DNA of 32,493 bases from contig JAUNGB010000061.1 in NCBI GenBank assembly GCA_030524715.1, positions 1 through 32,493 of the forward strand, read 5' to 3'. The notes below the pieces were generated by a model. That model made no database searches and was not told where the DNA came from. It saw only the letters and a program-made list of their open reading frames with translations. Positions 1 through 32,493 of the stretch are shown here, one piece after another. This DNA comes from Eubacteriales bacterium. Lineage in GTDB: Bacteria; Bacillota; Clostridia; Lachnospirales; Lachnospiraceae. The translations under genes were made by a program, and so were the position numbers. The number at the start of each line of letters is the position of its first letter. Position 1 is the stretch's first letter.

Positions 1-67
1 ATCTCCCACAAATTGTGGAATACATCTTGCAGAAAGCAATTTTCAAACACGCTCTGATAACGACATG

Positions 68-93
68 GTGTACGGGGAATGCTCCCCGTACAC
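68..93 (+). promoter_or_regulatory. perfect hairpin in the malic enzyme leader
   Basis: An 11-bp perfect inverted repeat (GTGTACGGGGA, loop ATGC, then its complement) lies 26 bases before the malic enzyme start. No T-run follows, so it is a poor intrinsic terminator. It may be the end of an upstream transcript or a stabilising 5' structure. The role is inferred; the repeat is seen directly. Confidence 0.5.
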
Positions 94-119
94 GGCTTAA
101 TATTTAGGAGGAAACAAAC

Positions 120-1295
120 ATGGATTACGCAAAAGAATCACTGAGACTTCATGGTGAATGGCAGGGAAAAATCGAGGTAATCAGCCGTGTGCCGGTTGCA
201 ACCAAGGATGATCTGTCATTGGCTTACACCCCGGGCGTAGCACAGCCCTGTCTGGAAATTCAGAAGGATATTGATAAGAGCTACGAACTGACAAGACGCC
301 ACAACATGTGCGCGGTTATCACAGACGGTTCCGCAGTACTGGGCCTGGGAGACATCGGCCCTGAGGCAGGAATGCCGGTTATGGAAGGTAAATGCGTTTT
401 GTTTAAGGCTTTCGGCGACGTTGATGCATTCCCTCTGTGTGTAAAAACAAAAGACGTAGACGAATTTGTAAATGCAGTATATCTGATGTCCGGCTCCTTC
501 GGCGGAATCAACCTGGAGGATATTTCCGCTCCCCGCTGTTTCGAGATCGAGCGCAAGCTGAAAGAAAAATGCGATATCCCGATTTTCCATGACGACCAGC
601 ACGGAACAGCCATCATCTCTCTTGCGGGGCTTCTCAATGCGCTTAAGGTTGTCGGCAAGAAGAAGGAAGATGTGAAGATCGTTACTTCCGGCGCAGGCGC
701 GGCGGCTATATCTATCGTGAAACTCCTTCTTTCCGCAGGATTTAAGGATATTACCATGTGCGACCGTTCCGGCGCGATCTACGAAGGCCGCGAAAAAGGC
801 ATGAACTGGATTAAAGAAGAAATGTCAAAATGCACGAACAAAGACAAAAAACAGGGTACGCTGGCAGACATGCTGGCAGGCGCCGACGTATTTATTGGTG
901 TTTCCGCTCCTGGTCAGGTGACCACAGAGATGGTAAAAACCATGAATAAAGACGCGATCATTTTTGCATGCGCGAACCCCACGCCGGAAATCTTTCCGGA
1001 GGATGCAAAAGCAGGCGGAGCAAAAGTCGTAGCGACCGGAAGAAGTGATTTTCCGAATCAGATCAACAACGTACTGGCATTCCCGGGCGTATTCCGGGGA
1101 ACCTTTGACGTACGTGCGAAGGACATCAACGAAGAAATGAAGATGGCGGCTGCTCAGGCTCTTGCAAATCTCATTTCTGATGATGAATTAAGCCCGGACT
1201 ACATCATTCCCAAGGCCTTTGACCCAAGGGTAGGAAAGGCAGTTGCGGCCGCGGTTGCGAAAGCAGCAAGAGATTCCGGCGTGGCACGAATTTAA
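120..1295 (+). CDS. NAD(P)-dependent malic enzyme (malate dehydrogenase, oxaloacetate-decarboxylating)
   Basis: This cytosolic enzyme oxidatively decarboxylates malate to pyruvate and CO2 with reduction of NAD(P). At 391 residues it matches the short bacterial malic enzyme class, without the phosphotransacetylase-like extension of MaeB. The malic N-terminal domain shows SLAYTPGVAQPCLEI near residue 35 and the metal-binding segment FHDDQHGTAI near 157. The NAD-binding domain shows a GAGAAA glycine motif near 190, then FACANPTPEI and GRSDFPNQINNVLAFPGV. The start is an ATG nine bases after AGGAGG. Glycerol kinase follows 46 bases later on the same strand and may be cotranscribed, although no shared pathway is obvious beyond central carbon and redox balance. 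The exact cofactor preference cannot be read from the sequence. Confidence 0.95.
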   Translation: MDYAKESLRLHGEWQGKIEVISRVPVATKDDLSLAYTPGVAQPCLEIQKDIDKSYELTRRHNMCAVITDGSAVLGLGDIGPEAGMPVMEGKCVLFKAFGDVDAFPLCVKTKDVDEFVNAVYLMSGSFGGINLEDISAPRCFEIERKLKEKCDIPIFHDDQHGTAIISLAGLLNALKVVGKKKEDVKIVTSGAGAAAISIVKLLLSAGFKDITMCDRSGAIYEGREKGMNWIKEEMSKCTNKDKKQGTLADMLAGADVFIGVSAPGQVTTEMVKTMNKDAIIFACANPTPEIFPEDAKAGGAKVVATGRSDFPNQINNVLAFPGVFRGTFDVRAKDINEEMKMAAAQALANLISDDELSPDYIIPKAFDPRVGKAVAAAVAKAARDSGVARI

Positions 1296-1323
1296 AGAAT
1301 AGAAGATGACAAACACGCTCTAA

Positions 1324-2838
<1,515 letters not shown>

Positions 2839-2867
2839 TAACCTATTAAATTTTTATAAAATAGCAC

Positions 2868-2896
2868 TTGAAATCAAAAACACATGATGCTATAAT
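2868..2896 (+). promoter_or_regulatory. sigma-A promoter of livK
   Basis: TTGAAA (2868-2873) and a consensus TATAAT (2891-2896) are separated by exactly 17 bases. This is one of the best housekeeping promoters in the window and lies about 150 bases before the livK start. Confidence 0.8.
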
Positions 2897-2938
2897 CAAT
2901 AACATTAAAGTAATAAAGAACGAAAGTCAGAGGAAGCC

Positions 2939-2969
2939 AAAGCCGGCTGGGATTCCAGTGGGCTTTTTA
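2939..2969 (+). terminator. leader terminator/attenuator before livK
   Basis: AAAGCC (2939-2944) pairs with GGCTTT (2961-2966), with an inner CTGG/CCAG stem and a GATT loop, followed by more T residues. It lies only about 40 bases after the predicted transcription start and before livK, so readthrough would control livK expression. The leader is too short for a T-box. What senses what is unknown. Confidence 0.55.
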
Positions 2970-3046
2970 CCTTTTATCATCTACATAGTTTGCACTGCAT
3001 AGGGCAGCCGCTGGCGGACGTCAAAATTTAAGGAGGAGTAATTATT

Positions 3047-4204
3047 ATGAGAAATTGGAAAAAAGCACTGAGTGTTACCGCAGCAGTAGCTATGGCTGCA
3101 ACCGCACTGACTCCTGCAGCAGTATTTGCAGATGACGAAACCTTCAAGGTAGGCGTGATCGGACCAATGACAGGGGATTACGCACAGTATGGTACGAACG
3201 TATACAACGCAGCAAAGATTGCAATTGACGAGATCAACGAGGACGGCGGCTTTAACGGATATCAGGTAGAGCTTCTTGATGCCGGCGACGACCAGGGCGA
3301 CCCGGAGAAGGCTGTAAACGCATATAATGACCTTCTTGATAAGGGAATGCAGATGCTCTGCGGTACCGTTACTTCCGGCGCATGTATCGCGGTAGGCGCT
3401 GAAGCGGCAGAGAGCACATTCCTGTTCACACCGTCCGGAACAGCAGTAGACTGTATCACGTCAGGCTCCAACGAGTTCCGTATGTGCTTTACAGACCCCA
3501 TGCAGGGAACCAAATCCGCAGAATTCATTTCTGAGAAAGGCCTTGCTACCAAGGTGGCAGTCCTGTATGACTCCATGGCAGATTACAACGTAGGTATCCA
3601 TGATGCTTTTGTTGAGAGCGCCGGCGAATACGGTCTTGAGATCGTTGCTGACGAAGCATATACCACAGACAGCAACACAGACTTCTCCGTACAGCTTTCC
3701 AAGATCAAGGAGAGCGGCGCAGAGCTTGTATTCCTGCCGAACTACTATTCTGACAACGCCCTGATCCTTCAGCAGGCAGCAGACGCAGGACTGGATGTGA
3801 AATTCTTCGGTGTAGACGGTATGGACGGTATCCTTTCCGTAGAGAACTTTGATACTTCTCTTGCAGAAGGCGTTATGCTTCTGACACCATTCTCTGCAAC
3901 ATCAGAAGACGAGGCTACTGTAAACTTTGTAAAGGCATATAACGATGCTCATAACGGTGAAACTCCCAACCAGTTCGCAGCAGACGCTTATGACGTAATC
4001 TATGCTATGAAGGCAGCAGCAGACGACGCAGCGATCACACCGGATATGTCTAACGAAGACATCAGCGCAGCTCTTTCCGCATCCATGCTGAACATTGAGC
4101 TTAACGGCCTTACCGGAACAGCTAAATGGACTGAGGACGGAGAATGCGATAAGGCGCCGAAGGCATTTGAAATTAAAGACGGCGTTTATGTAGAGGTTGA
4201 ATAA
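3047..4204 (+). CDS. livK: branched-chain amino-acid ABC transporter, substrate-binding protein
   Basis: This is the extracellular receptor of the LIV-I type importer encoded downstream, in the Leu/Ile/Val-binding periplasmic-binding family. Residues 1-28 form a signal peptide (basic MRNWKK, hydrophobic core, AVFA cleavage site before DDE). The mature protein starts with FKVGVIGPMTGDYAQYG, the typical first strand and ligand loop of family members. Length (385) is normal. There is no lipobox cysteine, which is unusual for a Gram-positive binding protein. The RBS AAGGAGG is strong. A terminator-like hairpin follows, separating it from livH. The actual ligand could be any branched-chain or related amino acid, or a small amide. 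Confidence 0.92.
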   Translation: MRNWKKALSVTAAVAMAATALTPAAVFADDETFKVGVIGPMTGDYAQYGTNVYNAAKIAIDEINEDGGFNGYQVELLDAGDDQGDPEKAVNAYNDLLDKGMQMLCGTVTSGACIAVGAEAAESTFLFTPSGTAVDCITSGSNEFRMCFTDPMQGTKSAEFISEKGLATKVAVLYDSMADYNVGIHDAFVESAGEYGLEIVADEAYTTDSNTDFSVQLSKIKESGAELVFLPNYYSDNALILQQAADAGLDVKFFGVDGMDGILSVENFDTSLAEGVMLLTPFSATSEDEATVNFVKAYNDAHNGETPNQFAADAYDVIYAMKAAADDAAITPDMSNEDISAALSASMLNIELNGLTGTAKWTEDGECDKAPKAFEIKDGVYVEVE

Positions 4205-4270
4205 ACCATTTACAGTGTTGTGATTTCAGTGACACTTCCCTGATTGCGCAGGGGATTGCCGTTTAAGAAA

Positions 4271-4315
4271 CGGGGGACGGTTACCTGTGAGTGAGGAACC
4301 GCCTCCTGTTTTTTT
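4271..4315 (+). terminator. intercistronic terminator/attenuator between livK and livH
   Basis: A stem of about 13 pairs (CGGGGGACGGTTACC against GGAACCGCCTCCTG, with wobble pairs and one mismatch) is followed by seven T residues. It probably lets most transcripts stop after livK, giving more binding protein than membrane subunits. Partial readthrough is inferred from the lack of an evident new promoter before livH. Confidence 0.7.
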
Positions 4316-4364
4316 GGAAAGTTTTACCAACAGAAACGATGAAATTGAATTTACGAGGTGCACT

Positions 4365-5249
4365 ATGAGTTTTATATCTTATTTAAAGGACGGGATAAGC
4401 CTGGGCAGTATTTACGCGATCATCGCACTGGGATATACGATGGTGTATGGAATTGCGAAGATGCTGAATTTCGCCCATGGAGACGTCATCATGGTCGGCG
4501 CTTTTGTAATCCTGACAGCGATTACCAAAGCGGGCATGTCTCCGCTTCTGGCAGTGGTTTTGTCTGTCGTCATATGTACGGTTCTTGGTGTTACGATCGA
4601 GATGGTCGCATATCGTCCCCTTCGAAAGGCATCATCCAACCTTGCAGTATTGATCACGGCCATCGGTGTCAGCTATCTCCTGCAGAATCTGGCATTGCTG
4701 ATCTTTGGCGCGGATGCCAAGAGCTTTGTAACTGTAATTGATGTTCCCACCGTAACGCTGTTTGACGGTCAGTTAACAATTAAGGGAATTACCATCGTAA
4801 CCATCGCTGCATGTATTATCATCATGTGCAGTCTTACGTTTTTTGTTAAGAAAACAAAACCGGGACGTGCCATGCAGGCAGTTTCCGAGGACAGGGATGC
4901 GGCCCAGCTTATGGGCGTCAATGTAAATGCGACGATTTCCCTGACCTTTGCTATTGGTTCCGGCCTTGCTGCTATCGCAGGCCTGCTTTTGTGTTCTGCG
5001 TATCCTACTCTGACGCCGTATACAGGCGCTATGCCCGGTATCAAGGCTTTCGTGGCTGCGGTATTCGGCGGTATCGGTTCCATTCCGGGAGCAATGATAG
5101 GAGGAATCCTTCTGGGAGTGATCGAGATCTTCGGAAGAGCTTATATTTCCTCCCAGGTTGCAGACGCGATCGTATTTGCAGTGCTGATCATCGTGCTTCT
5201 TGTAAAGCCTGCGGGTCTGTTCGGTAAGAACATCCAGGAGAAAGTGTAA
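4365..5249 (+). CDS. livH: branched-chain amino-acid ABC transporter permease LivH
   Basis: Integral membrane subunit of the LIV-I type importer, 294 residues, made almost entirely of hydrophobic segments. Family features include the N-terminal YLKDGISLGSIYAIIALGYT, GMVYGI/LNFAHGD-like residues near 35 and the conserved GGIGSIPGAMIGGILLG loop near the C-terminus. The ATG at 4365 was chosen because GAGGTG sits four bases upstream. An in-frame GTG at 4287 would start inside the terminator stem and read through its T-run. The stop is followed almost at once by livM, suggesting translational coupling. Confidence 0.93.
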   Translation: MSFISYLKDGISLGSIYAIIALGYTMVYGIAKMLNFAHGDVIMVGAFVILTAITKAGMSPLLAVVLSVVICTVLGVTIEMVAYRPLRKASSNLAVLITAIGVSYLLQNLALLIFGADAKSFVTVIDVPTVTLFDGQLTIKGITIVTIAACIIIMCSLTFFVKKTKPGRAMQAVSEDRDAAQLMGVNVNATISLTFAIGSGLAAIAGLLLCSAYPTLTPYTGAMPGIKAFVAAVFGGIGSIPGAMIGGILLGVIEIFGRAYISSQVADAIVFAVLIIVLLVKPAGLFGKNIQEKV

Positions 5250-5259
5250 GGTGGCCGGT

Positions 5260-6333
5260 ATGAAGAGAAATATGAGTAAGACATCAAAAAACAATTTTAT
5301 AAATTACATAATGATCATTGCGATTTTCGCAGTTGTTCAGACGCTTTCCTCCACAGGAAACCTGTCCAGGCTGCTTACGGGACTTCTGGTGCCCCTGTGC
5401 GTATATACTATTGCGGCGATTTCCCTGAACCTTGTAGTCGGATTTTCAGGAGAGCTGAGTCTGGGACATGCGGGCTTTATGTGCCTGGGGGCTTATTCAA
5501 GCGCCCTGTTTTCCCATGTGGTAAGTGATTCCATTCCTTCCGTTCCGAGACTGATCCTTGCCATTCTCATCGGCGCGGCAGTTGCGGGAGTATTCGGCGT
5601 CCTTATCGGTATTCCGGTACTGAGGCTCCGGGGGGATTACCTTGCAATCGTAACCCTGGCCTTTGGAGAGATCATCAAAAACCTGATCAACATTTTATAC
5701 GTGGGAGTGGACGAGAACGGACTTCATGCTGCTACCAGCTCCGCAGGCCTTAAGCTGGCCCCCGGAGGGAAACAGATCATGAAGGGAGCTCTCGGTATTT
5801 CCGGCACAGCCACTCTTTATAAGGACATTAAGGGATACTTCTTCCTGATCGGCATCATCCTGATCCTGATCACCTTATTTATTGTACAGAATCTGGTGAA
5901 TTCCAGAAGCGGACGTGCCATTATGTCTACCAGAGACAACCGTATCGCAGCAGAGTCCGTAGGTATTAACGTAACAAAATATAAGCTTCTGGCATTTACC
6001 ATCTCCGCAGCGCTGGCTGGTGTGGCGGGAGTGCTTTATGCCCACAACCTTTCCATGCTGAAGGTATCCATTTTTGACTACAATATGTCGATTCTGGTTC
6101 TTGTATATGTAGTTTTGGGCGGAATCGGAAATCTGCGCGGTTCTGTGATCGCAACAATCGTTCTGTATGCGCTTCCAGAACTGCTTCGTGGATTCTCCAC
6201 CTACCGTATGCTGATTTATGCTATCGTGCTGATCGCAATGATGCTCTTTAACTGGGCGCCGGCAGCACGTAACTGGAGAAGCCGTATGTTTGAGAAATTT
6301 AAAGGAAACAGACAGAAGAAGGAGGCGGCTTAA
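5260..6333 (+). CDS. livM: branched-chain amino-acid ABC transporter permease LivM
   Basis: Second permease subunit, about 357 residues with roughly nine to ten hydrophobic segments. The central family signature SLNLVVGFSGELSLGHAGF lies near residue 60, and the EAA-like loop VLGGIGNLRGSVIAT is near 290. The start at ATG 5260 has AAGGTGG five bases upstream; an in-frame GTG at 5251, ten bases after AGGAG, is the alternative. The C-terminus is basic (EKFKGNRQKKEAA). The stop is two bases from livG, so translation is likely coupled. Confidence 0.92.
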   Translation: MKRNMSKTSKNNFINYIMIIAIFAVVQTLSSTGNLSRLLTGLLVPLCVYTIAAISLNLVVGFSGELSLGHAGFMCLGAYSSALFSHVVSDSIPSVPRLILAILIGAAVAGVFGVLIGIPVLRLRGDYLAIVTLAFGEIIKNLINILYVGVDENGLHAATSSAGLKLAPGGKQIMKGALGISGTATLYKDIKGYFFLIGIILILITLFIVQNLVNSRSGRAIMSTRDNRIAAESVGINVTKYKLLAFTISAALAGVAGVLYAHNLSMLKVSIFDYNMSILVLVYVVLGGIGNLRGSVIATIVLYALPELLRGFSTYRMLIYAIVLIAMMLFNWAPAARNWRSRMFEKFKGNRQKKEAA

Positions 6334-6335
6334 TT

Positions 6336-7094
6336 ATGGCAATGCTTGAAGTTAATAATTTGTCCATTCAGTTCGGCGGCCTTCATGCTGTTGATAATTT
6401 TAATATGACAATTGAGAAGGGACAGCTTTACGGTCTGATCGGGCCTAACGGCGCGGGCAAGACGACGGTTTTTAACCTTCTGACAGGGGTATATAAGCCC
6501 ACGGAGGGAGTTGTAAGGCTGGACGGAACAGAGATTACCGGGAAAAGCACCATCGAGATCAACAAGGCGGGAGTGGCGAGAACCTTCCAGAATATCCGCC
6601 TTTTTAAGGATATGCCGGTGCTGGACAACGTAAAGGTGGGGCTTCATAACCGCCACAGCTATTCCACATTGACGGGAATCCTCAGACTTCCCAAATATTT
6701 CAGAGTGGAAAAAGAGATGAATGAACGCGCCATGGAGATCCTGAAGGTATTTGATCTTGACAAAGAGGCGGATTACCTTGCAGGAAATCTTCCCTACGGG
6801 AAACAGCGTAAGCTGGAGATTGCCAGGGCCCTTGCTACGGAGCCGAAGCTTTTGCTTCTTGACGAGCCGGCGGCAGGTATGAATCCCAATGAGACGCAGG
6901 AGCTGATGGACACCATCCGCTTTGTAAGAGATCATTTTGATATGACGATCCTTCTGATCGAACATGATATGAAGCTGGTAGGCGGTATCTGTGAAGAACT
7001 GACAGTCCTGAACTTCGGCCAGGTGCTGACACAGGGAGTTACGGCAGAGGTGCTCAAAGACCCGGCGGTTATCACGGCATATCTGGGTGAATAG
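6336..7094 (+). CDS. livG: branched-chain amino-acid ABC transporter ATP-binding protein LivG
   Basis: Cytoplasmic ATPase, 252 residues. Walker A is GPNGAGKTTVFNLLTG near residue 36, the Q-loop region is VARTFQNIRLF, and the signature region is degenerate (NLPYGKQRKLEIARAL), as is normal for LivG. Walker B is LLLLDEPAAGMNP and the H-loop is LLIEHDM. The extended middle with LHNRHSYS and the C-terminal EVLKDPAVITAYLGE tail are LivG-type. It lies in the operon between livM and livF. Confidence 0.95.
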   Translation: MAMLEVNNLSIQFGGLHAVDNFNMTIEKGQLYGLIGPNGAGKTTVFNLLTGVYKPTEGVVRLDGTEITGKSTIEINKAGVARTFQNIRLFKDMPVLDNVKVGLHNRHSYSTLTGILRLPKYFRVEKEMNERAMEILKVFDLDKEADYLAGNLPYGKQRKLEIARALATEPKLLLLDEPAAGMNPNETQELMDTIRFVRDHFDMTILLIEHDMKLVGGICEELTVLNFGQVLTQGVTAEVLKDPAVITAYLGE

Positions 7095-7108
7095 GAGGAA
7101 GCAGAAAG

Positions 7109-7819
7109 ATGGCAATGTTAGAGGTAAAAGATTTACACGTTTATTACGGCGTGATTCAGGCATTGAAGGGTGTTTCCTTTGAGGTCAATCAGGGTGAGGT
7201 AATTGCCCTGATCGGCGCCAACGGTGCGGGCAAGACCACAACACTGCACACGCTTACCGGATTGATTCCCGCAAAACAGGGCTCTATTATTTTTGAAGGG
7301 AAGGATATCACCCGGGTGCCTGCCCATAAGATCGTTCAGATGGGGATCGCTCATGTCCCTGAAGGAAGAAGAGTTTTTGCGGAGTTAAGCGTATATGAAA
7401 ATCTGATCATGGGAGCTTACACCCGTAAAGATAAAACGGAGATCGCAGAGAGTCTGGCAAATGTTTATAAGCGTTTCCCCCGTCTGGAGGAACGTAAAAA
7501 CCAGCGTGCCGGTACCTTATCCGGCGGAGAACAGCAGATGCTTGCCATGGGGCGCGCTCTTATGAGCAAGCCCAGGATCATTGTAATGGACGAGCCGTCC
7601 ATGGGTCTGTCTCCGATTTTTGTAAACGAGATTTTTGACATTATCCAGAGCGTCAGCGCCAGCGGGACAACGGTACTTCTGGTTGAGCAGAATGCAAAGA
7701 AGGCCCTTTCTATCGCCGATAGGGCATACGTTCTGGAAACAGGAAGAATTACGTTATCGGGTAAGGCGGAGGATCTTCTCAATGACGAATCCGTGCAGAA
7801 AGCATATTTGGGCGAATAG
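7109..7819 (+). CDS. livF: branched-chain amino-acid ABC transporter ATP-binding protein LivF
   Basis: Partner ATPase of LivG, 236 residues. It has Walker A GANGAGKTTTLHTLTG, signature LSGGEQQMLAMGRAL, Walker B IIVMDEPSMGLSP, H-loop region VLLVEQNAKKAL, and the LivF C-terminus ending VQKAYLGE. The segment IAHVPEGRRVFAELSVYENL is diagnostic of LivF. An AGGAGG site precedes the start. Its stop codon overlaps the AGGAGG of the next gene, so the kinase-like gene is part of the same operon. Confidence 0.95.
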   Translation: MAMLEVKDLHVYYGVIQALKGVSFEVNQGEVIALIGANGAGKTTTLHTLTGLIPAKQGSIIFEGKDITRVPAHKIVQMGIAHVPEGRRVFAELSVYENLIMGAYTRKDKTEIAESLANVYKRFPRLEERKNQRAGTLSGGEQQMLAMGRALMSKPRIIVMDEPSMGLSPIFVNEIFDIIQSVSASGTTVLLVEQNAKKALSIADRAYVLETGRITLSGKAEDLLNDESVQKAYLGE

Positions 7820-7832
7820 GAGGTGTGCAAAA

Positions 7833-8453
7833 ATGGATAATGTTGTGATTACCATTGCAAGGCAGTATGGCAGCGGCGGACGTACCGTGGGAGAAATGCT
7901 GTCCAAAAAACTGGGGATTTCTTACTATGACAAGAACATCATCCGCATGGCTTCTGATGACAGCGGAATCCATGAGGAGCTGTTCGGGCGCGTGGACGAA
8001 TATAACAGCGCCAAACCGCCGCTTTTTAAGAAAAGCAGCGTGTATACGGGAGAATTGGTTCCGCCCAGCAGCAAGGATTTTCTTTCTGATGAGAATCTGT
8101 TCAGTTATCAGGCAAAGGTCATCCGCGAACTGGCGGAGAAGGAATCCTGCGTGATCATCGGACGGTGCTCCAATTATATTCTGAAGGATTATCCTAACGT
8201 TCTGAGCGTGTTTATCCATGCTTCCTGGGACTATCGGATTCAGGAGGCTTCCAAAAAGCTTGGAGGAACCACAAAAGAAGTGGAGAAATATCTTCAGAAG
8301 GATGATAAGCGGAAATTTGAATTCTGTCGCAGATTTACAGGACAGGAATGGACAGATGCCACCAACTACGATCTGTGCCTGGACAGCAGCAAGCTTGGGT
8401 ATGAGATGTGTATCGAGGAAATTGAGCATCGGTTGAAAATGATGAAAAGATAA
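7833..8453 (+). CDS. cytidylate kinase-like family protein
   Basis: A 206-residue soluble protein of the cytidylate-kinase-like family (Pfam PF13189 type). It opens with VITIARQYGSGGRTVGEML, a P-loop variant GSGGRTVG, then SYYDKNIIRMA. A central segment CVIIGRCSNYIL and a C-terminal segment with paired arginines (KRKFEFCRRFTGQEW, then YDLCLDSSKLG) fit the nucleotide-kinase fold. The ATG at 7833 has AGGAGG ten to fifteen bases upstream, overlapping the livF stop; in-frame extension further upstream lies inside livF and is discarded. The substrate is not established for this family, and why it travels with an amino-acid importer is unclear. It is not the housekeeping Cmk. Confidence 0.85.
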   Translation: MDNVVITIARQYGSGGRTVGEMLSKKLGISYYDKNIIRMASDDSGIHEELFGRVDEYNSAKPPLFKKSSVYTGELVPPSSKDFLSDENLFSYQAKVIRELAEKESCVIIGRCSNYILKDYPNVLSVFIHASWDYRIQEASKKLGGTTKEVEKYLQKDDKRKFEFCRRFTGQEWTDATNYDLCLDSSKLGYEMCIEEIEHRLKMMKR

Positions 8454-8495
8454 CAAAGGATAACAGAGCGGAATGCGAATGTCCGCTTTACAGGG

Positions 8496-8535
8496 GAACA
8501 GGCGGCCTTCGCAGGAAGGCCGCCTGTTCTTGTCC
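8496..8535 (+). terminator. intrinsic terminator of the liv operon
   Basis: A perfect 15-bp stem (GAACAGGCGGCCTTC, loop GCAG, complement to 8529) is followed by a short T-rich tract. It closes the livK-to-kinase transcription unit. Confidence 0.85.
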
Positions 8536-8555
8536 GGTTCCCTTACAAACATGCT

Positions 8556-9215
8556 TTAGGAAAGTAGTTGCTTCCATGTTTTTTTAGTTTTATGTTTTAT
8601 GAAGAGGACAACGGAAAATATAAGCAATCCTATAGGTATAAGGATGGCAGAAGTTTGAAGCGACTCATCATTATGGTAGAGGTCATAAAAGTAGCGGCGG
8701 TGTTCGTTTGGGTCGATCACAATACGGTTGTCAGAGGTCATAAGCCCATAAATTTGCCCATCATTTAACTTATAAACAGGGGCATATTCAAATTTCTTTA
8801 ATCCTTTATATTTTTGAACCTGCAGGGTTAATTCCTGGTTTAAAAGAGGATCACTCCAGCTTTTTGCGTGGATTTCATTAGGAAACCTCATTCCCCTTAA
8901 TATGTAGACGTGCCCGTCGTCCATGGTGAAGCGGAAAATATTACCGCTTCTGAGTTTAAAATATTCAATTTCAGATGCGGATCCTTTAACGTCTGTCAGT
9001 TCAATTGTCAGATATTTAGATTCCGCATGAGTATACAGCCATATCCCTGCGATACTGATAGAAAAGCAAACCATACCTGTCAGCAGCAGAAGACGCAGGA
9101 GAATGCCTGTTACTGCATTACGGAATACGATTTCACGTTTAAAGACATAAATGATAATGGGAATCCAGGGAATTCCAACTATTAAGACGATGATAAGGGT
9201 CATTTTGGCAATCAT
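8556..9215 (-). CDS. hypothetical membrane protein
   Basis: A 219-residue protein I cannot assign. It has a hydrophobic N-terminal segment (about 4-24), a second around 38-60 and a C-terminal one around 188-208. Between the last two is an extracytoplasmic-looking beta-rich region of about 125 residues (for example YFKLRSGNIFRFTMDDGHVY). The layout is reminiscent of DUF3592-like small sensor or envelope proteins, but no motif confirms this. Its ATG overlaps the stop of the upstream small gene by four bases (ATGA), implying translational coupling. No own ribosome site is evident. Confidence 0.6.
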   Translation of the reverse strand: MIAKMTLIIVLIVGIPWIPIIIYVFKREIVFRNAVTGILLRLLLLTGMVCFSISIAGIWLYTHAESKYLTIELTDVKGSASEIEYFKLRSGNIFRFTMDDGHVYILRGMRFPNEIHAKSWSDPLLNQELTLQVQKYKGLKKFEYAPVYKLNDGQIYGLMTSDNRIVIDPNEHRRYFYDLYHNDESLQTSAILIPIGLLIFSVVLFIKHKTKKTWKQLLS

Positions 9216-9568
9216 TCTGTTTTATTTAATTCATTCTGGGCTGTTCCAGCCTTGATCTCTTCATATTTTTCAATTGTAATGCCTAATACTTCACATGCTT
9301 CCATCAGCGATATGCCTAATTTTTTTACGACATTATCAACGGTCTGAACTTTTACAATATCCGTATTGTTGGCGACGGCAGCATCAACGGCAGCACTGAC
9401 GGCAGCATCCACAGCGGTATTAAGTTCAGCATCAAGTTCAGGCTGCATAAGTTTCCGTAATTCTTCAAACATAGTTCCATCCTCCTTGATATCATTAAAG
9501 GCTTTCCGGTTGGCTTGGGAAGCCAGGTTCAGGACGGCATTGGTTTCCGTAAACATGTCCATTAGCAA
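9212..9568 (-). CDS. hypothetical protein with Ala-Val repeat, probable C-terminal remnant
   Basis: Up to 118 residues if the TTG at 9568 is used. The same frame stays open without a start to a stop at 9605-9607, reading ADNILPEEQQF, so it may be the tail of a longer, 5'-truncated gene. A better start may be the ATG of MFEELRKL (9472-9470), which has AAGGAGG eight bases upstream. The middle carries a four-residue repeat (AVDA AVSA AVDA AVAN). The C-terminal VKKLGISLMEACEVLGITIEKYEEIK looks like the helical tail of Rpn/PD-(D/E)XK transposase-like proteins; that link is a guess. It is coupled to the membrane-protein gene downstream. Confidence 0.45.
   Translation of the reverse strand: MLMDMFTETNAVLNLASQANRKAFNDIKEDGTMFEELRKLMQPELDAELNTAVDAAVSAAVDAAVANNTDIVKVQTVDNVVKKLGISLMEACEVLGITIEKYEEIKAGTAQNELNKTE
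9374..9409. repeat. 12-bp tandem repeat inside the 9212-9568 gene
   Basis: Three adjacent 12-base units (GACGGCAGCATC, AACGGCAGCACT, GACGGCAGCATC) and a degenerate fourth encode the AVDA-type repeat on the minus strand. The unit is a multiple of three, so copy-number change would keep the frame. Confidence 0.75.
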
Positions 9569-9685
9569 AAGGAATTGTTGCTCTTCAGGCAGAATATTAT
9601 CCGCCTAGAATAAGCATAACATATGGATGTTGGTTTTTCCACTGAAAAATTCTTTAAACGTATAAAAATTCTCTTAAACATGGAT

Positions 9686-9724
9686 AAATCCCTATGTCAA
9701 AAGGATTTGACATGGGGATTTTTT
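9686..9724 (-). terminator. hairpin terminator after the polysaccharide deacetylase
   Basis: A stem of about 15 bp (AAATCCCTATGTCAAA, loop AGGA, complement with one wobble) lies just past the deacetylase stop. The longer T-run is on the plus-strand side and a weaker T-rich tract on the minus side, so it may work in both directions. Confidence 0.6.
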
Positions 9725-9727
9725 CTG

Positions 9728-10462
9728 TTATAAAACGAGCATACGGTCAACGGTAACAAAATCATAGCCCTCGTCAGAAAGCTTATCAATAATCTGAAAC
9801 GCCGCTTCCACTGAGGTTTCGTAGCCGTCATGCATCAGGATAATGGAGCCGTCTTCTACCTGGTTATCCACAATCTGCAGGATGGAATCGACATTTTTGC
9901 TCTCCCAGTCCAGCGTGTCCACGGTCCAGAAAACCGGAAACATATTGACACACAGCTCCATATCCTTTCTCCAGGAACCAAAAGGCGGCCGGAGATACAG
10001 GGGATAGACGCCTGTGAGTTCATAAATCTCATTGCTCGTCTTTTCGATTTCTTCTTTTGCTTTTGCGGCGGAAAGCTTACTGAGCTGCACATGGTTATAC
10101 GTGTGATTCCCGATTAAATGACCTTCTTCTGAAATCCGTTTTACCAGTTCTTCATTCCCCTCGATATTTTTTCCTGTAAGAAAAAAGGAAGCCTGAATGC
10201 CTCGTTCCTTTAAGCCGTCCAACAGCATGGGCGTATACTTTTTGCTTGGCCCGTCGTCAAAGGTCAGAGCAACTCTTGGTTTTTCCAGAGAATCCTCCAC
10301 CAGCCGCAGCATTCCTTCCCCTGCCATGACACGCGCCGCTGCCTTTACGCTTTCTTTTAGCTGCCATGTTGTTTTTTGGGGAGATTTTATGGCTGCCGCA
10401 AAAATCAGGATGCCCGCTGTCAGGATACCCGCCGCGGCAATCTGCCAGCCATTTTTTTTCAT
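9728..10462 (-). CDS. polysaccharide deacetylase (NodB-homology) family protein, membrane anchored
   Basis: A carbohydrate esterase family 4 enzyme of about 244 residues, likely acting on cell-wall or surface N-acetyl sugars outside the membrane. The N-terminus has a hydrophobic segment (about 6-25) and no clear cleavage site, suggesting an anchor. The five NodB motifs are present: TFDDGPS (catalytic Asp and metal Asp), HTYNHV (metal His pair), RPPFGSWR, VDTLDW and LMHDG. The ATG at 10462 has GGAGG five bases upstream; the in-frame GTG six bases earlier overlaps that site. It resembles PdaA/PdaB-type sporulation and cell-wall deacetylases, but the substrate cannot be fixed from sequence. Confidence 0.88.
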   Translation of the reverse strand: MKKNGWQIAAAGILTAGILIFAAAIKSPQKTTWQLKESVKAAARVMAGEGMLRLVEDSLEKPRVALTFDDGPSKKYTPMLLDGLKERGIQASFFLTGKNIEGNEELVKRISEEGHLIGNHTYNHVQLSKLSAAKAKEEIEKTSNEIYELTGVYPLYLRPPFGSWRKDMELCVNMFPVFWTVDTLDWESKNVDSILQIVDNQVEDGSIILMHDGYETSVEAAFQIIDKLSDEGYDFVTVDRMLVL

Positions 10463-10626
10463 AACCACCTCCGGAAAAGCCTTCCTCCCATATATATGCC
10501 CGGCGGCTCTTTATGATTCCTGCAAAGCTTCCGCACAGATAAAGATAAAGTGTGAAAAATTATAAAAAATATAAAATTAATGAAATAAAATGCCTTTCCC
10601 ATGTATTATAGTATTGAAGGACGAAT

Positions 10627-10670
10627 CCAGACGGGAGTCATCCCGCTCTGGTACATGCCCTGACAAGGGC
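10627..10670 (+). promoter_or_regulatory. two-hairpin structured leader
   Basis: Two strong consecutive hairpins lie 35 bases before the secreted-protein gene. The first has stems CCAGA/TCTGG and CGGGA/TCCCG around a GTCA loop. The second is GCCCT, loop GACA, AGGGC. The loops can pair with each other through GTC and GAC. No T-run follows, so these are not simple terminators. I do not recognise a named riboswitch class here. A possible -10 (TATTAT/TATAGT near 10605) lies just upstream. Confidence 0.45.
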
Positions 10671-10704
10671 TGCACAGAACAAGAGAAAAAGGAGGAAAAG
10701 CGAT

Positions 10705-13164
10705 ATGCGAAAAAGAATTTATGCAGTTTTATTGGCGTCCGCGCTGACCGTGGCATCCATTAACCCGGCTTATGCGGCAGAGTTTGGAGACGGGACAGAA
10801 CAAATGGAAATGACAGAAGAAAATTCGCCCACACAGAAGGAAGAGGAAACCGGAGAACTTTTTGACAGCGGAGAAGAAGCGGAAGCAGACTTGTTTCTAT
10901 CAAAAGATGAGGAAAGCGCAGATTCCGTTTTGAAAATGAGGGATGAAAATTTATATATCGATATGGGCAGCGCCCGGGTCGGGTATACGTCTTCGGAACT
11001 TACAGGCAATTCAGAATATCTGGAAAATTCCGGGGACACGCCGCTTCATCTGCAGGATGTAAAAAGCAAGTATTTTAACGTAAGATTTGATGATCAGACA
11101 ATTCCGGCAAACGGCACTGTTTGGCTTTACATGATTCCTAAGACCGGCTTAAAGCAGGGAAAATATCAGGAAACCATCAAACTGCGTACAGAAGAAGGAC
11201 AGGAAGTCAGTCTGGAAGCCGTATTTTCCGTAGGCGCGCAGGTAAAACAGAAGAAAGCGATCTTACTGGACAGCCGGGAAATTACCATAAATTTTTATAA
11301 AGACAAGTATGAAGAAGGGGATTATTACGAGGAGCCGGAAGAGGTAGAATGGGCGTACTTATATATCACAAACATCGGAACTACAACAGTGAATCTGAAC
11401 CTGTCAAAACTGCAGTATCTTGTAACGGAGGACAGCATAACTCTGGAACCGGGAGAGCAAAAAGAAATTAATTTTAAGGCGGGATTTCTGCATCTGTATG
11501 CAGGGGAATACCAGGAAACTCTCCATATCACGGATGATACCGGGGCGATTCAGGAGGACGTATCGTGCAAAATTTCCGTTAAAGGGCCAAGAAAACTGTT
11601 TACTGTTGACAAAGAAAAGATGACATTCAAAAGAGTGCAGGATGAGAAAGTAAAGGAAGAACTGATTTCTGTTACCAATCATACCGCAGAACCTCATGCG
11701 TTGGCAATCAAAAGGGTTTACGGCTCCGAGGCATTTGAGATCAGCGGCCTTTCTAAAGACATGCTCAATCCCGGCGAGACGGCAACCTTTACGGTTTCTC
11801 CAAAAAAAGATGCCCAAAAGGGCAGATATTACGAAACTCTGAAGCTGTGTGCGGACGGCGGGGAGACGGACTATCAGAACATTCAACTGTCTATGGAGGT
11901 TTATCCGAAGATTACGAAGCTTGTCTATGGAGATGAGGAAAAAGGGATAGAGATTACAAAACGGTATGGAATAACAAAGGAAAGACTGAACGACTATCTG
12001 GCTATGGAAGCTGTTATTATGGAACTTTCCGATGGCTCCGTCGTTTATCCAAAAGTGAGCTGGGACTGGGAAAGCTGTCCGTATAATCCATCAGACAAAA
12101 AGGAACAGACATTTGAAGTGTATGGAACTGTGACGATTCCGGCGAAAACCGGAAATCCGGATGGAATTTCTCTTGAAGTACCGGCGAAAATCAGAATCCT
12201 TGCCTATGAGCCGATGAAAAGGCCGGAGATTTTTACAAACTATATTTCCGGAAATAGTGCAGAGGTGATCTTAAAGGAATATGTAGAAGAAGCGGAAGGA
12301 TATGAGTTCGTGCTTTCTACCCGAAAAGACTTCCTGAAATCCCAAAAATTTTCACGTAAAGAACAGGTTCTGAAAAACGTAGATACATTTGGAGAAATCG
12401 AGATACCGCGTAAAGACTTTCGGAACCTGAAAGCAGGACATTATTACAGCGCCTGCCGTGCATACAAAACAGAAAAGGGAAAAAAGATTTACACCAAATG
12501 GTCAGGGGTAAAAGAATTTGATATCAAGAAAGGAAAGCCTGCCACGCCTGTCATCAAAAAAGTAACCATATCCGGAAATAAGGTGACGGTTTCTGTGGGA
12601 AATATTGCGAAGAACGACCGTTATCAATGCATTTTGGGGACAAAGGCAGAGAATGGAGTACCGATACGGGGAAAAGGAATGAGTTTTACTCAAAAAGGAT
12701 CTTTTACGGTGACTTTTGAATCCGTACCAGCAGGGAACTATTATCTTGGATTGCAGAGCTGGCACGAACAGGAGGACGGCACTTATTTCAGCGACTGGTC
12801 GAAGATCAGGAAGATGACAGTTTCGGCAAAATCTCCCGCCAGAGTGAATATGGAGGTCTGCAAGGTCTCCGGAAAGAAGCTAACCGTAAAAATTCCTGTT
12901 CCCGGCACAGCGGAAGGGTATGAGATAGCAGTAGGAACCTCCGCCAAAAAGACGGGGTATACGGGCACGTATGCATATGCTCCCACAAATATCCGCTATT
13001 CCAAAACCGCAAAAATAAAAAAAGGACAGAAACAGGTGACAGTAACATTTACAAATATGAAACCTGGTGAGTATTATTACGTGGGCGCCCGCACCTACCG
13101 AACGGAGAATAACAAGAAACTCTATAGCCGCTGGAGTTCCTATGGTACAGTCAGGGTAAAATAA
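10705..13164 (+). CDS. large secreted beta-sandwich repeat protein
   Basis: An 819-residue exported protein of unknown function. Residues 1-24 form a signal peptide (MRKRIYAVLLASALTVASIN, cleavage after AYA). A very acidic linker runs to about residue 75. Three related beta-rich modules follow (about 80-180, 185-295, 300-400). Each ends in a KYQETIKLRTE / EYQETLHITDD / RYYETLKLCAD type strand after an NPGETATF-like turn, as in abnormal-spindle-like or bacterial Ig domains. Three fibronectin-type-III-like modules occupy about 505-819, each with a GxYYxxxRxY...YSxWS strand. There is no LPXTG or anchor at the C-terminus (ends VRVK), so it is probably secreted or held non-covalently. The ATG at 10705 follows AAAGGAGG. 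Adhesion or carbohydrate binding is possible but unproven. Confidence 0.8.
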   Translation: MRKRIYAVLLASALTVASINPAYAAEFGDGTEQMEMTEENSPTQKEEETGELFDSGEEAEADLFLSKDEESADSVLKMRDENLYIDMGSARVGYTSSELTGNSEYLENSGDTPLHLQDVKSKYFNVRFDDQTIPANGTVWLYMIPKTGLKQGKYQETIKLRTEEGQEVSLEAVFSVGAQVKQKKAILLDSREITINFYKDKYEEGDYYEEPEEVEWAYLYITNIGTTTVNLNLSKLQYLVTEDSITLEPGEQKEINFKAGFLHLYAGEYQETLHITDDTGAIQEDVSCKISVKGPRKLFTVDKEKMTFKRVQDEKVKEELISVTNHTAEPHALAIKRVYGSEAFEISGLSKDMLNPGETATFTVSPKKDAQKGRYYETLKLCADGGETDYQNIQLSMEVYPKITKLVYGDEEKGIEITKRYGITKERLNDYLAMEAVIMELSDGSVVYPKVSWDWESCPYNPSDKKEQTFEVYGTVTIPAKTGNPDGISLEVPAKIRILAYEPMKRPEIFTNYISGNSAEVILKEYVEEAEGYEFVLSTRKDFLKSQKFSRKEQVLKNVDTFGEIEIPRKDFRNLKAGHYYSACRAYKTEKGKKIYTKWSGVKEFDIKKGKPATPVIKKVTISGNKVTVSVGNIAKNDRYQCILGTKAENGVPIRGKGMSFTQKGSFTVTFESVPAGNYYLGLQSWHEQEDGTYFSDWSKIRKMTVSAKSPARVNMEVCKVSGKKLTVKIPVPGTAEGYEIAVGTSAKKTGYTGTYAYAPTNIRYSKTAKIKKGQKQVTVTFTNMKPGEYYYVGARTYRTENNKKLYSRWSSYGTVRVK

Positions 13165-13230
13165 TCCCCACCGCTTAGTGATCTGCATACTTGAAGCGGG
13201 GGAAAGGCTTATCTGCGTTCAAACACACTC

Positions 13231-13259
13231 TTGCATCTTTGGGAGATAAAGGCTATAAT
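13231..13259 (+). promoter_or_regulatory. probable rarA promoter
   Basis: A consensus TATAAT at 13254-13259 sits 17 bases after TTGCAT (13231-13236, three of six matches). It is 69 bases before the rarA start. The region 13165-13230 before it also holds a GC-rich inverted repeat (CCGCTT against AAGCGG) that may end the preceding gene's transcript. Confidence 0.5.
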
Positions 13260-13327
13260 AAGAACGAATGTACGAATAAAACAGCAGCAAAAATCAGCAA
13301 GATCACTAGAATTGAGAGAAGAAAAAC

Positions 13328-14647
13328 ATGGATTTATTTGAATATGCAAAATCAAAAACTCTGGAACGGGAATCTCCGTTGGCGTCACGTCTGCGGCCGT
13401 CGTCTCTGGAAGAGGTGGTAGGGCAGGAGCATATTGTGGGGAAGGGCAAATTGCTTTACCGCGCCATCAAGGCGGATAAGCTGACTTCCGTTATCTTTTA
13501 TGGTCCGCCCGGAACAGGCAAGACGACCCTTGCCAAGGTCATTGCCAATACTACCAGCGCCGAGTTTACGCAGATCAACGCTACCGTAGCCGGGAAGAAG
13601 GATATGGAGCAGGTAGTGAAGGAAGCGCAGAATAACCTTGGCATGTACGGCAAGAAGACCATCCTTTTCATTGACGAGATTCATCGCTTCAATAAAGGGC
13701 AGCAGGATTATCTTCTTCCCTTTGTGGAGGACGGGACGCTCATCCTGATCGGCGCCACTACCGAAAATCCTTATTTTGAGGTCAACGGCGCGCTTTTGTC
13801 CCGCTCCATAATTTTTGAATTAAAATCCCTGGAGATTGAGGACGTCAAAAAGCTGATCCGCCGTGCTGTCACGGATGAGAAAAAGGGAATGGGAAGCTAT
13901 CATGCTGTGATAGATGAGGACGCTTTGGAATTTCTTGCAGATATGGCGGGCGGGGACGCCAGAAATGCCCTGAATGCCGTAGAGCTTGGAATCCTCACTA
14001 CCCCCAGAAGTGAGGACGGCCTGATCCACCTGACCCTTGAGGTGGCGTCCGAGTGTATTCAGAAGCGGGTAGTCCGGTATGACAAAAACGGTGATAACCA
14101 TTACGATATCATATCCGCTTTTATTAAGAGCATGCGCGGCTCCGACCCGGATGCCGCTGTATATTACCTTGCTAAGATGCTGTATGCGGGAGAGGATGTT
14201 AAATTTATCGCAAGGCGTATCATGATCCTTGCCTCTGAGGATATCGGAAATGCCGATCCTCAGGCGCTCTGTGTGGCCGTGGCTGCCGCTCAGGCGGTAG
14301 AGCGCGTGGGAATGCCGGAGTCCCAGATCATCCTTTCTCAGGCAGTTACCTATATGGCCTGTGCTCCCAAGAGCAATTCGGCCGTAAACGCTATTTCCGC
14401 CGCTATGGATTCGGTGAAACGCACGAAGACCACGGTGCCGTCCCACCTTCAGGATGCGCATTACGGCGGCCACGAAAAGCTGGGGCATGGCGTAGGCTAT
14501 CAGTATGCCCACAATTATCCTAACCATTATGTAAAGCAGCAATACCTCCCTACGGAGATTCTGGAGGAGCGTTTCTACGAACTGAGCGATATGGGCTACG
14601 AGAAGCAGTTGAAGGAACATATGGCGCATATCAAGGGAGAGGCATAG
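13328..14647 (+). CDS. rarA: replication-associated recombination protein A (RarA/MgsA, AAA ATPase)
   Basis: A clamp-loader-like AAA+ ATPase acting at stalled replication forks, 439 residues, full length. N-terminal PLASRLRPSSLEEVVGQEHI is the family hallmark. Walker A is GPPGTGKTTLAKV near residue 60, Walker B and the following helix are ILFIDEIHRFNKGQQDYLLP, sensor 1 is LIGATTENPYFEVN, and sensor 2 lies in GGDARNALNA. The C-terminal tetramerisation region contains SDPDAAVYYLAKMLYAGED and ASEDIGNADP. The start at 13328 has only a weak purine-rich ribosome site. A shorter upstream ORF overlapping the start in another frame is not credible. Confidence 0.95.
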   Translation: MDLFEYAKSKTLERESPLASRLRPSSLEEVVGQEHIVGKGKLLYRAIKADKLTSVIFYGPPGTGKTTLAKVIANTTSAEFTQINATVAGKKDMEQVVKEAQNNLGMYGKKTILFIDEIHRFNKGQQDYLLPFVEDGTLILIGATTENPYFEVNGALLSRSIIFELKSLEIEDVKKLIRRAVTDEKKGMGSYHAVIDEDALEFLADMAGGDARNALNAVELGILTTPRSEDGLIHLTLEVASECIQKRVVRYDKNGDNHYDIISAFIKSMRGSDPDAAVYYLAKMLYAGEDVKFIARRIMILASEDIGNADPQALCVAVAAAQAVERVGMPESQIILSQAVTYMACAPKSNSAVNAISAAMDSVKRTKTTVPSHLQDAHYGGHEKLGHGVGYQYAHNYPNHYVKQQYLPTEILEERFYELSDMGYEKQLKEHMAHIKGEA

Positions 14648-14722
14648 AATAAAGAGAGAGCATGCATAAGAAAAGTATACATAAGAACATCATGGGAAAA
14701 GAATACATGTAAAGGCATAATA

Positions 14723-14754
14723 TATGGAGGAGCTGTCACAACAGCTCCTCCATA
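14723..14754. terminator. convergent hairpin between rarA and the DUF4364 gene
   Basis: A perfect 14-bp stem (TATGGAGGAGCTGT, loop CACA, complement) lies between the two converging genes and includes the last codons and stop of the minus-strand gene. T-runs are weak on both sides, so termination strength is uncertain. Confidence 0.55.
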
Positions 14755-15248
14755 ATCATTCCATAAATATCCTGGCTTTTTTTCGACCAGTTTTTGCAGA
14801 TGGATTTGGCTGCTTCCAGACTGGGGGCGGCCAGATTTAAGTCTATGACTGACGCATTTTTCTCGATAAGCTGGCATCTCACCGCATAGCCTCCCTGAGA
14901 CGTCTCGTAATAGTCCGCCGGGGTAAGAATCCGTTCAGGTTTCTCACAGCCCTTTGTCCTCAGATAATCCCGTACCTCCTGCCGGATATCGGAGGACAGA
15001 TCATCCTCAAAATAAGACAGGGTCGTTTTTCCTTCCTCCGTCAGCGAATAGTAGGAAGTGTTCTGTATCTTCTTTTTTTTCAGCAGGCCGGATTCCACAA
15101 GCTCTGATACCGCCTGCTGTAAATGAAAATAATTGGTATATTCCCGCTCGAGGATAAACTCTGAAAGCTGGGAATTGGTCAGCGTTGTTTCTGAATGATC
15201 CAGCATATACATAACGATCAGTTTGTAAATTGTAAAAGGTGTTGCCAT
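14736..15248 (-). CDS. DUF4364 family protein (winged-helix-like regulator)
   Basis: A 170-residue protein matching the DUF4364 family common in Clostridia. The N-terminal half reads as a winged helix-turn-helix (FTIYKLIVMYMLDHSETTLT, then LQQAVSELVESGLLKKKK and the wing YYSLTEEGKTTLSYFE). The C-terminal half (about 95-170) is the family-specific domain. The ATG at 15248 follows AAGGAG at good spacing. It lies 22 bases downstream of the radical-SAM gene on the same strand, so the two are likely cotranscribed. A DNA-binding role is inferred from the fold; targets are unknown. Confidence 0.8.
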   Translation of the reverse strand: MATPFTIYKLIVMYMLDHSETTLTNSQLSEFILEREYTNYFHLQQAVSELVESGLLKKKKIQNTSYYSLTEEGKTTLSYFEDDLSSDIRQEVRDYLRTKGCEKPERILTPADYYETSQGGYAVRCQLIEKNASVIDLNLAAPSLEAAKSICKNWSKKSQDIYGMIMEELL

Positions 15249-15270
15249 TTGTTTCTCCTTTCATGGCAGG

Positions 15271-16209
15271 TCAGGAAAGCTTTGTCCGGGCTTTTCCCTG
15301 AAAACTCTGCCGTTCCTTCATCTGATGATGAAGAAGATTGAGGATCTCACGTTTACGGCTTGCCCACAGCGGCGCAATGAGAAGCTCTTTAGGGCCGTCG
15401 CCGGTCATCCGGTGAATGACGATCGAAGGATCCAGATGCTCCAGACAGTCGATCAGAAGATCCAGATATTCGTCCCGCTCATATACCTGAAAAAGCCCTC
15501 TGGCGTAGTCAAGTGCAAGGTCGGTGCCCCTGAGCACATGGAGAAGCTGCAGCTTGATGCCCTGGATATCCTTTCCGTTCAAATATTCCATTGTTTCCAG
15601 AATATCCTCCCGGGTTTCTCCGGGAAGGCCAAGGATTGTATGCACGATCACTTCAATCCCACGGCTTCGGAGCGACTCCACGGCTTCGTCAAAGCAGGAG
15701 AGCGGATATCCTCTGCGGATATATTCCGCTGTCCTTTCATGGATGGTCTGAAGGCCAAGCTCCACCCATACCGGTTTCACATGGTTCAGCCTGTTTAAAA
15801 GGGCAAGCACATCTTCGCCCAGACAATCCGGCCTGGTACCGATAGACACCGCTGCCACCTTCGGGTGGGAGACAGCCTCTGTGAAGATCCGTTCCAGATA
15901 TTCTACCGGCGCATATGTATTAGTATATGCCTGAAAGTATGCAATATATTTCTTAACAGGCCTTTTTGCGCAAAGAATTTGAATCTGGCTGTCAATCTGC
16001 TCTGTGATGGAAAGAGAGGCGTCCGCGGCAAAATCCCCGCTTCCCCCTGCGCTGCAGAAAATACATCCATGGCTGCCCAGCTTACCGTCGCGGTTAGGAC
16101 AGGACATCCCTCCGTTTAAAGATACCTTATAAACCTTTTCCCCAAACCTTTCCCGCAGCATATAGTCGAGAGAGTGGTAGGGCCTGCCGTTCCAGCTTGT
16201 GGGAGTCAT
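15271..16209 (-). CDS. TIGR01212 family radical SAM protein
   Basis: A 312-residue radical S-adenosylmethionine protein of the YhcC/TIGR01212 type. The N-terminus NGRPYHSLDYMLRERFGEKV is family-specific. The iron-sulfur cysteines are C37, C49 and C52 in SCPNRDGKLGSHGCIFC, the atypical long spacing of this family. Later conserved parts are YIAYFQAYTNTYAP, SIGTRPDC, WVELGLQT and HTILGLPGETREDIL. The enzymatic reaction is not established for the family. The start overlaps the stop of the DUF624 gene by four bases (ATGA), so translation is coupled. Confidence 0.9.
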   Translation of the reverse strand: MTPTSWNGRPYHSLDYMLRERFGEKVYKVSLNGGMSCPNRDGKLGSHGCIFCSAGGSGDFAADASLSITEQIDSQIQILCAKRPVKKYIAYFQAYTNTYAPVEYLERIFTEAVSHPKVAAVSIGTRPDCLGEDVLALLNRLNHVKPVWVELGLQTIHERTAEYIRRGYPLSCFDEAVESLRSRGIEVIVHTILGLPGETREDILETMEYLNGKDIQGIKLQLLHVLRGTDLALDYARGLFQVYERDEYLDLLIDCLEHLDPSIVIHRMTGDGPKELLIAPLWASRKREILNLLHHQMKERQSFQGKARTKLS

Positions 16210-16892
16210 ACAGTGTCTCCGGAATCAGGAAGGGATTCCTCCGGAGCCGGTTCCTCTTCAGCCTCCTTGGGAATATAGTGATCGAAGATCTTCCGGAAGA
16301 AGAAGGACTGACCGTAAGCGATGGATGAAAAACCGAACATAAAGAACAGCATGATAAGCGTGGACTGTATGCGGACATCCGGAATAAATAGGATCAGTAC
16401 GGGGATGATCCAGAATGCAAGCATCAGGATCGTAAACGGCAGGTGACGGATGGCCATCAGAAAGGAATTGGTAAAGGTGTTTCTGATAGTATTATAAAAT
16501 TTCGCCAGAACCGGATAAATATAAAGCAGCAGCATCGCATACAAAAGGGCAAAGGCGACAAAGATACAGAATAACACCCGGTACATACCGCCGGTGGCAT
16601 TTCTGACAATGGTCAGGTCAAGGAACAGGATAAGTCCTGTGGCAAGCATGATCAGGTGTATGATAGTCGCCTGTTTGAAATTTTCTTTGAAGGATTTAAA
16701 AAAGCTTTTGACAATATAGGATTCCTCATTCCGTACCATTTTCATGGTTACATAATACAGTGCGGTTATGGAAGCGCCTGCGGTTACGATGGGAATACAA
16801 CATGCCAAGCATAAAAGGTTCACGATGATCAGATCGGCCACCTTTCCCATAAATGCAAAAAATTTATTGTCCATGTTAAAAAATCTGTCCAT
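16206..16892 (-). CDS. DUF624 (YesL-like) membrane protein
   Basis: A 228-residue integral membrane protein with about five hydrophobic segments. It shows DUF624/YesL traits: the start MDRFFNMDNKFFAFMGKVAD, ASITALYYVTMKM near residue 45, then the basic FFKSFKENFKQ and an acidic proline-rich tail (EEEPAPEESLPDSGD). The ATG at 16892 has AAAGGAG eight bases upstream; the GTG two codons earlier is too close to that site. Its function is unknown. In Bacillus yesL lies beside yesM/yesN and sugar uptake genes; here a YesM/YesN pair is 10 kb away beyond a decayed mobile region. Confidence 0.85.
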   Translation of the reverse strand: MDRFFNMDNKFFAFMGKVADLIIVNLLCLACCIPIVTAGASITALYYVTMKMVRNEESYIVKSFFKSFKENFKQATIIHLIMLATGLILFLDLTIVRNATGGMYRVLFCIFVAFALLYAMLLLYIYPVLAKFYNTIRNTFTNSFLMAIRHLPFTILMLAFWIIPVLILFIPDVRIQSTLIMLFFMFGFSSIAYGQSFFFRKIFDHYIPKEAEEEPAPEESLPDSGDTV

Positions 16893-16914
16893 TTTCACAA
16901 CTCCTTTGTATGAT

Positions 16915-16998
16915 ATTTACTGTAAAAGTACGTGACTGGTTACTGTCTGCGCCGTAGGTGTGAACAGTAAACCGTGACTGTTCGCACAGTTCTGTCCT
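16915..16998. repeat. intergenic repeat with TTACTGT direct and inverted copies
   Basis: The gap upstream of the DUF624 gene carries TTACTGT twice on the plus strand (about 16919 and 16943), an inverted ACAGTAAAC copy (about 16966) and two CGTGACTG copies. They can fold into alternative stems. No protein is recognisable. It could be a dispersed repeat or an operator region. Confidence 0.4.
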
Positions 16999-17114
16999 GC
17001 GGGGCATGAGTATGTCAAAGCACCGGTTATTATTAAATAGTATAGCGGACTTGCCGGGAAAAAGCAAGTGATACTGATGGATTACGCAGGCGTATAACCA
17101 GACAAACGTTACGT

Positions 17115-17363
17115 ATGGACGATCTGGCAGAGCGCAGGGAAAGAAATCCCCTTACAAAAGTGGAAGAACTGGAGGAAGTAAACTATAACCAGATTGATGG
17201 AATTTTAAATAATATGGGGCAAAAAGAAACAGGCAGATCGGAGAAAAAGAATTTATCCATTATGGAGCGGCTGGAGCGAAATAAAGAGCGGATTGCCCAG
17301 AATGGGCAAAAGGGGCAAATATCAAAGGATGCTGCGAAAAAACCTGAATGGGTGATGGATTGA
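17115..17363 (+). CDS. short ORF resembling the tail of conjugative-element (YodL/DUF4316-type) proteins
   Basis: An 82-residue highly charged ORF. VEELEEVNYNQIDGILNNM followed by LSIMERLERNKERIAQNG resembles the C-terminal region of large proteins carried by Clostridial integrative conjugative elements; this is from memory of the family. There is no good ribosome site, and the frame continues upstream only to 17043 without recognisable sequence, so it is probably a leftover 3' end, not an independent gene. A strong terminator follows at 17394, as expected for the end of a former transcription unit. Confidence 0.4.
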   Translation: MDDLAERRERNPLTKVEELEEVNYNQIDGILNNMGQKETGRSEKKNLSIMERLERNKERIAQNGQKGQISKDAAKKPEWVMD

Positions 17364-17393
17364 TTAAGATAGGAAAAGCGAGATAAGCATGGT

Positions 17394-17432
17394 GGCAGAG
17401 GGTGTAGAGAATACACCTTCTGCCGTCTTTTT
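17394..17432 (+). terminator. intrinsic terminator after the 17115-17363 ORF
   Basis: A 13-bp stem (GGCAGAGGGTGTA, loop GAGAA, complement with one wobble) is followed by GTCTTTTTG. It is a convincing plus-strand terminator. The rest of 17433-17849 holds a second terminator but no gene I can support. Confidence 0.8.
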
Positions 17433-17610
17433 GCGTTAAGAAATATTAAAAACAGAAGGAATGTCCAAGTGGGAAGCATCAGGCAGAGAATATATGTTTA
17501 AAGAGGTAAAGGAACCAGAAGAAAAAGAGATAGAAACAATTGTTTCGGGAATAAGCGGAATTAAAATTGCTATTGGAGGAAATTAGTACCAGATGTGGTG
17601 TGTTTCTCAG

Positions 17611-17642
17611 AAAAAAGATGGCCAGTATCTGCCATCTTTTTT
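17611..17642. terminator. bidirectional terminator
   Basis: AAAAAAGATGGC, an eight-base spacer and the exact complement GCCATCTTTTTT form a symmetric A/T-flanked 12-bp stem. It may end minus-strand transcription past the LysR gene (stop at 17850) and plus-strand transcription from the left. Confidence 0.7.
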
Positions 17643-17849
17643 CAATTACGCTTTAAAACTTGCGATGGCATTTGTTGAGAATCACCGATTTGAATATCAT
17701 TACGGTACTACCAGGATGATTATTTGAATTCTTTACCTCGTTTACAAATCTTATTACATCCTCCAGCGTAGAAAGTGTAGCGAAATAAAAGACCAGGTCC
17801 TTGGTATAAGCAAGTAGGAAAAACACGATATTTAAGGAAATTCTGTCTC

Positions 17850-18737
17850 TTAATTTTGCAATATAGAAGATGCAATTTCCAGAAAACGCTTCGTCCCTTT
17901 ATTTGGTTCCGTAGAATAAACAATCCCATAAGGGATGCTGTAAGGAACTTCAAAAGGAATGGTAACTAAGGACGGATGAATATCATTCCAGCCGTCCAGC
18001 GTCAGCAGGATATAATCATTTTCTTCGCAGTAGTTAAAGACTTCAATATCGTAATGGTGCGGGGCATCTGCAATGGCAATCTGCGGATGCCCTTTTTCTA
18101 TGTCCTGCCGGATCTGATCGTTGATCGGGCTGTTTCCCGGTTTCATAATCATCAGCGTTTCACCGTACAGATCGGGAATAGAAACGCTGTCCTTTCTGGA
18201 CAACCGATGCTTTTTAGACATGGCGAGGCAAAACCGGCGGTTCCCTAACTCAAGAAAACGGCACAAATCGCCTGCAGCGGCCGGATCATAGCTGCCGGTT
18301 ATCAGATCGTATTTCTTCCCTATATCCCGGTATGCTGTGCCTGTATTGGTATCTTCAAAGGGAATGACTTTCAGGCGAAATTCTGGATATTCATCGCTGA
18401 TCCTGCCCCATAAATCCATCAGGTTTTTGCATGGATATAAAGCCGAGGTTCCAACACGGATGGTCTGTCTGTTTATCGCCTCTGCCTGATAAGCGCGGTC
18501 AATCGCTTCTTCGGAGTATTGTATCATAAACTTTGCGTCCTTATAGATAGACTTCCCCGCTTCTGTCAGATGGATGCCGCGCGGGGTTCGGATCAGGAGC
18601 TGTAATCCGATGTGTTCTTCTAAAATATTCATCTGCTTCATAATTGCAGTAGAGGATATGTATAAACTTTCAGCCGCCTTTGTAAAACTTCCCCGGTCTG
18701 CAACTTCTACAAAAACTTTGAGCATTGCATTATACAA
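17850..18737 (-). CDS. LysR family transcriptional regulator
   Basis: A 295-residue LysR-type regulator. The N-terminal helix-turn-helix reads FVEVADRGSFTKAAESLYIS, then the linker helix LEEHIGLQLLIRTPRGIHLTEAG. An effector-binding domain covers about 90-295. The TTG start at 18737 is supported by AAGGAGG seven bases upstream, and starting at MYN is usual for this subgroup. It is transcribed away from the flavodoxin-reductase fusion across a 112-bp gap containing a 25-bp palindrome, the classic layout of a LysR regulator and its target. The inducer is unknown; redox or aldehyde stress would fit the targets. Confidence 0.92.
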   Translation of the reverse strand: MYNAMLKVFVEVADRGSFTKAAESLYISSTAIMKQMNILEEHIGLQLLIRTPRGIHLTEAGKSIYKDAKFMIQYSEEAIDRAYQAEAINRQTIRVGTSALYPCKNLMDLWGRISDEYPEFRLKVIPFEDTNTGTAYRDIGKKYDLITGSYDPAAAGDLCRFLELGNRRFCLAMSKKHRLSRKDSVSIPDLYGETLMIMKPGNSPINDQIRQDIEKGHPQIAIADAPHHYDIEVFNYCEENDYILLTLDGWNDIHPSLVTIPFEVPYSIPYGIVYSTEPNKGTKRFLEIASSILQN

Positions 18738-18750
18738 GATAACGCCTCCT

Positions 18751-18775
18751 TAGTATCAACTGGTAGTTGATACTA
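18751..18775. promoter_or_regulatory. 25-bp palindromic operator candidate
   Basis: A perfect 11-bp inverted repeat, TAGTATCAACT, with a 3-base centre GGT. It lies immediately upstream of the LysR ribosome site (partly overlapping it) and about 40 bases before the putative promoter of the divergent fusion gene. It is well placed for autorepression and divergent activation. LysR sites often have the shape T-N11-A; this is longer and tighter than usual. Confidence 0.65.
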
Positions 18776-18792
18776 TTCTACCCTTTTTGAAA

Positions 18793-18821
18793 TTCTCTGT
18801 CAAGGGCATATCGGTTATAAT
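18793..18821 (+). promoter_or_regulatory. putative promoter of the flavodoxin-reductase fusion gene
   Basis: A consensus TATAAT at 18816-18821 is paired with only a weak -35 (TTCTCT, 18793-18798) at 17-base spacing. A poor -35 behind a palindrome suits an activator-dependent promoter. Confidence 0.5.
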
Positions 18822-18849
18822 AAGGACGTAGAAAGAAGGGCGGTATCAA

Positions 18850-20259
18850 ATGCCTGAACTGATCGCGTATTTCTCACGGGCAGGCGAAAACTATGTGAAC
18901 GGAAACATCCTGAACCTGAGCGTGGGAAATACAGAGCTGGCAGCAAAATTCATACAGGAGGTCACAGGCGCTGATTTATATAAGATCGAACCGATTCTGG
19001 AATATTCCAAAGATTATTCGGAATGTCTGGAGGAGGCAAAAGAGGATCAACGCAGACAGGCCAGACCGGCGTTAAAAAAACCATTTCCCGATATGAAAAA
19101 GTATGAGGTTATTTATTTGGGCTATCCGAATTACTGGGGAACGATGCCGGTGTTCACTTTTCTGGAAGGATGTAGGCTTGACGGGAAAATCATCCGCCCT
19201 TTCTGTACCCATGAGGGCAGTAAAATGGGGCATAGTCTGGATGATATAAAAAAGATTTGCCCGGATGCAGAGGTAAAAAATGGCCTTGCCCTTTGCGGCG
19301 CAGGGATTCATTTTGCAAAAGAAACAATTATGGAATGGCTGAACGCCCAGGGGCATACCATTATGCCTGAAAAAAAACAGGCGAACAGAGGAAAGGAGAT
19401 TGATGTTATGCAAACGACAACATTAAGTAATGGCGTGGAAATGCCGATGGAGGGATTTGGCGTTTTTCAGGTGCCGGAAGCAGAAGTATGCGAGCAGGCG
19501 GTCAGCGATGCGCTTGCAGCAGGGTATCGCCTGATTGATACGGCGGCGGCTTATTTTAATGAAGAAGCGGTCGGCGCAGCAATCAAAAAAAGCGGGATTC
19601 CCCGTGAAGAACTGTTTATCACGACAAAGCTGTGGATTCAGGACGCGGGATATGAAAATGCAAAAAAGGCGTTCCAGACTTCACTGGATAAGCTGGGGCT
19701 TTCCTACCTTGATCTTTACCTGATCCATCAGCCTATGAATGATTATTATGGTTCATGGCGCGCTTTGGAGGAATTATACGAAGAAGGAAAGGTACGGGCC
19801 ATCGGCGTCTGCAATTTCTACCCGGAGCGTCTGGCAGACCTTTGTGTCAACGCACGGATTAAGCCTATGGTAAATCAGGTGGAGCTGCACCCCTTCTTCC
19901 AGCAGGCAGGCGCTCTGGAAAACATGAAGGAGTTTGGCGTCCAGCCGGAGGCATGGGGACCGTTGGCAGAAGGCAAGCATGGCATTTTTACAAACGAGAC
20001 ATTGAGTGCCATTGCACAGAAATATGGGAAATCGGTAGCGCAGGTTGTCCTCCGCTGGAATACTCAGCGGGGTGTGGTAATCATCCCGAAATCCGTTCAT
20101 AAGGAGCGCATAGAAGAAAACCTGAACATCTGGGATTTCTCTTTGAGCGAGGAAGATATGGCCGCTATCAGCAGCCTTGATCTGGGACACAGCGAGATTA
20201 TCGACCATAGTGCGCCTGAAACCGCAAAATGGTTAAACGGTTGGAAAATTCACGACTAA
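18850..20259 (+). CDS. flavodoxin - aldo/keto reductase fusion protein
   Basis: 469 residues with two complete domains. Residues 1-165 are flavodoxin-like: [12 protein letters not shown] for the FMN phosphate loop and [12 protein letters not shown] for the second flavin loop. Residues 187-469 are an aldo/keto reductase with the catalytic tetrad Asp230, Tyr235 ([12 protein letters not shown]), Lys260 (ITTKLWI) and His293 (YLIHQP), and a C-terminal NADPH-binding [12 protein letters not shown]. The linker ([11 protein letters not shown]) encodes AAAGGAG at 19392-19398, nine bases before the ATG of residue 187, so the reductase may also be made separately. This looks like two neighbouring genes fused by loss of a stop. 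The gene is the first of the LysR-controlled cluster. Substrates are unknown; aldehyde or quinone detoxification is an inference. Confidence 0.9.
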
Positions 20260-20272
20260 GAAGGCAGTGACA

Positions 20273-20897
20273 ATGAAAAAGATTTTATCCATGTTGATGG
20301 TGTGTGTTATGGTGCTTTCTCTGGAGGCCTGCGGAAACAGCGCAGAATGAAACGGAAGGCAGCAGCCCGGAGGCGACACAGGAAGAAAGCAGCACACCGG
20401 GAGCAGAAGAAACGGAAACCGAAGGAAATGAAGAAAGCGAGGAAACAGAAATGGAAGAAACAAAAAGAGTAGCTTCTGACGGAGCGCAGATGCAGACCGA
20501 TGATCCGTCCATGCCGACCAGGGTTTTGGAGGAAGGAACCAGAATCAATATGCACTTTGGTGACACGGTAATTCCGGGAATCCTGAATGACAGCACCACA
20601 GCGCAGGCATTTATCGAAATGCTGCCGCTGACCGTACATGAAAGCAGATATTCCCATGATTTCTGCGGTTCAATGGGAGAAAGCCTTCCTTTTGATGAGG
20701 AAGATGAACGATATGGCTGGCTGAACGGCGATATTGCGATTGGTACGGATGTTCCGTGGTTTACGATCCTGTTTGCCGATGAAGATATTTCTGAGCAGTA
20801 TGGGAACCTTGTCAATATCGGTGTGATCGACTGTGAGCTTTCACGAATTTCCGATTTGGACGGCAGTTACGATGTGCTGATTGAGTTGGCCGAATAA
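20273..20897 (+). pseudogene. cyclophilin-like lipoprotein, frameshifted
   Basis: The ATG at 20273 encodes a lipoprotein signal peptide (MKKILSMLMVCVMVLSLEAC, lipobox LEAC) but hits a stop at 20348-20350 right after CGNSAE. The next frame then continues directly with ETEGSSPEATQEESS, a Glu/Ser/Thr-rich linker, and a cyclophilin-like domain from about INMHFGDTVIPGIL to YDVLIELAE. Removing one base at 20348 joins the two into a normal lipoprotein of about 208 residues. No homopolymer is present at the break, so it is likely a real mutation or a sequencing error, not phase variation. Without repair, only the downstream part from a poor internal start could be made and would stay in the cytoplasm. 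Confidence 0.75.
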
Positions 20898-20904
20898 AAG
20901 CGGC

Positions 20905-20950
20905 GAAGCGTCAGACCGCTTTCAGTAGAACGGTCTGGCGCTTCTTTTTA
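20905..20950 (+). terminator. intrinsic terminator after the cyclophilin-like gene
   Basis: A 14-bp stem (GAAGCGTCAGACCG against CGGTCTGGCGCTTC, one wobble) with a 12-base loop, then TTTTTA. It lies in the gap before the PNPOx-like gene, so the downstream genes need readthrough or another promoter. Confidence 0.8.
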
Positions 20951-20970
20951 CAAAGATGTTGGAGGAAACT

Positions 20971-21357
20971 ATGAGCAAGACGATTGACTTTCTGCATAAG
21001 GCAGGAACCTTTTACCACGCAAGCGTGGACGGAACCGAGGCAAGAGTACGCCCGATCAACTCCGTGATTTCCTATAAAGGGAAGATTTATTTTGAAACCA
21101 GCAACCGAAAAGAAATGTACCGGCAGATGCTTCAAAATCCAAGCGTTGCAATCTCCGGTATGGTAGACGGCAAGTGGATTCGGATCACCGGAAAAGCTGT
21201 GATGGATGAATCGGACGAGGCAAAGCAGGCCATGTTTGATACATTACCGGCGTTAAGAGATGTGTACTCCTATGAGGAAATGGCTCCTTACTATCTTACC
21301 GATATGAAAGCAGTTGTATATTCCTTTACCGAGGAGCCTGTTGCATTAGAAGATTGA
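20971..21357 (+). CDS. pyridoxamine 5'-phosphate oxidase-like flavoprotein
   Basis: A 128-residue split-barrel protein of the PNPOx-like FMN-binding superfamily. The core GTFYHASVDGTEARVRPIN, then GKIYFETSNRKEMYRQMLQNP and VAISGMVDGKWIRITGKAV, is typical of small flavin reductase-like members. The ATG at 20971 has GGAGG five bases upstream; the in-frame ATG at 20956 has no such site. It is likely an FMN- or F420-type oxidoreductase, not a true vitamin B6 enzyme. It sits in the redox cluster between two aldo/keto reductases. Confidence 0.85.
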   Translation: MSKTIDFLHKAGTFYHASVDGTEARVRPINSVISYKGKIYFETSNRKEMYRQMLQNPSVAISGMVDGKWIRITGKAVMDESDEAKQAMFDTLPALRDVYSYEEMAPYYLTDMKAVVYSFTEEPVALED

Positions 21358-21399
21358 TATGGTGCGAACAAAAATTATGTTGGAGATGGGAGGATACCG

Positions 21400-22410
21400 A
21401 TGAAAAAAAGAAAACTTAGGGAACTTGAAGTTTCCGAAATTGGCATGGGCACGATGGCATTTTCACATGGATATGGGAAAATCCCTGATCGGCAATATAG
21501 CCTTGAAGCTATCAGGGCCGCTTTTGATTATGGATGCACATTTTTTGATACGGCAGAAGCCTATGGAGCGCAGCTCTATTACGAAGGGCATAATGAAGAA
21601 ATCGTAGGCGAAGCGCTGAAGGATGTGCGAAAGGATGCTGTACTTGCCACAAAATTTCACTTTCAGCCCGGAGATTATGAAGAAGGCACAGAGCTTTATA
21701 CTACCGTAAAGCGCCATTTGACAAAATCATTGATCCGGCTTCAAACAGACTATGTGGACTTGTATTATTTACACCGCGTCACCGACAAGGTTCCGGTGGA
21801 GGCGGTAGCGGAGGTTATGGGACGGCTGATAAAAGAAGGCTTGATTCGTGGATGGGGACTGTCGCAGGTGTCTGTTGATGTACTGAAACGGGCGGATCAG
21901 ATCACGCCGGTTTCTGCGGTACAGAACCTTTACAATATTCTGGAACGGGATTGTGAAGATGATATTTTCCCCTACTGTATAGAACATGGAATTGGCGTTG
22001 TCCCATTCTCTCCCATTGCCAGCGGCCTGCTTTCCGGCAAGATTACTGTCGGCACTGAATTTGAAAAGGTAGACGATGTGAGAAACTGGGTTCCGCAGCT
22101 AACAAAGGAAAACATTGCGGGCAACCAGCCGATCCTCGATATTATTCAGGAATACGCCGGAAAAAAGGATGCCACAAACGCACAGATTTCCCTGGCATGG
22201 ATGCTGCATAAATATCCCAATGTAGTCCCGATTCCGGGATCGAAAAATAAAGAGCGTATTTTGGAGAATCTTGGCGCAGATAAGGTTTCCTTTACAGATG
22301 CAGAATTTACTGCGCTGGAAACAGCTCTGGCCGGCTGCAAGATTTATGGACACAGAGGCCATGTGGAGATGGAAGGCAAAGGATTCTTGAATAAGAAACC
22401 CCTCCGGTAA
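21400..22410 (+). CDS. aldo/keto reductase
   Basis: A 336-residue NADPH-dependent oxidoreductase of the aldo/keto reductase superfamily. The catalytic tetrad is Asp50 and Tyr55 (TFFDTAEAYG), Lys85 (VLATKFHF) and His125 (YYLHRV). Supporting motifs are GMGTMAFSHGYG at the N-terminus, LIRGWGLSQVSVDVL, VVPFSPIASGLLSGKI, and the cofactor loop VVPIPGSKNKERILENLGA. Length and motif order match the YakC/AKR13-like group that reduces or isomerises small carbonyls. A GGAGATGGGAGG stretch precedes the start. It is a separate paralogue, not a duplicate, of the reductase domain at 19408-20259. Confidence 0.92.
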   Translation: MKKRKLRELEVSEIGMGTMAFSHGYGKIPDRQYSLEAIRAAFDYGCTFFDTAEAYGAQLYYEGHNEEIVGEALKDVRKDAVLATKFHFQPGDYEEGTELYTTVKRHLTKSLIRLQTDYVDLYYLHRVTDKVPVEAVAEVMGRLIKEGLIRGWGLSQVSVDVLKRADQITPVSAVQNLYNILERDCEDDIFPYCIEHGIGVVPFSPIASGLLSGKITVGTEFEKVDDVRNWVPQLTKENIAGNQPILDIIQEYAGKKDATNAQISLAWMLHKYPNVVPIPGSKNKERILENLGADKVSFTDAEFTALETALAGCKIYGHRGHVEMEGKGFLNKKPLR

Positions 22411-22464
22411 AGATAATTCTTGAAAGCGGGGCGCCGCCAGACATCAGTTTAAGGAGAGATTTTG

Positions 22465-23385
22465 ATGAAAACAGAAAATGACAGATATAAGCATATTACA
22501 ACGAACAGCCGGATTTATGATGTGATGGCGCATCCTGCTTTTGGAGATTGGGGACGTCTGATTTTCCCGTGGGATGGAACCAGCAGATATTCATCGTCTA
22601 TGACCATGAAATCAGTACCGGAACTTCATTTATGGCATACGAACCGGAACGTACAGTCTATGGTTGACGGCGTAAACCGTATGATTGACGACAGGAACGC
22701 AGGGTTTCGGGTATTCTACGATATTTATACAGATAAAGAAAAAGCAGCCGATCCGTCCAAAAAGCTAACGGGCCTGTTCTTCTTCCGGGGAGAACCGGGA
22801 AAACCTTTTGCTGTGATCTGTCCGGGAGGCGGCTTCTATTATGTGGGTTCCCTGCATGAAGGATTTCCTCTGGCAATGGAACTGAACAAAAGTGGATTCA
22901 ATGCGTTTGTCCTGAAATACCGGGTAGGCCAGGGGGAGACGGTTGCAAGCCGCGACCTGATTGCCGCTGTAAATTATATTCAGGCTCATGCGGCAGAACT
23001 TGAGGTTGCAAAAGAAAACTATTCCCTGTGGGGAGGTTCTGCAGGGGCAAGAATGTGCAGCAACGTAACCTATGGAGAAGGCGGAATCAGACGTCCGCAG
23101 GAGCTTTTATCCCCGGCAGCCTCCATCATTGCGTACACCTATTATGCAGGAAATCCGGCTTTTACGCGGGATGATCCGGCGGCGTATTTTATCGTGGGAA
23201 CTGAGGACTGGATTGTACCGTGGCGGGATGTGAAAGAACGCGCGGAAGAAATGGAGGCCGCAGGCATCCCGGTAGAGTGCCATATTTTGAAGCATACACA
23301 GCATGGGTTTGGCGTTGGTGCGGGAACACCGGCGGAAGGCTGGATGGATCAGGCCGTTTCGTTTTGGAGAAAAAAAATGAAGTAG
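22465..23385 (+). CDS. alpha/beta hydrolase (esterase)
   Basis: A 306-residue serine hydrolase of the acetyl-esterase/BD-FAE-like type. The oxyanion loop is FAVICPGGGFYYVGS, the nucleophile elbow is GGSAG in YSLWGGSAGARM, the acid is in IVGTEDWIVPW, and the histidine in TQHGFG. The ATG at 22465 has AAGGAG eight bases upstream; the adjacent TTG is not needed. There is no signal peptide, so it is cytoplasmic. Substrates may be acylated sugars or small esters. It is cotranscribed in orientation with the reductases. Confidence 0.87.
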   Translation: MKTENDRYKHITTNSRIYDVMAHPAFGDWGRLIFPWDGTSRYSSSMTMKSVPELHLWHTNRNVQSMVDGVNRMIDDRNAGFRVFYDIYTDKEKAADPSKKLTGLFFFRGEPGKPFAVICPGGGFYYVGSLHEGFPLAMELNKSGFNAFVLKYRVGQGETVASRDLIAAVNYIQAHAAELEVAKENYSLWGGSAGARMCSNVTYGEGGIRRPQELLSPAASIIAYTYYAGNPAFTRDDPAAYFIVGTEDWIVPWRDVKERAEEMEAAGIPVECHILKHTQHGFGVGAGTPAEGWMDQAVSFWRKKMK

Positions 23386-23408
23386 GATTTTCGATAAGGA
23401 GAACAGAT

Positions 23409-23712
23409 ATGACAAACAAAGACAATTACATTTTCGAGTTAAGCGATCAGGTATCAAGAAAGCCTGTGACCTATAAAAACCGTTATGGCATTACGCGGTT
23501 TCGCTGCGCTGGCGTTTGACCCGTCCTTTAATGGGTACAGCGGCGGTATGCCAAGGCATATTTCCTCGCCGGATTTCTTTGTAGAAGATTTCAGCGCAGC
23601 GGTGGATTTTATTGGAACACGCCCTTTTGTTGACAGGGATAAGATCGGAGCAGTCGGTATCTGCGGCAGCGGCGGTTTTGCTTTGAGCGCCGCACAGGTT
23701 GGCAAGCAATGA
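23409..23712 (+). pseudogene. alpha/beta hydrolase gene with internal deletion and lost 3' end
   Basis: The ATG at 23409 has AAGGAG at good distance and encodes MTNKDNYIFELSDQVSRKPV and TYKNRYGI, the usual beginning of a DLH-like hydrolase. The frame then ends at 23517. The adjacent frame continues with RGFAALAFDPSFNGYSGG, PRHISSPDFFVEDFSAAVDF and GICGSGGFALSAAQV (nucleophile elbow GICGSGG), ending at 23712. About 60 residues normally lying between these parts are missing, as is everything after the elbow. The junction is near the TATGGCATT at 23484. It is inactive. Confidence 0.75.
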
Positions 23713-23919
23713 TTATAAAGCATTTTTGAGAAAGTTGGGCATTTCATACATCATTGCCGGTAAAGATGCGCTGGATTATGAGGCAGCAATGGAGAAGCTT
23801 TGGAGTCCGTGATGGTTTATCCTCGAATAAAGCGGTCAGCTTTGAACTGCAAAGTGCGGAAGTAAAGGACAGGGGGCAGTGTGTGGCTGCGATATTTAGT
23901 GAACGGAAAATCAAAATAG
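23702..23919 (+). pseudogene. remnant of a dihydrofolate reductase/RibD-C-like reductase
   Basis: Directly abutting and slightly overlapping the hydrolase scar, SNDYKAFLRKLGISYIIAGK and DALDYEAAMEKLW match the central part of DHFR/RibD C-terminal family proteins. The frame stops at 23810. Later frames carry VSFELQSAEVKD and then GGSVWLRYLVNGKSK, which look like the family's last strands, so at least two further frameshifts or a deletion have occurred. The 5' half is gone. Recognition rests on family resemblance recalled from memory. Confidence 0.55.
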
Positions 23920-24250
23920 AGAAAAAGTGTTCTGTAGAAAATATGGATTTTCACATTTCCTTTAGAATATGTATTTTAGATTTAAAAGAAAATGATATTT
24001 GATGGAAAAGGTTTTGAACATCATAAAAGAATAGTTACTGTTTAGCGTCTGCTCCATTTTATGAAGCACCACTGTCAGATAAAAGGGTTAAGTGAATTTT
24101 CTGATAAAGGCCGGTTGAAGCATGTTTGTGAAAAGGAAAGCATTATATCAAATATCCAGTAATCCAGAATAAGAACATGGCTGGGTTATTATGACTACGG
24201 CTAAATTGAAAATAATTGTTGTGTTGGTGTATCGGTTCAATGCAAATTTA
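23920..24250. other. non-coding stretch, no recognisable feature
   Basis: About 330 bases, AT-richer than neighbouring genes, with stops in every frame and no ribosome site followed by an open frame. No protein remnant could be recognised. It may be further debris of the decayed element. Confidence 0.5.
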
Positions 24251-24286
24251 GGCAGCGATTCTTAGTGAGTCGCTGCTGGATTTTTT
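24251..24286 (+). terminator. intrinsic terminator
   Basis: GGCAGCGA pairs with TCGCTGCT, with additional inner pairs TTC/GAG, and is followed by GGATTTTTT. It points in the plus direction and lies just before the convergent MobC/relaxase remnant. Confidence 0.7.
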
Positions 24287-24295
24287 GCAGATATT

Positions 24296-24682
24296 TTATT
24301 TTTGCCTGTCATGTGCAGGAGCGGGTTCCTGCTGACTTTGTTCTGATGCAATATTCAGGTATTGCTCCATATTACTACTGATAAGTTCCAATTCTTTTAT
24401 TTCTGATTGTGCCGATTTATACTGTGCAGTTAGCTCGCTCTTTTGAAAGAGTAATTCACGGTATTTCGTTTTCATTTTTTCCAGATTTATATGCTGCGGA
24501 TCTATTCCTTTGCGCTGCAGCATACGTTCAGCGCCGGCAAAAAGAATGATATGCGATTCATATTTACGCAGAAATGCGGATTTGCTTTTCATTTTTGACA
24601 GGCGGAATTTTTCATCCAGGATATACTGCTTATCATCATTCAAATGAAATTCGTTACGGTGGGTTCGGGTTCTGTTTGCCAT
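24296..24682 (-). pseudogene. MobC N-terminus joined to relaxase C-terminus (deletion chimera)
   Basis: This 128-residue ORF is open but composite. Residues 1 to about 40 (NRTRTHRNEFHLNDDKQYIL, DEKFRLSKMKSKSAFLR) match the ribbon-helix-helix start of MobC relaxosome proteins. From about residue 41 (KYESHIILFAGAERMLQRKG) to the end, the sequence matches the coiled-coil tail of the VirD2-like relaxase normally encoded by the next gene (LEKMKTKYRELLFQKSELTA and KELELISSNMEQYLN). The MobC tail and the whole relaxase catalytic domain, several hundred codons, are missing. The reading frame survived the deletion. The start has AGAGGA upstream, and a promoter and attenuator lie further up. It cannot nick DNA. 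Confidence 0.7.
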
Positions 24683-24721
24683 TTTTATTCCTCTTTCTGC
24701 ATAGTAATTTCAAAAAAGGCA

Positions 24722-24758
24722 CAAAAAAACTGCTGTAACTCGTCCGGTTTACAACAGT
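24722..24758 (-). terminator. attenuator in the mobC leader
   Basis: On the minus strand ACTGTTGTAA pairs with TTACAGCAGT over ten bases and is followed by seven T residues, between the promoter (24806-24834) and the MobC start at 24682. It would restrict transcription of the mobilization genes unless antiterminated. Confidence 0.75.
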
Positions 24759-24805
24759 CTGTTTACGCTTCTGTTCGGTTGTCTGGATAGATGTATCCAC
24801 GGATA

Positions 24806-24834
24806 ATTGTAACAAAATCAGCAGGGGCGGTCAA
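24806..24834 (-). promoter_or_regulatory. sigma-A promoter of the mobilization gene
   Basis: Minus-strand TTGACC (24834-24829) and TACAAT (24811-24806) are separated by exactly 17 bases. It reads toward the MobC/relaxase remnant. A GGATA/TATCC hairpin lies just downstream. Confidence 0.8.
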
Positions 24835-24870
24835 GTAAAGAAAAAATAAAATCACAGACGGCCAGGGGAT

Positions 24871-24975
24871 TTTGCCTGTGTGTCCGGACACAGGCAGTGC
24901 TTGCTGTTTTTGAGGTGCAGCCTGTGGGACAGGCTGTGCGTGTTCCGATTGCATAGGCAATCATGTTGGAACACA
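24871..24975. repeat. cluster of three inverted repeats, oriT candidate
   Basis: Three palindromes lie side by side upstream of the MobC remnant. One is TGCCTGTGT against ACACAGGCA around 24872-24896. One is CAGCCTGT, GGG, ACAGGCTG at 24918-24936. One is GTGTTCC...GGAACAC enclosing GATTGC/GCAATC at 24939-24973. Origins of transfer typically sit here relative to mobC, with inverted repeats beside the nick site, so this is a reasonable oriT candidate. No nick sequence could be identified. Confidence 0.4.
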
Positions 24976-25028
24976 TATAGAGGGAATGGAAGTAGGATTT
25001 TTATCTGTACAAGCCATTTTTTTCAAGG

Positions 25029-25034
25029 TATAAT
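25029..25034 (+). promoter_or_regulatory. -10 element before the DUF1016 gene
   Basis: A consensus TATAAT lies 42 bases before the start. The -35 is poor (TGTACA at 17-base spacing). Confidence 0.45.
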
Positions 25035-25075
25035 AAAAAAATGCAGTAAAAGAAAAATGATTGGAGATGTGTGAT

Positions 25076-26107
25076 ATGGATCATACTACGCCGGATTATA
25101 TGAATGACTTTGAAGAAATCCGTCTTATCATAGAACAGGCGATGCAGGATGCAAGCCTCAAAGTCAATGAGTCTGTTATCCGTTTATATTGGAATATTGG
25201 GAAATATGTTTCCAGGAAAGCCGCAGATGCGGGATGGGGACGTGCAACGGTAAAAGAACTTTCACAATATATTCTGTCAAAAGAGCCGGGGGTCAGAGGC
25301 TATTCGGCGCAGAATATCTGGAGGATGAAACAGTTTTTTGAAACGTATGAAAATAAGCCGGAACTGTTCCCATTGTTGACCGCAAATACATGGTCGAATA
25401 ATCTGCATATTATGTCAAAAACAAAGACAGATGAAGAAAAAGTATTTTATCTGAAACTTGCTTCTAAAGAAAAATATAAAGCAAGAGAGTTGGAACGTCA
25501 GATTGACAGCGGTTATTATGAAAGGCTGTTGCTCTCAGATGGGAAAGCCCCCTCTGCCATAGACCGGACGGAAACAACGGGTATGATCCGTGATATGTAT
25601 ATGCTGGAGTTCCTGAACTTGCCGGAGCCATATAAGGAGTATGATCTGCAGCAGGCAATTCTGAAAAATATGAAAAAATTTCTTTTGGAATTTGGCAGGG
25701 ATTTTATTTTCATGGGGGAAGAATATCATCTACAGGTAGGGAAGCACGATTACTTTGTCGATCTTTTGTTTTACCATAGGGAATTGCAATGCCTGGTTGC
25801 CATTGATTTAAAGATTGATGATTTTAAACCGGAATACTTGGGGAAAATGGAATTTTATCTGGAAGCCTTAGACCGGGATATAAAGAAACCGCATGAAAAT
25901 CCGAGTGTGGGAATTATTCTCTGCAAAAGCAAGGATGAGGATGTTGTGGAATATGCGCTGAGCCGTAACATGAGTTCCACGATGATTTCCGAGTATCGGA
26001 CGAAGCTGATTAGCAAAGAAATTTTACAGAAGAAATTAGAGGAATTGTATGATGCTGTTGAAGATCAAAACTCTCAACACGTTGAGAGTTTTGAAATCGT
26101 CACTTGA
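25076..26107 (+). CDS. DUF1016/YhcG family PD-(D/E)XK nuclease
   Basis: A 343-residue protein of the YhcG/DUF1016 family, full length. The N-terminal domain (about 10-160) has the family segments SVIRLYWNIGKYVSRKAADA, GWGRATVKELS and GVRGYSAQNIWRMKQFFETY. The C-terminal nuclease domain (about 180-330) shows the PD-(D/E)XK core FLLEFGRDFIFMGEEYHLQV, then YFVDLLFYHRELQCLVAIDLK with catalytic Asp and the D-L-K strand. The ATG at 25076 has GGAG nine bases upstream; TTG 25061 and ATG 25067 overlap that site. Such proteins are common cargo of mobile elements and have been proposed to cut recombination intermediates or act in defence. Here it sits between mobilization and conjugation remnants and appears intact. 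Confidence 0.92.
   Translation: MDHTTPDYMNDFEEIRLIIEQAMQDASLKVNESVIRLYWNIGKYVSRKAADAGWGRATVKELSQYILSKEPGVRGYSAQNIWRMKQFFETYENKPELFPLLTANTWSNNLHIMSKTKTDEEKVFYLKLASKEKYKARELERQIDSGYYERLLLSDGKAPSAIDRTETTGMIRDMYMLEFLNLPEPYKEYDLQQAILKNMKKFLLEFGRDFIFMGEEYHLQVGKHDYFVDLLFYHRELQCLVAIDLKIDDFKPEYLGKMEFYLEALDRDIKKPHENPSVGIILCKSKDEDVVEYALSRNMSSTMISEYRTKLISKEILQKKLEELYDAVEDQNSQHVESFEIVT
26065..26094 (+). repeat. perfect inverted repeat in the DUF1016 3' coding end
   Basis: A 13-bp perfect inverted repeat (TCAAAACTCTCAA, CACG, complement) lies inside the last codons of the nuclease gene, four bases before the terminator stem. It encodes part of QNSQHVESFE. Confidence 0.8.
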
Positions 26108-26127
26108 TAACAGGTGGCGGTTTTTTT
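26098..26127 (+). terminator. terminator overlapping the DUF1016 stop codon
   Basis: CGTCACTTG pairs with CAGGTGGCG (two wobbles) across an ATAA loop and is followed by GTTTTTTT. The gene's TGA is part of the stem and loop. Confidence 0.75.
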
Positions 26128-26152
26128 ATGTCCAAAAGGAGGTGCTATCTAT

Positions 26153-26318
26153 TTGGAAGCCAAGATAAATAAGGAAATCCGCAATTATACGGAGAGTATG
26201 TTTTTCAGGCTGTCGATGCGGCAGTTCGTTTTTTCTGTCCTTGTCTGCGGCGTGGCGGTGGCTTGTATTTCCTGCTCCGCCCACGGCTTGGCACGGAAAC
26301 TACTCGATCAGGCAAACA
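26153..26318 (+). pseudogene. PrgI family conjugation protein, frameshifted and truncated
   Basis: A TTG start at 26153, eight bases after AAGGAGGTG, opens EAKINKEIRNYTESMFFRLS and MRQFVFSVLVCGVAV, the beginning of PrgI-type inner-membrane proteins found beside VirB4 in Clostridial conjugative elements. At about 26260 one base appears to be lost in GGTGGC; in the -1 frame the sequence resumes GLYFLLRPRLGTET, the expected continuation. Homology stops near 26301, within the second membrane segment, and the frame then ends at a stop. About half the usual length is missing and no VirB4 gene follows. Confidence 0.65.
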
Positions 26319-26331
26319 ATAATAATTTTAG

Positions 26332-26359
26332 TTGTGTTCCCCGGGCACTTTGGTATAAT
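26332..26359 (+). promoter_or_regulatory. probable promoter of the sugar-sensing operon
   Basis: Consensus TATAAT at 26354-26359 with a weak TTGTGT -35 (26332-26337) at 16-base spacing, 32 bases before the start at 26392. It lies right at the end of the PrgI debris. Confidence 0.5.
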
Positions 26360-26391
26360 AAAGGAAGATCGGAACGGAAGAGAGGAAAAGT

Positions 26392-27396
26392 ATGGGAAAC
26401 AAACGACCGGTGAGAAGAGAACTTTTACTGCTGCTGCTTGCGGCGGCGATTTCCGCAATATTTTATATCCTGGTAAGTTCCTATTACAATAAGATCATGG
26501 AAGAGGCCGGAGTCAATACTACGGAACTGAACCAGGTTTATCAGTACCAGTATGAAATGATCGTGGACAGCCGGAATATCACCTTCTGGCAGGCTGTTTA
26601 TGAGATCGCAAGGGAAGAGGCGCTTTCCCACGGAGCTGTTCTGAAGCTGAACGGCACAGACTGGGGACAGGATTACGATAAGGTGGATTTTATGGATATG
26701 AGCATTGCCGCAAAGGTGGACGGGATCATTCTGGAATACAGCGGTGAAGAGGGGCTGGAAGAAAAAATCGATGAAGCGGTGGAGAAGGGAATCCCTGTGG
26801 TTACCGTTGTAAACGACGCGCCCAAAAGCCTGCGCCAGTCCTTTGTGGGCATTAATGACTATCAGCTGGGGCTGGCATACGGAGAACAGGTGGCAAAGCT
26901 TGTGGATTCCAATACACGGAGAGTCCTTGTGCTTTTGAACAGGGAGAAGGAACTGGAGCAGAACCAGATCTATGCGGAGATCAATCGGGCGGTGGTAGAT
27001 AAAGCGGGAGGCCGCGGGAAGATCAAAATCCAGGCGCAGAATCTGATTTCCAAAAGCCAGTTTGATGTGGAGGAAGCTATCCGCACCATTTTTCAGAGTC
27101 CTGAAGGGCCGCCGGAAATCCTGGTCTGCCTTGACGAAGTGACTACGGAATGTGCGTATCAGGCAATGATCGATTTCAATATGGTAGGGGAGGTCAACAT
27201 CGTAGGTTATTACATCTCAAAGACCATCACAGACGCCATAGAAAACGGCCTGATCCCCGTAACCATCCAGATGGACGCCGCCCAGGTGGGAACCTATAGC
27301 ATCGAAGCCCTGACAGAATACTGGGAGGTTGGACGCGCCAACTCTTATTATAATGTGGATCTGAATATAGTGACAAAAGAAAACGTTGTTCAGTAA
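26392..27396 (+). CDS. membrane-anchored periplasmic-binding-protein-like sugar sensor
   Basis: A 334-residue type 1 periplasmic-binding fold protein. Residues 10-30 are one hydrophobic segment after a basic start (GNKRPVRREL), with no lipobox and no cleavage site, so it is likely a signal-anchor exposing the binding domain outside. The family pattern shows in AAKVDGIILEY, the hinge strand GIPVVTVVNDAP, FVGINDYQLGLAYGEQVAKL and EILVCLDEVTTECAYQAMID. It starts the operon with the YesM-type kinase and YesN regulator. By analogy with XylFII of the C. beijerinckii XylFII-LytS-YesN system, it probably binds a sugar and signals through the kinase. The ligand is not known. Confidence 0.85.
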   Translation: MGNKRPVRRELLLLLLAAAISAIFYILVSSYYNKIMEEAGVNTTELNQVYQYQYEMIVDSRNITFWQAVYEIAREEALSHGAVLKLNGTDWGQDYDKVDFMDMSIAAKVDGIILEYSGEEGLEEKIDEAVEKGIPVVTVVNDAPKSLRQSFVGINDYQLGLAYGEQVAKLVDSNTRRVLVLLNREKELEQNQIYAEINRAVVDKAGGRGKIKIQAQNLISKSQFDVEEAIRTIFQSPEGPPEILVCLDEVTTECAYQAMIDFNMVGEVNIVGYYISKTITDAIENGLIPVTIQMDAAQVGTYSIEALTEYWEVGRANSYYNVDLNIVTKENVVQ

Positions 27397-27488
27397 CGTA
27401 AAGCGGCCATTGTCACTGAACGCTTTGCAGCAGGAGCACAGGGTACACAGCGAAGAATTTTCATTTTGTGGAGAAAGGGCGGTAAACG

Positions 27489-28982
27489 ATGGAAAATAAA
27501 AGAAAAAGCTGGCGTTTTCAGGATCAGACGCTGGTGGTCAAGGTGCTTTTTGAGGTGGGCCTTGTGGCGCTGCTTTTGTTCGGCACCAATATGATGATGT
27601 ACTGGCAGGTCAACAGGGCTATGCAGAGTCTGGATACGGTGTACGCAAGCAACGTGGATCTGGCAGATCTGGCGGATACTCTGGACAGCGTGCAGACAAA
27701 CGTGTATAACTATCTTACGGTAAAGACCTCCGACTCGCTGGAAGGCTATTACCGCAGTGAGGAAAAATACCGGAGGCTTCTGGAAAAGCTCAACGGCCAG
27801 GTTATGGAAAACCCCACCAAGCTTCTGGAAAAAAATATCCGGAGCATGTCGGAAACCTATCTGGACCAGACCGCGGAGACGGTTGCCGCCAAGCGCGGGA
27901 GGAATGTGGAGAAATACAAGGATTCCTATACAGATACCCTGAAGCTGTACCAGTATCTGAATTCTTATATTTATGATCTTAACGGGCAGCAGTTTAAAAA
28001 CAATTCCTCCAGCTATCAGGCGCTTCAGAGCGCCATACGGTATCTGGAGGTGGTAAGTTCTGTGATCCTGATAGTGATGATGGGGGTATGTATCCTGCTG
28101 CTGTATTTTATGATACGGGGAGTGGCCGCGCCTCTTACACGTCTGGCGGTCACCGCCAATCTGGTGGGGCAGGGCAATTTCAGCGTACAGATGCCGCCCA
28201 CGGACGCTATGGATGAGGTGGGCGTAGTGACCCGTGCTTTTAATACCATGGTTTCCAGTCTTGAGGAATACATGGCGCTGACAAAGGAAAGCATGGAAAA
28301 GGAACAGCAGATGATGGAGAGGGAGCTTCTGATGGAAAACCATTTAAAAGAAGCGCAGCTTAAATATCTCCAGTCCCAGATCAATCCCCATTTCCTTTTT
28401 AATTCCCTGAATGCGGGAGCGCAGCTTGCCATGATGGAGGGCGCGGAAAAAACCTGCATTTTTGTGGAACGCATGGCGGAGTTTTTTCGCTATAATGTAA
28501 AAAAGGGCAGTGAAGACGCAACTCTTGCGGAAGAGGTGGAGACTGTTGAGAACTATATCTATATACTGAACGTGCGGTTTGCAGGGGATATCCATTTTAC
28601 CAAAGAGGTGGACGAGTCCGTTCTGGACGCAAAGATACCGAGCATGATCCTGCAGCCTATTGTGGAAAACGCGGTCAATCACGGTATCCGCAACATTGAC
28701 TGGGAGGGAACGATACATCTTCTGGTGAAACAGGAGGGAGATCGCATCCGGATCAGCGTCAGGGATAACGGAAAAGGGATCTCAGAAGAACGGATCGCCC
28801 AGATCTTAAACGGAGAGCTCCAAAAGCAGGAAAGTGAAGGAGATTCCACCGGAGTGGGAATGTATAATGTGATCAGACGGCTGGAGTTTTATTACCAGCA
28901 GGAGGATCTGATGGAAATTTACAGCGAGGGGGAAAACAAGGGAACGGAAATCGTGATCCTGATTCCCTGCCGTACAGAATAA
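27489..28982 (+). CDS. YesM/LytS-type sensor histidine kinase
   Basis: A 497-residue two-component kinase. The first membrane segment is about 17-37 and the second about 185-208, with an extracellular alpha-helical region between them. A HAMP domain follows (AAPLTRLAVTANLVGQGNFS to FNTMVSSLEEY). The His-kinase domain carries the phospho-acceptor His301 in QINPHFLFNSLN. The ATPase domain has the N-box IVENAVNHGI, DNGKGIS and GVGMYNVIRRL. It is followed 24 bases later by its response regulator. It is likely paired with the anchored binding protein upstream. Confidence 0.93.
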   Translation: MENKRKSWRFQDQTLVVKVLFEVGLVALLLFGTNMMMYWQVNRAMQSLDTVYASNVDLADLADTLDSVQTNVYNYLTVKTSDSLEGYYRSEEKYRRLLEKLNGQVMENPTKLLEKNIRSMSETYLDQTAETVAAKRGRNVEKYKDSYTDTLKLYQYLNSYIYDLNGQQFKNNSSSYQALQSAIRYLEVVSSVILIVMMGVCILLLYFMIRGVAAPLTRLAVTANLVGQGNFSVQMPPTDAMDEVGVVTRAFNTMVSSLEEYMALTKESMEKEQQMMERELLMENHLKEAQLKYLQSQINPHFLFNSLNAGAQLAMMEGAEKTCIFVERMAEFFRYNVKKGSEDATLAEEVETVENYIYILNVRFAGDIHFTKEVDESVLDAKIPSMILQPIVENAVNHGIRNIDWEGTIHLLVKQEGDRIRISVRDNGKGISEERIAQILNGELQKQESEGDSTGVGMYNVIRRLEFYYQQEDLMEIYSEGENKGTEIVILIPCRTE

Positions 28983-29006
28983 CAGGGGAACGGAGGAAGA
29001 GAGAAT

Positions 29007-30608
29007 ATGTATCGGATCATGCTGGCAGACGACGAGGGGATTATGCTGGAATCCCTGAAAAGTATTATTACGCGCAACTTTGGAAGCGAATGCGAGATTG
29101 CCTGCGCTAAAACAGGCAGGGCGGTGGTGGAGCTTGCGGAAACTTTCCGGCCGGATATTGCTTTTATGGACATCCAGATGCCGGGACTCAGCGGCATCCA
29201 GGCCATGAAGGAAATCCGTAAATCCAATCAGAATACTATTTTTATCGTTATTACCGCGTACGATAAATTTTATTATGCAAAGGAGTCCATCAACCTGGGA
29301 GTGATGGAATTCCTTACGAAGCCCGTAAACAAAAAAGTGATCCTGGAAGTGTGCATGAAGGCCATGCGCCAGGTGGACGAAAAGCGGCAGAAGAGAAGCG
29401 ACGACCTGAAAATACGGGAAAAGCTGGAAACAGTGGTTCCCATGATCGAGTCCGGCTACATTTATAATCTTCTTTTGATGGACGACTTCCACACCTATCA
29501 GGATAATTACAGGGAGCTTTTGGACATTAAAAAGGAATATGCCTTTATGACGGTTGTGGAGTTCGGGGACAGCGATGAGAACGGGAGGCTGACCAACGCT
29601 GTGGGCGCCAGCGTGCAGGCAAGCAAATTTTATCCGGAGCTTCGGGAGATCGTGAAGGAATTTTTTGATTGCGTGGCAGGCCCGGTCATGGAAAACCGCG
29701 TGGTGTTTCTGGTTCCCCACAGTACGGGAAAGGTGGACTATGAAGAGCGTGTGGAGATCCTCACAAGAACAAGGACGATGGTGCATAAGCTGGAACAACG
29801 GATCGACAGTAAGTTCCGGGCAGGGATCGGAAGAGTACGTCCCCTGGAAAATGTAAAGGAATCCTACAGGGAGGCTCTGCGCGCATTAAGGGAGGGGGAC
29901 AGCCATGTGGTACATATCAATGATGTTCCTCTGCTCCAGGAATATGACGGGGAATATCCCGTGGATCTGGAGAAACGGTATTTCCAGAGAACTCTGGAAG
30001 CAGACTATGCAGGCGCGTCGTCGGCAGCGAATATGTTTTTTGACTGGATGCTGGAAAATTACGGCGGGGATGAGTATCGGGACGATATTGAGATCAAGGT
30101 GCTGGAACTGGTGCTGCAGGTAGAATACAGGGCGTTTTTCCGCGGAGGGGTAAAATACGGCTTCCGTTACCGGACCAACTATATCCGCGACATTAAGAAC
30201 TGCCGGGACTATGAGGAACTGCGGGGGTGGCTGCTTGACAAGACCTCTGTTGTCTGCCGGGGGATGAAGACGGCCAAGGAAACAGAATCGGAATCCGTGA
30301 TCACAAAAGCCAAGGCGTATATCGACGAGCATTTCCAGAGTGATATTTCTCTGGACGACGTATCGCGTGTTGTGGATATCAGCCCTTATTATTTCAGTAA
30401 GCTGTTTAAACAGGAGGTGGGAGAGAATTTTATCGAATACCTGACAAAGACACGTATGCGCAATGCACGGCAGCTTTTGAAAAATCCTTCCTATAATATT
30501 AAGGAGGTTTGCGCCATGTCAGGCTACAGCGACCCTAACTATTTCAGCAGGATCTTTAAAAAATACGAGGGGATTACCCCAAGTGAATACAGAGAAAGGT
30601 TGGGATAA
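29007..30608 (+). CDS. YesN-type response regulator with AraC DNA-binding domain
   Basis: A 533-residue regulator. The receiver domain (1-120) has the acidic pocket DDE at 8-10, phospho-acceptor Asp55 in FMDIQMPGLSG and the conserved Lys in FLTKPVN. A long middle region (about 130-420) is typical of YesN proteins. The C-terminal AraC-type pair of helix-turn-helices (about 430-533) includes ISLDDVSRVVDISPYYFSKL and EVCAMSGYSDPNYFSRIFKK. The ribosome site GGAGG precedes the ATG. The next gene starts two bases after its stop. It should activate sugar-uptake genes, most likely the transporter beginning at 31929. Confidence 0.94.
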   Translation: MYRIMLADDEGIMLESLKSIITRNFGSECEIACAKTGRAVVELAETFRPDIAFMDIQMPGLSGIQAMKEIRKSNQNTIFIVITAYDKFYYAKESINLGVMEFLTKPVNKKVILEVCMKAMRQVDEKRQKRSDDLKIREKLETVVPMIESGYIYNLLLMDDFHTYQDNYRELLDIKKEYAFMTVVEFGDSDENGRLTNAVGASVQASKFYPELREIVKEFFDCVAGPVMENRVVFLVPHSTGKVDYEERVEILTRTRTMVHKLEQRIDSKFRAGIGRVRPLENVKESYREALRALREGDSHVVHINDVPLLQEYDGEYPVDLEKRYFQRTLEADYAGASSAANMFFDWMLENYGGDEYRDDIEIKVLELVLQVEYRAFFRGGVKYGFRYRTNYIRDIKNCRDYEELRGWLLDKTSVVCRGMKTAKETESESVITKAKAYIDEHFQSDISLDDVSRVVDISPYYFSKLFKQEVGENFIEYLTKTRMRNARQLLKNPSYNIKEVCAMSGYSDPNYFSRIFKKYEGITPSEYRERLG

Positions 30609-30610
30609 AA

Positions 30611-31678
30611 GTGAAAAAAAGAAAAAGACTTGCCCTCTGTCTTGTATGCCTCTGCCTTCTCTTTTCAGGCTGTACAGCCGGGAAAACGGAAGAAAGCGTG
30701 GATATGGCTGCCGACGGCGGGGATGCGGCAGATGGGGTAAAAATCGGCATAAGCTTTGATTCCTTTGTGATCGAGCGGTGGATACGGGACAGGGACGTAT
30801 TTGTTTCCACAGCCAAAAGGCTCGGCGCGTCGGTCAATGTACAAAACGCCAACGGCGACGTAGAAGAGCAGATTTCCCAGATCGAATATCTCATAGGAAA
30901 GGATATTGATGTTCTGGTGGTGGTTCCGGCGGATTGCGACGCTCTTTCCGGGGTGATGAAAAAAGCAAAGGAAGCAGGGATTAAGACGATCTCCTATGAC
31001 CGTCTTATCCAGAATGCGGACAGCGACCTCTATATGTCCTTTGATAATACGGCAGTGGGAACTTTGATGGCTCAGGCGCTGAAGAATTCCATTCCGGAGG
31101 GCGGCGATATTTTTATGATCCAGGGACCTGATGAGGACAATAATGTGAAGCTTGTGCGCTCCGGCTTTGACGCGGAAATTGAAGACAGCAACTTAAATGT
31201 GGTCTACAAGGCAAGCTGCGCCGGCTGGATGGCGGAAGAGGCTGTGGACTATGTCAGGGAGGCGCTGAAGGAATATCCGGATGTAAAGGGTATCATGTGC
31301 GGGAATGACGATATAGCCACACAGGTGATCCGCGTCCTTACCGAAAACCGCCGGGCCGGAGACGTGAAGGTGGTGGGACAGGACGGCGACCTGGCCGCCT
31401 GCCAGCGGATCGTGGAGGGAACCCAGACGATGACGGCTTTTAAATCCGTAGAGCTGCTTGCCAAAATTGCGGCGGAGTACGCGGTAAAGATGGCAAAAGG
31501 GGAGGAACTGGAACGAATTTACTACTCCATCGACGACGGAAGCGGCGAAATCCCGTTTTTGAGATTGATGCCCATTGCCGTTACGGAAAAAAACATGGAT
31601 GAGATCATTATTGAGGGCGGCTACCATTCCATGGAGGATGTATACCTGAACGTGCCCCCGGCAGCAGCAACGGAGTAA
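30611..31678 (+). CDS. XylF-like sugar-binding lipoprotein
   Basis: A 355-residue type 1 periplasmic-binding protein similar to D-xylose-binding XylF. The GTG start at 30611 is two bases past the YesN stop. Residues 1-21 form a lipoprotein signal with lipobox LFSGC (Cys21), followed by a short acidic linker. Family elements are KIGISFDSFVIERWIRDRDV, GKDIDVLVVVPADCDALSGV, TISYDRLIQNAD, YMSFDNTAVGTLMAQAL, GPDEDNNVKLVRSG and KVVGQDGDLAACQRIVEGTQ. Its place inside the sensor operon suggests either a second sensing receptor or the solute receptor of the nearby transporter. A terminator follows. Confidence 0.9.
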   Translation: MKKRKRLALCLVCLCLLFSGCTAGKTEESVDMAADGGDAADGVKIGISFDSFVIERWIRDRDVFVSTAKRLGASVNVQNANGDVEEQISQIEYLIGKDIDVLVVVPADCDALSGVMKKAKEAGIKTISYDRLIQNADSDLYMSFDNTAVGTLMAQALKNSIPEGGDIFMIQGPDEDNNVKLVRSGFDAEIEDSNLNVVYKASCAGWMAEEAVDYVREALKEYPDVKGIMCGNDDIATQVIRVLTENRRAGDVKVVGQDGDLAACQRIVEGTQTMTAFKSVELLAKIAAEYAVKMAKGEELERIYYSIDDGSGEIPFLRLMPIAVTEKNMDEIIIEGGYHSMEDVYLNVPPAAATE

Positions 31679-31713
31679 AGGGGACATCCGCATTCCGTTT
31701 TTCTGCAGTTCAT

Positions 31714-31742
31714 AAACGCAGGCAGCGCAGCCACCTGCGTTT
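31714..31742 (+). terminator. terminator of the sensor operon
   Basis: AAACGCAGG pairs perfectly with CCTGCGTTT across an 11-base loop, followed by a T-rich tract. A second stem lies 40 bases further on. Confidence 0.6.
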
Positions 31743-31784
31743 GGACAATTTATTTTCAGAAAGTCAATAGCAAATTTTTGCAAC

Positions 31785-31821
31785 AAAAATGTTCTGTTTT
31801 ATGCAGGACATTTTTCTTTTT
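31785..31821. terminator. second, bidirectional-looking terminator
   Basis: AAAAATGTTCTG pairs with CAGGACATTTTT (one wobble) across a seven-base loop, with CTTTTT following. Together with the previous hairpin it insulates the sensor operon from the transporter gene. Confidence 0.65.
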
Positions 31822-31864
31822 CAAAAAATATTGCGGTATCCTGGCAACTAAATCCTGTACCCTC

Positions 31865-31875
31865 CATGCTATAGT
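31865..31875 (+). promoter_or_regulatory. extended -10 promoter before the ChvE-like gene
   Basis: TGCTATAGT (31867-31875) is an extended -10. There is no good -35 at the right distance, which would suit dependence on the YesN-type regulator. It lies 54 bases before the start. Confidence 0.45.
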
Positions 31876-31928
31876 AAAGCTACAAAAAAACAGTACCCAA
31901 CGGTATAAAAGAAACGGAGGATTTCAGA

Positions 31929-32493
31929 ATGAAAAGAAAAGTGATCGTATCTATGTTATGTGCGTCTATGGTGGCTGGCATGGTCGTTGTACCAAGCGTA
32001 ACCGCACATGCTGAAGAAAGCAAGGGCCTGATCGGTGTTGCAATGCCTACGCAGGATCTTCAGAGATGGAATCAGGACGGCGAGAACATGAAGAAGGAAC
32101 TGGAAGCAAAAGGCTATGAGGTAGACCTTCAGTTCGCAGGAAATGAAGTTGCTACTCAGGTATCCCAGGTAGAAAACATGATCGCAAACGGCGACCAGCT
32201 TCTGGTTATCGCTTCTATCGAAGGCGATTCCCTTGGAACTGTTCTTGCACAGGCTAAGGATGCAAACATTCCGGTTATCGCTTATGACCGTCTGATCATG
32301 AACACAGACGCAGTTTCCTATTACGCAACCTTCGATAACTATCTTGTTGGAAAAACACAGGGAGAGTTCCTGGTAGACGCTCTGGATCTTGAGAATCAGG
32401 ACGGACCGTTCAACATCGAATTTGTAACAGGCGACCCTGGCGACAATAACGTAAACTTCTTCTTCGGCGGCGCTATGGACGTTCTTCAGCCGT
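31929..32493 (+). CDS. ChvE-type multiple-sugar ABC transporter substrate-binding protein (3' end outside window)
   Basis: The first 188 codons of a type 1 periplasmic sugar-binding protein. Residues 1-28 are a signal peptide (MKRKVIVSMLCASMVAG, cleavage at AHA/EES) without a lipobox at the cleavage site. The mature start GLIGVAMPTQDLQRWNQDGE, then VSQVENMIANGDQLLVIASI and NIPVIAYDRLIMNTDAVSYY, is characteristic of ChvE-like proteins for glucose, galactose or arabinose-type sugars. GGAGG lies eight bases before the ATG. The ATPase and permease genes are expected just beyond the edge. Confidence 0.92.
   Translation, partial: MKRKVIVSMLCASMVAGMVVVPSVTAHAEESKGLIGVAMPTQDLQRWNQDGENMKKELEAKGYEVDLQFAGNEVATQVSQVENMIANGDQLLVIASIEGDSLGTVLAQAKDANIPVIAYDRLIMNTDAVSYYATFDNYLVGKTQGEFLVDALDLENQDGPFNIEFVTGDPGDNNVNFFFGGAMDVLQP

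Follow-up and report, generated by a model that had tools for sequence, protein, structure and literature searches.

The window (the whole 32,493-nt stretch of DNA analyzed here) contains a frame of 469 codons that runs from ATG to TAA without a stop (18850–20259, plus strand) and encodes a Flavodoxin_4 domain followed by an aldo/keto reductase (AKR) domain. Pfam recognizes both, at fusion residues 25–165 (87.4 bits) and 215–443 (178 bits), in each case above the curated cut-off of 24. The fusion is real in sequence: a first-pass annotation had described the two domains as lying in a single frame, and this is borne out. The same annotation correctly placed an AAAGGAG motif nine bases ahead of an internal ATG. 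The features of the locus are as follows.

17850–18737, minus strand: divergent LysR-type regulator, in the same place in the split relative L009 and in the Pusillibacter plasmid (both described below)
18850–19407, plus strand: Flavodoxin_4 domain and element-encoded tail, 186 codons ahead of the reductase start (Pfam 90.8 bits for this part alone; relatives 3klb, 4ici and 4j8p)
19135–19152, plus strand: conserved W-loop, WGTMP-V, with 2 codons absent after 19149 (compared with 24 of 24 comparable flavodoxins)
19338–19396, plus strand: copy of a dispersed two-hairpin leader element, encoding most of the protein linker (model R1, 19338–19390, E 1.5e-5; model R2, 19339–19396, E 1.5e-5)
19343–19356, plus strand: hairpin P1, ACGCC (CAGG) GGCAT, 4 of 5 pairs (by comparison with other copies)
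19364–19383, plus strand: hairpin P2, TGCCTG (A8) CAGGCG, whose loop, 19370–19377, is eight A (by comparison with other copies)
19392–19398, plus strand: ribosome-binding site AAAGGAG, nine bases ahead of the ATG at 19408–19410 (from the sequence)
19401–19403, plus strand: TGA at the position of the split relative's flavodoxin stop, out of frame here (alignment with L009)
19408–20259, plus strand: AKR with its own ATG, 283 aa, catalytic D, Y, K and H present (Pfam; alignment)

The first-pass annotation regarded both domains as complete. Both are indeed recognizable in Pfam, but the flavodoxin lacks two residues of its W-loop, which are present in 24 of the 24 flavodoxins aligned through that place (26 were put in, and two did not align there). 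A six-base repeat unit has been lost in the W-loop (19135–19152), removing the two residues. In the AKR, columns D211, Y216, K241 and H272 are invariant in all 14 rows, the window included; we take these to be the AKR catalytic tetrad. The domain is like the DkgA-like structures TM1009 (1vp5), 4mhb, YvgN (3f7j) and E. coli DkgA (1mzr), with 56–58% identity to 1vp5 and 4mhb. The ribosome site and start within the frame support the idea that a free 283-residue reductase could be produced from the same gene.

An AlphaFold model of the fusion shows good domains (mean pLDDT 90.7, pTM 0.62), with pLDDT below 50 at residues 174–183, within the linker, which is predicted to be disordered. Among the best 50 structural matches listed, there was no solved structure spanning both domains, the longest alignment covering 314 of the 469 columns.

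The junction and its split relative

The nearest relative found is in Enterocloster alcoholdehydrogenati (locus L009; Lachnospiraceae), with 80% identity in the flavodoxin and 93% in the AKR. There the two domains are encoded by two genes, the TGA of the flavodoxin lying three bases ahead of the ATG of the AKR. A scan of genome contigs with six peptide patterns gave 51 loci, and only L009 has both domains at high identity; its split arrangement was also recovered, as G119, in a search of 299 Lachnospiraceae genomes. Against this relative, dN/dS is 0.108/1.19 for the flavodoxin part and 0.035/1.44 for the AKR part, and these low values argue that both domains of the window protein have been under purifying selection.

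Alignment of the two loci reveals a net 43 extra bases in the window, between the end of the flavodoxin and the start region of the AKR. The letters at the junction are AAA GGA GAA TGA in L009 versus AAA GGA GAT TGA TGTT ATG in the window. Because 43 is not a multiple of three, the flavodoxin frame is displaced by one, past the TGA and into that of the AKR. The first-pass annotation spoke of a ribosome site kept in the linker; a site is present, but the linker itself belongs to a family of dispersed hairpin elements, most copies of which terminate in a ribosome site.

When the genome was searched with 78 bases of the junction, matches were found at C144:19941–19993 (80%, E 8e-6) and C90:41935–41963 (90%, E 0.004), the second being part of a third copy. 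Each of these copies lies just 5′ of the ribosome site of another gene, which by eye is alcohol-dehydrogenase-like in the case of C144 and is a DUF3737 gene in the case of C90. A pattern drawn from these copies gave 11 matches in the genome compared to 0 for the reversed control, although at least one of the 11 (C122:4470, inside an ABC gene) is probably a chance match. The alcohol-dehydrogenase-like gene (L230 from 1502, C144 near 20000) turns esterase-like after ∼110 residues and is possibly rearranged or decayed.

Two models of the element were used. Model R1 comprises 39 units, among them the window copy; model R2 has no unit of this genome, and in a search of 586 kb it recovers the window copy with an E value of 1.5e-5. 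That copy ranks among the weaker members (28 bits, four of five pairs in P1). In isolation it is not clearly more stable than shuffled sequences (z –1.38; 15 of 200 shuffles reach its stability), and its minimum-energy structure differs from P1 plus P2, which counts against the reading given below; alignment with other copies does allow the two stems to be drawn. The copies at C144 and C90, folded in the same way, do give P1 plus P2 (z –2.48 and –1.71, respectively).

The junction thus offers a filled and an empty version of one orthologous site, filled in the window and empty in L009. R2 gave no element match at E up to 1 in L009, L061, L062 or L133, and R1 gave nothing better than E 0.23 in 17 split-pair loci; nor is the genome of the split relative, G119, among the 33 of 299 family genomes that are positive with R2. 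The frame in which the linker is read has no stop within the element, and copies are found in reading frames elsewhere. In the corresponding frame, a pair of units at C48 forms the C-terminal tail, EIPQGDTTMAIRP, of a gene that is permease-like by eye; at C209 an open frame contains one unit, in phase with the window copy.

From these comparisons, we infer that insertion of the dispersed two-hairpin element at the junction fused ancestrally adjacent flavodoxin and AKR genes, a reading to which we assign a probability of roughly 0.77. In the ancestral state, the two genes would have been adjacent behind the divergent LysR regulator. An element copy (net 43 nt) would then have entered the junction, just ahead of the AKR ribosome site, in the window's lineage, and flavodoxin translation would miss the old TGA (19401–19403) and run through the element into the AKR frame. 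Under this scheme, both the fusion and free AKR (from ATG 19408) would be made, with free flavodoxin largely lost. The direction of change would be insertion in the window's lineage and not loss in the relative. A deletion in the split relative, together with a small frame change in the window, may instead account for the difference, and a close split ortholog is available from one species only. According to the first-pass annotation, a recent, strain-specific stop loss would be indicated if close relatives had separate genes and a junction stop. Such a stop is present in one species, E. alcoholdehydrogenati, but the cause looks like insertion of a hairpin element and not a point stop loss.

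The eight-A loop of P2 bears on two further explanations. One is an assembly or sequencing error in the run, the true junction having a stop. The run is a homopolymer, and a second frame break occurs 1 kb downstream, in a lipoprotein gene. But a check of 585 kb of this genome found 62 conserved genes whole and 0 broken (23 and 0 in a control genome), so general sequencing error is unsupported; this test used queries of at least 200 aa, and the short lipoprotein gene falls outside it. Similarly, 150 of 150 listed ABC domains run unsplit from profile position 1–12 to 135–137, one of them with an inner stop (131 further candidates were left out of scoring). General frame errors of the assembly are rejected by these two counts. 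Since an error at A8 would, moreover, still leave the element at the junction, we regard this explanation as unlikely. A local assembly fault, or decay around the locus, is possible, given that the downstream lipoprotein gene is frame-broken here and intact in the relative. In that gene, the lipoprotein signal sequence (20273–20350) is out of frame with a cyclophilin-like domain (ORF 20304–20897); the gene is intact in L009.

The other explanation is a slippage switch at A8, whereby mRNAs with nine A would stop the flavodoxin at TGA 19401, mRNAs with eight A would give the fusion, and both products would come from one gene. Frame 2 after the A run does reach a TGA four bases ahead of the ATG. 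One paper (PMC1088944) reports slippage on runs of nine A and suggests it on eight for some bacteria, which places eight A at the lower limit of the transcriptional slippage reported there. A run of eight A is seen in 0 of the 69 other units of alignments A9 and A10, and the sole seven-A run lies outside P2. Because no other unit of either alignment has eight A, the run is not a feature of the element, and we consider a slippage switch very unlikely.

A dispersed two-hairpin leader element

The element unit is ∼50 nt long and consists of two hairpins. Units frequently occur in tandem; they lie on the same strand as the following gene, and most of them stop at its ribosome site. P1 has five pairs, with CAAG and GCAAG among its loops; a linking stretch resembling ACCNNTA leads to P2, which has four to six pairs and a variable loop, and the unit finishes in purine-rich sequence, where the ribosome site is often found. 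Tandem units are spaced 44–59 bases. Arrays of four tandem units occur ahead of one gene at L302 (G255 C70) and at L260 (G090 C175).

The 41 references for R1 drew on 37 pattern matches, less two false ones (L236:2622 and L245:1501), with four other units and the window added; 39 of these were aligned, with the irregular L259:1499–1551 and L260:1620–1672 left out. At E up to 1e-3, R1 is positive in 18 of 64 genus genomes and has 21 matches in this one. Alignment A10 contains 31 units from 28 loci in 17 other genus genomes, none used for R1 and two of them weak (15 and 19 bits). R2, a covariance model built solely from these 31 units (which R1 had picked), matches 33 of 299 family genomes, or 33 of 298 genera, with up to 22 copies per genome (E up to 1e-5, stricter filters). 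A longer pattern was found in 5 of the 299 family genomes, with 20 matches in G090, compared to 1 of 299 for the reversed control. The single match of G019 to this pattern, inside a gene, looks like chance.

To what extent is the structure conserved? In A10, which was fitted to the model structure and hence favors it, 85.4% of cells pair (P1, 90.6%; P2, 78.4%), compared to 71.0% in shuffles, none of 500 being as high. Sliding the partner by one to three columns lowers the paired fraction to 18.5–48.8%. Two-sided changes are seen in 34 cells versus 11.0 in shuffles, and in seven of the nine pairs, and the covariation score of 0.332 (shuffles, 0.124) was reached by 0 of 500. An earlier stem count was biased, because the best stem was chosen for each unit. 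At one orthologous site (L268 and L255; the gene there is identical at 170 of 217 aligned residues between G307 and this genome), the two copies resemble each other in P1, and P2 still pairs although each of its arms has been replaced. The gene at this site is von Willebrand-like by eye, with no Pfam match at 1e-10.

With one unit counted per locus (28 of the 31 units), a same-strand start and a ribosome-site-like stretch lie within 250 nt in 25 of 28 loci, and in 21 of these 25 the start is within about 20 bases of the end of the match. A divergent start lies upstream in 2 of 28. One caveat here is that the same-strand count leans towards ribosome sites, because purine-rich sequence at the end of the element can itself satisfy the criterion used for a ribosome site. 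Among 20 downstream proteins hand-picked from 33, 18 have Pfam matches, of about 15 kinds and with no shared pathway; they include ribosomal protein S8, gyrase B, SAICAR synthetase, YidC, malic enzyme and four ABC proteins. A regulon for one pathway was rejected, the downstream Pfam kinds being without a common theme.

In Rfam 15, ten element loci (the window copy included) gave 0 matches at the gathering threshold, and 13 loci gave one match at E up to 5, away from the element. The best sub-threshold match of the window stretch is to the KDPG-aldolase RNA; it covers the element (19332–19399) and scores 15.3 of the 54.6 bits required. Membership in a known Rfam family was rejected, no threshold being reached in the loci tested. 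Among the search-result entries of literature searches, no description of the element was found, and its core letters led to the entry for one paper only, on Helicobacter in iguanas. On these comparisons, the element is a structured, dispersed, strand-oriented leader family, seemingly uncatalogued.

Several known repeats are similar in part. Rickettsia palindromic elements (RPEs) are short dispersed palindromic repeats that can be read as protein sequence, and by this description they are like the element, which encodes the linker here and the permease-like tail at C48. Unlike RPEs so described, the element has a pair of hairpins, occurs in tandem, is located mostly ahead of ribosome sites with a single orientation and belongs to another bacterial family. 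BOX, REP and ERIC intergenic repeats are dispersed, hairpin-forming and modular or tandem. The element resembles them in all these respects, and in being intergenic, but differs in that its unit mostly terminates at the following gene's ribosome site, and in its occurrence here in Lachnospiraceae.

What might the element do? Most likely, it would act in cis on the mRNA, the hairpins before the ribosome site setting the translation or stability of the next gene. It could instead be a selfish palindromic repeat, not a regulatory RNA, spreading through intergenic sequence and tolerated chiefly where it directly precedes a ribosome site. The lack of a common theme among downstream genes, the tandem arrays and the patchy distribution (18 of 64 genomes in the genus) are consistent with a selfish repeat. 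The predominance of one orientation, the compensatory stem changes, and retention of the element at the L268/L255 site while both P2 arms were replaced argue against it. We regard a selfish repeat as a serious contender, if somewhat short of an even chance.

On balance, we lean toward a broader view, namely that the Lachnospiraceae harbor tandem leaders of an undescribed family (∼50 nt, two hairpins), which spread into junctions in one orientation and at ribosome sites, keep their stems by compensatory change, and can fuse operon neighbors into new multidomain proteins, flavodoxin–AKR being an early case. The locus would illustrate, concretely, how a repeated hairpin element can join two genes into one and provide the linker without loss of the downstream start. 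Among gut bacteria of this family the element is widespread, and it lies at translation starts. Because it is widespread, lies at the translation start, covaries and reaches no Rfam threshold, its role, as regulator or selfish repeat, is directly testable.

Flavodoxin and AKR genes in other genomes

Among the loci collected, 179 AKR matches have an N terminus, and in 33 of these rows a flavodoxin lies just upstream. Of the 33, three are window-locus copies, 17 have separate genes, and the 13 fusions all belong to an exported lineage. In the split rows, the AKR is at least 55% identical in 11 and at most 36% identical in six; a single arrangement enters as both L009 and L061, so the split rows number 16 if it is counted once. 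Outside the window, two-domain rows among the matches listed from 64 genus genomes are 28–41% identical. With the flavodoxin gene as DNA query, 391 class genomes yielded, beyond the window, weak partial matches in five.

The split flavodoxin/AKR neighbor pairs include some on plasmids of Bacillota and Pseudomonadota. On a Pusillibacter faecalis plasmid (NZ_AP023421), a divergent LysR gene, flavodoxin and AKR are arranged as in the window, but as two genes with a stop between. An Achromobacter insolitus plasmid (NZ_CP026974) likewise has divergent LysR, flavodoxin and AKR genes, but with an extra AKR between LysR and flavodoxin and with the genes split by a stop. For Streptomyces plasmids, both gene names, flavodoxin and AKR, appear among the matches listed. 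Literature searches yielded, among their search-result entries, no description of a flavodoxin–AKR fusion or operon.

In a tree of 141 AKR domains, made by a quick method and with many weak forks, the window groups with L061 and L015, amid unfused AKRs. The 13 exported fusions fall in another clade of 15 rows (support 98), although 5 of the 13 are unlabelled in the tree owing to a cut-off; the other two rows of the clade, L146 and L093_3108, are not counted as fusions. Close kinship between the window fusion and the exported fusions was rejected, the AKR clades being separate. A conserved ancestral fusion was also rejected, given the split nearest relative and the position of the window in the tree.

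The 13 exported-looking fusions come from 11 Lachnospiraceae genomes (L090–L099, L102 and L153), and there is one further candidate of this kind in G323. By eye, ten of the 13 N termini have a hydrophobic signal and a cysteine (lipoprotein-like, one with a twin-arginine start), and three have an Ig-like or other surface-type region. Like the window protein, they have a flavodoxin-like domain and then an AKR in one frame; they differ in the secretion or surface N terminus, in the AKR clade and in a G + H motif. A fold prediction gave mean pLDDT 84.6 and pTM 0.61. A profile of the exported-fusion alignment matched 33 of 299 genomes at E up to 1e-110, and nearly the full profile was matched without stops at only 12 places in 10 genomes, all of them sources of the alignment, and in the window itself. 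The remaining matches are mostly AKR-only, cut or with stops.

All 13 exported fusions keep the AKR tetrad and have IPGSS..H in place of IPKS..R, with the K and R of the cofactor motif changed to G and H. These positions presumably correspond to the residues changed in the protein of entry 1m9h, a mutant that we take to have been made to use NADH. The PDB title of 1m9h gives a K-to-G change plus a change at an arginine in 2,5-diketogluconate reductase. By analogy, NADH use by the exported fusions may be guessed at.

Since these 13 proteins belong to another lineage, the flavodoxin–AKR architecture does exist. Given this, the window protein could be a selected bifunctional enzyme, in which an FMN domain exchanges electrons with an NADPH reductase and the internal start adds free reductase. 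The repeated adjacency of flavodoxin and AKR genes (17 split rows, plasmids included), the separate lineage of exported fusions in the same family, and purifying selection on both window domains are in keeping with such an enzyme. Against it, the close relative is split, the linker is element sequence and predicted to be disordered, the pTM of 0.62 gives no support for a fixed arrangement of the domains, the W-loop of the flavodoxin is two residues short, and the exported fusions are not near relatives of the window protein. A selected bifunctional enzyme is, in our estimate, quite unlikely. That the fusion is conserved, or selected as an oxidoreductase, finds no support, as the sole close ortholog pair found is split and the window AKR lies among unfused AKRs in the tree. 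We favor fusion by element insertion; the fusion is probably recent and probably without selected function, the fused protein being more likely a by-product than a selected electron-transfer enzyme.

On the 3′ side of the fusion, the window encodes a PNPOx-like protein, a second AKR and an alpha/beta-hydrolase-like protein (20956–23385), a cluster that somewhat resembles AKR/hydrolase/cupin clusters on a Klebsiella plasmid.
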